Shown here: positions 1 through 64,000 of the stretch, in pieces | Layout of the letters: every line of letters begins with the position of its first letter | Position numbering within the stretch: the stretch's first letter is position 1 | DNA from: Aequorivita sublithincola DSM 14238 | Lineage (GTDB): Bacteria > Bacteroidota > Bacteroidia > Flavobacteriales > Flavobacteriaceae | Assembly: GCF_000265385.1 (NCBI RefSeq) | Contig: NC_018013.1 | Span: 2,011,001 to 2,075,000 of the forward strand | DNA: 64,000 nt | Direction of reading: 5' to 3' | Notes under the pieces: generated by a model | Told to the model about the DNA's origin: nothing | The model's input: only the letters and a program-made list of their open reading frames with translations | Database searches by the model: none | Program-made: the position numbers and the translations under genes

Positions 1-2
1 CA

Positions 3-1067
3 CTATCCGCAGCCTTCACTATTTGGCTTTTAGTTACCAATTACAGCTATTCACAGGAACGCTATGATTGGACAAAAGCAGAAATTGAACAACTCAATTC
101 ATCAAAACAAAAATTAATTCAGGAGGAAAAAGATGCTTTAAAAGTAGAAGTTGAAAGCATAAACACTCGCCTCCAAAACAAAACAATCACGGAAACCGAA
201 GCCGAAACACTAAAAAAAGCAGCAGCAGAAAAACACGCCAAAAACATCGAGAATAGAATTGCTATTGTGGATAATCAATTGGCTTTAATAAATAGGAATG
301 GAATAGATTCTACCAAAATTAGGGGAACAAGCATTAGTCTCGGTATAGGCAATGAAGATGCCGATAATAATCGAATCTTTGGAATCCAGGTGAACCGTGG
401 TTCCGAAAAGGAAGATATAAAGTATGACCGCAGAACTACCACGGGTTTTGTCTTTGCCTTCGGTCTAAATAATGCAATTACAGAGGGAGAATCTTTGCAG
501 GACTCAGATTTCAAAGTTGCAGGCAGTCGCTTCGCAGAATTAGGTTGGACGTGGAAAACTAGAGTTTTTAAAAACACAAATTGGTTACGAGTTAAGTATG
601 GTGTTTCTTTTCAGTTTAATGGATTGAAGCCCACTGACAATCGTTTTTATACAGATACAGGCGAACAAACCGAGCTTCAAACCTATCCACTAAAATTAGA
701 CAAATCAAAATTTAGAATGGACAATCTTGTTGTGCCAATTCAATTTGAAATCGGACCTTCACGAAAAACAGAGAAAGATGAGTCTATAAGATATTCCAAC
801 GACGATCATTTCAAATTAGGTCTAGGTGGATATGCAGGTATTAATCTCAGTACCCGTCAAAAACTGCGATTTAAAGAAAATGGCGAAACTCAAAATCAAA
901 AAATAAAAGCAGACTACAATACCAACAATTTTATTTATGGACTAAGTGGTTATGTGGGTTGGGGAGCGACCTCACTCTATGTAAAATATGACCTAAATAC
1001 CATTTTTAAAAACAACCCAGTGGATCAACAAAACATTTCATTGGGTCTAAGACTTGATTTGGAATAG
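3..1067 (+). CDS. Putative outer-membrane beta-barrel protein with coiled-coil N-terminus (5' end missing)
   Basis: The frame is open from the first complete codon, so the true start lies upstream of the window; a GTG at 267 is an internal codon. The visible part begins with a hydrophobic stretch ending in SYSQ that looks like the end of a Sec signal peptide. About 70 Lys/Glu/Gln-rich residues with coiled-coil character follow. The rest has alternating polar and aromatic residues, Gly-rich turns and a terminal strand ending LGLRLDLE, as in flavobacterial outer-membrane barrels. No catalytic motif is visible. The barrel call rests on composition; the specific function is unknown. Confidence 0.6.
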   Translation, partial: LSAAFTIWLLVTNYSYSQERYDWTKAEIEQLNSSKQKLIQEEKDALKVEVESINTRLQNKTITETEAETLKKAAAEKHAKNIENRIAIVDNQLALINRNGIDSTKIRGTSISLGIGNEDADNNRIFGIQVNRGSEKEDIKYDRRTTTGFVFAFGLNNAITEGESLQDSDFKVAGSRFAELGWTWKTRVFKNTNWLRVKYGVSFQFNGLKPTDNRFYTDTGEQTELQTYPLKLDKSKFRMDNLVVPIQFEIGPSRKTEKDESIRYSNDDHFKLGLGGYAGINLSTRQKLRFKENGETQNQKIKADYNTNNFIYGLSGYVGWGATSLYVKYDLNTIFKNNPVDQQNISLGLRLDLE

Positions 1068-1099
1068 CCAAAACGAATTCATGATTCGATTGTTTATTT

Positions 1100-1139
1100 A
1101 ACCTGCACGGATTATTAAAATTAGTGCAGGTTTCTTTTT
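1100..1139 (+). terminator. Rho-independent terminator after the barrel gene
   Basis: AACCTGCAC pairs with GTGCAGGTT across an AT-rich loop, followed by a T-rich run. It lies 33 bases after the stop codon and ahead of dnaG. Confidence 0.75.
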
Positions 1140-1199
1140 ATATATTGCTATTTTTACCGCCAAGCTACGCCCAATTAATTTTAACATTTTTCAATTAAC

Positions 1200-3158
1200 T
1201 TGATTTCCAGAATAACCATAGACAAAATTTTTGAAACCGCCAGAGTAGAGGAGGTTATCGGCGATTTTGTACAACTAAAAAAATCTGGAACCAACTACAA
1301 AGGCCTCAGCCCTTTTACTGACGAGCGTTCGCCAAGCTTTATGGTTAGTCCTGTGAAACAAATTTGGAAGGATTTCAGTAGTGGAAAAGGCGGGACCGTG
1401 GTTTCATTTTTAATGGAACACGAACATTTTACCTATCCCGAAGCCATTAAATTTCTAGCGAAAAAGTACGGAATTGAAATTGAAGAAACTGAACAGACTT
1501 CCGAAGATAAAGAACAAGCCAACGAACGTGAAAGCTTGTATTTGGTCAGCGAATTCGCAAAGGAATATTTTCATACCACATTATTAAAAACGGAAGAAGG
1601 CAAAGCCATCGGGCTATCCTACTTCAAAGAAAGGGGTTTTACAGATGAAACCATCAAAAAATTTGACCTTGGTTATTCGCCCGATTCTTGGGATGCTTTT
1701 ACAAGTCACGCTATAAAAAAAGGCTATAAACTTGAATTCCTTGAGAAAACGGGTCTTTCAATTGTAAAAGAAGAAAAACAATTCGACCGTTTTAAGGGAA
1801 GAGTTATGTTCCCAATAGTAAGTATGAGCGGTCGCACGCTTGGTTTTGGAGGAAGAATTTTGACTTCAGATAAAAAAGCTGCGAAATATCTCAACTCTCC
1901 TGAAAGCGATATTTACCATAAAAGCAAAGTGCTTTACGGAATCTTTCACGCCAAACAAAGCATCGCCAAGGAAGATAATTGCTACTTGGTTGAAGGTTAT
2001 ACAGACGTTATTCAGTTTCATCAAACAGGAATACACAACGTCGTTTCTTCATCGGGAACGGCTTTAACTTCAGAACAGATTCGTCTTGTAAATAGGCTGA
2101 CAAAAAACATAACCGTTCTTTTTGACGGTGATACAGCTGGTTTGCGAGCATCACTTCGCGGTATCGACCTGATTTTGGAACAGGGAATGAACGTAAAAAT
2201 CTGCACTTTTCCCGAAGGAGAAGATCCAGACAGTTTTTCCCGTAAAAATTCGTTGGAAGAACTCACGCTTTATTTAGAAGAAAACGCCAAGGATTTCATC
2301 ACTTTTAAAGCTTCGTTACTCGCTAAGGATGCAAAAAATGACCCGATAAAAAAGAGCGAGACCATTCACGATATGGTTAACAGCATCGCGAAGATTCCTG
2401 ATGTTATAAAGCGCGAAGTATATATAAAGGAGTGTTCTCGAATTATGGATATTTCGGAACAAGTGCTTTTCAATACCCTTGCACAGGTTCTTCGGAAGGA
2501 GCAAAAAGACGCTTCAAAAAGAGCTGAAGTTCCGCAGGAAGCTTTTGAAGTTATTTCTTCAGAAAAAAAGATTGAAAAGGTTGATGTTCAGTTTCAGTTA
2601 GAACAAAAAATAATTCAGTTGTTGCTGCTTTATGGCGATGTTGAAGAAGATTTTGAGGAATTAATTATGGAAACGGACGAAAAAGGAGAAATCATTTTAA
2701 AGCCAGAAATACATAAATCGCGTGTTTTTGAAAAAATTTATCTCGATTTGCAGGAAGATGAAATTGAATTTATGAATCCCGAATTCAAAGATTTATATTT
2801 TGAAGTAGTTAACCGTTTCAACCAAAATCCAGAAGCAAAAGCAGAGACTTTCGTTACTGAATTGAATCCTGAAATGGCTTCTGCCGTTACCAATTTTTTG
2901 ATGGAGGAAGAACGATATTCACTCAGTGATTGGGAGCGTAAGGAAATTTATGTGAAGAAAAAAGAACTAACCATTGCTCAAATGGTTAGCGAAACCATAC
3001 TAAATCTGCGCCGTCACCTGGTTTCCCAAAAAATATCTGAACTTTCCGAAGTTATGAAGCAAGAAGATAATCCTGAAAAAGAGTCTGGATTACAGGAAAT
3101 TGTGGATTACATTAGTCTTAAAAAGGTGCTTTCCAATAAATTGAATAGGGTGCTTTAA
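1200..3158 (+). CDS. dnaG: DNA primase DnaG, zinc-ligand-free form
   Basis: Synthesises RNA primers for replication at the DnaB fork. It has 652 residues: an N-terminal CHC2-like domain (about 1-100), the primase core with a Toprim fold (VEGYTDV near 264, then LFDGDTAG) and a C-terminal helicase-interaction region. The start is TTG, because the first in-frame ATG is residue 48 and would delete part of the conserved N-terminal domain. The four zinc ligands are replaced: the CPFH motif reads SPFT (37-40) and the CFGC motif reads DFSS (58-61). The fold context KQIWKDFSSGKGG is otherwise intact. The gene stands alone and converges on the regulator downstream with one base between them. Confidence 0.97.
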   Translation: MISRITIDKIFETARVEEVIGDFVQLKKSGTNYKGLSPFTDERSPSFMVSPVKQIWKDFSSGKGGTVVSFLMEHEHFTYPEAIKFLAKKYGIEIEETEQTSEDKEQANERESLYLVSEFAKEYFHTTLLKTEEGKAIGLSYFKERGFTDETIKKFDLGYSPDSWDAFTSHAIKKGYKLEFLEKTGLSIVKEEKQFDRFKGRVMFPIVSMSGRTLGFGGRILTSDKKAAKYLNSPESDIYHKSKVLYGIFHAKQSIAKEDNCYLVEGYTDVIQFHQTGIHNVVSSSGTALTSEQIRLVNRLTKNITVLFDGDTAGLRASLRGIDLILEQGMNVKICTFPEGEDPDSFSRKNSLEELTLYLEENAKDFITFKASLLAKDAKNDPIKKSETIHDMVNSIAKIPDVIKREVYIKECSRIMDISEQVLFNTLAQVLRKEQKDASKRAEVPQEAFEVISSEKKIEKVDVQFQLEQKIIQLLLLYGDVEEDFEELIMETDEKGEIILKPEIHKSRVFEKIYLDLQEDEIEFMNPEFKDLYFEVVNRFNQNPEAKAETFVTELNPEMASAVTNFLMEEERYSLSDWERKEIYVKKKELTIAQMVSETILNLRRHLVSQKISELSEVMKQEDNPEKESGLQEIVDYISLKKVLSNKLNRVL

Positions 3159-3159
3159 A

Positions 3160-3792
3160 TTAATTAAACTGAAAAATCCGAGCTTGGTGAATCATTTCTG
3201 CCAAATTTGTAACATTCAATTTTTTCAACAGCCGTGTTTTATAAGTACTCACAGTTTTTTCGTTTATTTCTAAAAGTGTGGCTATGTCTTTGTTGCGCTT
3301 TCCGGTGGAAAGTAGGTTGAGTACTTCAATCTCCCTAGTTGATAGTTTTTTATATCGCTCTTGAATGCTGTTTTTGTTAACAGATTTATTTTTAAGTGTA
3401 GCCTCAATTTCTTTTGTTAAAAACACTTTTCCTAAAGCAATACATTTTATAGCTTCAAGAAAAACAGTTTCTGAAGCGGTTTTTGGAATATACCCAGACG
3501 CACCAGATTTTATGGAGCGAAGTGCGTAAATTTGTTCTGAGTGTGATGAAAAAATAACAATTTTTGTAAATGGAAATTCTTCACGCATATTACGAAGAGC
3601 CTGAAAGCCATTAATTTCAGGAATCTTAAGCTCCAAAATCAAAATGTCTGGGCGTTCTTTTCTTAAACATTTTGACAATTCTGAACCATGTGATACTCTT
3701 CCAACTATGGAATATTCATTTACACTATTCAGCAAAACTTCAGCTCCTTTTCTGATAATGGGATGATAATCTGCTATTACAATTTTTGTCAT
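3160..3792 (-). CDS. LuxR/NarL-type response regulator with an atypical receiver
   Basis: Probable DNA-binding transcription regulator. From the ATG at 3792 it has 210 residues: a receiver domain (1-120) and a LuxR-type helix-turn-helix (about 145-205, LSTREIEVLNLLSTGKRNKD then TVSTYKTRLLKKL). A longer frame to 3819 adds MKRIYNFKK, which does not belong to the fold. The phosphoacceptor Asp is Glu54 (ILILELKIPEING) and the second acidic-pocket Asp is Tyr9 (IADYHP), while Ser82 and Lys104 are kept. No histidine kinase is adjacent. It may act without phosphorylation; the target genes are unknown. Confidence 0.9.
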   Translation of the reverse strand: MTKIVIADYHPIIRKGAEVLLNSVNEYSIVGRVSHGSELSKCLRKERPDILILELKIPEINGFQALRNMREEFPFTKIVIFSSHSEQIYALRSIKSGASGYIPKTASETVFLEAIKCIALGKVFLTKEIEATLKNKSVNKNSIQERYKKLSTREIEVLNLLSTGKRNKDIATLLEINEKTVSTYKTRLLKKLNVTNLAEMIHQARIFQFN

Positions 3793-3821
3793 CTTTTTGA
3801 AATTATATATTCTTTTCAATT

Positions 3822-3851
3822 AAAAAATCACAGATTTTCGAAGGCTGTGCT
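3822..3851 (-). terminator. Possible terminator downstream of nadE
   Basis: Read on the minus strand, CACAG and CTGTG form a short stem followed by a T-run. It lies between nadE and the response regulator gene and would separate their transcripts. The stem is only five pairs. Confidence 0.4.
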
Positions 3852-3957
3852 TTTTAAACCAAGTAATATTAATACTACATTTTGAAAATATAAAATCTTA
3901 AAGAAAAGAATAATGAACCTTTCGTTGAATGGTTAAATTATTCGGCAACTAACAGGT

Positions 3958-4746
3958 TTACAGGATTTCATTAGGAATCTCACAAACTGGAATAGGGTTC
4001 ATTTTGTGTTGATTGGCCTTATTTAACCGATTGAAAAGATTGAAAACCACTTGTTGTCTTCCGGAAAAGTCGGCGCTACTTTTATCATCCTCGACCATTT
4101 TCATAGCCCATTCCAGTTCGTCATAGCTTGCGCCAAGTTGGTCCTCGTCAGAACGATCATCCCCGAACAAGCCGTCCGTTGGTGCAGCCTTCATAATTGA
4201 AGCTGGAATGTTCAGTGCTTCGCCAATTTTGTAAACTTCACTTTTCATTAAATCTGCAATGGGGCTTAAATCTACACCGCCGTCACCATATTTTGTGTAA
4301 AAACCCACGCCAAAATCCTCAATTTTGTTACCCGTTCCCGCTACCAAATAACGATGTAGGCCTGCAAAATAGTAAATCGTCGTCATCCGCAATCTGGCGC
4401 GTGTGTTGGCCAGGGAAAGATCAAGGTTGGTGTCATTACTGGTTTGCGGTACTTCGGTTTTAAATTGTTCAAAGACCGAAGTTAGATTTACTTCTGTATT
4501 GCTTACGTTTGCAAATTTTTCCTTTAAAAACTGAATGTGCTCGCGTCCACGAGTCACTTGGTTAGGCGCTTGATGAATGGGCATTTCTACACAAAGTGTC
4601 CGCATTCCTGTTTTTGCACAAAGTGCAGAAGTTACTGCGGAATCGATTCCGCCGCTAATTCCTACCACAAAACCGTCCATTTTTGCGTTTACTGCGTAAT
4701 TTTTCAACCAATTTACTATGTGATCTATAACTTTTTCGGTTTGCAT
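3958..4746 (-). CDS. nadE: NAD+ synthetase, ammonia-dependent
   Basis: Last step of NAD biosynthesis: adenylates nicotinic acid adenine dinucleotide and amidates it to NAD+. It has 262 residues, the size of the single-domain form. The ATP-pyrophosphatase loop SGGIDS is at 31-36, and AGTGNKIEDFGVGF and the GLFGDDRSDE region are present. There is no glutaminase domain, so free ammonia is the expected nitrogen donor. It is transcribed away from gldB; the nadE-gldB-gldC neighbourhood is familiar in Flavobacteriia. Confidence 0.97.
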   Translation of the reverse strand: MQTEKVIDHIVNWLKNYAVNAKMDGFVVGISGGIDSAVTSALCAKTGMRTLCVEMPIHQAPNQVTRGREHIQFLKEKFANVSNTEVNLTSVFEQFKTEVPQTSNDTNLDLSLANTRARLRMTTIYYFAGLHRYLVAGTGNKIEDFGVGFYTKYGDGGVDLSPIADLMKSEVYKIGEALNIPASIMKAAPTDGLFGDDRSDEDQLGASYDELEWAMKMVEDDKSSADFSGRQQVVFNLFNRLNKANQHKMNPIPVCEIPNEIL

Positions 4747-4883
4747 GATTCTTCTATTTTTTTGTGACTTATTAGTTTAAATCCCAGCCTTAAAGAGAGC
4801 CTTTTGTTCTCACCTTTAGGAGATGGTGGTAAAAACTTTTAACTTTTAAACTCCTAAACTTTTAAACTCTTTCTACAATCAAG

Positions 4884-4891
4884 TACCTTTG
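4884..4891 (+). promoter_or_regulatory. Candidate promoter -7 box for gldB
   Basis: TACCTTTG fits the Bacteroidetes -7 consensus TAnnTTTG. No clear -33 TTTG is seen. A start site near 4898 would give a leader of about 65 bases to the preferred gldB start. Confidence 0.45.
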
Positions 4892-4963
4892 CCGCGCAAA
4901 AGTTGTTAAAGATAAAATTAATAAAAAGGAATGGCGTTAACCAACTATAACATTTTTTCTACT

Positions 4964-5920
4964 ATGAAGTATTGGGTATTGGTTATTTTGAGTGTTTTTC
5001 TTTTTTCTTGCAACAACGAAAGCAAAGTTGAGAAGGAGATTGAAAAAATTCCTATGGATGTTGAAATTATTCGTTTCGATAAAGAATTTGCACACGCTAC
5101 GCTATCAGATCTTCCGAAGTTGAAAGCAGAATTTCCAGCATTCTTTCCAAAGCAGTACAACGACAGTATCTGGGTTGAAAAGTTGACGGATACGCTTCAA
5201 GATCAGCTTGAAGAAGAAGTGTTAAAACTATATTCAAAAGATGAAGTGTTGAATGAAGTGATCGTGCCGCTTTTTCAACATATAAAATATTATTTTCCAA
5301 ATTTTGAGACTCCGCTTGTAATCGCGACAACTTCAGACGTAGATTATCGCAACAAAGTGATCTTGGCAGATAATATGCTAATTATTGGTTTGGACAACTA
5401 TTTAGGAGCTGATCATCATTTTTATGAAGGGATAGATAAATATGTTTCCAAGGAAATGAAGGCGTCTCAAATAAGCCCAGACATTGCGGAAACCTATGCG
5501 CGACAATACATAAAGCCACCGACGAAAGCTTCGTTTTTGGGTCAAATTGTTTACTTCGGAAAGGAGCTTTATTTGAAAGATTTATGGCTTCCAAACATTT
5601 CTGATGCAGAAAAAATAGGTTATACGGAAGAAGAATATCAATGGGCCGAAGAAAATGAAGAATATATGTGGCGGTATTTTGTGGAGAAGGAATTGCTTTA
5701 TAGTACAGACCCAAAACTTGGTGCCCGATTTATAAGTCCTGCGCCATTTTCAAAATTCTATCTTGAAATAGACAACGACTCTCCAGGAATGTTGGGGCGT
5801 TATTTAGGTTGGAAAATTGTGCGCGCCTATATGGAAAACAATGACACAGACGTTCAGCAATTGATGGTTGCTGATGCAGAAGAAATATTTAAAAATTCAA
5901 AATACAAACCAAAGAAATAA
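4964..5920 (+). CDS. gldB: Gliding motility lipoprotein GldB
   Basis: Lipoprotein needed for flavobacterial gliding; its exact biochemical role is not established. From the ATG at 4964 it has 318 residues with a lipoprotein signal (MKYWVLVILSVFLFSC), the lipidated Cys being residue 16. A start at 4931 would add 11 residues in front of the signal and is less likely. The mature part is acidic with no enzymatic motif and ends in a Lys-rich tail. Its stop overlaps the gldC start (TAATG), so the two are translationally coupled. Confidence 0.92.
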   Translation: MKYWVLVILSVFLFSCNNESKVEKEIEKIPMDVEIIRFDKEFAHATLSDLPKLKAEFPAFFPKQYNDSIWVEKLTDTLQDQLEEEVLKLYSKDEVLNEVIVPLFQHIKYYFPNFETPLVIATTSDVDYRNKVILADNMLIIGLDNYLGADHHFYEGIDKYVSKEMKASQISPDIAETYARQYIKPPTKASFLGQIVYFGKELYLKDLWLPNISDAEKIGYTEEEYQWAEENEEYMWRYFVEKELLYSTDPKLGARFISPAPFSKFYLEIDNDSPGMLGRYLGWKIVRAYMENNDTDVQQLMVADAEEIFKNSKYKPKK

Positions 5921-6261
5921 TGGCAGTAAAACATACTTCACAAATAAACCTAACAGTTGCAATCGACGAAAATAAAATTCCAGAAAAAATTCACTGGACA
6001 GCTGAAGATGGAGGCGTTACAAACGAAGAATCCAAAGCAGTAATGCTTTCAGTTTGGGACAGCAAGAAAAAAGAATCACTAAGAATAGATCTTTGGACAA
6101 AAGATATGCCGGTTGACGAGATGAAAATTTTCTTTCACCAAACCTTAAGCGCAATGGCAGACACGTTTCAGCGTGCTACAAATGATGACAAAATGAGCGA
6201 CACCATGAGGGATTTTTGTGAGTATTTTGCTGAAAAGTTAGAGTTGAAGCGGGATAAATAA
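5920..6261 (+). CDS. gldC: Gliding motility protein GldC
   Basis: Small cytoplasmic protein of 113 residues, matching the length of known GldC. In Flavobacterium johnsoniae it improves gliding but is not essential (family knowledge). It has no signal peptide or membrane segment, a conserved core IHWTAEDGG, and an amphipathic C-terminal half. It overlaps gldB by one base, and its stop is two bases from the convergent engB end with no room for a separate terminator. Confidence 0.93.
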   Translation: MAVKHTSQINLTVAIDENKIPEKIHWTAEDGGVTNEESKAVMLSVWDSKKKESLRIDLWTKDMPVDEMKIFFHQTLSAMADTFQRATNDDKMSDTMRDFCEYFAEKLELKRDK

Positions 6262-6263
6262 AA

Positions 6264-6875
6264 CTAGAATTCGGAAGCTTGAATTGAACTATTAAGTTTA
6301 TTAATATATTTTAAAACTTCATCCCGTCCTGTAGATTCGCTAGCGGAAGTAACAAAGTATTGGGGCATTTCTTCCCAAGTCTCTAGCATTTTTTTGGTGT
6401 AGACTTCAATGTTTCTTTCCAAAGCTTTGGGTTTCTCCTTATCCGCTTTTGTGAAAATTATATTGAAGGGAATTCCACTTTCGCCCATCCATTCCATAAA
6501 CTCTAAGTCGATTGGTTGAGGTTCGTGGCGGCAATCTACCAAAACAAAGGCGAGTACCATTTGCTCTCTTTTTTCAAAATAATTGGTGATAAATTTCTGA
6601 AAAACCTTTTTGCTGCTTTTTGAAACGCGAGCATAACCATACCCAGGTAAATCTACTAAATACCAGCTTTTATTGATAATGAAGTGATTGATAAGTTGTG
6701 TTTTTCCAGGTCTTCCTGAAGTTTTTGCCAAGCTTTTACGCAGCATCAACATATTGATGAGGGAAGATTTCCCCACGTTGCTTCGGCCAATGAATGCGTA
6801 TTCCGGTAAACGGTCTTTTGGACATTTGGTAACATCACTGTTACTCATCAAAAATTCCGAGGATTTAATGTGCAT
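6264..6875 (-). CDS. engB: Ribosome biogenesis GTP-binding protein EngB/YsxC
   Basis: Small GTPase of the TrmE-Era-EngA-YihA class that acts in large-subunit assembly. It has 203 residues with G1 GRSNVGKS (30-37), G3 DLPGYG (75-80), G4 TKAD (142-145) and G5 SAS (177-179). The length and motif spacing are normal for the family. It converges on gldC with a two-base gap. Confidence 0.97.
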
Positions 6876-6953
6876 TTTTTTAGTTATAAGTTATATCGAA
6901 GAATACCTTTTGACAAGTCCACCAATGCTTTTTATTGTCGGGAAAACTTTAAA

Positions 6954-7718
6954 TTAAAATTTTCTCTTTTCCAACCAAGAATTAAGCAGTTTATTAAATT
7001 CATTTGGATGCTCCATCATTGCGGCGTGGCCACATTTGTCAATCCAAAAAAGTTCAGAATCTGGTAAGAGTTCATCAAACTCTACGGCAACTTCGGGAGG
7101 TGTAACATTGTCGTTTTTACCCCAGATTATACAGGTTGGCGTGTGCATTTTAGGAAGATCCTTCGCCATATTGTGCCTAATTGCGCTTTTGGCAATAGCA
7201 AGGGTTCGGATTAATTTGTTTCGGTCGTTTACGGTTTCATAAACATCATCCACAATTTCTTTTGTAGCAACAGCAGGATCGTAAAAAACGTTCTCAGCTT
7301 TTTGTTTAATGTATTCGTAATCACCACGTTTTGGATAGCTTTCGCCCATTGCACTTTCGTAAAGGCCTGAACTTCCTGTGATGATTAAAGCTTTCACTTT
7401 TTCAGGATACATTTTTGTGCAAAGTAAACCAATGTGTCCGCCCAATGAATTACCCAGTAAAATAACTTCGTCGTAACCCAAATGATCGATGAATTGCGAA
7501 ACGTATTTTGCAAAATTCTTCACGTTCGTGCGTAGTAAGGTCATTTTATAAATTGGCAATTCAGGAATTAGAATTTTGTAGCCTATCGGCGGAAAGAAAT
7601 TTGCAACTCCGTCAAAATTGCTCAATCCACCCATCAGTCCATGTAGGATTACGATTGGGGTGCCTTCACCTATTTCTAAATATGAAAACTTTCCTTCTTT
7701 CTTTAAGTTATGGGACAT
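6954..7718 (-). CDS. Alpha/beta hydrolase fold protein
   Basis: Soluble hydrolase of unknown substrate. From the ATG at 7718 it has 254 residues: oxyanion motif HGLMGG (26-31), nucleophile elbow GNSLGG with Ser91, and probable triad partners Asp203 (WGKND) and His231 (CGHAAMMEH). A longer frame reaches 7808, but -7-like boxes at 7745-7752 and 7755-7762 lie inside that extension, which favours the shorter protein. It is divergent from mraZ, so MraZ boxes lie in the shared intergenic region. A role in cell-wall metabolism is only a suggestion from position. Confidence 0.88.
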   Translation of the reverse strand: MSHNLKKEGKFSYLEIGEGTPIVILHGLMGGLSNFDGVANFFPPIGYKILIPELPIYKMTLLRTNVKNFAKYVSQFIDHLGYDEVILLGNSLGGHIGLLCTKMYPEKVKALIITGSSGLYESAMGESYPKRGDYEYIKQKAENVFYDPAVATKEIVDDVYETVNDRNKLIRTLAIAKSAIRHNMAKDLPKMHTPTCIIWGKNDNVTPPEVAVEFDELLPDSELFWIDKCGHAAMMEHPNEFNKLLNSWLEKRKF

Positions 7719-7744
7719 GCGTTGATTGGTGCAATTTAGAAAGA

Positions 7745-7762
7745 CAAAAGTAAACAAAATTA
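7745..7762 (-). promoter_or_regulatory. Candidate -7 boxes for the alpha/beta hydrolase
   Basis: On the minus strand TACTTTTG (7752-7745) and TAATTTTG (7762-7755) both fit TAnnTTTG. No good -33 element accompanies either. Transcription would start about 20 bases before the ATG at 7718. Confidence 0.4.
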
Positions 7763-7810
7763 TTTCATACAGTCTATTTAAAATCAGGCTTTGTTTTTTC
7801 AATTTCAATT

Positions 7811-7871
7811 GTGGGTTATCTACAAAGTGGTAGAACTTATCAACAAAGTGGTAGAATGTGGTAAAAAGTGG
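7811..7871 (+). promoter_or_regulatory. MraZ-box array upstream of mraZ
   Basis: Three boxes follow each other at an exact 10-bp period: AAAGTGGTAG (7845), AATGTGGTAA (7855) and AAAGTGGTAA (7865). A fourth AAAGTGGTAG starts at 7824, 21 bases earlier, and a GTGGG lies at 7811. Direct GTGG/GTGGG repeats with a 10-bp period are the known binding signature of MraZ, so this is probably its autoregulatory operator. The boxes cover the position where a -33 element would lie. Confidence 0.75.
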
Positions 7872-7882
7872 TAAAAGTTATA

Positions 7883-7890
7883 TATATTTG
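7883..7890 (+). promoter_or_regulatory. Promoter -7 box for the dcw cluster
   Basis: TATATTTG is a perfect match to TAnnTTTG, 32 bases before the mraZ ATG. The -33 position is occupied by MraZ boxes instead of a TTG element. Confidence 0.6.
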
Positions 7891-7922
7891 AATCAACAAA
7901 ATTCAAACTGGAAATTTCCACA

Positions 7923-8387
7923 ATGCTCAATCTAATAGGCACATACGAATGTAAAGCAGACGTAAAAGGACGCGTCATGGTGCCTGCGCCTTTAAAAAAG
8001 CAATTGGCTTCGGCGGCACCAGATGGATTTGTGATTAAGCGTGCGGTGTTTCAGCCATGTCTGGAAATGTACCCAATGAAGGAGTGGAATGACCTAATGC
8101 AGAAAATGGGCGAGCTGAATCGTTTCGACAGAAAGAACAATGATTTTATAAGAAGGTTTACGGCAGGTGTCAAAACCGTGGAGCTAGACGCTACAGGGCG
8201 TTTACTGATCCCGAAAGATCTGCTTTCTTTCGCAGGAATAAACAAGGAATTGGTAATTTCTTCAGCAATAAATATTGTTGAAATCTGGGATAAGGATAAA
8301 TACGAACAAGCGATTGACGATGCTGCAAATGATTTTGCAGATTTGGCTGAAGAAGTAATGGGAAACAAGGGTAATGATGGAAACTGA
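7923..8387 (+). CDS. mraZ: Transcriptional regulator MraZ
   Basis: DNA-binding regulator of the dcw operon; MraZ forms a ring of AbrB-like domains and binds direct repeats before its own gene. It has 154 residues with the two family repeats DVKGRVMVPAPLK (about 13-25) and DATGRLLIPKDLL (about 88-100). It is the first gene of the cluster, directly downstream of the box array. Its 3' end overlaps rsmH by 14 bases, which implies co-translation. Confidence 0.97.
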   Translation: MLNLIGTYECKADVKGRVMVPAPLKKQLASAAPDGFVIKRAVFQPCLEMYPMKEWNDLMQKMGELNRFDRKNNDFIRRFTAGVKTVELDATGRLLIPKDLLSFAGINKELVISSAINIVEIWDKDKYEQAIDDAANDFADLAEEVMGNKGNDGN

Positions 8388-9279
8388 ATATCATAATCCA
8401 GTTTTGCTGAAGGAAACAGTTCAAGGACTAAACATAAAGCCAGATGGTGTTTATGTGGATGTAACTTTTGGCGGTGGCGGCCATTCCCGAGAAATATTGA
8501 AGCACTTAGGTCCAACCGGAAAACTAATTGCTTTTGACCAAGATACGGATGCGCTGGAAAACGCTATTGATGATGAGCGATTTCTACTAATCAATCAGAA
8601 TTTCAGGCTTCTCAAAAAGTTTTTACGCTTTCATGGCTATAAAACGGTTGATGGCATTTTGGGTGATTTTGGAGTTTCATCGCATCAGTTTGATGTTGCA
8701 GAAAGAGGTTTCTCAACCCGTTTTGAGGCTGATTTAGATATGCGAATGAATCGTGATAGTAATTTTTCAGCATACACGGTTGTCAATAAATATGATGAAG
8801 TGCAATTGCGAGATGTTCTTTCAAATTATGGTGAATTGCGAAATGCAGCCGCAATGGCTCGCATCATTGTTGAAGCGCGTCAAGATGGTAAAATTAAAAC
8901 CAGCGAACAACTTAAAAAAGTGCTTGGCAGGTTTCTTCCACCGCACAAGGAAAATAAAATTCTTGCACAGATTTATCAAGCAATCAGGATTGAAGTGAAT
9001 CAGGAATTGGAAGCTTTAAAAGAATTTTTGCTTCAAACAAACGAAGTTTTGCAACCAGGCGGACGCATCTGTTTGATAAGCTATCACTCGTTAGAAGACC
9101 GATTGGTGAAAAGATACATAAGAAGTGGAATGTTTCAAGGCGAACCCGAAAAAGATGTTTTTGGAAGATTTGAAGTTCCATTTAAAGCAGTGGGAAAATT
9201 CATAATTCCTTCAAAAGGCGAAATAAAACAAAATAACCGCGCCCGAAGCGCCAAGCTTCGAATTGCGGAAAAATTATAA
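8374..9279 (+). CDS. rsmH: 16S rRNA (cytosine-1402-N4)-methyltransferase RsmH
   Basis: Methylates C1402 in the decoding centre using S-adenosylmethionine. It has 301 residues with the HNPVLLKE motif at the N-terminus, the SAM-binding loop VDVTFGGGGHS near 28-38, DGILGDFGVSSHQ in the middle and the terminal NNRARSAKLRIAEK typical of MraW. A start one codon later (8377) is equally possible. It is second in the dcw cluster and overlaps mraZ. Confidence 0.97.
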   Translation: MMETEYHNPVLLKETVQGLNIKPDGVYVDVTFGGGGHSREILKHLGPTGKLIAFDQDTDALENAIDDERFLLINQNFRLLKKFLRFHGYKTVDGILGDFGVSSHQFDVAERGFSTRFEADLDMRMNRDSNFSAYTVVNKYDEVQLRDVLSNYGELRNAAAMARIIVEARQDGKIKTSEQLKKVLGRFLPPHKENKILAQIYQAIRIEVNQELEALKEFLLQTNEVLQPGGRICLISYHSLEDRLVKRYIRSGMFQGEPEKDVFGRFEVPFKAVGKFIIPSKGEIKQNNRARSAKLRIAEKL

Positions 9280-9280
9280 A

Positions 9281-9313
9281 ATTCGGGATTCGGGATTCGG
9301 GATATGGGATTCG
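9281..9313 (+). repeat. Heptamer tandem repeat ATTCGGG in the ftsL leader
   Basis: Three perfect copies of ATTCGGG, then ATATGGG and a partial ATTCG, start one base after the rsmH stop codon. The unit is 7 bp. Confidence 0.85.
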
Positions 9314-9360
9314 ACAAACCGAAAATCATAAGCCAAAATCGAATCACGAGTAAACAAATC

Positions 9361-9384
9361 ACGAATTAACGAATCAACGAATCA
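9361..9384 (+). repeat. Octamer tandem repeat ACGAATYA in the ftsL leader
   Basis: ACGAATTA is followed by two ACGAATCA units, ending six bases before the TTG start of ftsL. The sequence between this array and 9313 contains further scattered AATCAC/CGAAT words. Confidence 0.8.
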
Positions 9385-9390
9385 CAAATT

Positions 9391-9711
9391 TTGAAAGAAG
9401 GTTTTTACAACATAATAAAAGGTAAATTTTTAGTAAGTGACGACGCGCTAAAAAACTGGCGCTTCATCATTTTTCTTTCTGTTTTGGCTTTGATAATGAT
9501 TGGTAGTTCGCATACCGCCGATAAAAAGGTACATAAAATTTCAAAATTGAATGCACAGGTAAAAGAGTTAAAAAGTGAATATGTAGATGTGAGGATGCTG
9601 TTAATGCAGGCAAGGATGGAAAGCAAAATTATAGCCGCAATGGAAAGTCGTGGCTTGCAACCATCAGGCACACCGCCGAAACGGATAATGATTATTGATA
9701 AGAAAGAGTAA
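9391..9711 (+). CDS. ftsL: FtsL-like cell division protein
   Basis: Small bitopic divisome protein of 106 residues between rsmH and ftsI, the usual place of ftsL. It has a short cytoplasmic N-terminus, one membrane segment (about 24-40, FIIFLSVLALIMIGSS) and a periplasmic coiled coil (about 45-85). The start is TTG because the first in-frame ATG lies inside the membrane segment. Sequence conservation of FtsL is low, so the call rests on position and architecture. Confidence 0.88.
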   Translation: MKEGFYNIIKGKFLVSDDALKNWRFIIFLSVLALIMIGSSHTADKKVHKISKLNAQVKELKSEYVDVRMLLMQARMESKIIAAMESRGLQPSGTPPKRIMIIDKKE

Positions 9712-9742
9712 AGAAAAAAGAGCAAAAAAATAAGACCAACAA

Positions 9743-9763
9743 CTGAACATTGAATACTGAAAA
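9743..9763 (+). repeat. Heptamer tandem repeat YTGAAYA before ftsI
   Basis: CTGAACA, TTGAATA and CTGAAAA are three 7-bp units ending one base before the ftsI ATG. Confidence 0.7.
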
Positions 9764-9764
9764 A

Positions 9765-11765
9765 ATGGCTTTTGAAGAGAAAAACATACTAAACCGTTTG
9801 TACATAGTCGCCGGATTTATGTTCCTCTTCGCGCTTGCAATAAGCATAAAGTTGATGAATATTCAATTTGTGGATGGTGATATGTACCGCGAACTTGCAA
9901 AGGAAAACACTACTAAAAACTTCACAATTCCAGCCAATAGAGGTAACGTTTATGCTGACGACGGCAGTCTTTTGGCAACATCGGTTCCAAAATACGACAT
10001 CCGTTTTGACGCGGTTACCGTAACTTCTGAAGATTTCAAAGAAAACTTAAAACCACTTTCAGAAGGTTTGAGCAAAATGTTTGGCAAGCCTGTTTCCTAT
10101 TATCAAAATATGTTTAGAAAGGCGCGCGCTGATAAAAATCGGTATTTGTTTATCGTTAAGAATCTGGGCTATTCAGATTATATTAAGGTTAAAAATTTGC
10201 CGCTTTTTAGAAAAGGGCCTTACAAAGGAGGCATTATCGTAGAGCAACGTACCGTTCGCGAACATCCAATTGGGCAAATCGCGCAACGAACCGTTGGTGA
10301 TGAGGCTTTTGACCGCCCTGGTTATTACGCGGTTGGTCTTGAAGGCGCTTTCAACGATTTATTGACTGGAAAGGAAGGTCATCGTCTAAAACAAAAAATT
10401 GCAAAAGGTCAATGGAAGCCGGTTTATGATGAAAATGAAGTAGAACCTCAAGATGGTTTCGATATCGTTTCAACCATAAACGTAAATATCCAAGACATTG
10501 CACACCACGCTTTGCTAAAACAACTAGAATATTACGAAGCCGAACACGGAAGCGTAATAGTGATGGAGGTTGCTACCGGCGAAATAAAAGCAGTTTCAAA
10601 TCTTGGAAGAACTTCAGATGGAAAATACTACGAAAAACTAAATTACGCCATTGGCGAATCTCACGAACCTGGCTCTACCTTTAAGGTTATGGCTTTTATG
10701 GCTGCTTTGGAAGATAAGGTGATAGACACGAGTTCTGTAATTGAAACTGGGAATGGAAGAAAAATGTTTTACGGAAGACCTATTAATGATTCCCATCGCG
10801 GAGGTTTTGGAAAAATTTCAGCAGCCCGCGCTTTGGAAGTTTCTTCAAATATTGGTCTTGCAACTATCATTGATAATGGTTATTCTAAAAACCCAGATAA
10901 ATTCATCAATCGTTTAAAAAGCTGGCATCTTAACGAAAAAACAGGCGTTGCCATTAAGGGTGAAGGAACACCGATGATTCCACAGCCAGGAGACAAAAAG
11001 TGGAGTAAAAACGCTCTTCCGTCCATGGCTTATGGTTACAATTTACGATTAACGCCTTTGCAAACGCTTACATTCTATAACGCTATAGCGAACAACGGTG
11101 TAATGGTTAAGCCTCGCTTTATAAAGGAAGTTCGGGCTTGGAACGAGAAAGTAACTACTTATGACACCAAAATTATCAATCCTAAAATTTGTTCTGATGA
11201 AACCTTGCGTGAAGTAAAGGAAATAATGAAAAACACCGTAAAACGTGGTACCGCCAAATCACTCTATTCTCCAGATTTTTCAATGGCGGGAAAAACAGGA
11301 ACTGCGCAAACTGAATATTGGATGCCAGGTTGGAAGAATGATCGCCGTTATGTTTCATCCTTCGCGGGCTTCTTTCCTGCGGATAACCCAAAGTATTCTT
11401 GCATCGTGATTATTCACAAACCAAGTACAAAAAAAGGATTTTATGGAGTAGATGTTTCTGGGCCAGTTTTCAAAAGAGTTGCTCAAAAAATATTTACAGA
11501 CTCTCAAGTTATAGACTCTGTGGAAGGTGTCGAAAAAACCGACCCAGCAATCCAAAAGGATTTTGAACAGTATTATACAAAGTTGCAACAATCTTCCAAA
11601 ACCATTCCCAACGTAACTGGAATGGCAGGTATGGATGCTGTTTCAATATTGGAAAATCTTGGACTAAAAGTGCAAGTAGTGGGCAACGGGACAGTTTCAA
11701 ACCAATCCATAAAATCTGGTGAAGCTCTTAAAAAAGGACAATTAATAACCTTGAATTTATCGTGA
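9765..11765 (+). CDS. ftsI: Septal peptidoglycan transpeptidase (PBP with PASTA domain)
   Basis: Class B penicillin-binding protein that crosslinks septal peptidoglycan. It has one N-terminal membrane anchor (about 15-32), a PBP dimerisation domain and a transpeptidase domain with Ser304-x-x-Lys (PGSTFK), Ser360-x-Asn and Lys510-Thr-Gly. A single PASTA domain (IPNVTGM to the end) closes the protein. The ATG at 9765 is preferred; a TTG at 9750 would add five residues. The stop overlaps the murE GTG by four bases. Confidence 0.95.
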   Translation: MAFEEKNILNRLYIVAGFMFLFALAISIKLMNIQFVDGDMYRELAKENTTKNFTIPANRGNVYADDGSLLATSVPKYDIRFDAVTVTSEDFKENLKPLSEGLSKMFGKPVSYYQNMFRKARADKNRYLFIVKNLGYSDYIKVKNLPLFRKGPYKGGIIVEQRTVREHPIGQIAQRTVGDEAFDRPGYYAVGLEGAFNDLLTGKEGHRLKQKIAKGQWKPVYDENEVEPQDGFDIVSTINVNIQDIAHHALLKQLEYYEAEHGSVIVMEVATGEIKAVSNLGRTSDGKYYEKLNYAIGESHEPGSTFKVMAFMAALEDKVIDTSSVIETGNGRKMFYGRPINDSHRGGFGKISAARALEVSSNIGLATIIDNGYSKNPDKFINRLKSWHLNEKTGVAIKGEGTPMIPQPGDKKWSKNALPSMAYGYNLRLTPLQTLTFYNAIANNGVMVKPRFIKEVRAWNEKVTTYDTKIINPKICSDETLREVKEIMKNTVKRGTAKSLYSPDFSMAGKTGTAQTEYWMPGWKNDRRYVSSFAGFFPADNPKYSCIVIIHKPSTKKGFYGVDVSGPVFKRVAQKIFTDSQVIDSVEGVEKTDPAIQKDFEQYYTKLQQSSKTIPNVTGMAGMDAVSILENLGLKVQVVGNGTVSNQSIKSGEALKKGQLITLNLS

Positions 11766-13225
11766 TAGTTTTAAAGGACATATTGTATAAAGTTACCATC
11801 GAAAGCGTCGTTGGAAACACTTCTGTAGCTATTAGCAACCTAGAATTTGATTCAAGAAAGGTTTCTTTGAACGATGTTTTTATTGCAATAAAAGGAACAC
11901 TTTCAGATGGACATCAATTCATCAAAAAAGCTGCGAATCAAGGTGCTTTAGCAATTATCTGCGAAACTTTGCCAGAAAATATTGTGAATGGAATCACCTA
12001 CGTTCAAGTAGCCGATTCGCACAAAGCATTGGCAATTATGGCGGCCAATTATTACGATAATCCTTCCGAAGAATTAAAACTTGTTGGAGTTACCGGCACC
12101 AACGGAAAAACAACGGTTACTTCGTTATTATACCAACTTTTCAAAAAAGCTGGTTTAGCAGCTGGATTGCTTTCCACTGTGAAAATAATGGTCGGAGATA
12201 TTGAATATAAAGCAACGCACACAACGCCAGATTCGTTGACCATCAACAAATATTTACGTGAAATGGTAGATGCTGGTGTGGAATACTGTTTTATGGAAGT
12301 GAGTTCCCACGGAATTCATCAAAAGCGTACTGAAGCTCTGAAGTTTTGCGGCGGCGTTTTCACCAACCTTTCGCACGATCATTTGGATTATCACAAAGAC
12401 TTCGCTGAATATCGTGACGTGAAAAAATCTTTTTTTGACGAACTGCCGAAAACCGCTTTCGCATTGGTAAATGTAGATGACAAAAACGGCGTGGTGATGC
12501 TCCAAAATACAAAAGCCAACAAACAAACCTACGCTCTAAAAACTTACGCAGATTACAGAGCGCAGATTTTGGAAAGTCAATTTACAGGACAACTTCTTAA
12601 GATAAACAATCAGGAATTATGGGTGAGATTGATTGGTGGTTTTAATGCCTATAATTTATTAGCAATCTTCGGAACAGCGCAGCTTTTAGGATTAGAAGAA
12701 CTTGAAATCCTCCAAATTATGAGCACTTTGGAAAGTGTGGACGGACGCTTTCAATATCTAATTTCAAAAAAGAAAATCACGGCAATTGTGGATTATGCCC
12801 ACACACCAGATGCTTTAAAAAATGTTTTGGAAACCATAAACAGCATCCGTACTGGAAATGAAGAAGTGATTACCGTTGTTGGCTGTGGCGGCGATCGCGA
12901 TGCGCAAAAACGTCCGGTAATGGGAAGTATTGCTGCTGCGTTAAGCACAAAAGTGGTTTTTACAAGTGATAATCCGCGCAGTGAAAATCCAGAGAAAATT
13001 ATAGAACAGATTGAAGCAGGTGTTCCTGCCGAACATTATAAAAAAACAATTTCAATAACAAATAGAAAGGAAGCCATAAAAGCCGCTTGCCAAATGGCGA
13101 ATGAAAACGACATTATTTTAATCGCGGGTAAAGGTCACGAAACCTATCAAGAAATAAACGGAGAGCGCTTCGATTTTGATGATTTTAAAACCGTAAACCA
13201 ACTTTTAACAACCCTAAACAAATAG
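11762..13225 (+). CDS. murE: UDP-MurNAc-tripeptide synthetase MurE
   Basis: Adds the third amino acid of the peptidoglycan stem peptide in the cytoplasm. It has 487 residues with the Mur-ligase ATP loop TGTNGKTT (111-118) and the central HTTPDS motif. DNPRSENP at 403 is the signature of meso-diaminopimelate-specific enzymes; lysine-adding forms lack DNPR. The start is GTG inside the ftsI stop, and the next in-frame ATG is near residue 93. murF, often next to murE in other phyla, is absent here. Confidence 0.96.
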   Translation: MIVLKDILYKVTIESVVGNTSVAISNLEFDSRKVSLNDVFIAIKGTLSDGHQFIKKAANQGALAIICETLPENIVNGITYVQVADSHKALAIMAANYYDNPSEELKLVGVTGTNGKTTVTSLLYQLFKKAGLAAGLLSTVKIMVGDIEYKATHTTPDSLTINKYLREMVDAGVEYCFMEVSSHGIHQKRTEALKFCGGVFTNLSHDHLDYHKDFAEYRDVKKSFFDELPKTAFALVNVDDKNGVVMLQNTKANKQTYALKTYADYRAQILESQFTGQLLKINNQELWVRLIGGFNAYNLLAIFGTAQLLGLEELEILQIMSTLESVDGRFQYLISKKKITAIVDYAHTPDALKNVLETINSIRTGNEEVITVVGCGGDRDAQKRPVMGSIAAALSTKVVFTSDNPRSENPEKIIEQIEAGVPAEHYKKTISITNRKEAIKAACQMANENDIILIAGKGHETYQEINGERFDFDDFKTVNQLLTTLNK

Positions 13226-13228
13226 CCA

Positions 13229-14461
13229 ATGCTTTATTACTTTTTTGAATATTTGGATAAAACGTATGATGTGCCGGGCGCAGGTTTGTTCAATTTCATT
13301 ACGTTCCGAGCTATTTTGGCGGTTATACTTTCACTTTTTATTGCTTCAGTTTACGGTAAAAAAATAATTAATTACTTAAGAAGAAAACAAGTTGGTGAGT
13401 CTATTCGTGATCTTGGTTTAGAGGGTCAAAACGAAAAAGCTGGAACTCCAACAATGGGTGGAATTATCATTATTTTGGCAACGCTGATTCCTGTTTTGCT
13501 CTTTGCGAAACTGGAAAATATTTATGTAATTCTTTTAATAGTTACAACCCTGTGGATGGGAACTATCGGTTTTATTGACGATTACATCAAAAAATTTAAA
13601 AATGACAAGCAAGGTTTGCCGGGAAAGTTCAAAGTAATTGGACAAATAGGTTTGGGGCTCTTCGTTGGCGCAACCATGTATTTCCATCCAGATATTGTGG
13701 TTCAGCACAGCACAACCAGTCCAGGAATTGAAACTGAAATAATAGCTAAAGGCTCAGAAAATAAATTTTATGTGAAGGATAAAGCGATGCTTACCACCAT
13801 CCCTTTCGTAAAAGAAAACGAATTTAATTATTCCGAATTGATAAGCTGGGCGGGTGAAAACTATAAAAGTTATGTCTGGTTAATTTTTATTCCAATCGTA
13901 ATTATCATTATAACGGCAGTTTCAAATGGAGCAAATCTCACCGATGGAATTGATGGGCTCGCCGCAGGAACATCGGCTATAATCGGGCTCACACTCGCAT
14001 TGTTCGCTTGGGTTTCGGGCAATGTCGTCTTTGCGGATTATCTCAACATAATGTACATCCCAAATACGGGCGAAATGACCATTTTCATAACTGCATTCGT
14101 GGGTGCCCTTATCGGATTTTTATGGTACAATACCTATCCGGCGCAAGTTTTTATGGGCGATACCGGTAGTTTAACTATTGGCGGAATTATCGCCGTAATC
14201 GCCATCGCGGTTCGTAAAGAATTATTAATTCCTATTCTCTGCGGAATTTTTTTAATGGAAAATCTTTCAGTGATTTTGCAGGTTGGATGGTTCAAATACA
14301 CAAAGAAAAAGTTTGGTGAAGGAAGACGCATTTTCAGAATGGCACCACTTCATCATCACTATCAAATAAAAGGATTTCACGAAAGTAAGATTGTAACACG
14401 GTTTTGGATTGTGGGAATTTTTTTAGCAATTATTACAATCGTCACATTAAAAATACGGTAA
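13229..14461 (+). CDS. mraY: Phospho-MurNAc-pentapeptide transferase MraY
   Basis: Integral membrane enzyme that links the UDP-activated pentapeptide to undecaprenyl phosphate to make lipid I. It has 410 residues and many membrane helices. The motifs [30 protein letters not shown] and the C-terminal MAPLHHHYQ are present. It carries the longer loop after the fourth helix seen in Bacteroidetes (about 165-205). It follows murE by three bases, and a palindrome begins soon after its stop. Confidence 0.97.
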
Positions 14462-14465
14462 CACC

Positions 14466-14490
14466 GTAGAGACACAAAATTTTGTGTCTC
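14466..14490. repeat. Intergenic palindrome, GTAGAGAC family, copy 1
   Basis: GAGACACAAAA is followed directly by its exact reverse complement, after the lead-in CCGTA. No T-run follows, so it does not look like a terminator. It shares the lead-in GTAGAGAC with 15845 and 17134. Confidence 0.8.
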
Positions 14491-14510
14491 CACCTTGAAT
14501 TATAAATAGA

Positions 14511-15848
14511 ATGAAAGAAAGATTGGTGATTTTAGGAGGAGGCGAAAGCGGAGTAGGAACAGCCATTTTAGCAAAAAAGAAAGGTTTTGAAGTATTCGTT
14601 TCAGACTTCGGAAAAATTAAAGAGAAGTACAAACAAGTTCTTATAAATAATGAAATTGAATGGGAAGATGAGGGTCATTCTGAAGAGAAAATCCTTTTCG
14701 CTGATGTAGTAATGAAAAGTCCAGGAATTCCTGATAAAGCGCCAATCGTTAAGAAATTACACGAAAAAGGAGTGAAGGTAATTTCTGAAATTGAGTTTGC
14801 TGCAAAATTCACAAAGGCAACAATTGTTGGAATTACCGGAAGCAACGGAAAAACCACAACTGCAAGTTTGACTTATGAATTGCTGAAGTACGGTGGCCTA
14901 AACGTGGCTTTGGGCGGAAACATCGGAAAGAGTTTCGCTGAACAAGTTTCAGAAGAGAAGTATGAAAATTTCGTACTCGAACTCAGTAGTTTTCAACTTG
15001 ATGGAATTGAAACTTTTTCGCCACACATAGCAGTTTTGACCAATTTGAGCCCAGACCATTTGGATAGATATGATTATAAATATGAAAATTATATCGCTTC
15101 AAAATTTAGGATAACGATGAATCAAACGTCTCAGGACTATTTTATATATGACGCAGACGATGTAGAAATAATTAAATGGCTATCGCAAAACCCCATAAAA
15201 GCACAGCCGCTTCCTTTTTCAGTTAAAAAAGAATTGAATCAGGGAGCATTCAAAAGAAACAACGAAATAATAATAAAAATAAATAATAAAGAATTCAATA
15301 TGCCAATCGCAACAATAGGAATACAAGGAGAACACAACGTAAAAAACGCCATGGCTGCTTCAACCATAGCAACATTATTAAGAATCCGAAAGCAGACAAT
15401 TCGTGAGAGTTTGGAAGGTTTTCAGGGTGTTGAGCACAGACTTGAAAAGGTTTTGAAAATTCATAATGTGATGTACATCAATGACTCCAAAGCCACGAAT
15501 GTGAATGCTACCTATTTCGCACTGGACAGTATGGAAAATCCAACAGTTTGGATTGTTGGCGGTGTAGATAAAGGAAATGATTACAGTGAATTATTGCCAT
15601 TGGTAAACGAAAAAGTAAAAGCAATAATCTGCCTTGGCGTTGATAATCAAAAAATCATCAATGCCTTCGGAAACGTTGTTGAGACAATAATTGAAACAGA
15701 TTCTATGGCAATGGCGGTGCAAGTTGCATACAAATTGGTTGAAAATAATAACACCGTTCTCCTTTCCCCAGCCTGCGCAAGTTTTGATTTATTTGAAAAT
15801 TACGAAGACCGAGGAAGACAATTTAAAGAAGCAGTAAGAAACCTGTAG
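14511..15848 (+). CDS. murD: UDP-MurNAc-L-alanine:D-glutamate ligase MurD
   Basis: Adds D-glutamate to UDP-MurNAc-L-alanine. It has 445 residues with an N-terminal nucleotide-binding domain (VILGGGESGVG, 6-16), the ATP loop TGSNGKTT (109-116), and the NLSPDHLDRY and YINDSKATN motifs of the central and C-terminal domains. Its TAG stop is formed by the first bases of the GTAGAGAC palindrome, so the element may have set the present C-terminus. Confidence 0.97.
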   Translation: MKERLVILGGGESGVGTAILAKKKGFEVFVSDFGKIKEKYKQVLINNEIEWEDEGHSEEKILFADVVMKSPGIPDKAPIVKKLHEKGVKVISEIEFAAKFTKATIVGITGSNGKTTTASLTYELLKYGGLNVALGGNIGKSFAEQVSEEKYENFVLELSSFQLDGIETFSPHIAVLTNLSPDHLDRYDYKYENYIASKFRITMNQTSQDYFIYDADDVEIIKWLSQNPIKAQPLPFSVKKELNQGAFKRNNEIIIKINNKEFNMPIATIGIQGEHNVKNAMAASTIATLLRIRKQTIRESLEGFQGVEHRLEKVLKIHNVMYINDSKATNVNATYFALDSMENPTVWIVGGVDKGNDYSELLPLVNEKVKAIICLGVDNQKIINAFGNVVETIIETDSMAMAVQVAYKLVENNNTVLLSPACASFDLFENYEDRGRQFKEAVRNL

Positions 15849-15868
15849 AGACGCACGGACGTGCGTCT
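15845..15868. repeat. Intergenic palindrome, GTAGAGAC family, copy 2
   Basis: AGACGCAC, loop GGAC, GTGCGTCT form a perfect 8-bp stem. The leading GTAG supplies the murD stop codon. It differs from copy 3 by one loop base. Confidence 0.85.
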
Positions 15869-15900
15869 GAGTGAATAAAGAAGATAGAGAAAAGAATAAA

Positions 15901-15928
15901 GAAACCAGAAACCAGAAACCAGAAACCA
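15901..15928 (+). repeat. Heptamer tandem repeat GAAACCA before ftsW
   Basis: Four perfect GAAACCA copies end 12 bases before the ftsW GTG. A three-unit version of the same heptamer precedes carA at 59492. Confidence 0.9.
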
Positions 15929-15940
15929 GAAATTTTTCAA

Positions 15941-17131
15941 GTGAAAAACATTTTTCATTACATACAAGGAGATAGAGCGATTTGGGGAGTAGTATTCCTT
16001 TTGGCGTTATTTTCGTTTATGCCGGTTTATAGCGCGAGCAGTAACCTTGCCTATTTGTATGGCGATGGAAGCACGCTGCCTTACTTATTTAGACATTTTG
16101 CGCATTTAGTTTTGGGTTTTGCCATTTTGTATGGCGTTCATAAAATACCGTATAATTATTTTAGAGGGCTTTCTATTATTGCGATTCCAGTAGTTATTTT
16201 GCTTTTGGTCATAACAATGGCCGAAGGAACAACCATTGAAGGCGCCAATGCCAGCCGTTGGATTCGTGTGCCTTTTGTAGGGGTTACGTTTCAAACTTCA
16301 ACTTTGGCGGGTGTGGCTTTAATGACTTATGTAGCACGGTATTTATCACGAATAAAAGACAAAGCAGTTACTTTCAAAGAAACCTTGTTACCGCTTTGGG
16401 TTCCAGTGTTTATAGTGCTTGCATTAATTCTTCCAGCCAACTTTTCAACAACGGCTATCTTTTTTTTAATGATTGTTTTGTTGGTATTTATAGGTGGTTA
16501 TCCGTTGCGATATTTAGGAATTATACTAGGAGCAGGATTGATTTTCCTAACCCTTTTTGTGATTTCAGCCAAAGCATTTCCAGGAGTTTTTCCGAACCGT
16601 GTGGATACTTGGATGAGTAGGGTTGAAAATTTTAGTGATGATAAAGATACCGAAGCAGACTATCAAATTGAAAAAGCAAAAATAGCCATTGCTTCTGGTG
16701 GTATCACAGGTGTTGGACCTGGAAAAAGCGTTCAGAAAAACTTTTTGCCGCAATCGTCTTCAGATTTTATTTACGCAATCATCGTTGAAGAATTTGGTCT
16801 TTTAGGCGGATTGTTTTTAATGGTTTTATATCTATTTCTGCTTTTCAGAATTGTGGTAGTTGCACACAAAGCCACTTCCGTTTTTGGGAAATTACTGGTC
16901 ATAGGTGTGGGTCTTCCAATTGTGTTTAGAGCGATGATTAACATGGCGGTTGCGGTGGAATTATTCCCTGTAACAGGACAAAATTTACCATTAATAAGTA
17001 GTGGAGGAACCTCCATTTGGATGACGTGTTTGGCGTTGGGAATGGTTTTAAGCGTAAGCGCAAAAAGAGAAGTAATAGCAAAAGAAGAAACCGAAGAAAA
17101 TCCATTGGACATATTAAGTGAAACCATATAA
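15941..17131 (+). CDS. ftsW: Septal peptidoglycan polymerase FtsW
   Basis: SEDS-family glycosyltransferase that polymerises lipid II at the division site with FtsI. It has 396 residues and about ten membrane segments. The extracellular loop contains the RVDTWMSRVENF and GVGPGKSVQKNFLPQSSSDFIYAI motifs, and helix 10 carries PVTGQNLPLISSGGTS. The start is GTG; the first in-frame ATG is at residue 26, inside the first helix region. It lies between murD and murG, as usual in the phylum. Confidence 0.96.
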   Translation: MKNIFHYIQGDRAIWGVVFLLALFSFMPVYSASSNLAYLYGDGSTLPYLFRHFAHLVLGFAILYGVHKIPYNYFRGLSIIAIPVVILLLVITMAEGTTIEGANASRWIRVPFVGVTFQTSTLAGVALMTYVARYLSRIKDKAVTFKETLLPLWVPVFIVLALILPANFSTTAIFFLMIVLLVFIGGYPLRYLGIILGAGLIFLTLFVISAKAFPGVFPNRVDTWMSRVENFSDDKDTEADYQIEKAKIAIASGGITGVGPGKSVQKNFLPQSSSDFIYAIIVEEFGLLGGLFLMVLYLFLLFRIVVVAHKATSVFGKLLVIGVGLPIVFRAMINMAVAVELFPVTGQNLPLISSGGTSIWMTCLALGMVLSVSAKREVIAKEETEENPLDILSETI

Positions 17132-17133
17132 CC

Positions 17134-17157
17134 GTAGAGACGCACTGACGTGCGTCT
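17134..17157. repeat. Intergenic palindrome, GTAGAGAC family, copy 3
   Basis: AGACGCAC, loop TGAC, GTGCGTCT, preceded by CCGTAG, two bases after the ftsW stop. The stem is identical to that at 15849-15868. Confidence 0.85.
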
Positions 17158-17160
17158 AAC

Positions 17161-17181
17161 AGAACAAAGAACAAAGAACAA
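17161..17181 (+). repeat. Heptamer tandem repeat AGAACAA before murG
   Basis: Three perfect AGAACAA units end ten bases before the proposed murG TTG start. Confidence 0.85.
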
Positions 17182-17191
17182 AAAGAAAAAA

Positions 17192-18283
17192 TTGAAACCA
17201 AAATTCATCATATCAGGCGGCGGAACCGGGGGTCATATTTACCCGGCAGTAGCCATTGCAAACGAGTTAAAAACCCGTTTTCCTGATGCTGAATTTTTGT
17301 TCGTCGGTGCCAAGGATAGAATGGAGATGGAAAAGGTGCCACAAGCAGGTTACAAAATTATAGGACTATGGATTTCAGGTTTGCAAAGAAGTTTATCACT
17401 TCAAAACCTGGCTTTTCTGTTGAAATTAGTTTCTAGTTTACGGAAATCTCATAAAATTCTAAAAGAATTCAAACCAGACGTTGCAATTGGAACCGGAGGA
17501 TATGCAAGTGCACCATTATTAAGAATGGCAGCGTTAAGAACTATTCCGTGTTTAATTCAAGAACAAAACAGTCACGCAGGCATCACCAACAAATGGTTAA
17601 GCAGCAAAGTTCAAAAAATTTGTGTGGCTTATGAGGGAATGCAACAATTTTTTCCTTTAGAAAAAATAAGGCTTACTGGAAACCCTGTTAGGCAGGATTT
17701 GCTAGATATTTCTTCAAAAAGAGAAGAAGCGATTTCTTTTTTCAATTTGAAAAAAGATAAAAAAACCTTACTGGTTCTAGGCGGAAGTCTCGGAGCAAGA
17801 AGAATTAACGAATTGATTGAAAAATCATTACCATTTTTTGAAAAGAACAACGTACAAGTTATTTGGCAATGCGGAAAATATTACGAAGAAACCTATAAAA
17901 ACAAAGGGAGTGAAACAGTTCAAGTCCACACATTTTTAAATCGAATGGATTTGGCCTATGCAGCAGCAGATTTCATCATTTCACGAGCTGGCGCACTGTC
18001 GGTTTCGGAATTGTGTTTAGTAGGGAAACCAGTTGTTTTCATTCCATCGCCCAATGTTGCTGAAGACCATCAAACGAAAAACGCAAGATCCATTTCTGAT
18101 AAAAATGCTGCATTGCTGATTAAAGAAAGTGAATTGGATTCAAATTTTGAAAGCGAATTTTCAGAATTAATTACTTCCGAAGAAAAACAAAAAGCACTTT
18201 CGAAAAATATAAAAAAACTGGCAAAACCAAATGCCACAAAAGATATAGTTGAAGAGATTGAAAAATTATTGAACAAAAGTTGA
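17192..18283 (+). CDS. murG: UDP-GlcNAc:lipid I N-acetylglucosaminyltransferase MurG
   Basis: Membrane-associated GT-B enzyme that converts lipid I to lipid II. The TTG at 17192 gives 363 residues beginning [19 protein letters not shown], with the diphosphate-binding GGGTGGH loop at 9-15, as expected for the family. A GTG at 17150 lies inside a palindrome and would add a Lys-rich tail translated from a tandem repeat. [25 protein letters not shown] and the C-terminal [14 protein letters not shown] motif are present. Confidence 0.95.
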
Positions 18284-18294
18284 AGAGTTTATGA

Positions 18295-18346
18295 GTTTAA
18301 AAGTTTAAGTGCTATTTCGAAGCACTCGGCTTTTAAACTTTTAAAC
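18295..18346. repeat. Long inverted repeat between murG and murC
   Basis: GTTTAAAAGTTTAAGTGCT is answered by AGCACT and, after five extra bases, TTTTAAACTTTTAAAC. The transcript would fold into a long, mostly AU stem. No T-run follows. Confidence 0.65.
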
Positions 18347-18368
18347 ACCTTAGCATTTAAACTTAAAA

Positions 18369-19724
18369 ATGAATAACCTAAATAACATACAAACTTACTA
18401 TTTCGTCGGCATCGGCGGCATTGGGATGAGTGCGCTTGCACGGTATTTCAAAATGCAAGGGAAAGCTGTTTTTGGGTACGACAAAACTTCAACAGATTTA
18501 ACCGAGGAACTGGTTGCTGAAGGAATCCCCGTGACTTTTACAGATGAAATTTCTGAAATTCAAAAGGAAGTGCGTTCCAAAGAAAACGTTTTAGTGGTTT
18601 ACACGCCAGCTGTTCCGAAGGGCAACAAAATATTAAATCATTTCTTTTCCGAAGATTTTCACGTCGTAAAACGAGCCGAACTTCTAGGCGAAGTTTCAAA
18701 AAACACACTTTGTCTTGCCGTGGCTGGAACGCACGGAAAAACCACAACTTCAGCGATTTTAGGACATTTATTAGCAGAATGCAATATGCCTGTAACCGCG
18801 TTTTTAGGTGGAATTGCAGAGAATTACAATTCAAATTTTATTTACAAAGGCAGCGAGATAACTGTTGTTGAAGCAGATGAATTTGACCGTTCTTTTCTTC
18901 AACTTCGTCCAGACATTGCTTGTGTAACCTCAATGGATGCAGACCATTTGGACATTTATGGAGATGTTGCCGAAATAGAAAACGCGTTTAGAACCTTTGC
19001 GCAATTAGTCAAAAAAGAAGAAAATATATTCATCAAAAGGGATCTTCCTTTAGACGGAAAGACTGTTGCGATTGAAGAAACTGCCGATTATGAAGCACAA
19101 AACGTAAAAATTCAAGACAGTGCTTATGTTTTCGATTTAAAAACTCCAAGCCTAATTTTGGAGAACCTAACTTTTAATCTTCCAGGAAGACACAACCTTA
19201 CAAATGCTATCATGGCTTTGGGCATGGCAATTACCGCAGGATCCCCAATAGATTGCTTGCCTAAAGCATTAGCATCTTTTAAGGGTGTGAAACGTCGCTT
19301 TTCATATAAAATTAAAACTGAAAACATGGTTTTAATAGATGATTACGCACATCATCCCACAGAAATTGACGCCCTTTTTCAAGCCGTTGATGAAATGTAC
19401 CCAAACGATCATAAACAGATTGTTTTTCAGCCGCACCTTTTCAGTAGAACTAGAGATTTTGCTGAAGGTTTTGCAAAAAGCCTTTCGCAATTTGATGAAG
19501 TTATTTTGCTAGATATTTATCCAGCACGCGAAGAACCCATTGAAGGAATTACTTCAGAATGGCTTTTAAGTCAAGTAGAAGCCCTTCACAAAAGAGTGGT
19601 ATTCAAATCTGCATTACCAGAAGTTTTGTTGAAGTCCAAATGTAGAGTAAAACTGTTGGTAGGCGCCGGAGACATTGGTGCCGAAGTAAATAAAATCACT
19701 CAAAAACTAAAAGATGAAGCGTAG
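18369..19724 (+). CDS. murC: UDP-MurNAc:L-alanine ligase MurC
   Basis: Adds the first amino acid to UDP-MurNAc. It has 451 residues: N-terminal Rossmann domain (YFVGIGGIGMSALA, 11-24), ATP loop GTHGKTTT (120-127), EADEFDRSF in the central domain and DDYAHHPTEI in the C-terminal domain. It overlaps ftsQ by 11 bases. It is preceded by the long inverted repeat. Confidence 0.97.
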   Translation: MNNLNNIQTYYFVGIGGIGMSALARYFKMQGKAVFGYDKTSTDLTEELVAEGIPVTFTDEISEIQKEVRSKENVLVVYTPAVPKGNKILNHFFSEDFHVVKRAELLGEVSKNTLCLAVAGTHGKTTTSAILGHLLAECNMPVTAFLGGIAENYNSNFIYKGSEITVVEADEFDRSFLQLRPDIACVTSMDADHLDIYGDVAEIENAFRTFAQLVKKEENIFIKRDLPLDGKTVAIEETADYEAQNVKIQDSAYVFDLKTPSLILENLTFNLPGRHNLTNAIMALGMAITAGSPIDCLPKALASFKGVKRRFSYKIKTENMVLIDDYAHHPTEIDALFQAVDEMYPNDHKQIVFQPHLFSRTRDFAEGFAKSLSQFDEVILLDIYPAREEPIEGITSEWLLSQVEALHKRVVFKSALPEVLLKSKCRVKLLVGAGDIGAEVNKITQKLKDEA

Positions 19725-20430
19725 TCTGGCAATTTTAAAATTTATAGTTCTTTTTGGGTTGATTGCGTTCCTTTTCAGCTTTACCAAAAAGCGCAATGAC
19801 GCCAGAAAAATTAGCAAATTAGACGTTGAATTTGTAGATGAAAACAGCCCTTTTATCACCTACAATTCAGTTAATAAATTGTTGATACAAAATTATGGTA
19901 AGGTTGCGGACATAGGCAAAGAAACTTTAGTTTTGAAGAACATGGAGCAAAGACTGCGTGAAAACCCTATGGTTCGTGACGCTCAGGTGTATGTGTCCAT
20001 AGATGGGGCGTTGGGTGCGAAAATTGAACAGCGCAAACCAATAGGAAGAGTGTCTGCTACGCCAGATTACTACCTGGACGCAGACGGAAAAAAGATGCCA
20101 CTGTCTGATGTGTACTCCGCAAGAGTGCCCATAATTACGGGAACTTCAAAAAATAATTTTGATGAAGTTACGGACTTATTACTGAAAATAAATGATGATG
20201 AATTCATGAAGAGTAGCGTAGTAGGCTTAAACCGAAAGGCAGATGGAGATATTGAAATGGAACTTAGAAAAGTGAATTTTAAAGTGCTTTTTGGAAAGCC
20301 GTTAGACATTGAAAAAAAGTTTCAAAACTTTAAAGCATTTTATAAAAAAACAAAACAGGACAGTACGCTGTACGGTTACAATTTGGTGAATCTGAAATTT
20401 GAAAGTCAGGTAATTGCCACAAAAAAGTAA
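19714..20430 (+). CDS. ftsQ: Cell division protein FtsQ
   Basis: Bitopic divisome protein linking FtsL and late proteins. It has 238 residues with a short cytoplasmic tail, one membrane helix (about 6-23) and a periplasmic domain containing the FtsQ/DivIB pattern (ENPMVRDAQVYV, then LGAKIEQRKPIGRV, then YYLDADGKKMPL). The POTRA-like part is shorter than in Proteobacteria. It overlaps murC and ends three bases before ftsA. Confidence 0.92.
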   Translation: MKRSLAILKFIVLFGLIAFLFSFTKKRNDARKISKLDVEFVDENSPFITYNSVNKLLIQNYGKVADIGKETLVLKNMEQRLRENPMVRDAQVYVSIDGALGAKIEQRKPIGRVSATPDYYLDADGKKMPLSDVYSARVPIITGTSKNNFDEVTDLLLKINDDEFMKSSVVGLNRKADGDIEMELRKVNFKVLFGKPLDIEKKFQNFKAFYKKTKQDSTLYGYNLVNLKFESQVIATKK

Positions 20431-20433
20431 GGC

Positions 20434-21816
20434 ATGGAAAACGATAATATTGCTGTAGGATTAGATATTGGAACAACCAAAATAGTTGCTATGATTGGTC
20501 GTAAAAACGATTATGGTAAAATGGAGGTTTTGGGAATCGGGAAAGCCAAAAGTCTTGGTGTGCACCGCGGTGTTGTTAACAATATTACCCAAACCATTCA
20601 GTCCATTCAGCAGGCTGTTCAGGATGCTGAAACTTCTTCAGGTTTGAAGATTAAAGAAGTGGTTGTAGGTATTGCCGGTCAGCATATACGTAGTCTTCAG
20701 CATAGCGATTACATTACTCGGCCTAATGGCGAAGATGTTATTAAAGAAGAAGATATAGACCGTCTTTGCAACCAAGTTCACAAATTGGTAATGCTTCCTG
20801 GCGAAGAAATACTGCACGTTTTACCACAAGATTTTAAAGTTGATGGCCAAGCCGAAGTAAAAGAACCCATCGGAATGTACGGCGCGCGTTTGGAAGCAAA
20901 TTTCCACGTGGTTGTTGGACAGGTTTCCTCTATCAGAAACGTGGGAAGATGTATTAAAAGTGCTGGATTGGAACTTTCAGCAATCACTTTAGAGCCATTG
21001 GCTTCCGCAAAAGCAGTTTTGAGCCAAGAGGAAAAAGAAGCTGGAGTGGCCTTGATTGACATAGGAGGTGGAACGACTGATTTAGCAATTTTTAAAGACG
21101 GAATCATTCGCCATACAGCGGTAATTCCTTTCGGCGGAAATGTAATTACTGAGGACATAAAAGAAGGTTGCTCCATCATTGAAAAGCAGGCAGAATTGCT
21201 GAAAATTAAATTCGGCTCCGCTTGGCCAGGGGAAAATAAGGATAATGAAATAGTTTCAATTCCGGGTCTTCGAGGTAGAGAACCAAAGGAAATAAGTCTT
21301 AAAAACCTTTCAAAAATAATTCACGCTCGCGTTATCGAAATCATCGAGCAAGCGTATATGGAAATTAAAAATTACGGTCACGAAGATCAAAAAAAGAAAC
21401 TAATTGCAGGAATTGTGCTTACCGGTGGTGGTGCACAACTTCAACACATTAAGCAATTGGTTGAATATATTACTGGAATGGATACGCGTATCGGTTATCC
21501 AAACGAGCATTTGGCTGGCGATAGCGATGCCGAAACCACGAGCCCAATGTACGCCACCGCCGTAGGTTTGGTATTGAACAGCTTAGAAAGCAAAGAAAAA
21601 TCTTCTCTAATGAAGCGTTTCTCCCACGAAGAATCTTCATCTGAAAAAGTGAAGACATCAGAAACAGTTGAAAATGATACAGAAACAGATTCTGAAACTA
21701 TAAAAGAATCAAAATCTGATAAAAAAGATAAAAAAGAAAAAGAATCAAAATCCTCAAAAAAGTTTTTTGATAAATGGGCGGAGAAATTCAAGGAATTCCT
21801 TGACAACGCCGAGTAA
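20434..21816 (+). CDS. ftsA: Cell division protein FtsA
   Basis: Actin-like ATPase that tethers FtsZ to the membrane. It has 460 residues: phosphate-1 motif LDIGTTKIVA (about 9-18), the 1C domain, IDIGGGTTDLAIF and the adenosine motif LTGGGAQL. Residues from about 395 to 440 form a Ser/Glu/Asp/Lys linker, and the end (KKFFDKWAEKFKEFLD) is the expected membrane-binding amphipathic helix. It is followed by ftsZ after a short repeat-bearing leader. Confidence 0.96.
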   Translation: MENDNIAVGLDIGTTKIVAMIGRKNDYGKMEVLGIGKAKSLGVHRGVVNNITQTIQSIQQAVQDAETSSGLKIKEVVVGIAGQHIRSLQHSDYITRPNGEDVIKEEDIDRLCNQVHKLVMLPGEEILHVLPQDFKVDGQAEVKEPIGMYGARLEANFHVVVGQVSSIRNVGRCIKSAGLELSAITLEPLASAKAVLSQEEKEAGVALIDIGGGTTDLAIFKDGIIRHTAVIPFGGNVITEDIKEGCSIIEKQAELLKIKFGSAWPGENKDNEIVSIPGLRGREPKEISLKNLSKIIHARVIEIIEQAYMEIKNYGHEDQKKKLIAGIVLTGGGAQLQHIKQLVEYITGMDTRIGYPNEHLAGDSDAETTSPMYATAVGLVLNSLESKEKSSLMKRFSHEESSSEKVKTSETVENDTETDSETIKESKSDKKDKKEKESKSSKKFFDKWAEKFKEFLDNAE

Positions 21817-21825
21817 AAAAGTTTA

Positions 21826-21852
21826 CAGTATTCAGTAGCAGTGTTCAGTAAA
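21826..21852 (+). repeat. Heptamer-like repeat CAGTRTT before ftsZ
   Basis: CAGTATT, CAGTAG, CAGTGTT, CAGTAAA follow each other with 7, 6 and 7-bp spacing, ending about 33 bases before the ftsZ ATG. Confidence 0.65.
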
Positions 21853-21885
21853 AAAATAAGAAAAATTGCAATAAAAAATAAAACT

Positions 21886-23862
21886 ATGAGCAGCAAAAAA
21901 ACAGAATTTGACAACATTTCCTTCGATCTGCCAAAGAACCAATCCAATGTGATTAAGGTGATAGGTGTAGGCGGCGGCGGAAGTAACGCCATTAACCATA
22001 TGTTCAGTCAGGGCATAAAAGGAGTAGATTTTGTAATCTGCAACACAGATTCACAAGCTTTGGAAAACAGTCCGGTACCAAACAAAATTCAATTGGGAGT
22101 TTCCTTGACCGAAGGTTTGGGCGCTGGTGCAAATCCAAAAGTTGGCGAGCAATCTGCAGTGGAAAGTATGGAGGAAATTCGCAGTATGCTAACTACCAAT
22201 ACCAAAATGATTTTCATCACAGCCGGAATGGGCGGTGGTACGGGTACAGGTGCAGCGCCGATTATTGCAAAAATGGCAAAGGATATGGATATTCTAACTG
22301 TAGGGATTGTAACCATTCCATTTCAATTTGAAGGCAAGACCAGAAACGAACAAGCGCATATTGGGGTTGAAAAACTACGCCAAAATGTAGATTCGTTGGT
22401 GGTTATCAATAACAACAAATTACGTGAAGTTTATGGAAACCTTGGTTTTAAAGCAGGCTTTTCAAAAGCTGATGAAGTTTTGGCAACCGCTGCTCGTGGA
22501 ATCGCTGAAGTAATTACACATCACTATACTCAAAACATTGACCTTCGCGATGCCAAAACGGTACTTGCCAATAGCGGAACTGCCATTATGGGAAGCTCCA
22601 CGGCTTCTGGTGCCAACAGAGCGAAGGAAGCAATTGGAAGAGCCTTGGATTCCCCATTGCTAAACGATAACAAAATAAAAGGAGCCAAAAACGTATTGCT
22701 GCTAATCGTTTCAGGTTCTGATGAAATCACTATTGATGAAATAGGCGAAATCAGCGATCACATTCAAAATGAAGCTGGTCACAGCGCAAACATCATTATG
22801 GGTGTAGGTGAAGAAGAAAGTTTAGAAGGTTCTATTTCCATCACAGTAATTGCAACAGGTTTTAACTTTGAACAACAAAATGAAATAGTAAATACCGAAA
22901 CAAAAAAGATAATCCACACGCTGGAAGATGAGCAAAAATCGGAACACAACCTAACGCCAAAATCAACAGGCACTTCCGTAAATCTTCCGCAAAAATCAAT
23001 GCCAAGTCAGACACAGACAGAAGCCCCTGTGGTAAAACACACACTTTTTGATAATGAGGAAATTGAAGAAAAATTACCGTTTGAAGGATATATCAAAACT
23101 TCAGAATTGTTAAAAAACTTAGGTGTTTCTTTTGAAGAATTTGAAATTGAGGATATTGAAACCTATAATCAAGTTGAAGTAAATAAAATAAACGTTAACG
23201 AGTTTGTTATCATTGAAACGCCTAAAAAGCAAGATGAGGAAAAGAAAACAAGTATTGAAACTGCTTCCGAAGAAATGGAGGATCAGATACTAATGTTCGA
23301 TATGCCTATAAATGTTTCACCTAAAAGAACGCTAGAGCAGGACAAGAAAGATGAAAGAGTCTATCTTGATTTAGAGGAAATAGAAGTTAAAGATCACGTG
23401 GAGATTATTCCTATAACAGAGGTTACAGGTGGAGGAATAAAGCGTTATAGTTTGGACGATTATCAAGAAGTTGAAGATCGTTTAAACAGTGCAAAACCTT
23501 CAAAAGCTGTAAACATGGATGATGAAGACGAAGAAATAATATTTGAGAAACGAACCGTTTCTGAACCAGATTCAAAAGAAGAAGACTCAAAAGATGAAGA
23601 TCCGCTAAATTCCCCAATTGCTAAAATATTGAGCGATCGCACTGAGGAACGCAAACGGAAGATGAAGGAGTTCAATTATAAATTCAAAAACAGTCCGTCC
23701 CGCATAGACGAAATTGAAAAGCAGCCAGCTTACAAGCGTATGGGTATTGATTTGAACGAAACCAAAAACGAACCAAACATTTCAAGAACCTCTATAAATA
23801 CGGAGGACGATGAGATTGAATTGCGCAAAAACAATTCATTTCTACACGATAATGTGGACTAA
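21886..23862 (+). CDS. ftsZ: Cell division protein FtsZ with long C-terminal linker
   Basis: Tubulin-like GTPase that forms the division ring. The ATG at 21886 gives 658 residues; a GTG at 21841 would add 15 Lys-rich residues translated from a repeat. The GTPase core carries the signature GGGTGTG (116-122) and the T7-loop region NIDLRDAKTV. After about residue 325 comes a linker of some 320 residues rich in Glu, Lys, Ser and Thr, then YKRMGIDL and a terminal peptide SFLHDNVD. E. coli FtsZ has 383 residues. Last gene of the cluster, with a terminator after it. Confidence 0.97.
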   Translation: MSSKKTEFDNISFDLPKNQSNVIKVIGVGGGGSNAINHMFSQGIKGVDFVICNTDSQALENSPVPNKIQLGVSLTEGLGAGANPKVGEQSAVESMEEIRSMLTTNTKMIFITAGMGGGTGTGAAPIIAKMAKDMDILTVGIVTIPFQFEGKTRNEQAHIGVEKLRQNVDSLVVINNNKLREVYGNLGFKAGFSKADEVLATAARGIAEVITHHYTQNIDLRDAKTVLANSGTAIMGSSTASGANRAKEAIGRALDSPLLNDNKIKGAKNVLLLIVSGSDEITIDEIGEISDHIQNEAGHSANIIMGVGEEESLEGSISITVIATGFNFEQQNEIVNTETKKIIHTLEDEQKSEHNLTPKSTGTSVNLPQKSMPSQTQTEAPVVKHTLFDNEEIEEKLPFEGYIKTSELLKNLGVSFEEFEIEDIETYNQVEVNKINVNEFVIIETPKKQDEEKKTSIETASEEMEDQILMFDMPINVSPKRTLEQDKKDERVYLDLEEIEVKDHVEIIPITEVTGGGIKRYSLDDYQEVEDRLNSAKPSKAVNMDDEDEEIIFEKRTVSEPDSKEEDSKDEDPLNSPIAKILSDRTEERKRKMKEFNYKFKNSPSRIDEIEKQPAYKRMGIDLNETKNEPNISRTSINTEDDEIELRKNNSFLHDNVD

Positions 23863-23889
23863 GTGATTTATCTATTCACTTAAAGCAGG

Positions 23890-23924
23890 GGCCTAAATTT
23901 CTTAATTGAGTTTAGGCCTTTTTC
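23890..23924 (+). terminator. Rho-independent terminator after ftsZ
   Basis: GGCCTAAA and TTTAGGCC form a perfect 8-bp stem followed by TTTTTC. It closes the dcw cluster. Confidence 0.85.
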
Positions 23925-23985
23925 TTTAAATAGACGGTTCCTCAATAAATGTGTTTTCCAAGTTTCGCATTTCGGCTTAAATAAG

Positions 23986-23993
23986 TATCTTCG
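23986..23993 (+). promoter_or_regulatory. Weak candidate promoter for the yqeY-like gene
   Basis: TATCTTCG differs by one base from TAnnTTTG and has TTTCG 18 bases upstream (23963-23967). It lies after the ftsZ terminator and 22 bases before the ATG. Confidence 0.35.
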
Positions 23994-24015
23994 TGCACTA
24001 TTAAAAAACAAAGAA

Positions 24016-24465
24016 ATGAGCTTACAAGAAAAGGTAATGGAGGCGATGAAAGCCGCAATGAAAGCGAAAGACACGCAATCTTTAGAGGCTTTGCGTTCCA
24101 TAAAATCTGCCATGCTTTTGGCACAAACCGAAACAGGTTCTAAGATGGATTTGTCTGAAGAAGATGAACTGAAATTACTTCAAAAACAAGTAAAACAACG
24201 AAAGGACAGTGCTGCAATTTACACAGATCAAAACCGTCCAGACCTTGCGGAACCAGAATTGCTTCAAGCAAAGGTTATAGAGCAGTTTTTGCCACAACAA
24301 TTAAGTGAAGAAGAAGTAAGTAGGATTGTAGATCAAGTTATCTCTGAAACAGGAGCCTCATCAATGGCAGATATGGGAAAAGTAATGGGACTGGTAAGTG
24401 CTAAACTTGCTGGTAAAGCAGATGGAAAAACCATTTCTACAGCAGTAAAGACTAGGCTTTCGTAA
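24016..24465 (+). CDS. GatB/YqeY domain protein
   Basis: Cytoplasmic protein of 149 residues, entirely the GatB/YqeY domain related to the tail of the amidotransferase subunit GatB, thought to contact tRNA. Recognisable features are MKAAMKAKD, LRSIKSAM and the C-terminal MGKVMGLVSAKLAGKADG segment. The biological role of free YqeY proteins is not known. It lies between ftsZ and a tRNA-Arg gene. Confidence 0.93.
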   Translation: MSLQEKVMEAMKAAMKAKDTQSLEALRSIKSAMLLAQTETGSKMDLSEEDELKLLQKQVKQRKDSAAIYTDQNRPDLAEPELLQAKVIEQFLPQQLSEEEVSRIVDQVISETGASSMADMGKVMGLVSAKLAGKADGKTISTAVKTRLS

Positions 24466-24469
24466 ATTT

Positions 24470-24490
24470 CAGTTATCAGTTATCAGTTAT
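24470..24490 (+). repeat. Heptamer tandem repeat CAGTTAT
   Basis: Three perfect CAGTTAT units begin five bases after the yqeY-like stop codon. Confidence 0.85.
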
Positions 24491-24535
24491 GGGTTAGTAG
24501 ATAATTAGGTTGAATTGAACTACTAAAAATTATTT

Positions 24536-24563
24536 TTGAATATTGAATATTGAACATTGAATA
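24536..24563 (+). repeat. Heptamer tandem repeat TTGAATA before tRNA-Arg
   Basis: TTGAATA, TTGAATA, TTGAACA, TTGAATA end eight bases before the tRNA. The same word family precedes ftsI at 9743. Confidence 0.85.
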
Positions 24564-24571
24564 CTAAATAC

Positions 24572-24645
24572 GGCCGCGTGGCGCAACTGAATAGCGCATC
24601 AGATTTCGGCTCTGAGGGTTGGGGGTTTGAATCCCTTCGCGGTCA
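24572..24645 (+). tRNA. tRNA-Arg (anticodon TCG)
   Basis: A full 74-base cloverleaf: acceptor GGCCGCG/CGCGGTC, D stem GCGC/GCGC, anticodon stem TCAGA/TCTGA with loop TTTCGGC (anticodon TCG, positions 34-36), T stem GGGGG/CCCTT and discriminator A. No CCA is encoded. The D loop has A at position 19 and the T loop has T at 56 where G and C are normal, so the tertiary 19-56 contact is kept as an A-U pair. The Arg identity base A20 is present. A terminator follows. Confidence 0.92.
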
Positions 24646-24655
24646 CTACTTAAAA

Positions 24656-24680
24656 GGTCTCGATTTTCGAGATCTTTTTT
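24656..24680 (+). terminator. Terminator after tRNA-Arg
   Basis: GGTCTCGA and TCGAGATC form an 8-bp stem with one G-U pair, followed by six T. It separates the tRNA from the nuclease gene that starts 11 bases later. Confidence 0.8.
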
Positions 24681-24690
24681 ATTTTGTAAT

Positions 24691-24933
24691 ATGTATTACG
24701 TATACGTTTTAAAGAGCTTAAAAGATGGTCGACTTTATAAAGGAATGACTTTGAATTTAGATGAACGTATTATTCAACATAATTCAGGTAAAAATAAATC
24801 CACGAAAGGATTTATTCCTTGGTTCTTAATTTATTTTGAAGAATTTGAATTCAGGAAAGATGCTAGAGTTCGTGAAAAATATTTTAAGTCGGGTGTTGGT
24901 AGAGAGTATTTACATAGAAAGTTGAGAAGTTAG
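24691..24933 (+). CDS. Small GIY-YIG nuclease family protein
   Basis: Protein of 80 residues that is a single GIY-YIG domain, like YhbQ/UPF0213 members. The N-terminal YYVYVL and YKGMT replace the GIY and YIG motifs, followed by NLDERIIQHNSG with the conserved Arg, PWFLIYFEEF, and the metal-binding Glu in VREKYFKSG. No other domain is attached. It lies exactly between two copies of tRNA-Arg, the second interrupted, which suggests the nuclease and the tRNA duplication belong together. Substrate and activity are unknown. Confidence 0.88.
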   Translation: MYYVYVLKSLKDGRLYKGMTLNLDERIIQHNSGKNKSTKGFIPWFLIYFEEFEFRKDARVREKYFKSGVGREYLHRKLRS

Positions 24934-24937
24934 CTTT

Positions 24938-25031
24938 TGTCGCGTGGCGCAACTGAATAGCGCATCAGACCTGCCTGCCGGCAGGCAGGTTTCGGCTCTG
25001 AGGGTTGGGGGTTTGAATCCCTTCGCGGTCA
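24938..25031 (+). pseudogene. Second tRNA-Arg copy, interrupted by a 20-bp palindrome
   Basis: From CGCG at 24941 onward this repeats the tRNA at 24572 base for base, except for 20 inserted bases at 24970-24989 between positions 31 and 32 at the anticodon stem-loop junction. The first three acceptor bases are TGT instead of GGC, which breaks or weakens pairs 1-72 to 3-70. No bacterial splicing route for such an insert is known, so it is probably not a working tRNA. Confidence 0.8.
24970..24989. repeat. 20-bp perfect palindrome inside the tRNA-Arg copy
   Basis: CCTGCCTGCC followed by its exact reverse complement; with the neighbouring A and T it reads as 22 bp. The intact copy shows that the insertion added exactly these 20 bases and no target duplication is visible. 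The size and GC content resemble other intergenic palindromes in this window, although the sequence differs. Confidence 0.9.
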
Positions 25032-25043
25032 CTATTAAATGAA

Positions 25044-25097
25044 AAGGTGGAAAAAAGTTTTTCGAGCTTGCTCAAAAATTTTTTTCCGCCTTTTTTT
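25044..25097 (+). terminator. Terminator after the second tRNA-Arg copy
   Basis: AAGGTGGAAAAAAG and TTTTTTTCCGCC pair with a few G-U pairs around a GC-rich inner stem, followed by seven T. Confidence 0.75.
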
Positions 25098-25231
25098 CTG
25101 TCTTTTCGTAAGAAAGCACATTAAACAATCCCACCATTAAAAATGTGTTAATTAATACACCTTTAAGAGCCATCCCGCCCAACAATTTTTAATTTTAATA
25201 ATTAAAATAAGTTAAACTAAATACATATATC

Positions 25232-25597
25232 ATGTTCACTGTTGTTAACGGACTTCCTGAAGATATTTTAGGAATACTGATTTCCGGAAAAACCACAAAA
25301 GAAGATTATGATCAACTAAATCCACTATTGGAAAAGCACAAAATGGAACACGGAACCATTAAGTTTTATGTTGAAATTGACGAACTACAATATACGGCAA
25401 AAGCCATGTGGGAAGATTTTAAGGATGGTCTGCATTATTGGCGCGATATAAAATTCGTAGCCCTTGTTACAGATAAAGGTTGGTTAGAAAAAACAATGGA
25501 GGTATTTGGAGCTATAATTCCTGGAATGAAGGTAAAAGGCTTTGATCTGAACGAACGCCAAGAAGCCTTAAACTGGTTGAAAACCCAAAAGGAGTAA
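25232..25597 (+). CDS. SpoIIAA-like (STAS/SEC14-fold) protein
   Basis: Small cytoplasmic protein of 121 residues resembling the SpoIIAA-like family (DUF3478). Recognisable features are the N-terminal VVNGLPEDILGILISGKTTKEDY, the central VEIDELQYTAKAMWEDFK and the terminal strand and helix around VKGFDLNERQEALNWL. No phosphorylatable Ser context like that of true anti-anti-sigma factors is obvious. It is a single gene; the 200 bases before it are AT-rich and hold the tRNA terminator. Its role is unknown. Confidence 0.82.
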   Translation: MFTVVNGLPEDILGILISGKTTKEDYDQLNPLLEKHKMEHGTIKFYVEIDELQYTAKAMWEDFKDGLHYWRDIKFVALVTDKGWLEKTMEVFGAIIPGMKVKGFDLNERQEALNWLKTQKE

Positions 25598-25614
25598 CAT
25601 TTATATATTATTTT

Positions 25615-26058
25615 TCAAACCCCAAACTGCCTAAAATGATGGTCCAAATGCTTATACTGCATCTGTCCCCATTGCTGTTTTGTGAAGTAACCAAACCCAG
25701 GATGTGCTTTCCATTCTTCACGATTTCTTTGACTCTCAAACTCATCTAATAATTCGTTTAGCTTCTGCTTTTCAGTATTAAAATCTCTTGGATCAGCTTC
25801 TTTCAAAAACTTTGCAGTTGGTAAATTTTTACGATAAGGAGTGTCGTTATAAAACATTTTTTTGAAGAATAACTTAGCTAGAAAGTTCGGTTTAAGTCCA
25901 TAATCAACTTTTTCCAACATAATATTAAAAGGACCTTGGCAGTGGTGTAGCATTTGTCCAGCAGTCATTTTGCCCCATTGTTTTTCGGAGCTTTCGGAAA
26001 GGTTGTTCAATCTATTACGGGTATCAGATAAAGCTTCAGTGTCAAAAAGTGATTTCAT
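25615..26058 (-). CDS. DUF1569 (DinB-like) protein
   Basis: From the ATG at 26058 it has 147 residues; the frame extends to 26097 but the extra 13 residues are not typical. The helical-bundle pattern KMTAGQMLHHCQGPFN near the start, FGYFTKQQWGQMQYKHLDHHFRQFG at the end, and three clustered His residues are those of the DUF1569 branch of the DinB superfamily, where His ligands bind a metal. The reaction is unknown. It is divergent from radC. Confidence 0.82.
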   Translation of the reverse strand: MKSLFDTEALSDTRNRLNNLSESSEKQWGKMTAGQMLHHCQGPFNIMLEKVDYGLKPNFLAKLFFKKMFYNDTPYRKNLPTAKFLKEADPRDFNTEKQKLNELLDEFESQRNREEWKAHPGFGYFTKQQWGQMQYKHLDHHFRQFGV

Positions 26059-26190
26059 CTTTAAAAGATTTGTGATTGAAGTCATAAATTTATTCAATAT
26101 AATTTGAAATACAACCTACCAAAAGATTGTTTTCTAAAAGGTGTTGTAGATTGAACATTCATTATTACCTTTAAGGAAACAGAAATAACC

Positions 26191-26886
26191 TTGGAAGAAA
26201 ACAATTCCTTTTCCATAAAAAACTGGAACGCAGACGACCGTCCGCGCGAAAAAATGTTGCTAAAAGGGCGAATTGCCCTTAGCGATGCAGAACTAATTGC
26301 CATACTAATTGGTTCTGGCAGCCGCAACGAAAGCGCCGTTTCGTTAAGTCAACGTATTTTGGCTGTCGCAAATAATAATTTGAGCGAACTTGGAAAACTA
26401 TCCATTCCTGAATTAATGGAATTCAAAGGTATAGGTGAAGCAAAAGCAATAAGTATAGCCGCTGCGATGGAATTGGGTAGAAGAAGACGAACAGGCGAAG
26501 CTTTAGAACGAAAAAAAATTACCTCCAGCAACTCTGTTTTTGAATATGTGCAACCCATTATCGGCGAACTTCCACACGAAGAGTTTTGGATTCTTTATCT
26601 CAACAACTCAAACAAAATTATTAAAAGCGCCCAACTCAGTAAAGGAGGAATAACAGGAACTGTGGTAGATGTTCGACTTGCGTTTAAGGAAGCCTTACAA
26701 CTTGGAGCCGTGGGAATTATTTTGGCGCACAACCACCCTTCAGGCACCTTGAAACCGAGCCAAGCAGACATTCAACTGACCAAAAAACTGAAAATCGCTG
26801 GCGACAGTTTAGACATAAAAGTGTTGGATCACCTTATAATTACTGAAAAAGCGTACTTTAGCTTTGCCGATGAAAATATGCTGTAA
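26191..26886 (+). CDS. radC: RadC/JAB-domain protein
   Basis: Protein of 231 residues of the RadC family; the name reflects history and a direct repair role is not established. It has the N-terminal DDRPREK motif, a helix-hairpin-helix region (about 70-95) and a C-terminal JAMM metalloprotease-like domain with His180, His182 and Asp193 in AHNHPSGTLKPSQAD. The start is TTG because the first ATG is residue 22, after the conserved N-terminal motif. It ends six bases before the next gene. Confidence 0.95.
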   Translation: MEENNSFSIKNWNADDRPREKMLLKGRIALSDAELIAILIGSGSRNESAVSLSQRILAVANNNLSELGKLSIPELMEFKGIGEAKAISIAAAMELGRRRRTGEALERKKITSSNSVFEYVQPIIGELPHEEFWILYLNNSNKIIKSAQLSKGGITGTVVDVRLAFKEALQLGAVGIILAHNHPSGTLKPSQADIQLTKKLKIAGDSLDIKVLDHLIITEKAYFSFADENML

Positions 26887-26892
26887 CCCACT

Positions 26893-28188
26893 ATGCTGTT
26901 AATCTACACCCAAAAACTTACTCCTCGAATTTCATACATTTTTAAGCATATTTGCCTGCGTGTATTAAGCATAGAAATTGAGTTCACTTCTGTTATAGAA
27001 GAATTTATAGCGCATGCCGGTCCAAAAATATCTTATGGCAAAAAGCCTTTAGGAAATGAACTTTTCTTCCAAAGTTATGGGCTTTTAGAACAACAAGGTT
27101 TTGAGTCTGTTGAAATAGCTGTAAAAAAATGGGGCAATACGTTTGGCTTTTTTTCCGTCTCCAATTTAAGCACTTTACCGTTTGATATTTTTTCGTCAAG
27201 TTTTTATATGATTTCGCGCTACGAAGAATATCTTCCGCACGTAAAAGATGAAATGGGGCGCTTTATGGCTTCAGAAAGTTTGGCATTTAAAGAAGGATTT
27301 ATTCATCAACCCATTGTAGATATTTGGGTCTATTTATTCAAAGACAAGCTTTCGCAGACCTTTCCAGAGATAGAATTTCCGCAGAAAAAAATCACAATCC
27401 ATCCCGTTATTGAAGCTGCGCAACCTTATGCCTACAAGCAAAAAGGTTTGTTCCGTTCGTCTGTAGGTTATGTGGATAGCGTTTTTCACGGAAAATTTCG
27501 AAATATAATTTCTCGAATTCAAGTAAATCTTGGGCTTAAACGCGATCCTTTAGATACTTTTAAATGGCTTGTTAACATAGCAAATCGGAGCAATTTCAAG
27601 CTTACTGTTTTCTTTCTTTTGGGCAATGCGCTGTCGTTTACTGAAAGTATGAACACACATAGGCAGAAGTTTAAAATGCTTATCAAGTTTGTTTCAGATT
27701 ATAAAGATGTTGGGCTCATTTTTTCATATAATTCCTTAAACGATTATGAAATGTTGAAAAGCGAAAAGCGCAGAATGCAGGAAATTACCAATCGTTCGCT
27801 CGCAAGTTCTATGAATTCAGAGTTTCTGGTAAATCTGCCTGATATTTACCGCCATTTGGTAGAATTAGAAGTGAAGCGCGATTTTACAATGGTGTTTCGC
27901 AATACTGTAGGTTTCCGCGCTGGAACTTGCACGCCTTTTCTTTTTTACGATTTGGATTATGAAATAAAAACGCCGTTACTTATTCATCCTTCGGCTATGA
28001 CTACATTGGCGTTTCAGAAAAAGTATGCTTCAGATATTGAAAAAACGGTAAATAATATTATAAAAGCGATTGCAGAAGTAAATGGTACTTTTACCATGAT
28101 TTTCTCCAACAAAGATTTTTCTTCAGAAGAAAGCAACAAAGTCTGGCGTACTATTTTTTCAGAAAAACTACAGGAATATGCAGAATAA
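26893..28188 (+). CDS. Polysaccharide-deacetylase-like protein lacking catalytic residues
   Basis: Protein of 431 residues matching the flavobacterial branch of the polysaccharide deacetylase superfamily, with its extra N-terminal domain (about 1-165) and a NodB-like domain after it. The metal motif expected as IDxDNAYAYK reads IEAAQPYAYK (173-182), the GIHPSY His motif reads GLIFSYN (274-280), and the expected SRQHF motif reads SSMNSEF (305-311). GFRAGTCTPF (340-349) is intact. No signal peptide is seen. It overlaps the HAD gene downstream by 11 bases. Confidence 0.8.
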   Translation: MLLIYTQKLTPRISYIFKHICLRVLSIEIEFTSVIEEFIAHAGPKISYGKKPLGNELFFQSYGLLEQQGFESVEIAVKKWGNTFGFFSVSNLSTLPFDIFSSSFYMISRYEEYLPHVKDEMGRFMASESLAFKEGFIHQPIVDIWVYLFKDKLSQTFPEIEFPQKKITIHPVIEAAQPYAYKQKGLFRSSVGYVDSVFHGKFRNIISRIQVNLGLKRDPLDTFKWLVNIANRSNFKLTVFFLLGNALSFTESMNTHRQKFKMLIKFVSDYKDVGLIFSYNSLNDYEMLKSEKRRMQEITNRSLASSMNSEFLVNLPDIYRHLVELEVKRDFTMVFRNTVGFRAGTCTPFLFYDLDYEIKTPLLIHPSAMTTLAFQKKYASDIEKTVNNIIKAIAEVNGTFTMIFSNKDFSSEESNKVWRTIFSEKLQEYAE

Positions 28189-28867
28189 TGAAATCACTGA
28201 TATTTTTTTCGACCTAGATCATACGCTTTGGGATTTTGACAAAAATTCTGGTTTGGCATTTCAAAGGGTTTTTGAGAAATATAGTATAACATTACCACTA
28301 ACCGATTTTTTAAGAGAATACGAGCCAATAAATTTAGTTTATTGGAAGAAATATAGAGAAGAACGCGTTTCTAAAGAAGAGCTTCGCAGAGGCAGACTGA
28401 CCGAAACTTTTGATGTTTTCAAACTTAAATATCCCATTGAAACCATTGACGCACTTGCTGTTTGCTATATTGAAGAACTTCCCGTGGATAACCATCTTTT
28501 TGAGAATACTTTTGAAATTCTGGAATACCTTTCTAAAAAATATGCGCTTCATATAATAACCAATGGTTTTGAGGAAGTGCAACATCTAAAATTGAATAAT
28601 AGCGGTATTAAAAAATATTTCAGCACAATAACTACCTCTGAAGAAGTTGGGCTTAAAAAACCACATCCTTCGGTTTTCCAGACCGCTATGAAGAAGGCTT
28701 CCGCAACGCCTCAAAAAAGCATAATGATTGGCGATAGTTTTGAAGCAGACATCGTTGGGGCAAAAAACGCAGGTATGCACACCTTGTTTTTTAATTATAG
28801 AAAGGAAGAAGTAGCACCATCTAATTTTTCGATAAACGAACTTTCTGAGATTAAAAATTACTTGTAG
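28178..28867 (+). CDS. YjjG-family HAD phosphatase (pyrimidine nucleotidase)
   Basis: HAD-superfamily hydrolase of 229 residues, probably removing phosphate from non-canonical pyrimidine nucleotides as YjjG does. Motif I is FFDLDHTLWDFD with Asp12 and Asp14, motif II is IITNGF, motif III Lys is in GLKKPHPSVF and motif IV is IGDSFEADIVGA. The helical cap lies between residues 20 and 95. It overlaps the deacetylase-like gene, so the two are probably co-transcribed. Confidence 0.92.
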   Translation: MQNNEITDIFFDLDHTLWDFDKNSGLAFQRVFEKYSITLPLTDFLREYEPINLVYWKKYREERVSKEELRRGRLTETFDVFKLKYPIETIDALAVCYIEELPVDNHLFENTFEILEYLSKKYALHIITNGFEEVQHLKLNNSGIKKYFSTITTSEEVGLKKPHPSVFQTAMKKASATPQKSIMIGDSFEADIVGAKNAGMHTLFFNYRKEEVAPSNFSINELSEIKNYL

Positions 28868-28916
28868 TAATATTCTGATTTAAAATGCGTTAATTACAGG
28901 TAAACTATCCCCATAT

Positions 28917-29462
28917 ATGAATAAATCCCTGGTCCTATCCATTTTCATGGTTTGTGCTTGCCTGTTTTTTACGGCATGTATAAAAGATACCGATTTTGAC
29001 CAAGCCGAAGATATTGCACTAACGCCAGTGATTGAGTTGGATTTGATATACTTCAATTTACAGGCTAACCGTTTTTTCGACACAATAAATTCTGTTCCAA
29101 TATTTACTGTTCGCGATACAACTTTAATAAAATTTTTAGACGATAGCACTTTACAAGAAAGCCTAAAACGGGCAGAATTTTTCTTCAAATTCACTAATAG
29201 CATACCACGAGATTTTCAAGTTAACTTTCAATTTTTAAGTGAATTGAATGATACAACCTATGTTGCAGGAACCTCTGTGGCGTCAGGAACAAAAGCCGCT
29301 CCCGTTATTACGGAGTTTACAGAAAACGTTGAGGGCGAAGCTATCTTGAGCCTTACGCAAGCACAGAAAGTTGTGGTTTCGGTAACCATTCCTTCTTCCA
29401 ATGAAAACCTAGAAGGTATTCTGAATTTGAAATCCAAAACTACTTACTATTTGGAATACTAA
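28917..29462 (+). CDS. Lipoprotein of unknown function
   Basis: Protein of 181 residues with a lipoprotein signal peptide (MNKSLVLSIFMVCACLFFTAC; lipidated Cys residue 21). The mature part is a predicted beta-rich domain with FFKFTNSIPRDFQVNFQF and a repeated pattern of short strands. No known domain is recognised. It is followed after four bases by a DUF5723 barrel protein and then another exported protein, so the three probably form one export or envelope unit. Confidence 0.75.
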   Translation: MNKSLVLSIFMVCACLFFTACIKDTDFDQAEDIALTPVIELDLIYFNLQANRFFDTINSVPIFTVRDTTLIKFLDDSTLQESLKRAEFFFKFTNSIPRDFQVNFQFLSELNDTTYVAGTSVASGTKAAPVITEFTENVEGEAILSLTQAQKVVVSVTIPSSNENLEGILNLKSKTTYYLEY

Positions 29463-29466
29463 GACA

Positions 29467-30879
29467 ATGCAACATTTTTTAACAATCATAATCTTTCTTT
29501 TGGGAGTATTTGCTTTCGCTCAAAATAAGCAGATACTCTACGGATTTGATGACATTCCCCAATCATTAATGTTAAATCCTGGTAACAATGTGCTTCAGAA
29601 AAAGCATTATGGAATTCCGTTATTGTCACAAATACATTTTAATGGAGGCTCTTCGGGCGTATCGGTTTATGATATCTTCAAAGATGGAAATGATAACATT
29701 AATGACCGTATTACAAAAAAGATTTTTGAAATGAAGAATACCGATTTTTTCACGGCCACCCAGCAATTGGAGCTTATCAATTTTGGTTGGCGGGCTAAGA
29801 ATGAAATTTATTTTTCAGCCGGGATTTATCAAGAATTCGATTTCATAACCTATTTCCCAAGAGATTTGGCAATCTTAACTTGGGAAGGAAACGGCGATTA
29901 CTTAGACTACCAATTTGATTTAGGCGAAATAAGTACTACTGGCGATTTTATGACAGTTTATCACGTTGGTTTGAATAAAAAAATCAGTGAAAAACTTACG
30001 GTTGGCGTACGATTAAAATTTTACTCAAGCATGTTCAGTTTCCGAAGCGTGAACAATGCTGGTACCTTCGTGACCAGGTTAGGAGATGAAAATTCAGGAA
30101 ATATATATGAGCATACCCTTGAAAATGCCGATGTTACTGTAGAAACCTCAGGTTATGCCTCCTTGCGGGATTTGGATGGAGCAGGACAAGTAACTAGTGA
30201 AATATTAGGACGTGCTTTTTTTGGAGGAAACCTTGGGGTAGGTGTGGACCTCGGTTTTACTTATAATATTAATGAAGTATGGAAACTATCTGCCAGCGCT
30301 TTAGATGTTGGTGCCATTTTTCATACAAAAGATGTGGAAAGTTATCGGGCTCATGGAAACTATACTTTAGACGGAATTAACCTGATTTTTCCAGCCATAG
30401 GAGATGGGGAATCAACCTTTCCATACTATGACGATCTTGAAGATGAACTGGAGCGCGAAATTCCGATAGATACAATTTATAACAGTTATACCCAGTTTCG
30501 GCCAGTAAAACTAAATATGGGATTAAGTTATGGTTTTGGTAGGTTTAATGCCTCTGGTGCCTGTGATTGTTTAAATATGGGAGGCGATAAACTTCATAAA
30601 CAGAGCGTAGGTTTGCAGTTCTATTCCATAAAAAGACCAAAAAGGTGGCAAGCAGCGGGAACGCTTTTTTATCATAGAAGAATTACAGATTTCCTTTCAG
30701 CAAAAGCAACCTATACCGTGGATTCCTATTCTTATTCAAATGTTGGCTTAGGAATTTCGGCAGATTATGGCAAACTAAATTTTTACATTGCGGCGGATAA
30801 CCTTATTAAATATAGCAATTTGGCCAAAGCAAAAAGTGTATCTTTACAGCTAGGATTTAACATCATAATTGACGAATAA
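29467..30879 (+). CDS. DUF5723-type outer-membrane barrel protein
   Basis: Protein of 470 residues with a Sec signal peptide (cleavage after AFA at about 18). The conserved start LMLNPG and the many amphipathic strands separated by Gly-rich turns fit the DUF5723/PorV-like barrels of Bacteroidetes. A charged loop (about 320-345, YYDDLEDELEREIPID) and a CDC pair near 365 are visible. It ends with an aromatic-poor strand QLGFNIIIDE. Its stop overlaps the next gene by one base (TAATG). The ligand is unknown. Confidence 0.82.
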   Translation: MQHFLTIIIFLLGVFAFAQNKQILYGFDDIPQSLMLNPGNNVLQKKHYGIPLLSQIHFNGGSSGVSVYDIFKDGNDNINDRITKKIFEMKNTDFFTATQQLELINFGWRAKNEIYFSAGIYQEFDFITYFPRDLAILTWEGNGDYLDYQFDLGEISTTGDFMTVYHVGLNKKISEKLTVGVRLKFYSSMFSFRSVNNAGTFVTRLGDENSGNIYEHTLENADVTVETSGYASLRDLDGAGQVTSEILGRAFFGGNLGVGVDLGFTYNINEVWKLSASALDVGAIFHTKDVESYRAHGNYTLDGINLIFPAIGDGESTFPYYDDLEDELEREIPIDTIYNSYTQFRPVKLNMGLSYGFGRFNASGACDCLNMGGDKLHKQSVGLQFYSIKRPKRWQAAGTLFYHRRITDFLSAKATYTVDSYSYSNVGLGISADYGKLNFYIAADNLIKYSNLAKAKSVSLQLGFNIIIDE

Positions 30880-31676
30880 TGACACGATATTTACTACTTT
30901 CTTTAACGCTATTGCTTGCTACCACCGCTATTTCACAAAATACAAACTTAAGTGATTACAGCTATGTTGTAGTTCCTGAACAATTTGATTTTTTAAAAAG
31001 TAAAGACCAATTTCAAATGAATTCTATGACCCAATTCTATCTTGAAAAAAATGGGTTCAATGCTTATTTAGCAGAATCAGTGCCTAATGCCAACCGCTGC
31101 GATGGTCTGTTTGCAAATGTAGAAGAGATAAAAACGCTTTTTGGAACTAAACTTCAGGTTGTGTTGAAAGATTGCAATGATAAAGAAGTTTACAGAGGTG
31201 AAGAGGGGAAAAGTAAGTATAAAGAATATGATAAATCTTACCAAGACGCATTACGAAAGTCTTTCATGAGCTTTTCAGCTTTACGCGTAAAACAAAAGGA
31301 TGTGAATATTTTAGTAGAAAGAACAGACAATACAATGTCTTCTTCTAAAACAAAACAAAATACGGCAACTGATGAACTTTCAAAACCAAAAGTTTCAAGA
31401 GTTTCTGGCATTTTATTGCCAGATGCAAAATTTTCAAACTATTCAAATTCGGGTAAAACCTTTCTACTTCGCAACACGGCTGAAGGTTATTCTTTATATG
31501 AAGAATCTGCAAGCGCGGCAGACGGACTTCTTTTGAAAGGAAAAATCATCGTGATGGATAACCTTGTTAAATATATGGATACTTCTGGAAATGTAGCTGA
31601 TGCGGCTTTTGATCCTTCTGGAAATCTTGTTATTAAAGAAGGAAATGTTAAGACAGTTTACTTATCTGAAGATTAA
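30879..31676 (+). CDS. Exported protein of unknown function
   Basis: Protein of 265 residues with a Sec signal peptide ending near ATTAISQ. The first half (to about 150) has a mixed alpha/beta pattern with the phrases YVVVPEQFDFLKSKDQFQMN and FGTKLQVVLKDCNDKE. A Ser/Thr/Lys linker (about 150-170) leads to a second beta-rich part. It is not recognised beyond being a flavobacterial exported protein. Last gene of the three-gene unit, followed by a terminator. Confidence 0.72.
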   Translation: MTRYLLLSLTLLLATTAISQNTNLSDYSYVVVPEQFDFLKSKDQFQMNSMTQFYLEKNGFNAYLAESVPNANRCDGLFANVEEIKTLFGTKLQVVLKDCNDKEVYRGEEGKSKYKEYDKSYQDALRKSFMSFSALRVKQKDVNILVERTDNTMSSSKTKQNTATDELSKPKVSRVSGILLPDAKFSNYSNSGKTFLLRNTAEGYSLYEESASAADGLLLKGKIIVMDNLVKYMDTSGNVADAAFDPSGNLVIKEGNVKTVYLSED

Positions 31677-31700
31677 TACCTGTTATCTTCTATAAATACA

Positions 31701-31724
31701 CCATCCTTTCGGGATGGCTTTTTT
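31701..31724 (+). terminator. Terminator after the exported-protein unit
   Basis: CCATCC, loop TTTC, GGGATGG, then six T. Confidence 0.85.
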
Positions 31725-31765
31725 ATTTATACGAAAGTCGATAGTAAACAAGATTTAATAATACT

Positions 31766-33043
31766 TCAAAAATCATATTTATCTTTCCAAAGCTGCGTTA
31801 GATAATTTTTCAACGAATTTTCCTTTGGGTTGTTTCCTGGTCTATAAAAAGTAGTTCCTTTTATTTCTTCGGGCAAAAATTCGTGCGGCACAAAGTTGCC
31901 TTCGTAGTTGTGAGCATATTCGTATTCCTTTCCGTATCCCAATTGCTTCATAAGCTTCGTTGGCGCGTTTCTTATGGACAAAGGAACCGACAAGTCGCCA
32001 GTTTGCCGAACAAGTTGTTGCGCTTCGCCAATGGCTTTATAAGAAGCGTTGCTTTTTGGTGAAGTAGCCAAATAAATAGCACATTGGCTCAAAATAATTC
32101 TGGCTTCCGGATATCCGATTGTATTGACAGCCTGAAAGGTGCTATTTGCGAGTAAAAGCGCATTAGGATTTGCCATTCCAATATCTTCCGAAGCGAGGAT
32201 AACCATTCTTCTGGCAATGAATTTTATATCCTCGCCACCTTCAATCATGCGTGCCAACCAGTAAACAGCTGCGTTTGGATCACTACCACGCATGGACTTT
32301 ATAAATGCTGAAATAATATCGTAATGTTGCTCGCCAGTTTTGTCATAAAGCACCGTATTTTTCTGGGCTTTTTGCATTACAAGTTCGTTGGTAATAGTAA
32401 CCTTTTCACTTTTTTCTGAAAGGACTACTAGTTCCAAAATATTCAAAAGCCTTCGTGCATCACCGCCAGAAAGTCTTATTATTGCTTCGGTTTCATTTAA
32501 AGTTACCTTCTTCTTTGCTAAAATTTCGTCTTCTTTTAAAGCTCTTTTTAGCAATGCTTCCATATCCTCACGGCTGAAAGATTCTAGAACATACACCTGA
32601 CAGCGAGACAATAAAGCGGGAATTACTTCAAAACTTGGATTTTCAGTTGTAGCGCCAATGAGCGTGATCCAGCCTTTTTCCACAGCACCCAAAAGCGAAT
32701 CCTGTTGCGATTTGCTGAAACGGTGTATTTCATCAATAAATAGAATAGGGTTTTTGGTTGAAAACAGGTTGTCGCTTTTCTTTGCTTTTTCTATCACTTC
32801 CCTAACTGCAGCAACTCCGCTATCCACAGCACTTAAAATATAGAATGGTCTGCCGCTTTCATTCGCAATAATATTTGCAAGCGTTGTTTTACCCGTTCCC
32901 GGCGGTCCCCAAAAAATCATGGAAGGAATCATTCCTGTGCTTAACTGGGAGGTTAAGGAACCTTTTGGACCAACCAAATGTTGTTGGCTTAAATATCCTT
33001 CAAGAGTGTTTGGCCGGATTCGTTCTGCAAGAGGTGCGTTCAT
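31766..33043 (-). CDS. rarA: Replication-associated recombination protein RarA
   Basis: AAA+ ATPase of the clamp-loader family that acts at stalled replication forks. From the ATG at 33043 it has 425 residues: Walker A GPPGTGKT (46-53), Walker B LFIDEIHRF (101-109), sensor 1 GATTENPSFEV, the arginine finger region SRCQVY, and the C-terminal MgsA domain with GSDPNAAVYWLARM and YGKEYEYAHNYEGNFV. A TTG at 33052 would lie in the candidate -7 box and is rejected as the start. Confidence 0.96.
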   Translation of the reverse strand: MNAPLAERIRPNTLEGYLSQQHLVGPKGSLTSQLSTGMIPSMIFWGPPGTGKTTLANIIANESGRPFYILSAVDSGVAAVREVIEKAKKSDNLFSTKNPILFIDEIHRFSKSQQDSLLGAVEKGWITLIGATTENPSFEVIPALLSRCQVYVLESFSREDMEALLKRALKEDEILAKKKVTLNETEAIIRLSGGDARRLLNILELVVLSEKSEKVTITNELVMQKAQKNTVLYDKTGEQHYDIISAFIKSMRGSDPNAAVYWLARMIEGGEDIKFIARRMVILASEDIGMANPNALLLANSTFQAVNTIGYPEARIILSQCAIYLATSPKSNASYKAIGEAQQLVRQTGDLSVPLSIRNAPTKLMKQLGYGKEYEYAHNYEGNFVPHEFLPEEIKGTTFYRPGNNPKENSLKNYLTQLWKDKYDF

Positions 33044-33049
33044 AGTCTT

Positions 33050-33057
33050 CAAAATTA
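33050..33057 (-). promoter_or_regulatory. Candidate -7 box for rarA
   Basis: On the minus strand TAATTTTG fits TAnnTTTG, only six bases from the ATG at 33043, which would give a nearly leaderless transcript. No TTG is found at the usual -33 distance. Confidence 0.4.
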
Positions 33058-33132
33058 CAATTTTAATAAATCGGTTTCACTGACAATTTATCATAAATTT
33101 GATTTGGGATTGCTTTTTGTAATTAGTGAAAT

Positions 33133-33915
33133 ATGTCTAATCCAAACCAATTAAAATTTACACCTGATGTTTTTGGCTATCCATTGCTATTTGTGATGGT
33201 GCTTTGGATTGTGTTTTGGGTTGAAACCCGTTTTGGTTTCAATTTCAACTCGTATGGAGTTTATCCCAGAGAATTGAAAGGTTTACGCGGAATTTTATTT
33301 AGTCCTTTCATTCACGGAAGTTTGGAGCATCTTTTCAATAATTCAGTGCCATTATTTGTACTTTCTTCTGGCTTATTTTACTTCTACAGAAACATTCGCT
33401 GGAAGGTTTTAATCTTTGGTCTGTTATTGACAGGAATAGCAACTTGGTGCATTGGCAGATCATCCCTTCATATCGGAGCTAGTGGCGTGGTTTATATGTT
33501 GGCTGCTTTTTTATTTTTTAAGGGAATTTTTTCGAAACAGTTTCAGCTAACAGCTTTAGCATTAGTTGTTGCCTTTCTTTACGGTGGAATGCTTTGGTAT
33601 GTATTTCCCGGAATCCCTGAAATATCTTGGGAAGGCCATCTTTCAGGATTTTTTGTTGGATTAATTTTCGCCTTTTTCTATAAAGAAAACCCTATTCAGA
33701 ATAAGAAGTTTGATTGGGAACGCGAAGATTTCATCCCTGAAAACGATCCTTTTATAAAGCAATTTGACGAAGACGGAAATTTTATTGAGTTACCAAAAGT
33801 TTTACTAGAAGAAATTTCTGAAGAATCTTCAACAGAACAAATAGTTACGAATACTTCACAAAGAGTAAGGATTGTATATAGTTTTAAAAATGAGTCAGAA
33901 GAGAAACCTGAATAA
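33133..33915 (+). CDS. Rhomboid family intramembrane serine protease
   Basis: Protein of 260 residues with about six membrane helices. The catalytic pair is Ser117 (IGASG) and His169 (EGHLSG), and the rhomboid loop motif HGSLEHLFNN supplies His66 and Asn70. About 80 soluble residues follow the last helix, rich in Glu and Asp, with no known domain. The substrate is unknown. It converges on rlmB. Confidence 0.93.
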   Translation: MSNPNQLKFTPDVFGYPLLFVMVLWIVFWVETRFGFNFNSYGVYPRELKGLRGILFSPFIHGSLEHLFNNSVPLFVLSSGLFYFYRNIRWKVLIFGLLLTGIATWCIGRSSLHIGASGVVYMLAAFLFFKGIFSKQFQLTALALVVAFLYGGMLWYVFPGIPEISWEGHLSGFFVGLIFAFFYKENPIQNKKFDWEREDFIPENDPFIKQFDEDGNFIELPKVLLEEISEESSTEQIVTNTSQRVRIVYSFKNESEEKPE

Positions 33916-33925
33916 GAACTATTTA

Positions 33926-34663
33926 TTATCTGCGTTGACGCACTACTTCATAAAGAAAAGCGCCACAAGCCACAGAAACATTTAATGAATTAATTTCTCC
34001 AAGCAAGGGTAGGGAAGCACGCTCGTCCACCAATCCAAGTACGGATTTTGATATACCTTTTCCTTCTGAGCCCATGATCAAGGCCAACGGAGTTTTTAAA
34101 TCTAAAGAATATATTTCTGAATTTGTTTTTTCGGTAGCTGCAACGGTTGTAATTCCAGAACCTTGCAAATAGAAGATTGCATCTTTAATATGTTCCACCT
34201 TACAAATTGGAATTTTGAAAATTGCTCCAGCAGAAGTTTTCACGGTGTCTCCAGAAACAGGAGCTCCACCAGTTTTTTGAATAATTACCGCATCTACGCC
34301 AGTACATTCAGCAGTTCTAAGAATTGCTCCAAAATTACGGACATCCGTTATTTGATCTAAAATTAGGAATAGAGGCGTTTTATCACCTTCGAGTGCTTTT
34401 TCAACAACACTTTCCAAACTATGAAATGCCACAGGCGAGGTTACCGCCACAATACCTTGATGGTTCCCACGGGTTAATCTATTGAGCTTTTCAAAAGGAA
34501 CAATACTTACTGGAATATTTGCTCTTTCAAGGTCTTTAATTAGGCCTTCAATTTTGTCGCTATCTATTCCTTTCTGAACAAAGACTTTGTCAAAAACAAC
34601 TTGTGATGATAAGGCTTCTTTGACAGGGTAAATTCCGAAAATGGTATTTGTTTTATCGCTCAT
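33926..34663 (-). CDS. rlmB: 23S rRNA (guanosine-2251-2'-O)-methyltransferase RlmB
   Basis: SpoU/TrmH-family enzyme that methylates the ribose of G2251 in the peptidyl-transferase P-loop. It has 245 residues: N-terminal substrate-binding domain (about 1-75, FGIYPVKEAL), then the knotted SPOUT domain with DVRNFGAILRTAECTG, IMGSEGKGIS and PLLGEINSLNVSVACG. All three SpoU motifs are intact. Confidence 0.95.
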   Translation of the reverse strand: MSDKTNTIFGIYPVKEALSSQVVFDKVFVQKGIDSDKIEGLIKDLERANIPVSIVPFEKLNRLTRGNHQGIVAVTSPVAFHSLESVVEKALEGDKTPLFLILDQITDVRNFGAILRTAECTGVDAVIIQKTGGAPVSGDTVKTSAGAIFKIPICKVEHIKDAIFYLQGSGITTVAATEKTNSEIYSLDLKTPLALIMGSEGKGISKSVLGLVDERASLPLLGEINSLNVSVACGAFLYEVVRQRR

Positions 34664-34701
34664 TGTTATAGATAATATGTGATGTGGTTTATTATTGCGT
34701 T

Positions 34702-34709
34702 CAAAGATA
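34702..34709 (-). promoter_or_regulatory. Candidate -7 box for rlmB
   Basis: On the minus strand TATCTTTG is a perfect TAnnTTTG match, 38 bases before the rlmB ATG. No clear -33 TTG. Confidence 0.45.
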
Positions 34710-34750
34710 AATAGATTTAACTTGGGTTCTGTTATAAAAAACAGAGATAT

Positions 34751-34785
34751 AAAAAAACACCTCCTAAAAAGATAAGAGGTGTTTG
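34751..34785 (-). terminator. Terminator of the SusC/SusD-like operon
   Basis: On the minus strand AACACCTC pairs with GAGGTGTT, followed by a T-run. It closes the susC-susD-lipoprotein unit. Confidence 0.85.
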
Positions 34786-34818
34786 ATTTGTATTTAACGT
34801 GTTGTTAAATTAATCTAG

Positions 34819-35286
34819 TTAACTTTTAAGTCTAACTCTCACTGTAAATCTTCCTCCAGAAACAACGTTTCCTCCGCCTTCAATTGCAAGAGAGAAATAT
34901 TCGCCTCTTGGATCTACAATAGATTTACCAAAACCAGTAACTGTGATTGATCCTAGTTGCTCGTTTGCAGGGATTGTCACAGTAGCATCAAAGCTAAAGT
35001 TTTCTGGATTAGTTGATACATATGGTGGATCTGCTACTTCTAAAATAGTAGGGATGACCACAACCTTAAATTCTCTATCTACATCAGCAATATCTGAAAC
35101 AAACAAAACATTATTAAAGGTTCTCTCTCTCTCACCGCCAACAACAATATTATTAACGTTATTGTCAACAGGACTTGTGAATCCAACCACAGTTTTGCGT
35201 TCTGCGTTGAAGTCATCGTAAGTTTCGCAAGAAACCGCGAACAAAGCTAATGCTACGAACGTAATTATTATATTTATTTTTTTCAT
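34819..35286 (-). CDS. Lipoprotein in a SusC/SusD operon, function unknown
   Basis: Protein of 155 residues with a lipoprotein signal (MKKINIIITFVALALFAVSC; Cys residue 20). The mature part is beta-rich and ends FTVRVRLKS; it resembles the Ig-like or DUF1735/DUF4843-type lipoproteins that accompany SusC/SusD pairs, but no family can be assigned firmly. It starts 21 bases after the end of the susD frame, so it is probably the third gene of the operon and may be a surface-exposed ligand-binding accessory. Confidence 0.72.
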   Translation of the reverse strand: MKKINIIITFVALALFAVSCETYDDFNAERKTVVGFTSPVDNNVNNIVVGGERERTFNNVLFVSDIADVDREFKVVVIPTILEVADPPYVSTNPENFSFDATVTIPANEQLGSITVTGFGKSIVDPRGEYFSLAIEGGGNVVSGGRFTVRVRLKS

Positions 35287-35307
35287 TTTGATAAAATTTT
35301 AGAATTA

Positions 35308-36741
35308 TTAATACCCAGGGTTTTGTTGCAAATTTGGATTTAAATCTGTCGCAGTTTGAGGAATTGGCAATTGGAATTTTGGATTTCCTACTGGTAAATT
35401 CTGTGCATCAGATGGAGTTCCACTTCCGTCTTTTAAATCACCAAAGCTACCACGTTCCACTGGAAGGCTCCATCGTTTCAAATCAAAGAAACGTTGAGAT
35501 TCGAAAGCAAATTCTAATCTTCTTTCAAGACGGATTGCATCACGAAGTGCATCGCCAGTTTCTCCACTTGGAGGAGTAGTATATCTTTTTGTTCTTATAG
35601 CATCTAAAGCAATGCGAGCAGGTCCTTCGTTTCCAAGGTTGTATTCTGCTTCAGCAATATTCATTTTTGCTTCTGCAGCGCGAAGAATTTTTATATCAAC
35701 ACGCCCTGGATTTTCTCCATCTTCTCTTGCAAACAATTTTTTGATTGCGTTAAACTGAAGTGCACCATTTCTAGCTTGTAAAGTGTAGGCATCTTTTCTG
35801 ATGTCATCATCAGCGAAAAGCTGAAAAAACGGATAAGAAACCACGTATTCTGGTACTAAAGTTAGTGTGCCGAATTGACTCCATGTTACTCAAGGAGTGA
35901 TGTCTAATCCAGGAGGATCTACATCAATCCAGAAAATTACTCCATCTTTGGATACATCTTCCCAAACACCTACAACAGTGTTTCTGGGAGCGATTGATGT
36001 AGTAACTTCGTTTGCAGCATCAATTGAATTTTGCCATTGACCCATATACAAGTAAGCACGTGATAAAAGAGTATTTACTGCGTCTTTATTAAAGCGACCT
36101 GCTGGAGCTGAAGCTGGAATGTCTACTAATGCTTCTTTAAGATCTGTTACAATCATATCGTAACTTTCAGCAACGGTTAATCTTGCAGGCTCAATAGTAT
36201 AGTCTGCTTTAGTTACATAGGCAATACCTAGGCTACCATTTGCATCTGCAGATTGAGTTGGCATTTTAGCAAAAAATGAGGCGATATCCATGTGGCCTAA
36301 GGCTCTTAGCGCTTTTGCTTCTGCTACGACTTTAGCTTTGTTGCTTCCGTCAAAATCCGCACTTTTTTCTATCAAGGTATTTGCGCGAAAAATCATTCTA
36401 TAAGCACTTTGATAAAGTCCGCTCAAAGGTTCGCTAGATGCAGAATATTGCCAGTTGTGCAATGTTCTTCTAGATCCTCTACCTTTTTGGGCAAAAGTAA
36501 CGTTGTCTGCCAATACATCTGGGGCGTCAAGCATCCCACCTGCATCACTTCCACCGTATAGTGAACCGGTGAATAGTGTTGAATAGATACCTCTCGTCGC
36601 GTTTTCAAAATCGGAAACTGTAATATAAGCTTGATCTGTTGCAAGCTCATCGAAAGGTATTTGTTCCAGTTCACCCTCACAAGAAGTTAAACCTCCAATG
36701 ATCAGTGTTAAGACTGCTATTTTATAAATTATTTTTTTCAT
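35308..36741 (-). pseudogene. SusD/RagB-family nutrient-binding lipoprotein, interrupted by one stop codon
   Basis: Surface lipoprotein that lids the SusC porin. The frame from 36741 has a lipoprotein signal (MKKIIYKIAVLTLIIGGLTSC), the SusD N-terminal region and TPR-like helices (RANTLIEK, EAKALRALGHMDIA, LLSRAYLYMGQW). It meets a TGA at 35892-35890. The next codon continues in the same frame through VTWSQFGTLTLVPEY to the typical SusD C-terminus (RLERRLEFAFESQRFFDLKRW, PIPQT, NPNLQQNPGY). The whole is 478 codons, a normal SusD length, so only the TGA is wrong. It is either a nonsense mutation or a sequence error. Confidence 0.88.
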
Positions 36742-36761
36742 TTTATAGGTTTTTTTTAGAA

Positions 36762-39700
36762 TTAGAAACTTACATCCAAACCAAATTGGAATGACTTAAC
36801 ATTTGGATAACTGTAAAGAGTTGCTTCCCCAGGAGCTACTGCATCAGCAAATGAAATAGTCTCTCCAGAAGAAAGTCCTACTTCTGGATCTCCCCAAAAT
36901 TTGGTAAACGTTAATAGGTTCTGCCCTTGTACATATAGTCTTAGGCTCTGTATTGGAGTTTTATCCAAAAATTCGCTAGGGAAATTGTATGAAAGAGTAA
37001 CATTACGCATACGTACGTAATCTCCTTTTTCCAAGAATCTGTCTGAGTTTACAGCTTGATCTACTGAAGCGTAAATTGGACTTGGCATTACACCAGTATC
37101 GCCAGGTTGTTGCCAGTAATTGAATGCGGTAACAGCTTGATTATCATCAACTGCTTGCCCATCAGACTCAGCATTAGATCTAACGAAGTTGTTTATCCAG
37201 TTTCCTGTTTTGAAAACGAAATCAGCTCTCAAACCAAAGCCTTTATAGCTAAAGTTAGTAAAGAAACCTCCTTCTTTATCAGCGATGGTTGACTTTCCTT
37301 GAAATACTCGGTTCTCACCTTCTGGAAGATCTTCAGCAAAATAAGTGTTACCATCTGCACCTAAAAATAAAGATTTTCCAGTTGCAGCATCAACTCCAGC
37401 ATAACGAACTAAATAGTGCTCATTAATTTTTCTACCTTCACTAAAGCGAATGTTATATGTGTTATCAGACGGAGTGAAATCTTCGTGATCTGGTAGTTCA
37501 ATTACTTCAGTATCTAAGAAGATTATGTTTCCTCCAAGAGTCCAAGTAAAATCATTAGTACGAACTATATCACCTTGTAAGGATATTTCAAGACCTTTAT
37601 TTTGGATTTCACCAATGTTTCCAGCAACACTTCCAGTTCCAGATTCATAAGCAGTAGGAACATTAAATAATAAGTCAGAAGTATTTCTAATGAAATAATC
37701 GGTAACACCTCTAAGACGTTTGTTGAAGAGGTTGAATTCTAAACCAACGTTAGCAGTAGTGGTAGTTTCCCACTTTAAGTTTGGACTTGCAATGTTTGAA
37801 GGAACTGAACTTGAACCACCTGGATAGAATCCGAATTCATTTGTTGCCTGAGGTGCATAACGACCAATTCCATTTCTGTTACCTACAGAACCGTAAGCTG
37901 CTCTAATTTTAAGATCATTTACAGCATCTACACCGAAAAAGTCCTCTTTAGCAACGTTCCATCCAATACTTCCACTATAGAAAGTACCGTATTGGAAATC
38001 AGCTCCAAAGTTAGAAGAACCATCACGACGTATAGATGCAGAAAGAAGATATTTTTCTTTATAATCATAATCTGCAAAAAGACCATAAGACACTAATGTC
38101 AATCTATTTCTGTTAGTGAATCCATCATTTAAATCTGCAGCACTAGTCTGTGTGCTCAACAAAGGAGAAGGGAAACCTGTGCTACGTACAAAAGTACGAT
38201 AGAACTCATTAAGGTTGTATTCATATAGACCCAAAACATTCAGGTTATGATTGTTTGAGTTTAATGTATAGTTTAAACGGTTACTGATGGTAAGGTCTAA
38301 TCTATCTTGTTGGTCATCAAACTTGTTACCAACGGGTGCGTTGTTCAAAATAATATCCAAAACACCTCCTGGCTTAGAATAACTTTCTCTCCTACGTAGT
38401 AAGTGGTTAACAGAAGTATTGAAACCATAGCTCCAGTTTTTCGATAATTTTACCAATGCATCTACACTAGCAAGTGTAACATTGTTAATGTCTGTAGATT
38501 TTTCAGTCTCAAGAGCTTTTCTTGTAGCGAAATCTCTGTGAGTTGGGTTGTAAGTAGGTTCTCCGTTGTTATCCAACAGTATTTCGCCGTCATCATCGTA
38601 TAAAAACTCGTTTTCATACTCGTTGGTAACGTAAATAGGTTGAAACGGGTTTTGAGTGTTGTTTCTATCTCTTGGTTCATCACTTGTAGAACGTGAATAC
38701 CCAACATTTACACCCATAGTCAACCATTCTTTAGCGTCAAAATTAACGTTCAAACGGGTTCCTAATCTTTCAAAACCATTGATTTTATCAATAATACCTG
38801 TGTTTTTATCGTGAGTTACAGAAAAGTAGTAATCTACTTTTTCACTACCTCCAGAAACAGAGACATTGTTGTTCTGAATTACACCTTCTTTAAGTATAAG
38901 GTCTGCCCAATCAGTTGTGCGAGCAAGTAATTTAGCGCGTTCTGGTGACCCAGGAGCTGTTTGTACCCCTGGTAATGAACCGGCTGCACCAACACCCAAA
39001 GCATACATTTCTGCTTCGTATTGCAATTTCTGCTCCGCGTTCATCAATGTAAAGTTTGGTTCTATTCTGGTTGTTGTTCCATAACGAGAGCTGTAACGGA
39101 TTACAGCATCTTTGTTTCTGTTACCGTTTTTTGTTGTGATTACTACAACCCCGTTTGCTCCACGAGAACCGTATCTAGCGGTTGTTGGGGCATCTTTTAG
39201 GATTGTAATGTTTTCAATATCCTCGTTAGGAATACTTGCAAGATCTTGCTCTCTAATAGGAGCGCCATCCACAATGTATAATGGTGAAGATGCACCTGCA
39301 ACAAGAGATCCAGTTCCACGAATACGAACAAAAGCTCCTTGTCCCGGCTTACCGTTTGCAGAAGTTACCTGTACACCAGCTGCCTTACCTTGAAGCATAT
39401 TATCTATACTTGTAGTTGGCGCCATTTGTGACAGTTCCGAAGCGGAAATAGATACAACGGCAGATGTTTGCACCGTTTGGTTTCGTGTAGAATACCCAGT
39501 TACTACAACTTCTTCAAGTGCCGCAGCATCTGGTTGTAAAGTAACATTAATTGAATTTTGAGCTCCTACTTTTACTTCCTTGGTAACAAAACCTACATAA
39601 CTAAAAGCAATTGCCTGACCCACATTTGCAGATATGGAATAATTTCCATCAAAATCTGTCTGTGTTCCAGAACTCGTGCCCTTGATTATTACGTTTGCAC

Positions 39701-39821
39701 CAGGCAATGGCAGACCTGTATCGTCCGTCACTGTACCTGTAATAGTTTTTTGCTGCGCGAAGGTAAGCTGCACAACTAACGCTAATATAAGCGTTAAAAT
39801 TCCACTAAACTTTGTTCTCAT
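36762..39821 (-). CDS. SusC/RagA-family TonB-dependent outer-membrane transporter
   Basis: Protein of 1019 residues that imports large ligands across the outer membrane with TonB energy. Domains in order: signal peptide (1-22), carboxypeptidase-regulatory-like domain (about 25-105, with GANVIIKGTSSGTQTDFDGN), TonB box region EEVVVTGY (103-110), plug (about 115-230, SPLYIVDGAPI and YGSRGANGVVVITTK) and a large barrel ending in FQFGLDVSF. It is the first gene of the operon, 20 bases ahead of susD. No glycoside hydrolase, peptidase or sensor gene is next to it, so the substrate cannot be inferred. Confidence 0.95.
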   Translation of the reverse strand: MRTKFSGILTLILALVVQLTFAQQKTITGTVTDDTGLPLPGANVIIKGTSSGTQTDFDGNYSISANVGQAIAFSYVGFVTKEVKVGAQNSINVTLQPDAAALEEVVVTGYSTRNQTVQTSAVVSISASELSQMAPTTSIDNMLQGKAAGVQVTSANGKPGQGAFVRIRGTGSLVAGASSPLYIVDGAPIREQDLASIPNEDIENITILKDAPTTARYGSRGANGVVVITTKNGNRNKDAVIRYSSRYGTTTRIEPNFTLMNAEQKLQYEAEMYALGVGAAGSLPGVQTAPGSPERAKLLARTTDWADLILKEGVIQNNNVSVSGGSEKVDYYFSVTHDKNTGIIDKINGFERLGTRLNVNFDAKEWLTMGVNVGYSRSTSDEPRDRNNTQNPFQPIYVTNEYENEFLYDDDGEILLDNNGEPTYNPTHRDFATRKALETEKSTDINNVTLASVDALVKLSKNWSYGFNTSVNHLLRRRESYSKPGGVLDIILNNAPVGNKFDDQQDRLDLTISNRLNYTLNSNNHNLNVLGLYEYNLNEFYRTFVRSTGFPSPLLSTQTSAADLNDGFTNRNRLTLVSYGLFADYDYKEKYLLSASIRRDGSSNFGADFQYGTFYSGSIGWNVAKEDFFGVDAVNDLKIRAAYGSVGNRNGIGRYAPQATNEFGFYPGGSSSVPSNIASPNLKWETTTTANVGLEFNLFNKRLRGVTDYFIRNTSDLLFNVPTAYESGTGSVAGNIGEIQNKGLEISLQGDIVRTNDFTWTLGGNIIFLDTEVIELPDHEDFTPSDNTYNIRFSEGRKINEHYLVRYAGVDAATGKSLFLGADGNTYFAEDLPEGENRVFQGKSTIADKEGGFFTNFSYKGFGLRADFVFKTGNWINNFVRSNAESDGQAVDDNQAVTAFNYWQQPGDTGVMPSPIYASVDQAVNSDRFLEKGDYVRMRNVTLSYNFPSEFLDKTPIQSLRLYVQGQNLLTFTKFWGDPEVGLSSGETISFADAVAPGEATLYSYPNVKSFQFGLDVSF

Positions 39822-39941
39822 TTTTATAAATTATTTGAATTAGCCAACGGCAAAAATCATAATAAAAAGTTAATTACACAAGTATTTGCTCCCAATTTTT
39901 AAGTTTTATTTAGGATTCTTAAAGGGTTTGGACGTAATATT

Positions 39942-41639
39942 TTAAAATTTTGAGGAAACACTGATGTGTATCTTGGTATTTGAGAAACTGAAGTTTTGGT
40001 TTTCTGTGTTTCCATTAGCCACATTAAATTTGAATAATCCCGCTTTGGTATTGAGTCCAATGCCCACCCCGAAGCTATAGAGGTTTTGTTTTAGTTTAAG
40101 TGTTTCGTTTTCAAAATAGGCGAAGTCAATTATACTGTGTAGATAAACCCCTTCATTAAATTGGTATCTGTACTCGGTGTTAACTACGGAAAAAAACGAA
40201 GCATCAATGCTGTTCTCGTTAAAACCACGAATACTGTTTATGCCTCCAAATCGAAAAAGTTCATTCACCAAATAACTATCACTCACTAATATACTTGTGC
40301 TATTTTGCACGAATATTGAATTTTTAAAGTTCAAATTAAATATATTGCTTAATAAGCCTTCCAAGCGAACTTGGTTTTCCGTTATGGAATCATTCTTACG
40401 GGAGCCAACTCCGCCGTCCAATGATAAAATGGTTTTAATTGGAAAAAGTTTTTTGTTTTGTGTTTTAAGGTAAGTGCCGCCAGCGATTAAAAAGTTAGAC
40501 TTGAAATCTTCAACAGGAGATCCAGCCACTGCGTTATCTAAGAGGTTGCTAGAATCGTAACCTTTATAGCCAAGATAAATTGTAGACTTTGGGTTTATTT
40601 GGTATGTTGCTCTTAGTTGTTGTTCTGTAGTGATAAAGGTACTGTCTCTCTTAAAAATTTTTAGCTCACCGCTTAAACCAATAGGGCTTTTAAACAAATA
40701 TGGTAAAGTTGCTTTTACTCTAAAGTTTACTTGCTCTTTACCGTCAGATTTATAGTTCAGCAATAATTGCTCGCCAAAATTAAGGTTATTATTGAGTTCT
40801 AGATTTAGATAACCATTGAAAGTGAGTTTCTGTGTTTCTTCATCTGTTGCAAAACCGATTATTCCGTCAAATAGATTGTTGTTCTGTTTTTCTAGATAGA
40901 AATAGACGGTTGTTGAGTCTTTTCTGAAAAGTGCTTCTGGTGGTTTTATGGCTGAAACAAAACCTAAGCTATTTAGATTTTCATTTTGCTCCACTAATTT
41001 CTTTTGATTGAATACCTCACCTTTTTTTATACCGGCGTAATATTTAAGAAAAGATCTCGGGAATTTTTCATAACCTTTCACGGCTATGGAATCTACATTT
41101 CTAAAGTTTCCATTATCAACTAAAAGTGTTGCCGATAAATTATTGTTTTCGTCTTTTTCAAATTCACTTAGCCTTAAACGAGCAAATGCATTTCCTTTTT
41201 GGTTGCGAAGCGTTGTAAGTTTCCTTAGTGAATTTGGAATAGCTTCAAAAGGAAGAGTAAAGTAGGTGTCGGTAATTTCGGAAGCAACGCGTTGCAATTC
41301 TTTTTTGCTGAAATCTTCTTCTGAATAGAAAATGCTTATTTCATTGTATTTTTTTCCGAGGAAGAAATCTGCTATGTAGCTACTATCATTTTCTTTTTGC
41401 AGCTGAAGCAGTTCACTTTCAATAAAACCCATCCGTTGCATTTTTAAATAAAGCGTATCGGTTTCCTTTTTAAGTGAAAGGAGATCTTTGAAAGAAGTGT
41501 TCATTTGCAACGAGTCTTTCATCGCTTGCGAAACCGGTCTTTCTGCTTTGACGGAAAGGGTGAGTTCCTGCGCATTCATTCCAAAGAAAAAACAGGTATA
41601 TATATTAAGGTATAGAGAAGTGTATAGATATTTTTTCAA
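39942..41639 (-). CDS. BamA/TamA-like outer-membrane protein with POTRA-like region
   Basis: Protein of 565 residues with a signal peptide ending near GMNA. Residues 30-165 are mostly helical and strand-mixed without known motif, about 170-250 contain a POTRA-like unit (SIAVKGYEKFPRSFLKYYAGIKKGEVFN), and the remainder is a barrel. The Omp85 signature RFGGINSIRGFNENS is near residue 460, and the last residue is Phe, as required for barrel insertion. It may help secrete or assemble surface proteins. The single POTRA-like unit is fewer than the five of BamA, so it is not the main BamA. Confidence 0.82.
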   Translation of the reverse strand: MKKYLYTSLYLNIYTCFFFGMNAQELTLSVKAERPVSQAMKDSLQMNTSFKDLLSLKKETDTLYLKMQRMGFIESELLQLQKENDSSYIADFFLGKKYNEISIFYSEEDFSKKELQRVASEITDTYFTLPFEAIPNSLRKLTTLRNQKGNAFARLRLSEFEKDENNNLSATLLVDNGNFRNVDSIAVKGYEKFPRSFLKYYAGIKKGEVFNQKKLVEQNENLNSLGFVSAIKPPEALFRKDSTTVYFYLEKQNNNLFDGIIGFATDEETQKLTFNGYLNLELNNNLNFGEQLLLNYKSDGKEQVNFRVKATLPYLFKSPIGLSGELKIFKRDSTFITTEQQLRATYQINPKSTIYLGYKGYDSSNLLDNAVAGSPVEDFKSNFLIAGGTYLKTQNKKLFPIKTILSLDGGVGSRKNDSITENQVRLEGLLSNIFNLNFKNSIFVQNSTSILVSDSYLVNELFRFGGINSIRGFNENSIDASFFSVVNTEYRYQFNEGVYLHSIIDFAYFENETLKLKQNLYSFGVGIGLNTKAGLFKFNVANGNTENQNFSFSNTKIHISVSSKF

Positions 41640-41741
41640 AAAAGGAGTGTTATTAGCGTTGTAAATCTAACGTTTCATCTTGGTGTTTTATGTTCAAAGT
41701 AAAAAAATATTAAAAGTATGCTGAAAATTAATTCAGTATGG

Positions 41742-41772
41742 TTTGATTAATAGAAAAAAAATTCTACATTTG
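41742..41772 (+). promoter_or_regulatory. Promoter of the rpsL ribosomal cluster
   Basis: TTTG at 41742-41745 and TACATTTG at 41765-41772 match the Bacteroidetes -33 and -7 elements with a 19-base spacer. This is the best promoter match in the window and lies 56 bases before the rpsL ATG. Confidence 0.85.
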
Positions 41773-41775
41773 CAT

Positions 41776-41803
41776 CCCCTAAAAATAGGGGTGTTTTATT
41801 TTT
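41776..41803 (+). promoter_or_regulatory. Hairpin at the 5' end of the rpsL transcript
   Basis: CCCCTA, loop AAAA, TAGGGG, then a T-rich run TGTTTTATTTTT. It starts four bases after the -7 box, so it would form the very 5' end of the mRNA. It may stabilise the message or act as an early terminator. Confidence 0.6.
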
Positions 41804-41827
41804 AAACAGTAATAATACATATTTTAT

Positions 41828-42202
41828 ATGCCAACAATTTCACAATTAGTACGTAAAGGAAGGACCAAAATAACCAAGAAGAGTAAATCGGTTGCTTTGG
41901 ATTCGTGCCCACAACGTCGTGGTGTTTGTACGCGTGTATATACTACTACACCTAAGAAGCCTAACTCTGCAATGCGAAAAGTTGCAAGGGTAAGACTTAC
42001 AAACGGTAAGGAAGTAAACGCATACATCCCAGGCGAAGGTCACAATCTCCAAGAGCACTCGATAGTATTGGTTAGAGGTGGAAGGGTAAAAGATTTGCCA
42101 GGAGTTAGGTATCACATTGTTCGTGGAGCGTTAGACACCGCAGGTGTTGCCGGCCGCACGCAACGTAGATCTAAGTACGGAGCAAAACGCCCTAAAAAGT
42201 AG
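41828..42202 (+). CDS. rpsL: 30S ribosomal protein S12
   Basis: Decoding-centre protein of 124 residues. The TPKKPNSA loop carries wild-type lysines (43 and 44) and GGRVKDLPG carries Lys88, so the common streptomycin-resistance substitutions are absent. First gene of a cluster that runs to rplQ. The following 90 bases contain two inverted repeats before rpsG. Confidence 0.99.
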
Positions 42203-42276
42203 AAACGCAATGCTTGCGTTTTAAGAAAAATGAAAACGGGTTAATCATTAATTGTACGCACAATTAATATTTAACC
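42203..42276 (+). promoter_or_regulatory. Structured rpsL-rpsG intercistronic region
   Basis: Two hairpins are visible. AAACGCAA/TTGCGTTT (42203-42221) begins right after the rpsL stop. GGTTAA + ATTAATTGT, loop ACGC, ACAATTAAT + TTAACC occupies 42239-42276 with a small internal loop. In E. coli, S7 binds the rpsL-rpsG intercistronic RNA to control its own synthesis; this region is in the same place, but no sequence similarity is claimed. Confidence 0.5.
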
Positions 42277-42292
42277 ATTAACAAAACAACAA

Positions 42293-42769
42293 ATGAGAAA
42301 AAGACAGGCCAAGAAAAGACCCCTTTTGCCAGATCCAAGGTTTAACGACCAGTTGGTTACACGTTTCGTAAACAACATGATGTGGGATGGAAAAAAGAGT
42401 GTGGCTTTCAAAGTTTTCTATGATGCTATTGACATTGTGGATGAAAAGAAACAAGACGACGAAAAAACTGCGTTGGAGCTTTGGAAAGAAGCACTTTCCA
42501 ATGTTATGCCTCACGTAGAGGTTCGTAGCCGTAGAGTTGGTGGGGCAACCTTCCAAATACCTATGCAAATTCGTCCAGACCGTAAAATTGCAACCGCAAT
42601 GAAATGGTTAATTAACTATTCAAGAAAAAGAAACGAGAAGTCCATGGCCGCAAAACTTGCAGGTGAGATTCTTGCTGCTGCCAAAGAAGAAGGCGCTGCT
42701 GTTAAGAAACGTATGGATACTCACAAAATGGCAGAAGCTAACAAAGCATTCTCACATTTCAGATTCTAA
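42293..42769 (+). CDS. rpsG: 30S ribosomal protein S7
   Basis: Primary assembly protein of the 30S head that binds the 3' major domain of 16S rRNA. It has 158 residues of normal length with the [10 protein letters not shown]-terminus and the conserved [16 protein letters not shown] and AIRW-equivalent AMKWLI segments. It lies three bases before fusA. Confidence 0.99.
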
Positions 42770-42772
42770 AAA

Positions 42773-44911
42773 ATGGCACAAAGAGATTTAAAATACACAA
42801 GAAATATCGGGATTGCTGCGCATATTGATGCTGGTAAAACCACAACTACAGAGCGTATCCTTTTTTATACAGGGGTAAGCCATAAACTTGGAGAGGTTCA
42901 CGATGGAGCCGCAACTATGGACTGGATGGAGCAAGAACAGGAGCGTGGTATTACCATTACTTCAGCGGCTACTACTTGTATATGGAAGTTTCCAATGGAA
43001 AATGCTGAGCCTACTCCAGAAACAAAAGATTATAACTTTAATATTATTGACACTCCTGGTCACGTGGATTTTACCGTTGAGGTAAATCGCTCACTTAGGA
43101 TTCTTGATGGATTAGTGTTCTTGTTTAGTGCGGTAGATGGTGTAGAGCCACAGTCTGAAACTAACTGGAGACTTGCGGATAATTATAAAGTACCTCGTAT
43201 TGGTTTCGTTAACAAAATGGACCGTTCAGGAGCTAACTTTTTAGCTGTTTGTCAACAAGTAAAAGATATGTTAGGTTCCAACGCGGTGCCAATCGTATTG
43301 AATATTGGTGATGAAGCAGACTTCAGAGGAATAGTAGATTTGGTGAAAAACCGAGCCATTATTTTTCACGATGAATCATTCGGTGCTACTTTTGATGTTG
43401 TGCCAATTCCTGAAGATTTGAAAGCTGAGGTTAAAGAATTGCGTGGCAAATTAATTGAAGAGGTTGCTGCTTACGATGAAAATCTGCTTGAAAAATATAT
43501 GGAGGATGAAGATTCCATAACTGAAGATGAAATCCACGCTGCACTTCGTGCTGCCGTTATGGATATGTCTATAATTCCAATGGTATGTGGTTCTTCATTT
43601 AAAAATAAAGGTGTTCAGTTTCTTTTAGATGCTGTATGTCGTTACTTACCAGCTCCAACCGACAAAGAAGGTATTATAGGTATTAACCCTGATACTGATA
43701 AAGAAGAAATACGTAGACCAGATGTTAAGGAGCCTTTCGCGGCACTAGCATTTAAGATTGCAACAGATCCTTTTGTAGGTCGCTTGGCTTTCTTCCGCGT
43801 TTACTCTGGTCATTTGGATGCAGGTTCTTACATTTTGAACAACCGTTCAGGAAAAAAAGAACGAATTTCTCGTATCTACCAAATGCACGCTAACAAACAA
43901 AATGCTATCGATTTTATTGAAGCAGGAGATATTGGAGCAGCAGTTGGATTTAAGGATATTAAGACGGGTGACACCATGACTGATGAAAAACATCCTATTG
44001 TTTTGGAGAGTATGGACTTCCCAGATCCAGTTATTGGTATTGCTGTGGAGCCTAAAACAAAAGTTGATGTTGATAAATTAGGTATGGCTCTGTCAAAATT
44101 GGCAGAAGAAGACCCAACATTCCAAGTGCGTACAGACGAAGCTTCTGGGCAAACTATTATTTCAGGAATGGGAGAGCTTCACTTAGATGTTCTTATAGAT
44201 CGTTTACGTCGTGAATTCAAAGTTGAAGTAAATCAAGGTCAGCCTCAGGTTGAATATAAAGAAGCAGTAACAAAAACTGCAGATCATAGAGAAGTTTACA
44301 AAAAGCAATCTGGTGGTCGTGGTAAATTTGCTGATATTGTATTTACTTTGGGTCCAGTAGATGAAGAAGATGCTAAAGAAGGTCTTGTATTTGTTAACGC
44401 TGTAAAAGGTGGTAACGTGCCAAAAGAATTTATTCCTTCAGTTGAAAAAGGTTTCAAACAAGCAATGATCAATGGTCCACTTGCAGGTTTTGAAGTTGAT
44501 AGTATGAAGGTTACTTTAAAAGATGGATCTTTCCACCCTGTGGATTCTGATGCATTATCTTTTGAGCTGGCTGCAAAAATTGGTTTCAAAGAAGTTGCCA
44601 AAAAAGCAGGAGCTGTAATTATGGAGCCTATTATGAAAATAGAGGTAATTACTCCAGAAGAAAACATGGGTGATATTGTTGGTGACCTTAACCGTCGTCG
44701 TGGTACCATCACTAACATGGGTGACCGTGCAGGAGCAAAAGTAATAAAAGGTGAAGTGCCTCTTTCTGAAATGTTCGGTTATGTAACCACTTTAAGAACA
44801 TTATCATCAGGCCGTGCAACTTCAACTATGGAATTTTCACACTACGCTCAAACACCTTCAAATATTTCTGAAGATGTAATAGCAAAAGCAAGAGGAACCG
44901 CTAACGAATAA
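42773..44911 (+). CDS. fusA: Translation elongation factor G
   Basis: GTPase that drives translocation on the ribosome. It has 712 residues: G1 AHIDAGKTT (16-24), switch [10 protein letters not shown]3 DTPGHVDF, G4 NKMDRSG, then domains II to V ending in the ELSHYAQT-like segment [16 protein letters not shown]. All functional motifs are intact. Only one EF-G is in the window, in its usual place between rpsG and rpsJ. Confidence 0.99.
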
Positions 44912-44922
44912 TAATTTCAGCA

Positions 44923-45228
44923 ATGAGTCAAAAAATAAGAATTAAACTAAAATCTTACGATCACAATTTGGTGGATAAATCTGCTGAAAAAATCGTTAAG
45001 ACCGTAAAGAGTACTGGAGCTGTAGTAACAGGACCAATTCCTTTACCAACACATAAAAAAATATTTACAGTATTACGTTCTCCACACGTGAACAAGAAAA
45101 GTAGAGAACAATTCCAATTAAGTTCATACAAAAGACTTTTGGATATCTACAGTTCTTCTTCAAAAACAATTGACGCTCTAATGAAATTGGAGTTGCCAAG
45201 TGGTGTAGAAGTAGAGATTAAAGTATAA
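44923..45228 (+). CDS. rpsJ: 30S ribosomal protein S10
   Basis: S10 of 101 residues ([18 protein letters not shown] at the start, [11 protein letters not shown] at the end), part of the 30S head and the NusE partner of NusB in antitermination. It is separated from rplC by an unusual 248-base gap with two palindromes and a terminator-like stem. Confidence 0.99.
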
Positions 45229-45248
45229 ATTCCCGCGAAGGCGGGAAT
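45229..45248. repeat. Intergenic palindrome ATTCCCGC
   Basis: ATTCCCGC, loop GAAG, GCGGGAAT: a perfect 8-bp stem directly after the rpsJ stop, with no T-run. Confidence 0.85.
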
Positions 45249-45279
45249 CTCATCGAGCCATTGACTGGCCATCGAAGAG

Positions 45280-45299
45280 ACCCCTGCCTTTGCAGGGGT
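45280..45299. repeat. Intergenic palindrome ACCCCTGC
   Basis: ACCCCTGC, loop CTTT, GCAGGGGT: a perfect 8-bp stem, same arm and loop sizes as the palindrome at 45229 but a different sequence. Confidence 0.85.
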
Positions 45300-45349
45300 G
45301 GAAATGTCCTCAACGATGGTTGTGGAAAAACGGAAAACAAAATAACATT

Positions 45350-45383
45350 CAGGGTTGAATTTATTTTGACCCTGTTTGTTTTT
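45350..45383 (+). terminator. Terminator-like stem between rpsJ and rplC
   Basis: CAGGGT and ACCCTG pair around a 13-base loop and are followed by TTTGTTTTT. It could end or attenuate the str-side transcript before rplC. The 90 bases after it, up to the rplC ATG, are AT-rich with no consensus promoter. Confidence 0.5.
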
Positions 45384-45476
45384 CAGTAGGTGCGCAATTT
45401 ATCGCGTTCAATTAAGGAAGATTGTGATTTATCACATTTCAAATAAATAATATTAATAATCAATAAATAATTAAAT

Positions 45477-46088
45477 ATGTCTGGGTTAATTGGAAGAAAG
45501 ATAGGGATGACCAGCATCTTTGACGAGAACGGAAAGAACATTCCGTGTACCGTTATAGAAGCAGGACCCTGTGTTGTCACCCAAGTCAGAACCATAGAGG
45601 TTGACGGGTACAATGCTCTTCAACTTGGTTTCGATGACAAGAAGACTGTAACTAAAGCTGCCGAAGGGCACGCCAAAAAAGCAGGAACCGTTGCAAAACG
45701 CAAAGTTGTTGAATTCAAGGGATTTGAAGAAAAATACAAATTAGGTGACACAATTACTGTGGAGCATTTTATCGAGGGAGAATTCGTGGATATCGCGGGT
45801 ACTTCTAAAGGTAAAGGTTTCCAAGGGGTTGTTAAACGTCACGGTTTTGCTGGTGTTGGTCAAGCGACTCACGGTCAGCACAACCGTTTGCGTGCACCAG
45901 GTTCTATTGGAGCTGCATCATATCCTGCGAGAGTTTTCAAAGGAATGAGAATGGCGGGCCAAATGGGGAACGAAAGAGTAAAAGTTGAAAATTTAAAAGT
46001 TTTGAAAGTAGTTCCTGAAAAGAATCTACTTGTGGTAAAAGGAGCAGTTCCTGGCCATAAAAACGCTTATGTAATGATCGAGAAATAA
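45477..46088 (+). CDS. rplC: 50S ribosomal protein L3
   Basis: Early 50S assembly protein near the peptidyl-transferase centre, 203 residues. It has [13 protein letters not shown] at the start, the central [13 protein letters not shown] and the [16 protein letters not shown] loop, in which the Gln methylated in other species is present. The stop overlaps the rplD start (TAATG). Confidence 0.99.
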
Positions 46089-46717
46089 TGAAGGTAGCTG
46101 TATTAGACATAAACGGAAAAGACACAGGTCGGAAAGTTGAACTTTCTGCAGATGTGTTCGGAATAGAGCCTAACACTCACGCGGTTTATCTTGATGTGAA
46201 GCAATATCTTGCCAATCAAAGACAAGGAACTCACAAAGCTAAAGAACGTGCTGAGATCTCTGGTTCTACCAGAAAGATAAAGAAACAAAAAGGAACTGGT
46301 ACTGCTCGTGCGGGTAGCATCAAGTCTGGTGTATTTAAAGGTGGTGGTAGAATGTTTGGACCTCGTCCACGTAGCTACTCTTTTAAATTGAACAAAAACC
46401 TAAAGCGTTTGGCACGTAAATCTGCCCTATCGATGAAGGCGAATGATAAAGCAATTTTTGTATTAGAAGACCTAAGTTTTGATGCTCCAAAAACCAAAAG
46501 TTTTACGGCAGTTTTAAACAGTTTAGGACTAAATGACAAAAAATCTTTATTTGTGTTGGGAGACTTAAATAATAATGTATATTTGTCCTCTCGCAATTTG
46601 AAAGGTACTGAAGTTATAACTAACTCACAATTAAGTACTTATAAAATTATGAATGCAAACAGTTTAGTGCTGTTTGAAGGTTCTTTGGAAGGAATTGAAA
46701 CAAACTTAAGTAAATAG
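46088..46717 (+). CDS. rplD: 50S ribosomal protein L4
   Basis: Exit-tunnel protein of 209 residues. The extended loop contains [24 protein letters not shown], the region that lines the tunnel and where macrolide-resistance changes occur elsewhere; it is intact here. In E. coli L4 represses the S10 operon through a leader, but no such leader is recognised here. Confidence 0.99.
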
Positions 46718-46724
46718 AAACAAG

Positions 46725-47015
46725 ATGAACATCTTAATTAAACCTATAATTACGGAAAAAGCTACTAAAGATGCTGAAGACAAGAATGTTTTTGGCTTTG
46801 TAGTAAACCCAAAGGCGAATAAGGTAGAAATCAAGAAAGCGGTGGAAGCTGCTTACGGAGTTTCTGTTGAAAAAGTTCGCACAATGAATGTCCGCCCCAA
46901 TAGGAAGACCCGTTTTACAAAAACAGGTGTCCAAACTGGTAAAACGAATGCTTACAAAAAAGCAATCGTACAGGTGGCGGAAGGTGATACAATAGATTTT
47001 TACAGTAACATCTAA
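46725..47015 (+). CDS. rplW: 50S ribosomal protein L23
   Basis: Tunnel-exit protein of 96 residues that docks trigger factor and SRP. It has the PIITEKAT start, VNPKANKVEIKKAVEAAYGVSVEKVRTMNV core and a short C-terminus. Confidence 0.99.
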   Translation: MNILIKPIITEKATKDAEDKNVFGFVVNPKANKVEIKKAVEAAYGVSVEKVRTMNVRPNRKTRFTKTGVQTGKTNAYKKAIVQVAEGDTIDFYSNI

Positions 47016-47041
47016 GATAACTTAGATTTAATTAGACACAA

Positions 47042-47866
47042 ATGTCAGTAAGAAAATTAAAACCAATCACCCCAGGTCAGCGTTTTAGAGTTGTAAATGG
47101 TTTCGACGCCATTACAACTGATAAGCCGGAAAAGTCTTTACTTGTTCCGAACAAACGATCTGGTGGTCGAAATAGTACAGGTAAGATGACCATGCGCTAC
47201 ATAGGTGGTGGTCACAAGAAAAAATATCGAATTATCGATTTTAAACGCGACAAAGCGGGAATTCCTGCAACTGTTGCTAGTATTCAATACGATCCAAACC
47301 GTACTGCATTTATTGCACTTTTAAACTATCAAGATGGTGAAAAGCGATATGTAATTGCACAAAACGGACTACAAGTTGGTCAAAACATCCTTTCTGGTGA
47401 GGCAGTAGCTCCCGAAATTGGAAATGCAATGGCTCTTTCAGCTATTCCATTAGGTACAATTATTTCTTGCATCGAACTTCGTCCAGGACAAGGTGCTATT
47501 ATGGCTAGAAGTGCTGGTGCTTTCGCACAACTTATGGCTCGTGATGGAAAATTTGCTACCGTTAAACTTCCTTCAGGTGAAACCCGATTAATTTTGGTAA
47601 ACTGTATGGCTACCATTGGTGCCGTTTCAAACAGTGACCACCAATTATTAGTATCTGGTAAAGCTGGTAGAAGCAGATGGTTAGGAAGAAGACCACGTAC
47701 AAGACCAGTAGTGATGAACCCAGTAGATCACCCAATGGGTGGTGGTGAAGGTAAATCTTCAGGAGGTCACCCACGTTCTAGAAAAGGTATCCCTGCAAAA
47801 GGTTACAGAACCCGTACTAAAACGAAAGCAAGTAATAAATATATCTTAGAACGAAGAAAGAAATAA
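47042..47866 (+). CDS. rplB: 50S ribosomal protein L2
   Basis: Core 50S protein of 274 residues needed for subunit joining and peptidyl-transferase activity. The N-terminal OB-like domain and C-terminal SH3-like domain are complete, and the conserved His loop [17 protein letters not shown] is intact. Confidence 0.99.
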
Positions 47867-47869
47867 GTT

Positions 47870-48148
47870 ATGGCAAGATCGTTAAAAAAAGGACCATTCG
47901 TTCATTATAAACTAGACAAGAAAGTTCAACAAAATGTTGATGATAACAAGAAGACCGTAATCAAAACTTGGTCACGTGCTTCTATGATTACACCAGATTT
48001 CGTTGGCCAAACCATCGCTGTTCACAACGGACGTCAATTCGTCCCTGTATATGTAACAGAAAACATGGTTGGGCATAAACTAGGAGAATTTTCACCTACA
48101 AGATCATTCCGTGGTCATTCAGGTGCTAAAAATAAAGGTAAAAAATAA
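47870..48148 (+). CDS. rpsS: 30S ribosomal protein S19
   Basis: Head protein of 92 residues that contacts tRNA and helix 38 of the 50[11 protein letters not shown] at the start and the [18 protein letters not shown] region are typical. Confidence 0.99.
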
Positions 48149-48154
48149 TAGGCC

Positions 48155-48565
48155 ATGGGAGTTCGTAAAAGAGAAAGAGCAGAAGCAATCAAAGAAGCAA
48201 AGAAGACACAATACTTTGCCAAATTGAACAATTGCCCCACTTCACCAAGAAAAATGCGTTTAATGGCAGACTTGGTACGTGGTGAGAAAATAGACAAAGC
48301 ACTTAATATTTTGAAGTTTAGTTCAAAAGAATCTTCACGCAAATTGGAGAAACTACTTTTGTCTGCCATCAATAACTGGCAACAAAAAAACGAAGACGCT
48401 TCAGTAGAAGATGCAGATCTTTTTGTTAAGGAAATCCGAGTGGATGGTGGAACAATGTTGAAAAGACTTCGTCCAGCACCGCAAGGCCGCGCACACAGAA
48501 TTAGAAAGCGCTCCAACCACGTAACACTGGTATTGGCAGCTAACGATAACACACAAAGCAATTAA
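48155..48565 (+). CDS. rplV: 50S ribosomal protein L22
   Basis: Exit-tunnel protein of 136 residues, somewhat longer than E. coli L22 (110) because of an N-terminal extension of about 20 residues. The beta-hairpin [18 protein letters not shown] that reaches the tunnel constriction is complete. Confidence 0.99.
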
Positions 48566-48569
48566 TTAA

Positions 48570-49298
48570 ATGGGACAGAAGACAAATCCAATCGGAAATC
48601 GCCTGGGTATCATTAGAGGTTGGGAATCCAACTGGTACGGAGGCAACGACTACGGCGATAAACTTGCCGAAGACGACAAGATCAGGAAATACATCCACGC
48701 TCGTTTAAGTAAAGCTAGTGTGAGTAGAGTAATTATTGAGCGTACGCTTAAGCTTGTAACCGTTACTATAACCACGGCCCGTCCCGGTATCATTATCGGA
48801 AAAGGTGGTCAGGAAGTAGACAAGCTAAAAGAAGAGCTTAAAAAAATTACAGATAAAGAGGTACAGATCAACATTCACGAGATTAAAAGACCTGAGCTTG
48901 ATGCATTTTTGGTAGCTGCAAGTATTGCACGCCAAATTGAAAGTCGTATTTCATACCGTCGTGCTATTAAAATGGCAATCGCGGCAACAATGCGAATGAA
49001 TGCTGAAGGTATTAAGGTGCAAATCTCAGGACGTTTGAATGGCGCTGAAATGGCACGTTCAGAATCTTACAAAGAAGGTCGTATCCCGTTATCAACTTTT
49101 AGAGCCGATATTGACTACGCTTTAGTTGAGGCACACACTACTTATGGTAGATTGGGTGTTAAAGTATGGATTATGAAAGGCGAAGTATATGGAAAGAGAG
49201 AACTTTCCCCACTTGTTGGTCTATCGACTGGCAAAAAGAGTGGTGGTAAAGGAGCTCCAGCAGGACGCGGTGGCAACAAAGCACGTCGCAGAAAGTAA
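48570..49298 (+). CDS. rpsC: 30S ribosomal protein S3
   Basis: mRNA-entry protein of 242 residues: N-terminal domain, KH domain with [10 protein letters not shown] (71-80) and C-terminal S3 domain ([12 protein letters not shown]). A Gly/Lys/Arg-rich tail follows the C-terminal domain. Confidence 0.99.
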
Positions 49299-49316
49299 TT
49301 TTTTAAATAGAAGAAA

Positions 49317-49736
49317 ATGTTACAACCTAAAAGAACAAAGTACCGTAAGCAAATGAAAGGTCGTATGAAAGGCGATGCCGGACGTGGCAACCAGCTAGCA
49401 TACGGAACCTTCGGTATAAAATCGTTGGAATCAGAATTTCTTACAGCAAGACAAATAGAAGCTGCACGTATTGCCGCTACTCGTTTTATGAAGAGAGAAG
49501 GTTCTATCTGGATTATGATTTTTCCAGATAAGCCAATTACCAAAAAACCTCTTGAAGTACGTATGGGTAAAGGTAAAGGTGCTGTAGAATATTACGCAGC
49601 TGTAGTAAAACCAGGAAGAATGCTTTTCGAAGTATCTGGTGTTACCCTTGAAACAGCAAAAGAAGCTTTGCGTCTTGCAGCACAAAAGCTTCCAGTTAAA
49701 ACCAAATTTGTAATGTCTAGGGATTTCCAAGCATAA
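49317..49736 (+). CDS. rplP: 50S ribosomal protein L16
   Basis: Protein of 139 residues at the A-site side of the central protuberance. [19 protein letters not shown] and the [19 protein letters not shown] loop near the tRNA elbow are intact. Confidence 0.99.
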
Positions 49737-49748
49737 TTTTTTTGACAA

Positions 49749-49940
49749 ATGAAACAATCAGAAATAAAAAAAGCATCAACGGCTGAACTTAATGAAGCGT
49801 TCGCTGAATCAAGAAAGGCTTATTCAGACCTTAAAATGGCTCACACCATTTCACCGTTGGAAAATCCAATTCAACTAAGATCCCACAGAAGGGTGATAGC
49901 AAGAATAGCGACGGAACTAACTAATAGAGAAGTGCAATAA
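49749..49940 (+). CDS. rpmC: 50S ribosomal protein L29
   Basis: Small two-helix protein of 63 residues at the tunnel exit. The helices and RRVIARIATELTNRE end match the family. Confidence 0.98.
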   Translation: MKQSEIKKASTAELNEAFAESRKAYSDLKMAHTISPLENPIQLRSHRRVIARIATELTNREVQ

Positions 49941-49955
49941 TTGTACAGCTGAAAG

Positions 49956-50219
49956 ATGGAAGAAATTAAAAGAAACTTAAGAAAAGAACGTATAGGTGTA
50001 GTAACCAGCAACAAAATGGACAAGTCTATTGTAGTTGCAGAAGTGAAAAAAGTAAAACACCCTATGTACGGAAAGTTCGTGTTGAAAACGAAGAAATACG
50101 TAGCACACGACGAGACAAACAACTGCAACGAAGGCGATACAGTAAAGATCATGGAAACAAGACCTTTGAGTAAAACCAAATGTTGGAGATTAGTAGAAAT
50201 AATTGAAAGAGCGAAGTAA
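49956..50219 (+). CDS. rpsQ: 30S ribosomal protein S17
   Basis: OB-fold protein of 87 residues that binds the 5' domain of 16S r[19 protein letters not shown] and the [17 protein letters not shown] end are typical. Confidence 0.99.
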
Positions 50220-50221
50220 TT

Positions 50222-50590
50222 ATGTTACAACAAGAATCAAGACTCAGAGTCGCAGATAATACCGGTGCTAAAGAAGTTCTTTGCATCCGTGTATTAGGCG
50301 GAACCAAAAGAAGATATGCTTCTATTGGAGACAAGATTGTAGTTTCTGTAAAAGAAGCAACGCCAAACGGAAACATTAAGAAAGGTGCTGTTTCTACAGC
50401 AGTCGTTGTACGTACTGCTAAGGAAATAAGAAGACCAGATGGTTCTTACATCCGTTTTGACGATAACGCTTGTGTACTTTTGAACCCACAGGGTGAAATG
50501 AGAGGAACACGTGTTTTCGGACCAGTAGCAAGAGAGCTTCGCGACAAGCAATTTATGAAAATAGTATCATTAGCACCAGAAGTGCTTTAA
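50222..50590 (+). CDS. rplN: 50S ribosomal protein L14
   Basis: Intersubunit-face protein of 122 residues, the contact for the silencing factor RsfS. It begins [18 protein letters not shown] and ends with the [12 protein letters not shown] helix; all conserved segments are present. Confidence 0.99.
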
Positions 50591-50591
50591 T

Positions 50592-50918
50592 ATGAAAACT
50601 AAGATGACAAAGCTTAAAATAAAATCAGGCGATACAGTAGTAGTTACTGCCGGAGACCACAAAGGTTCTGAAGGTAAAGTGATGAAAATACTCCTTGACA
50701 AAAACAAAGCAATCGTAGAAGGAGTAAATATGGTTTCTAAACATGAGAAGCCAAGTGCAAAAAACCCTCAAGGTGGAATTGCAAAAAAAGAAGCTCCTAT
50801 CCATATTTCAAACCTTTCATTGGTTGATCCAAAATCTGGAAAAGCAACACGTGTAGGTTACAAAACTGAAAATGGTAAAAAAGTGCGATTTTCAAAACAA
50901 TCGAATCAAGCAATATAG
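50592..50918 (+). CDS. rplX: 50S ribosomal protein L24
   Basis: KOW-domain assembly initiator of 108 residues ([20 protein letters not shown]). The ATG at 50592 directly follows the rplN stop; a second ATG at 50604 would shorten it by four residues and cannot be excluded. Confidence 0.98.
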
Positions 50919-50920
50919 TT

Positions 50921-51472
50921 ATGGCATATACACCAAGACTTAAAGAAGAGTACAAAAGCAGAGTGGTAAATTCACTTACTGACGAATTTGGTTACAAAAA
51001 CGTTATGCAGGTACCAAAATTGGAGCGTATTGTTGTTTCCCGCGGTGTGGGTGCAGCAGTAGCAGACAAGAAACTTATAGACTATTCAGTTGATGAATTT
51101 TCTAAGATAACCGGGCAAAAAGCAATTTCAACAAACTCTAAAAAAGACGTTGCAAACTTCAAACTTCGTAAAGGCATGCCAATTGGTGTGAAAGTTACGT
51201 TGCGTGGAGAACGTATGTACGAATTTTTAGACAGATTAGTTACTTCAGCTTTGCCAAGGGTACGTGACTTTAACGGAATTAAAGCAACAGGTTTTGACGG
51301 AAGAGGAAATTACTCTTTAGGAATTACCGAACAAATTATCTTCCCAGAAATCGATATCGATAAAGTGAAGAAAATTGAAGGTATGAATATTACGTTCATC
51401 ACTTCTGCTGCTACCGATAAAGAAGCGAAATCATTATTACAAGAATTGGGATTACCCTTTAAAAAGAACTAA
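50921..51472 (+). CDS. rplE: 50S ribosomal protein L5
   Basis: 5S rRNA-binding protein of 183 residues in the central protuberance. [11 protein letters not shown] at the start, [21 protein letters not shown] in the middle and [17 protein letters not shown] at the end are typical. Confidence 0.99.
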
Positions 51473-51475
51473 GAG

Positions 51476-51745
51476 ATGGCTAAAGAATCAATGAAAGCCC
51501 GCGAGGTTAAGAGACAAGCAACGGTATTGAAGTATGCTGCCAAACGTAAAGCTTTGAAAGAAGCTGGCGATTGGGAAGGTTTACAAAAACTACCAAAAAA
51601 TGCCTCACCTGTACGTTTGCACAACCGTTGCAAATTAACAGGAAGACCTAGAGGATATATGAGAACTTTTGGTATTTCACGTGTAACTTTCCGTGAAATG
51701 GCAAATTCTGGGTTAATTCCTGGAGTGCGTAAAGCATCTTGGTAA
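51476..51745 (+). CDS. rpsN: 30S ribosomal protein S14, zinc-free form
   Basis: Head protein of 89 residues, the length of the long zinc-independent type. The position of the zinc ribbon reads [19 protein letters not shown] with a single Cys, so no CxxC pairs exist. A palindrome lies in the gap before rpsH. Confidence 0.98.
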
Positions 51746-51780
51746 GATAAATTAGGAACGCGATGCGTGGTTTACATTTG

Positions 51781-51806
51781 TAGGCGCGCGATTAATCGCG
51801 GGCCTA
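51781..51806. repeat. Intergenic palindrome, GCGCGCGATTAAT family, copy 1
   Basis: TAGGCGCGCGATT is followed by its reverse complement with one mismatch, in the rpsN-rpsH gap. A perfect 28-bp version lies at 57014. No T-run follows. Confidence 0.85.
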
Positions 51807-51873
51807 GCGAAAAAAGTATAAACTGGTTGTAGGTTTGGGATAATCCAAAAACCACTTCCGCAATTTTAAATAA

Positions 51874-52275
51874 ATGAATACAGATCCAATTTCAGATTAT
51901 CTAACGCGAGTTAGAAATGCTGCGAAAGCCGGACATCGCGTAGTAGAGATTCCAGCTTCAAACCTAAAAAAGGAGATTACAAAAATCCTTTTTGATCAAG
52001 GTTACATTTTAAGCTACAAATTTGATGACGAAAGTACCCCACAAGGTATCATCAAAATAGCTTTAAAATATGACAAGGTTTCTAAAGAATCCGTGATCAA
52101 GAAAATTCAAAGAATCAGTAAACCCGGTTTACGTAAATACGCAGGTTCAACAGAACTTCCTCGCGTGCTTAACGGTCTTGGTATTGCTATTGTTTCTACT
52201 TCTTCTGGAGTAATGACTGGCAAACAAGCTAAAGCACAAAATGTAGGTGGTGAAGTATTGTGTTACGTTTACTAA
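51874..52275 (+). CDS. rpsH: 30S ribosomal protein S8
   Basis: Central-domain 16S rRNA binder of 133 residues. DPISDYLTRVRNA at the start and VSTSSGVMTGKQAKAQNVGGEVLCYVY at the end are family marks. In E. coli S8 regulates the spc operon; no matching RNA site was identified here. Confidence 0.99.
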   Translation: MNTDPISDYLTRVRNAAKAGHRVVEIPASNLKKEITKILFDQGYILSYKFDDESTPQGIIKIALKYDKVSKESVIKKIQRISKPGLRKYAGSTELPRVLNGLGIAIVSTSSGVMTGKQAKAQNVGGEVLCYVY

Positions 52276-52290
52276 AAAATAGACAAAGAA

Positions 52291-52836
52291 ATGTCAAGAA
52301 TAGGTAAAAACCCGGTAGCAATCCCACAAGGAGTTACAGTTGATGTAAAAGACAACGTAATTACCGTAAAAGGAAAATTAGGCGAGTTATCTCAGGAGTT
52401 TGATTCTGATTTAACCGTGAAAGTAGAAGATGGCCAAGTATTGGTAGAACGTCCTTCAGATTCTAAAGACCATACTGCAAAGCACGGTCTTTATAGATCT
52501 TTAATCAATAATATGATTGAAGGCGTAAGCAACGGATGGACCAAATCTTTAGAATTGGTAGGTGTGGGTTACCGCGCTAGCAACCAAGGACAAAAATTAG
52601 ATTTGGCTTTAGGATTTTCACACAACATCGTTTTGGAAATTGCTCCAGAAGTAAATGTGGAAACTATATCTGATAAAGGTAAAAACCCAATCGTAAAACT
52701 AACGTCACACGACAAACAATTAGTAGGACAAGTAGCAGCGAAAATTCGCGCTTTCCGCAGACCAGAACCTTACAAAGGAAAAGGTATTAAGTTTGTAGGT
52801 GAACAATTAAGAAGAAAAGCAGGTAAATCTGCATAA
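52291..52836 (+). CDS. rplF: 50S ribosomal protein L6
   Basis: Protein of 181 residues with two homologous domains beneath the L7/L12 stalk base. [11 protein letters not shown] at the start and the signature [13 protein letters not shown] near the end are present. Confidence 0.99.
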
Positions 52837-52847
52837 CAAATAGAGTT

Positions 52848-53204
52848 ATGGCATTATCAAAATACGAAAGAAGAGAGCGCTTGCGCATGCGAATCAGAAA
52901 AACGGTTGACGGAACTGAAAGTCGTCCTCGTTTGGCTGTTTTCCGCAGTAACAAAGAAATATACGCTCAGATTATTGACGATGTAAATGGTAAGACAATT
53001 ACTGCTGCATCTTCAAGAGATAAAGACATTGACGCTTCAAAAGTAAATAAAGTTGAAGCTGCAAAATTAGTAGGAAAGGCAATCGCAGAAAAAGCTGTTA
53101 AAGCAGGTGTTGAAACCATCGCTTTTGACAGAGGCGGTTACCTATACCACGGAAGAGTAAAATCATTAGCTGAAGGTGCACGCGAAGGTGGCCTTAAATT
53201 CTAA
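52848..53204 (+). CDS. rplR: 50S ribosomal protein L18
   Basis: 5S rRNA-binding protein of 118 residues. [20 protein letters not shown] and the terminal [24 protein letters not shown] are typical. Confidence 0.99.
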
Positions 53205-53212
53205 GTAACATT

Positions 53213-53737
53213 ATGTATCAAGATTATAAAAACGTAGAATTAGTAAAACCAGGAGGTCTTGAATTGAAAGATCGTTTGGTAGGTGTACAACGTGTAACCA
53301 AGGTGACCAAAGGTGGTCGTGCTTTCGGATTTTCAGCTATCGTAGTTGTTGGTGACGAAAAAGGTGTGGTAGGACAAGGTCTTGGGAAATCCAAGGACGT
53401 TGCAAGCGCAATAGCAAAAGCTATTGAAGATGCAAAGAAAAACTTGGTTCGTATTCCACTTAACAAAGTGACACTTCCACACGAACAAAAAGGTAAATAT
53501 GGTGGAGCTCGTGTAAACCTTCTTCCAGCTGCCCCTGGTACTGGAGTTATTGCTGGTGGTGCTGTACGTGCCGTATTGGAAGCAGTAGGAGTTCACGATG
53601 TATTATCAAAATCTCAAGGATCTTCTAACCCACACAATGTGGTAAAAGCAACTTTTGATGCTCTTTTGCAAATGCGAAGTGCACAAACTGTAGCTGACCA
53701 AAGAGGAATTTCACTTGAAAAAGTATTCAAAGGATAA
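53213..53737 (+). CDS. rpsE: 30S ribosomal protein S5
   Basis: mRNA-entry protein of 174 residues with the dsRNA-binding-like N-terminal domain ([21 protein letters not shown]) and the C-terminal domain ([19 protein letters not shown]). No deletion in the spectinomycin loop is visible. Confidence 0.99.
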
Positions 53738-53748
53738 ATATCAGAGCG

Positions 53749-53928
53749 ATGGCAAAAATTAAAGTAACAAAGGTAAGAAGCGTTATAAAACGCCCGAAAA
53801 ACCAAAAAAGAATCATGGAATCTTTGGGTCTTCACAAGATGAACCAAACGGTAGAGCATGATGATACGCCAAGCGTACTTGGTATGATCAATAAAGTTAA
53901 TCACTTAGTTTCTGTTGAAACTAAATAA
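53749..53928 (+). CDS. rpmD: 50S ribosomal protein L30
   Basis: Short protein of 59 residues, MAKIKVTKVRSVIKRPKNQK at the start, with the conserved LGLHKMNQTVEHDDTPSVLGMI core. It lies 11 bases after rpsE and before rplO. Confidence 0.98.
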   Translation: MAKIKVTKVRSVIKRPKNQKRIMESLGLHKMNQTVEHDDTPSVLGMINKVNHLVSVETK

Positions 53929-53941
53929 GTACACACAAAAA

Positions 53942-54394
53942 ATGGATTTAAGTAACTTACAACCCGCCGCTGGATCGGTGAAAAATCAAGGCAAGCGAGT
54001 AGGTCGCGGACAAGGTTCTGGAAAAGGTGGCACTGCTACCCGTGGACATAAAGGAGCAAAATCACGTTCAGGTTATTCCAAGAAAATTGGATTTGAAGGT
54101 GGACAAATGCCCCTACAACGTCGTGTACCTAAGTTTGGATTTACAAACATCAACCGTAAGGAGTATAAAGGTATCAACATTGATACCCTACAACAATTGG
54201 TTGACGACAAGAAAATAAATGATGCCGTTGACTTTGTAACCTTATTTGGTTTAGGTCTTGCTGGAAAGAATGAAATGGTGAAGATTTTAGGAAGAGGAGA
54301 GTTAAAGGCAAAATTAAAAGTATCTGCACACAAGTTCACTGCCTCAGCAAAAGAAGCTATTGAAGCTGCTGGAGGTGAAGTAGTAACATTGTAA
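53942..54394 (+). CDS. rplO: 50S ribosomal protein L15
   Basis: Late-assembly 50S protein of 150 residues from the ATG at 53942 (MDLSNLQPAAGS). An ATG at 53915 is in frame but overlaps rpmD and adds nine unusual residues. The Gly-rich RVGRGQGSGKGGTATRGHKG stretch is intact. Confidence 0.98.
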   Translation: MDLSNLQPAAGSVKNQGKRVGRGQGSGKGGTATRGHKGAKSRSGYSKKIGFEGGQMPLQRRVPKFGFTNINRKEYKGINIDTLQQLVDDKKINDAVDFVTLFGLGLAGKNEMVKILGRGELKAKLKVSAHKFTASAKEAIEAAGGEVVTL

Positions 54395-54406
54395 CAAAAG
54401 ATAAGG

Positions 54407-55750
54407 ATGAAATTTATTGATACCTTAAAAAACGTTTGGAATATAGAAGAGTTGCGTAATCGCATCTTGCTTACTTTGGGAATGCTTTTGGTATACCGTT
54501 TTGGTGCACAAGTAGTATTGCCAGGTATTGATGCAGATATGCTAGCACAGTTTGCAGGTCAATTTAATGCCGGTGGTATTGGTGGATTGCTAAACGCATT
54601 TACTGGAGGGGCTTTTGCCAATGCTTCTGTTTTTGCATTGGGTATTATGCCATACATTTCTGCTTCTATTGTGGTTCAATTGATGCAGATTGCTGTTCCT
54701 TATCTTCAGAAATTACAGAAAGAAGGAGAAAGTGGTCGTAAAAAAATCAACCAGATTACCCGTTGGTTAACCATCGGTATCTGTTTGGTACAAGCGCCAA
54801 GTTATCTTGCAGGTCTTCCAGCAATGGGAGTGCCAGCAGAAGCTTTCATAATGGGACAAAGTTTTATGTTCTACTTCTCTTCAGTAATAATACTGGTAAC
54901 TGGAACAATTTTTGCAATGTGGTTGGGTGAAAAGATTACCGATAAAGGTATTGGTAACGGTATTTCCATACTTATTATGGTTGGTATCATTGCACGTTTA
55001 CCACAATCTTTTGCACAGGAATTTGTTTCAAGAGTAATGGAATCAAATGGAGGTTTGATTATGATTCTTATTGAATTGGTTATCTGGTTCGTAATTATAT
55101 TACTATCAATTATGTTGGTAATGGCAGTGCGTAAGATACCTGTTCAATATGCAAGAAGAACAGCAAGCGGAGGCTATGAAAAGAATATTTTTGGAGCGCG
55201 TCAGTTCATTCCATTAAAGTTGAATGCTTCTGGAGTAATGCCAATCATCTTTGCGCAAGCAATTATGTTTGTACCTTCAGCGGTTGCAAGTCTTTCTGAT
55301 AGCGATATGGCACAAGGTATTCAGGCTACATTTAGTGATATCTTTGGATTCTGGTACAATTTGGTTTTCGCTGTTTTGATTATCATATTTACCTACTTCT
55401 ATACGGCCATCACGGTTCCAACCAATAAAATGGCGGACGACCTTAAACGTAGTGGTGGTTTTATTCCAGGTATCAAACCAGGATCACAAACTGCGGAGTA
55501 TTTAGACAAAATTATGTCTCAAATAACACTTCCAGGTTCTGTCTTTTTAGCTTTGATTGCAATTTCTCCGGCCTTTGTGGTAAAGTTGATGGGAATCCAG
55601 CAAGGTTGGGCATTATTTTATGGTGGTACTTCACTTCTAATTATGGTAGGTGTGGCTATAGATACTATGCAGCAAATAAACTCATATTTATTGAACCGTC
55701 ATTATGATGGATTGATGAAAAGCGGGAAAAACAGAAAAGCGGTAGCTTAA
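54407..55750 (+). CDS. secY: Preprotein translocase subunit SecY
   Basis: Channel subunit of the Sec translocon, 447 residues and ten membrane helices. GILPYISASI-like segment GIMPYISASIVVQL, the KIPVQYARR loop that contacts the ribosome and SecA, and the lateral-gate helices are recognisable. It sits at its usual place after rplO. Confidence 0.99.
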   Translation: MKFIDTLKNVWNIEELRNRILLTLGMLLVYRFGAQVVLPGIDADMLAQFAGQFNAGGIGGLLNAFTGGAFANASVFALGIMPYISASIVVQLMQIAVPYLQKLQKEGESGRKKINQITRWLTIGICLVQAPSYLAGLPAMGVPAEAFIMGQSFMFYFSSVIILVTGTIFAMWLGEKITDKGIGNGISILIMVGIIARLPQSFAQEFVSRVMESNGGLIMILIELVIWFVIILLSIMLVMAVRKIPVQYARRTASGGYEKNIFGARQFIPLKLNASGVMPIIFAQAIMFVPSAVASLSDSDMAQGIQATFSDIFGFWYNLVFAVLIIIFTYFYTAITVPTNKMADDLKRSGGFIPGIKPGSQTAEYLDKIMSQITLPGSVFLALIAISPAFVVKLMGIQQGWALFYGGTSLLIMVGVAIDTMQQINSYLLNRHYDGLMKSGKNRKAVA

Positions 55751-55814
55751 AAATAAGTTTACAGTCGCAGTTGAATGTATTAATAATAACAATAAAGAAT
55801 AGACGATTTATTAA

Positions 55815-56030
55815 ATGGCAAAACAAAGCGCAATAGAACAAGATGGTAGTATAGTGGAAGCACTATCAAACGCAATGTTCCGTGTGGAACTAGAAAACGG
55901 TCACGTTGTTACGGCACATATTTCTGGTAAAATGCGAATGCACTACATTAAATTGTTGCCAGGAGATAAAGTAAAGCTTGAAATGAGTCCTTACGACTTG
56001 ACGAAAGCGAGAATAACATACAGATATTAA
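55815..56030 (+). CDS. infA: Translation initiation factor IF-1
   Basis: OB-fold factor of 71 residues that occupies the A site during initiation. [11 protein letters not shown] at the start and [30 protein letters not shown] are typical. Two small palindromes follow before rpmJ. Confidence 0.99.
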
Positions 56031-56063
56031 TCCCGATAACTATCGGGACGAACCTCACGGTTC
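56031..56063. repeat. Two adjacent palindromes between infA and rpmJ
   Basis: TCCCGATA, loop AC, TATCGGGA (56031-56048) begins right after the infA stop. GAACC, loop TCAC, GGTTC (56050-56063) follows. Neither has a T-run. Confidence 0.8.
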
Positions 56064-56092
56064 ATTGAATAATAAATAATAAACAAGAACAG

Positions 56093-56209
56093 ATGAAAGT
56101 TAGAGCATCCGTAAAGAAAAGAAGTGCCGACTGCAAGATTGTACGCAGAAAAGGCAGATTATATGTAATTAACAAAAAGAACCCAAAGTTCAAACAAAGA
56201 CAAGGATAA
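56093..56209 (+). CDS. rpmJ: 50S ribosomal protein L36, zinc-free form
   Basis: Protein of 38 residues, [20 protein letters not shown] at the start and NPKFKQRQG at the end. In zinc-binding L36 there are three Cys and one His; here only one Cys remains and the His position is Phe. It lies three bases before rpsM. Confidence 0.98.
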
Positions 56210-56212
56210 GTT

Positions 56213-56587
56213 ATGGCAAGAATCGCAGGTGTAGATATCCCGAAGCACAAAAGGGGTGTAATCGCGTTAACGTATATCTTCGGAATCGGTAAAAGCCGTG
56301 CCCAAGATATTCTGAAAAAAGCCGAGGTTAACGAAGACAAAAAAGTAAGTGAATGGAACGATGATGAAATCGGTGCTATTCGTGATGCTGTTGGATCTTT
56401 CAAAATCGAAGGTGAATTACGTAGTGAAGTTCAATTAAGTATTAAACGCTTAATGGATATTGGTTGTTACAGAGGTATTCGTCACAGATCGGGTCTTCCT
56501 TTAAGAGGACAACGTACTAAGAATAACTCTCGTACAAGAAAAGGAAAACGTAAAACTGTTGCTAACAAGAAAAAAGCAACTAAATAA
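56213..56587 (+). CDS. rpsM: 30S ribosomal protein S13
   Basis: Head protein of 124 residues that contacts the P-site tRNA and the 50[26 protein letters not shown] and [25 protein letters not shown] are typical. Confidence 0.99.
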
Positions 56588-56598
56588 AACCTAGAGTT

Positions 56599-57000
56599 AT
56601 GGCAAAGACAACGTCTAAGACTACAAAAACAGTTAAAAAACGCAAGGTTAATGTTGAATCTGTTGGTGAAGCACATATTACTGCTTCCTTCAACAACATT
56701 ATCGTATCGTTAACAAATAAAGGTGGAGATGTTATCTCTTGGTCCTCAGCCGGTAAAATGGGTTTCCGTGGATCAAAGAAAAATACTCCTTATGCAGCTC
56801 AATTAGCATCAGAAGATTGCGCAAAAGTTGCACACGACGCCGGATTACGCAAAGTAAAAGTTTACGTAAAAGGGCCAGGAAACGGTAGAGAATCTGCAAT
56901 ACGTTCCATCCACAATGCAGGAATTGAAGTAACAGAAATTATCGATGTTACTCCAATGCCGCACAACGGATGCCGTCCTCCAAAACGTCGTAGAGTATAA
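56599..57000 (+). CDS. rpsK: 30S ribosomal protein S11
   Basis: Platform protein of 133 residues near the E site. [26 protein letters not shown] and the terminal [13 protein letters not shown] are typical. It is followed by a 28-bp palindrome. Confidence 0.99.
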
Positions 57001-57013
57001 TTTATATATCAAT

Positions 57014-57041
57014 GTAGGCGCGCGATTAATCGCGCGCCTAC
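57014..57041. repeat. Intergenic palindrome, GCGCGCGATTAAT family, copy 2
   Basis: GTAGGCGCGCGATT followed by its exact reverse complement, 28 bp with no loop, in the rpsK-rpsD gap. It is the perfect form of the element at 51781. Confidence 0.9.
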
Positions 57042-57109
57042 TATCAATACAAACCAAAGGATTAACTTAAGACCTTAATTTGGTTTCATTAAAAACAAAA
57101 ATCTAAGAA

Positions 57110-57715
57110 ATGGCAAGATATACTGGTCCAAAAACAAAAATCGCTCGTAAGTTCGGGGAAGCAATCTTCGGAGATGATAAATCTTTCGAAAAAAGAAACT
57201 ACCCTCCAGGGCAACACGGTAACGCACGTCGTCGTGGAAAAAAATCTGAATACGCAATCCAGTTAATGGAAAAGCAAAAAACAAAATACATGTATGGTAT
57301 TTTGGAGCGTCAGTTCAGAAATATGTTTAAAAAAGCAACAGCAGCTCCAGGAATTACCGGTGCCGTATTGCTTCAATTGTGTGAGTCACGTTTAGATAAC
57401 GTAGTGTACAGAATGGGAATTTCCCCAAGTCGCTCCGGTGCTAGACAATTGGTTTCTCACCGTCATATCACCGTTAATGGTGAAAAAGTAAACATTCCAT
57501 CTTACCAGTTAAAAGCTGGAGATGTAGTGGGTGTTAGAGAGAAATCAAAATCTCTTAGCGCAATCAACGATTCATTAGCAAACGCAAACCATGTTTACGA
57601 GTGGATTACTTGGAACGGCGAGAAAAAGGAAGGAACATTTGTTTCTATTCCTGAGCGTATCCAAATTACAGAAAACATCAATGAGCAATTGATCGTTGAA
57701 TTATATTCTAAATAA
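57110..57715 (+). CDS. rpsD: 30S ribosomal protein S4
   Basis: Primary 16S-binding protein of 201 residues with an S4 RNA-binding domain (about 95-160, [27 protein letters not shown]). No Cys knot is visible at the N-terminus, so this is the zinc-free type. Confidence 0.99.
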
Positions 57716-57736
57716 TTAAAACACAGAAAGTCAATT

Positions 57737-58729
57737 ATGGCAGTATTTAGTTTTCAGAAGCCTGATAAAGTTATAATGGTAAATTCTACCGATTTCGAAG
57801 GGAAATTTGAATTTCGTCCTTTGGAACCAGGTTACGGACTTACCGTTGGTAACGCATTAAGACGCGTATTACTTTCCTCTTTGGAAGGATTCGCCATTAC
57901 TTCGGTTCGCATCGAAGGCGTGGATCACGAATTTTCTACCATCGCTGGAGTAGTAGAAGATGTTACCGAAATTATTTTGAACCTTAAACAAGTTCGTTTC
58001 AAAAGACAAATAGACGAGATAGATAATGAAACCGTTACTATTTCAATGTCTGGAAAAGATCAGTTAAAGGCAGGAGATTTCCAAAAATTCATTTCAGGTT
58101 TTCAAGTATTGAATCCAGAAATGGTTCTTTGCAACATGGACAAAAAAGTGAGCCTTAATTTCGAAATTACTATCGAAAAAGGTCGTGGTTATGTTCCTGC
58201 TGAAGAGAACAAAAAAGCGAATGCTCCTTTGGGAACCATCTTTACAGATTCTATCTACACACCAATAAAAAATGTGAAGTACAGCATTGAAAACTTCCGT
58301 GTAGAGCAAAAAACAGATTACGAAAAATTAGTTTTCGAAATCGTTACAGACGGATCTATTCATCCAAAAGATGCTTTAACTGAAGCTGCAAAAACATTGA
58401 TTCACCACTTTATGTTGTTCAGCGATGAGCGCATTACTTTGGAGGCCGATGAGATTGCGCAAACTGAAACGTATGATGAAGAATCCCTTCATATGCGTCA
58501 GTTGCTTAAAACAAAATTAGTAGATATGGACCTTTCAGTTCGTGCGCTAAACTGTTTGAAAGCTGCAGAAGTTGATACATTGGGAGATCTTGTTTCTTTC
58601 AACAAAAATGACTTGATGAAGTTCCGTAACTTCGGTAAAAAATCGCTTACTGAGCTTGAAGAGCTTGTAAACGTGAAAGGCCTGAACTTCGGAATGGATC
58701 TTGCAAAATATAAATTAGATAAAGACTAG
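57737..58729 (+). CDS. rpoA: RNA polymerase alpha subunit
   Basis: Assembly platform of RNA polymerase, 330 residues: N-terminal dimerisation domain ([25 protein letters not shown]) and C-terminal domain (about 245-320, [34 protein letters not shown]) that contacts activators and upstream DNA. Both domains are complete. A 15-bp inverted repeat and two 14-bp repeats follow before rplQ. Confidence 0.99.
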
Positions 58730-58738
58730 AGGATTTCG

Positions 58739-58788
58739 GATTTACGATTTCAGAATGCTGAAATCGTAAATCTAAAATCGTAAATCTA
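58739..58788 (+). repeat. Inverted repeat and 14-bp tandem repeat before rplQ
   Basis: GATTTACGATTTCAG, loop AATG, and the exact reverse complement lie at 58739-58772. AAATCGTAAATCTA occurs twice in tandem at 58761-58788, overlapping the right arm. The 14-bp unit equals two heptamers in length. Confidence 0.85.
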
Positions 58789-58862
58789 AAATAAATTTAA
58801 CCCATCATAATTTGCTCTCCGAAGAACGGATCTTGTAGCAAGATGATGAAAACAAAAATGTC

Positions 58863-59366
58863 ATGAGACACGGAAAAAAAATAAACCACTTAGGAAGAAA
58901 AACTGCCCACAGACATTCAATGTTGGCAAACATGGCTTGTTCACTTATTGAGCACAAACGTATTAACACAACTGTTGCAAAAGCAAAAGCGTTGAAACAA
59001 TTTGTAGAGCCATTAGTAACAAAATCTAAGGAAGATACTACGCAAAACCGTCGGTTGTGTTTTGCTAAAATGCGTCAAAAAGATGCAGTTGCAGAACTTT
59101 TCAGAACTGTTGCGCCAAAAGTTGGTGATCGTCCAGGAGGATACACTCGTATTATTAAATTGGGTAATCGTCTAGGTGATAACGCAGATATGGCAATGAT
59201 AGAGCTTGTAGATTTCAACGAAATTTATAACGCAGGAAAAGCTACCAAGAAGAAAACTACTCGTAGAAGTCGTCGTGGAAGCGCTGCCGGAACTGAAGCT
59301 GCTGCGCCTGCTGTGAAAGCCGCTCCAGCAAAAGCTGAAAAAGAAGCAAAGAAAGAAGAAGAATAA
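58863..59366 (+). CDS. rplQ: 50S ribosomal protein L17 with Ala/Lys/Glu-rich tail
   Basis: Tunnel-exit protein. Residues 1-120 are the L17 domain ([48 protein letters not shown]). About 45 further residues are low-complexity Lys, Ala and Glu, an extension seen in Bacteroidetes. Last gene of the ribosomal cluster, with a terminator. Confidence 0.98.
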
Positions 59367-59389
59367 ATGAATTTGATTCATTAATCAAC

Positions 59390-59424
59390 AAAGGGATAAG
59401 CGTTTTCGTTTATCCCTTTTTTTT
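59390..59424 (+). terminator. Terminator of the ribosomal cluster
   Basis: AAAGGGATAAGCG, loop TTTT, CGTTTATCCCTTT with one G-U pair, then a T-run. The carA promoter starts within or right after the T-run. Confidence 0.9.
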
Positions 59425-59428
59425 ATAC

Positions 59429-59436
59429 TATTTTTG
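59429..59436 (+). promoter_or_regulatory. Candidate carA promoter -7 box
   Basis: TATTTTTG matches TAnnTTTG. A TTCG 20 bases upstream lies in the terminator stem, so terminator and promoter overlap. Confidence 0.55.
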
Positions 59437-59491
59437 CAAAGAATTTGGAAAAGCTGGATGCTCGAAGACGGATGCTTTTAACCTGAAACTT

Positions 59492-59512
59492 GAGACCAGA
59501 AACCAGAAACCC
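59492..59512 (+). repeat. Heptamer tandem repeat GAAACCA before carA
   Basis: GAGACCA, GAAACCA, GAAACCC end nine bases before the carA ATG. It is the same heptamer as before ftsW. Confidence 0.85.
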
Positions 59513-59521
59513 TTCAAAATA

Positions 59522-60643
59522 ATGAAATACCAAACACGAAAAAAAGCACTTATTTTACTAGCAGACGGAACCATTTTCTACGGAAAAGCGGTTGCAAACA
59601 AAGAAGGTTCAGCCTTCGGCGAAGTTTGTTTCAACACTGGAATGACGGGTTATCAAGAGATTTTTACAGATCCTTCCTATTTCGGGCAGATTATGGTTGC
59701 CACCAATGCCCACATCGGGAATTACGGTACCAACAAAGAAGAAGTAGAATCTCAAGGAGTTAAAATTGCAGGTTTGGTGGTTCGTAATTTCAGTTATCAT
59801 TATTCCCGTGATGCGGCAGATGATTCTTTAGAAGAATTTATAAATAGAAATAACCTACTCGCAATCAGCGATGTTGATACGCGCGCTTTGGTAAGCTACA
59901 TTCGCGATAATGGCGCAATGAACGCTGTTATTTCAACAGAAGTTGATAATATTGAAGGGCTTAAAAAACAACTGGCAGCCGTTCCAGATATGAATGGTTT
60001 GGAACTCGCTTCAAAAGTTTCGACAAAAGAACCTTATTTCTTCGGAAATGAGAACGCGAAGTATAAAGTTTCAGCTTTGGATTTAGGTATAAAAATGAAC
60101 ATTCTCCGCAGACTTGCCGAACGTGATTGCTACATTAAAGTATTTCCATACAACGCATCTTTTTCAGATATGGAAGCTTTTAGCCCTGATGGATATTTTA
60201 TTTCCAACGGTCCTGGCGATCCAGAACCTTTAACCAGCGCTATTGAAGTTGTAAAAACCATTTTAGAAAAAGAATTACCAATGTTTGGAATCTGTTTAGG
60301 GCACCAAATGCTGGCTTTGGCAAACGGAGTTTCAACTTATAAAATGCACAACGGCCACCGAGGAATTAACCATCCTGTGATGAACCTTATTACCGGTAAA
60401 GGTGAAATAACTTCACAAAATCACGGTTTTGCCATCAATAGAGAAGAAGCTGAAGCCAATCCTAATATTGAAATTACTCACGAACATCTAAACGATCATA
60501 CCGCAGCAGGAATTCGTTTGAAAAACAAACCAGCGTTTTCAGTACAATACCATCCTGAAGCTAGTCCTGGGCCGCACGATGCTTCATATCTTTTTGATCA
60601 GTTTATTGAAAGTATAGAAAAACATAAATTACAAACGGTATAA
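59522..60643 (+). CDS. carA: Carbamoyl-phosphate synthase small subunit (glutaminase)
   Basis: Releases ammonia from glutamine for carbamoyl phosphate, used in pyrimidine and arginine synthesis. It has 373 residues: N-terminal small-subunit domain and a C-terminal class I glutaminase with Cys258 (GICLGHQ), His344 and Glu346 (HPEASPGPHD). The large subunit carB is not in the window. Confidence 0.98.
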   Translation: MKYQTRKKALILLADGTIFYGKAVANKEGSAFGEVCFNTGMTGYQEIFTDPSYFGQIMVATNAHIGNYGTNKEEVESQGVKIAGLVVRNFSYHYSRDAADDSLEEFINRNNLLAISDVDTRALVSYIRDNGAMNAVISTEVDNIEGLKKQLAAVPDMNGLELASKVSTKEPYFFGNENAKYKVSALDLGIKMNILRRLAERDCYIKVFPYNASFSDMEAFSPDGYFISNGPGDPEPLTSAIEVVKTILEKELPMFGICLGHQMLALANGVSTYKMHNGHRGINHPVMNLITGKGEITSQNHGFAINREEAEANPNIEITHEHLNDHTAAGIRLKNKPAFSVQYHPEASPGPHDASYLFDQFIESIEKHKLQTV

Positions 60644-60647
60644 ATTT

Positions 60648-60686
60648 AAACCTGACAGGTTTCCAAAACCTGTCAGGTTTTTTTTA
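60648..60686 (+). terminator. Terminator after carA, also a palindromic repeat
   Basis: AACCTGACAGGTTT, loop CC, AAAACCTGTCAGGTT, then a T-run. The long arms with an inner CCTGACAGG/CCTGTCAGG resemble the other intergenic palindromes of this window. Confidence 0.85.
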
Positions 60687-60691
60687 GATAA

Positions 60692-62005
<1,314 letters not shown>

Positions 62006-62023
62006 CTAATAATCAATAAGTTG

Positions 62024-62052
62024 AAAAACCTCGCCAATGGCGGGGTTTTTTT
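62024..62052 (+). terminator. Terminator after eno
   Basis: AACCTCGCC, loop AAT, GGCGGGGTT with a G-U pair, then a T-run. Confidence 0.85.
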
Positions 62053-62185
62053 ATATTTGGAAATTCGACGGTATAACTGATGATTTAAGGTTTTTTTAAC
62101 CTAATATAACTGCGAATTGTTAAAAAAAATTGCTCAGAATTTTGTAAATTAGCATTTCCGAATAAATTAAAACACACAATATTTT

Positions 62186-63472
62186 ATGGCAAAGATGGCG
62201 ACCCTCGAGATAGATGGTAAAAAATACGAATTTCCCGTAGTGGAAGGAACTGAAAATGAATTAGGTATAGACATAAAAAGTCTGCGAAGCGACACCAACG
62301 GGGTTGTTACTTTAGATCCTGGATACAAAAACACGGGCGCCTGCGAAAGTGCTATAACGTTTTTGGATGGCGAAAAAGGAGTATTACGATACCGAGGTTA
62401 TGCAATTGAGGAACTTGCAGAAAAGGCTCATTTCTTAGAGGTTTGTTACCTTCTTATTTTTGGCGAATTACCTACGAAAGTTGAGCTCGATAAATTTCAC
62501 ACAGATATTAAAGCACAATCTCACGTTGATGAGGATGTGAAAAGAATTTTAGATGGCTTTCCAAAAGCGGCGCACCCAATGGGTGTTTTGTCTTCACTGA
62601 CTTCTGCTTTGGTGGCTTTCAACCCTTCGTCCGTAAATGTGGATAGCGAAGAAGATATGTATAAGGCCATTGTAAAAATTCTTGGGAAATTCCCAGTTTT
62701 AACGGCTTGGACTTATAGAAAGCGAATGGGACTTCCGCTAGATTACGGTGGAGATTCTTTAGGTTATGTAGACAACTTCCTTAAAATGATGTTTAAGAAA
62801 CCTAGTGGAGAGTATACTACCAACCAAACTGTATTAGAAGCCTTAGATAAATTATTAATTCTTCACGCAGATCACGAGCAGAATTGTTCCACTTCAACAG
62901 TGCGTATTGTTGGATCTTCTCATGCAGGTTTGTTTATTTCTATTTCAGCTGGAATTGCAGCTTTATGGGGTCCTCTTCACGGAGGAGCTAATCAAGCGGT
63001 AATTGAAATGCTGGAAGCTATTAAAGAAGATGGTGGTGACACCAAAAAATTTATGGCAAAAGCGAAAGACAAAAATGATCCTTTCCGTTTGATGGGGTTT
63101 GGACATAGAGTTTATAAAAACTTTGACCCACGTGCAAAAATTATCAAAAAAGCAGCAGATGATCTTTTAGATAATTTAGGAATAGACGATGAAATTCTGG
63201 ATATTGCAAAAGCGTTAGAAAAAGAAGCTTTGGAAGATCAATATTTTGTAGAAAGAAAACTATATCCAAACGTAGATTTCTACTCAGGAATTATTTACAG
63301 AGCGTTAGGAATTCCTGTTGAAATGTTCACTCCAATGTTCGCCCTCGGTCGTTTGCCGGGTTGGATTGCACAATGGAGAGAAATGCGTTTGAACAAGGAA
63401 CCGATAGGTCGTCCACGTCAAATATACGTTGGGGAAACCCTTCGCGATTTTGTGCCAGTAGAAAAAAGATAA
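62186..63472 (+). CDS. gltA: Citrate synthase (type II)
   Basis: Condenses oxaloacetate and acetyl-CoA at the entry of the TCA cycle. It has 428 residues, the length of the hexameric bacterial type with an N-terminal domain (TLDPGYKNTGACESAITFLDG). The active-site segments GSSHAGLFISISAGIAALWGPLHGG and GFGHRVYKNFDPRA are intact. It is transcribed alone, between the eno and gltA terminators. Confidence 0.97.
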   Translation: MAKMATLEIDGKKYEFPVVEGTENELGIDIKSLRSDTNGVVTLDPGYKNTGACESAITFLDGEKGVLRYRGYAIEELAEKAHFLEVCYLLIFGELPTKVELDKFHTDIKAQSHVDEDVKRILDGFPKAAHPMGVLSSLTSALVAFNPSSVNVDSEEDMYKAIVKILGKFPVLTAWTYRKRMGLPLDYGGDSLGYVDNFLKMMFKKPSGEYTTNQTVLEALDKLLILHADHEQNCSTSTVRIVGSSHAGLFISISAGIAALWGPLHGGANQAVIEMLEAIKEDGGDTKKFMAKAKDKNDPFRLMGFGHRVYKNFDPRAKIIKKAADDLLDNLGIDDEILDIAKALEKEALEDQYFVERKLYPNVDFYSGIIYRALGIPVEMFTPMFALGRLPGWIAQWREMRLNKEPIGRPRQIYVGETLRDFVPVEKR

Positions 63473-63492
63473 ATACTTATTTTTATATAATT

Positions 63493-63525
63493 AAAAGCAT
63501 TTCGGTATCGGAGTGCTTTTTTTAT
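63493..63525 (+). terminator. Terminator after gltA
   Basis: AAAAGCATTTCG and CGGAGTGCTTTT pair with two G-U pairs around TAT, followed by a T-run that leads into the next promoter. Confidence 0.75.
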
Positions 63526-63530
63526 ATTTG
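63523..63530 (+). promoter_or_regulatory. Promoter -7 box of the amidinohydrolase gene
   Basis: TATATTTG matches TAnnTTTG and ends five bases before the ATG, so the transcript should be leaderless or nearly so. It overlaps the T-run of the gltA terminator. Confidence 0.6.
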
Positions 63531-63535
63531 CTATT

Positions 63536-64000
63536 ATGATAAAATTAAACATAAACGACGAAGTTTCGTGGTTAAGAGCCGTAGTACTTGGAAGAGCAGA
63601 CAGTAATGGCCCAGTACCAAAACTTGAGGATGCCTACGATCCTAAATCTGCCGAGCATATAAAAGCTGGAACATATCCCAAAGATGAAGACATGGTTAAG
63701 GAAATGGCCGCAGTTGCTGCTGTTTTCAAAAAATACGACGTAAAGGTTTTTAGACCAGATTCTATAAAAGATTACAACCAAATTTTCTCGCGCGATATTG
63801 CTTTTGTAATTGAAGACAAATTTATAAAAGCCAATATACTCGACGATAGAAGTAAAGAAATAGATGCTATTCATTCAGTCATTGAAGAAATAGATCCGTC
63901 CAAAATTATTGAATTTCCTGAAGATGCACATATTGAAGGTGGTGATGTAATGCCGTGGGGAGATTATATTTTTGTAGGCACTTATTATGGAGAAGATTAC
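63536..64000 (+). CDS. Dimethylarginine dimethylaminohydrolase-like protein (3' end missing)
   Basis: The first 155 codons of a guanidino-group-modifying enzyme of the amidinotransferase/DDAH superfamily; the gene runs off the window. RAVVLGRADSNGP, the IFSRDIAFV motif and HIEGGDVMPWGDYIFVG contain substrate-guanidino-binding acidic residues and the first catalytic-site pieces. The catalytic Cys lies beyond the end. Arginine-type substrates are expected for the family but not proven here. Confidence 0.88.
   Translation, partial: MIKLNINDEVSWLRAVVLGRADSNGPVPKLEDAYDPKSAEHIKAGTYPKDEDMVKEMAAVAAVFKKYDVKVFRPDSIKDYNQIFSRDIAFVIEDKFIKANILDDRSKEIDAIHSVIEEIDPSKIIEFPEDAHIEGGDVMPWGDYIFVGTYYGEDY

Follow-up and report, generated by a model that had tools for sequence, protein, structure and literature searches.

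How did a tRNA-Arg gene of Aequorivita sublithincola DSM 14238 come to stand next to a nuclease gene and a second, interrupted copy of itself? The locus lies in a stretch of 64 kb (the window), part of a genome of 3.52 Mb in a single contig, and consists of tRNA-Arg(TCG), a terminator-like hairpin, a GIY-YIG nuclease gene and a palindrome-split tRNA copy, all on the forward strand. The intact tRNA (24572..24646; 56.3 bits with the Rfam tRNA model) is the sole tRNA gene called by ARAGORN across the window. It is followed by a hairpin with a T run, recognized by eye (24652..24681), and by the nuclease gene (24691..24933; 80 amino acids), the only open reading frame of at least 50 amino acids wholly between the two copies. 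The second copy has lost tRNA positions 1-3 and starts with positions 4-32 (24941..24969); after the 20-bp palindrome CCTGCCTGCCGGCAGGCAGG (24970..24989) it resumes with positions 33-75 (24990..25032). The palindrome separates linear positions 32 and 33 (32|33), where the 5' strand of the anticodon stem ends, without loss of a base; including the flanking A and T, it measures 22 bp. The copies are identical over 29 and 43 bp, at offsets of 366 and 386 bp, and share two more bases directly after 25032; a likeness of this extent is not due to chance. Chance and assembly artefact are also ruled out by the same layout in independent assemblies, including the single-contig genomes G000 (the genome of the window), G005 and G009. 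The original prediction, a tRNA-Arg duplicated around a GIY-YIG gene with the second copy split by a 20-bp palindrome, is confirmed by the sequence, ARAGORN and Pfam model PF01541.

The protein matches PF01541 with 49.8 bits (cut-off 22.6) over residues 1-67, its sole Pfam match. Invariant columns among 36 aligned proteins include Y5, Y16, G18, R26, H30 and E62, among which we take the catalytic residues to be. The AlphaFold2 model is confident (mean pLDDT 93.4), and among proteins of solved structure, both profile and fold searches place UPF0213 and SLX1 closest (1zg2, 1ywl, 7cq2, 6sei), with a fold-search E-value below 0.001 for 1zg2 only; I-TevI and UvrC are weaker fold matches. These matches give no link from UPF0213 or SLX1 to mobile elements or tRNA genes. 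By domain, conserved residues and fold match, the protein is a member of the GIY-YIG nuclease superfamily. A defence function or a named family was considered and set aside, as the window protein has no NCBIfam and no PADLOC match. Weak matches were obtained for distant GIY-YIG proteins, to PDC-S14 (L006, L078) and to the group I intron endonuclease model TIGR01453 (L078, 23.2 bits with a cut-off of 56). The dN/dS ratio was 0.07-0.18 in eight of nine pairs with defined dS and 0.55 in the ninth, a near-identical pair; in three of the 12 pairs dS was saturated (pN/pS 0.20-0.25), including both pairs with the window gene (0.25 and 0.22). The nuclease is thus under purifying selection, and it is for the protein that the family is maintained. 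The available parts of two papers describe ANKLE1 and SLX1-type GIY-YIG enzymes as cutting branched or cruciform DNA (PMC10287932, PMC9071465), and given these structure-specific SLX1-type relatives, hairpin or cruciform DNA may be the substrate of the present enzyme.

The same site was located in 27 of 28 Aequorivita genomes with the upstream open reading frame 24016-24465, presumably YqeY-like, as the anchor. Seven sites carry the nuclease and partial tRNA copies, 18 carry neither, and two are contig ends, one of which (G027) stops inside a split tRNA plus the start of a nuclease; tRNA-Arg(TCG) was assembled at 25 of the 27. Occupied and empty alleles therefore coexist at one site. The empty single-tRNA sites that the original prediction proposed to look for were found in 18 of 27 genomes, with no tRNA copy other than matches of 10-20 bases, and no relative with two copies and no nuclease was seen at this site. 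Two layouts occur. The nuclease follows the intact tRNA and has its own terminator in type A, the layout of the window, and it precedes the intact tRNA in type B. At the genus site it lies 3' of the intact tRNA in G000, G004 and G020. In G017, G010, G009 (twice) and G005 (twice) it stands 3' of a split 5' part and 5' of the intact tRNA; G005 has an additional decayed nuclease piece after the tRNA. The insert also varies: some of the seven occupied sites have the 20-bp palindrome and others a hairpin of 40 bp (CCCG...CGGG) at 22|23. On the nuclease tree, G009, G005 and G010 cluster with L250 (support 98/94) and G017 clusters with loci of Zunongwangia and Leeuwenhoekiella (support 99/96); the other three have no resolved placement. 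These differing placements, together with the differing layouts and inserts, suggest that one site was invaded repeatedly within the genus. At several empty sites the tRNA is identical to the intact one of the window. In G004 and G020 the intact acceptor stem departs on both strands from the genus type, which is found at 21 of 25 sites. The site of G006 was scored as empty; its acceptor stem is atypical and its terminator resembles those beside the nuclease elsewhere, so that it is perhaps a relic.

Which of the two copies is the resident gene was judged from the flanks, by the best local score against empty sites compared with the maximum of 200 shuffles (G020 left out). Downstream of the broken copy, G000 and G004 resemble the empty sites (42 and 37; shuffle maximum 17), whereas downstream of the intact copy they are barely above the shuffles (19 and 22; maxima 18 and 21), with the atypical G006 as the best match. 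Upstream, the intact copy is weakly like the empty sites (28 and 25; maxima 23), and the broken copy in G000 and G004 has no likeness to them. As a control, six empty sites were compared with other empty sites: the downstream sequence of five of them scored 52-66, and that of G022 gave no match (10; shuffle maximum 19). In type B it is the intact copy that carries the native 3' flank (G017 33, G010 29, G009 61; maxima 17-18). Directly upstream of this copy the sequence is foreign, and upstream of the first broken copy it is only weakly native (22, 21, 17 and 22; shuffle maxima 16, 21, 16 and 20). By these scores, the resident tRNA gene appears to be split, with its parts on both sides of the nuclease. 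The stretch 24990..25032 of the window borders on the native 3' flank and so probably represents the 3' part of the resident gene. The terminator-like hairpin behind it (25041..25098, forward strand, by eye), which is common to most nuclease-free relatives, is probably the native terminator of that gene. The hairpin at 24652..24681 differs from the post-tRNA hairpin of most empty sites (downstream sequences of 25 sites). If the insertion took place at 32|33, the intact tRNA would retain its native 5' flank at positions 1-32 and owe positions 33-75 (24604-24646) to the element, and the candidate inserted stretch would be the 386 bp from 24604 to 24989 on the forward strand. The second copy had been considered redundant; the duplication stands, and the notion that it is simply extra does not, as its 3' flank resembles that of nuclease-free relatives. 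The resident gene seems to have been split and not simply copied. Tandem duplication alone is insufficient, since the boundary flanks differ between the copies and the units recur in other genera.

Relatives were sought with an alignment of seven tRNA-Arg-linked nucleases, and the best 80 of at least 546 confirmed matches were kept. They represent 79 distinct loci; three of these (L176, L181, L216) repeat L017, L018 and L019 and are counted among the 79, and were dropped from the insert analysis and the tree. The 79 loci from the best 80 matches are mostly from Bacteroidota, with further members in candidate-phylum bacteria (L219, L234, L245, L247) and Chlorobiota (L244). A tRNA lies within 450 bp in 70 of the 79, always on the strand of the nuclease; judged by the first listed tRNA, the nuclease stands just before it in 47 loci, after it in 14 and elsewhere in nine. 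ARAGORN found no tRNA near the other nine loci, several of which are contig ends or arrays. A permissive search recovered a partial tRNA copy in 67 of the 70 loci, and 62 have a copy of at least 15 nt within 350 bp. In a sample of one locus per genus, which may overlap the named genomes, a tRNA is nearby in 24 of 29. The tie of the nuclease unit to a tRNA and its partial duplication, as originally proposed, is therefore upheld at the genus site (seven of seven occupied versus none of 18 empty) and at the 70 loci. It is not without exception: the nuclease was seen at unrelated sites in two of the 79 loci (L219, L245, both candidate-phylum records), which have neither a tRNA nor the palindrome family described below, and other small GIY-YIG clades in the genome of the window lie away from tRNAs. 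A second small GIY-YIG gene of this genome, L006, has an intact tRNA-Arg(CCT) on one side and, on the other, a partial copy with a different palindrome. Similar layouts occur in the genus at tRNA-Leu(CAA), tRNA-Met, tRNA-Val(TAC), tRNA-Arg(TCT) and tRNA-Phe, where tandem units are spaced near 350 bp. The largest tandem group has eight units in one stretch. Carriage by phages or plasmids was tried and rejected: there was no match among 50,697 phage records, and plasmid matches were limited to four Sinorhizobium records at ~40% identity. Six loci were found on putatively viral contigs of IMG/VR, of which L291 has an ARAGORN tRNA-Arg(ACG) and L292, L294 and L295 have flanks that are tRNA-like or palindromic by eye.

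A palindrome of the family CC[TC]G[CT]C...G[AG]C[AG]GG is present within 350 bp of the nuclease in 71 of the 79 loci (the exact 20-mer in 32) and missing from eight, compared with one of 134 control windows of 930 bp, taken from the same contigs and not matched for intergenic position. The original prediction had the palindrome enter the second copy later and by chance. This is not supported: the same family recurs at the same tRNA positions beside the nuclease in distant bacteria, and the palindrome accordingly seems to belong to the unit. Comparison of the loci shows three components, namely the nuclease gene, a partial tRNA and a palindrome whose ends resemble CC[T/C]GCC...GGC[A/G]GG, and in most loci a complete tRNA stays adjacent to them. 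The association was also approached from the opposite side in 199 Flavobacteriaceae genomes, with two DNA patterns that were modelled on known cases, took no account of the nuclease and covered D-arm inserts only. They gave seven and eight places in nine of the 199 genomes, and all 15 palindrome-split D-arms lie 14-45 bp from the nuclease. These observations bear on a passive association, according to which the nuclease gene was inserted beside a tRNA with duplication, and unrelated palindromes piled up in the unconstrained copy, perhaps retained because they keep the truncated and the intact tRNA from misfolding together. Such an origin would fit the several palindromes within one left-over copy in L288, L289 and L078, the clades in which a palindrome replaces tRNA bases, and the frequency in the genus of palindromes such as TCCCGAN4-9TCGGGA (5-71 per genome, versus 0-3 for the reversed pattern). 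However, it is opposed by one palindrome family at one tRNA position across distant genera, by the 15 of 15 split D-arms adjoining the nuclease, and by two results detailed below, namely that the nuclease tree tracks insert position and that multi-copy palindromes concentrate in nuclease-positive genomes; we consider it improbable.

Clean inserts were defined as those with both tRNA sides matched, starting with CC[TC], ending with GG and not longer than 60 nt, self-matches and spurious gaps being excluded. There are 57 in 54 loci, and they interrupt TA^G in 39 cases, GA^T in 11 and other points in seven. The tRNA-Arg/Leu-linked family thus has favoured insertion points in the left-over copy, chiefly TA^G in the D arm or the border of 5' anticodon stem and loop. 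Among the 52 labelled loci, the insert lies in the D arm at 21|22 or 22|23 in 34, in the anticodon arm at 32|33 in nine, near 9|10 in five (one of which sits at 14|15), in the T arm in two and elsewhere in two; its length is 20 nt in 29. The clades at tRNA-Phe, Arg-CCT, Val, Met and Arg-TCT differ by eye, in that the palindrome replaces tRNA bases, for example five T-loop bases or the anticodon arm, and there is no clean insertion. The nuclease tree is weak, with 82 columns, 24 of 81 inner branches well supported and 52 of 84 rows labelled. Mapped on this tree, insert position needs 11 changes, fewer than any of 100 shuffles (at least 15, mean 17.2), and tRNA isotype needs 15 (shuffles at least 21, mean 23.8). 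Insert length class is no different from the shuffles (eight changes, shuffle minimum eight).

Among 43 type B loci with a tRNA start near the nuclease stop codon, this codon is inside the tRNA gene in 28, and in 23 of these 28 it is the TAG of tRNA positions 8-10 or 21-23. The 5' parts of the broken and intact copies, compared in 43 type B loci, are identical in 27 (six of these pairs span nine bases only), have one or two differences in 13, and have three or more in three (L184, L204, L248); 11 further loci gave no comparison. Between genomes, the acceptor stems differ, though within a genome the 5' parts of the two copies mostly agree. The tRNA part is therefore not simply carried from host to host, and the agreement within genomes requires local duplication or gene conversion. 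A model in which the element always brings its own tRNA is weakened by the 27 identical pairs of 43; Zunongwangia pacifica (L184) and Aequorivita G004 and G020 are possible cases of a foreign tRNA.

Alternatively, the role could lie at the RNA level: the palindrome-split tRNA might be a structured RNA that serves the nuclease as leader, decoy or guide, or tRNA itself might be the substrate of the nuclease. In type B the nuclease message would have as its leader a split tRNA, placed where the native tRNA begins, and some altered copies are called as tRNA by ARAGORN (L078, L090). The split copy of the window is not called by ARAGORN; the Rfam tRNA model accepts it (24938-25031, 32.2 bits, gathering cut-off 29), which slightly raises the probability of such a role. 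However, the split copy varies widely in length, position and completeness, and the fold of the protein is that of a DNA nuclease family, so that an RNA-level role is very unlikely.

The locus is real, recurrent and under selection; its mobility and mechanism we infer. The reading favoured here, with somewhat more than even confidence, is a compact homing-like mobile element that would colonise tRNA genes, with a single-domain GIY-YIG nuclease as its sole gene and a size that is best read as roughly 300-390 bp. The nuclease would cut tRNA genes, or hairpin or cruciform structures formed by tRNA genes and the palindrome, and repair of the break would copy the element into the tRNA gene. One intact tRNA would be regenerated, so that the host survives, and the copy at the cut site would remain split by the palindrome. 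Several observations speak against this reading. The intact tRNA beside the nuclease still bears the supposed target and it is the left-over copy that is split, and a simple insertion at 32|33 does not predict the acceptor stems of G004 and G020. Further points are the agreement of the 5' parts within type B genomes, the clades in which a palindrome replaces tRNA bases, the loci with no tRNA or no palindrome of the family nearby, and the insert length class that is independent of the tree.

Palindromes also occur away from the nuclease, and this bears on a rival explanation modelled on RAYT/REP systems, in which a GIY-YIG nuclease would spread non-coding mobile hairpins throughout the genome and tRNA genes would only be a favoured, hairpin-rich landing site that keeps the driver gene. 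The genome count of the palindrome proposed in the original prediction gave a single exact occurrence of CCTGCCTGCCGGCAGGCAGG in the 3.52 Mb of the host, plus two places with one mismatch; within Aequorivita, ten of 28 genomes have 1-16 exact copies of the 20-mer. A wider survey covered 199 Flavobacteriaceae genomes of 198 genera, 59 of them nuclease-positive and 140 nuclease-negative. The exact 20-mer is present in 27 of the 59 and nine of the 140, some copies adjoining the nuclease, and at least two exact copies are present in 14 of the 59 versus one of the 140 (Fisher p = 1.4e-7). Of the solo copies, 15 were read, and all lie away from tRNAs, none having an ARAGORN tRNA within 600 bp; eight sit between A and T. 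RAYT/REP systems insert without target duplication, and target duplication was likewise not seen at the inserts of the tRNA-Arg/Leu-linked family. Palindromes also surround other small GIY-YIG clades: at 92 GIY-YIG loci the mean number of GC-rich palindromes is 1.32 per locus, compared with 0.10 at 400 places chosen at random without matching for intergenic position, and at least one is present at 55% and 9%, respectively. This palindrome survey omitted duplicate loci and open frames of at least 200 residues, left loci with less than 200 bp of flank out of the mean, counted tandem units separately and included ordinary terminators as palindromes. On the other side, copy numbers are low (at most 19), the exact palindrome is lacking in 32 of the 59 nuclease-positive genomes, and none of the 15 solo copies read is within 5 kb of a mapped nuclease. 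Moreover, RAYT genes are described, in the part of the report available, as always lying between two inverted REPs (PMC2817692), whereas one palindrome on one side is usual here. Spread of this kind, with tRNA genes as an incidental harbour, is doubtful.

A bolder reading, offered tentatively and given less than even probability, is that the unit represents a class of mobile DNA of its own. Its single GIY-YIG nuclease, specific for structure, might move itself and palindromic hairpins by cutting hairpin-forming tRNA genes, split the resident tRNA at TA^G or at the border of the anticodon arm, and regenerate an intact tRNA. The tRNA gene would serve both as landing site and as shelter, and the system would be a non-HuH counterpart of RAYT/REP across Bacteroidota, reaching some candidate-phylum bacteria. 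If the unit is indeed mobile, a nuclease of ~80 residues and a 20-bp hairpin suffice to colonise tRNA genes in distant bacteria. Few autonomous elements proposed so far would be much smaller, and homing drives with rescue of the target would have a natural counterpart in the unit. The nuclease unit would also be a candidate driver for the dispersed palindromic repeats of Bacteroidota and would explain some genomic tRNA pseudo-copies, and the spread of short palindromes without a HuH transposase would become testable by a simple biochemical assay. No publication describing the present tRNA-linked GIY-YIG unit was found in the open-licence literature, as represented mostly by titles and the openings of abstracts.

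Several known systems share single features with the unit. Rickettsia palindromic elements are palindromic inserts in genes, and we know of no nuclease linked to them. Integrase elements use tRNA genes as attachment sites and restore one end of the tRNA gene they enter; an element of this type is ruled out here, as no recombinase reading frame (at least 50 amino acids) lies between the copies in the window. Group I introns in bacterial tRNA genes are described as homing by an encoded endonuclease (PMC3984707, available in part) and resemble the unit in their insertion into tRNA genes and their nuclease. In contrast to them, a separate intact tRNA stands here beside the interrupted copy, and no Rfam group I intron was found in 24400-25300 at E values up to 1, so that a group I intron in the tRNA is ruled out.

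Nearest in behaviour, as far as the available part of the report tells, is SegB, a free-standing GIY-YIG homing endonuclease of T4/T6 phages that cuts inside tRNA genes (SITE-seq peaks), with the motif RAWTSGAAC at 23 of 83 sites (PMC13096335). Tandem amplification of a tRNA together with a truncated segB is also reported, and the 5' end of the tRNA shares microhomology with the 3' end of segB (PMC13096335). The GIY-YIG gene adjoins tRNA genes in both systems. However, SegB is phage-borne, whereas the present unit is chromosomal and occurs at single tRNA genes of many genera; the present protein is the catalytic domain alone, which would do the cutting; and neither a palindrome nor a palindrome-split tRNA copy is mentioned for SegB in the available part of that report (PMC13096335). 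Nearest in anatomy is RAYT/REP, where a small nuclease-type gene is likewise tied to short palindromes that are also dispersed in the genome. RAYTs are described in that source as HuH tyrosine enzymes related to IS200/IS605 (PMC2817692), whereas the enzyme here is a GIY-YIG protein, with UPF0213 and SLX1 as its closest kin of solved structure, and the unit is tied to tRNA genes. Palindromes on both sides do occur at some tRNA-linked loci and at some GIY-YIG genes away from tRNAs, and the dispersal of palindromes linked to the presence of the enzyme is a RAYT-like trait. Membership in SegB-type homing or in RAYT/REP is not established, because the HuH enzyme that defines RAYTs is absent and homing is something we infer only. 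We place the locus with homing-type, tRNA-linked nuclease elements, close to SegB in behaviour and to RAYT/REP in anatomy, and see a fair chance that it represents a separate class.

The genome of Aequorivita sublithincola carries a second tRNA-linked GIY-YIG locus (L006, G000:C1 1350242-1353457), in which an intact tRNA-Arg(CCT) stands on one side of the nuclease gene and a partial tRNA copy on the other. The partial copy contains CCCCGAAGCCTCGGGG at its anticodon arm. Three tRNA 3' fragments are also present in tandem, and their T loop carries a CCCCGA...TCGGGG hairpin. Four further small GIY-YIG genes of the same genome (L002, L003, L004 and L005) have no adjoining tRNA and are surrounded by partly palindromic repeats, of a different family at each gene.

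Units of this kind also occur in tandem. Five tRNA-Val/GIY-YIG units follow one another in a genome of the genus (L078, G005:C1 1926600-1931500), where one tRNA copy contains successive TCCCGAAGCAAGTTCGGGA hairpins (eight among the matches listed on one side), most with a period of 24 bp. Another array comprises eight GIY-YIG units of approximately 364 bp each (L285, G200:C34 6300-10600); its spacers are tRNA fragments with TCCGCC...GGCGGA-like palindromes, and ARAGORN detected no tRNA in this stretch. Palindromes of the form TCCCGAN4-9TCGGGA number 5-71 per genome across the genus (28 genomes), and the reversed pattern 0-3.

A tRNA-Arg(TCT) copy (L090, near 1740-1817) has a changed anticodon stem, formed by TCCCGA/TCGGGA, with the anticodon loop unchanged, and is still accepted as a tRNA by ARAGORN. 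In Zunongwangia pacifica (L184) the split copy has a D-stem unlike that of the functional tRNA-Arg(TCG), so one half may be derived from another lineage. At L132 in genome G006 of the genus, a single tRNA-Arg(TCG) with the acceptor GGCCCCG/CGGGGTC is located 3' of an ORF that we take to be YqeY-like. Its terminator resembles the nuclease-adjoining terminator of genomes G004, G005 and G020, and the site may be a scar left after the loss of an element.

Among the best 80 of 546 nuclease relatives, two loci from candidate-phylum records (L219 and L245) have neither a tRNA nor the window's palindrome family nearby; their flanks bear short matching motifs, unlike those of the other nuclease loci. 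Four Sinorhizobium plasmids, including NZ_CP104135.1, contain GIY-YIG stretches at about 40% identity; in three of these records the stretch has no annotated feature. On four contigs, termed viral by their IMG/VR listing, the GIY-YIG genes (L291, L292, L294 and L295) are flanked by tRNA-like or palindromic sequence.
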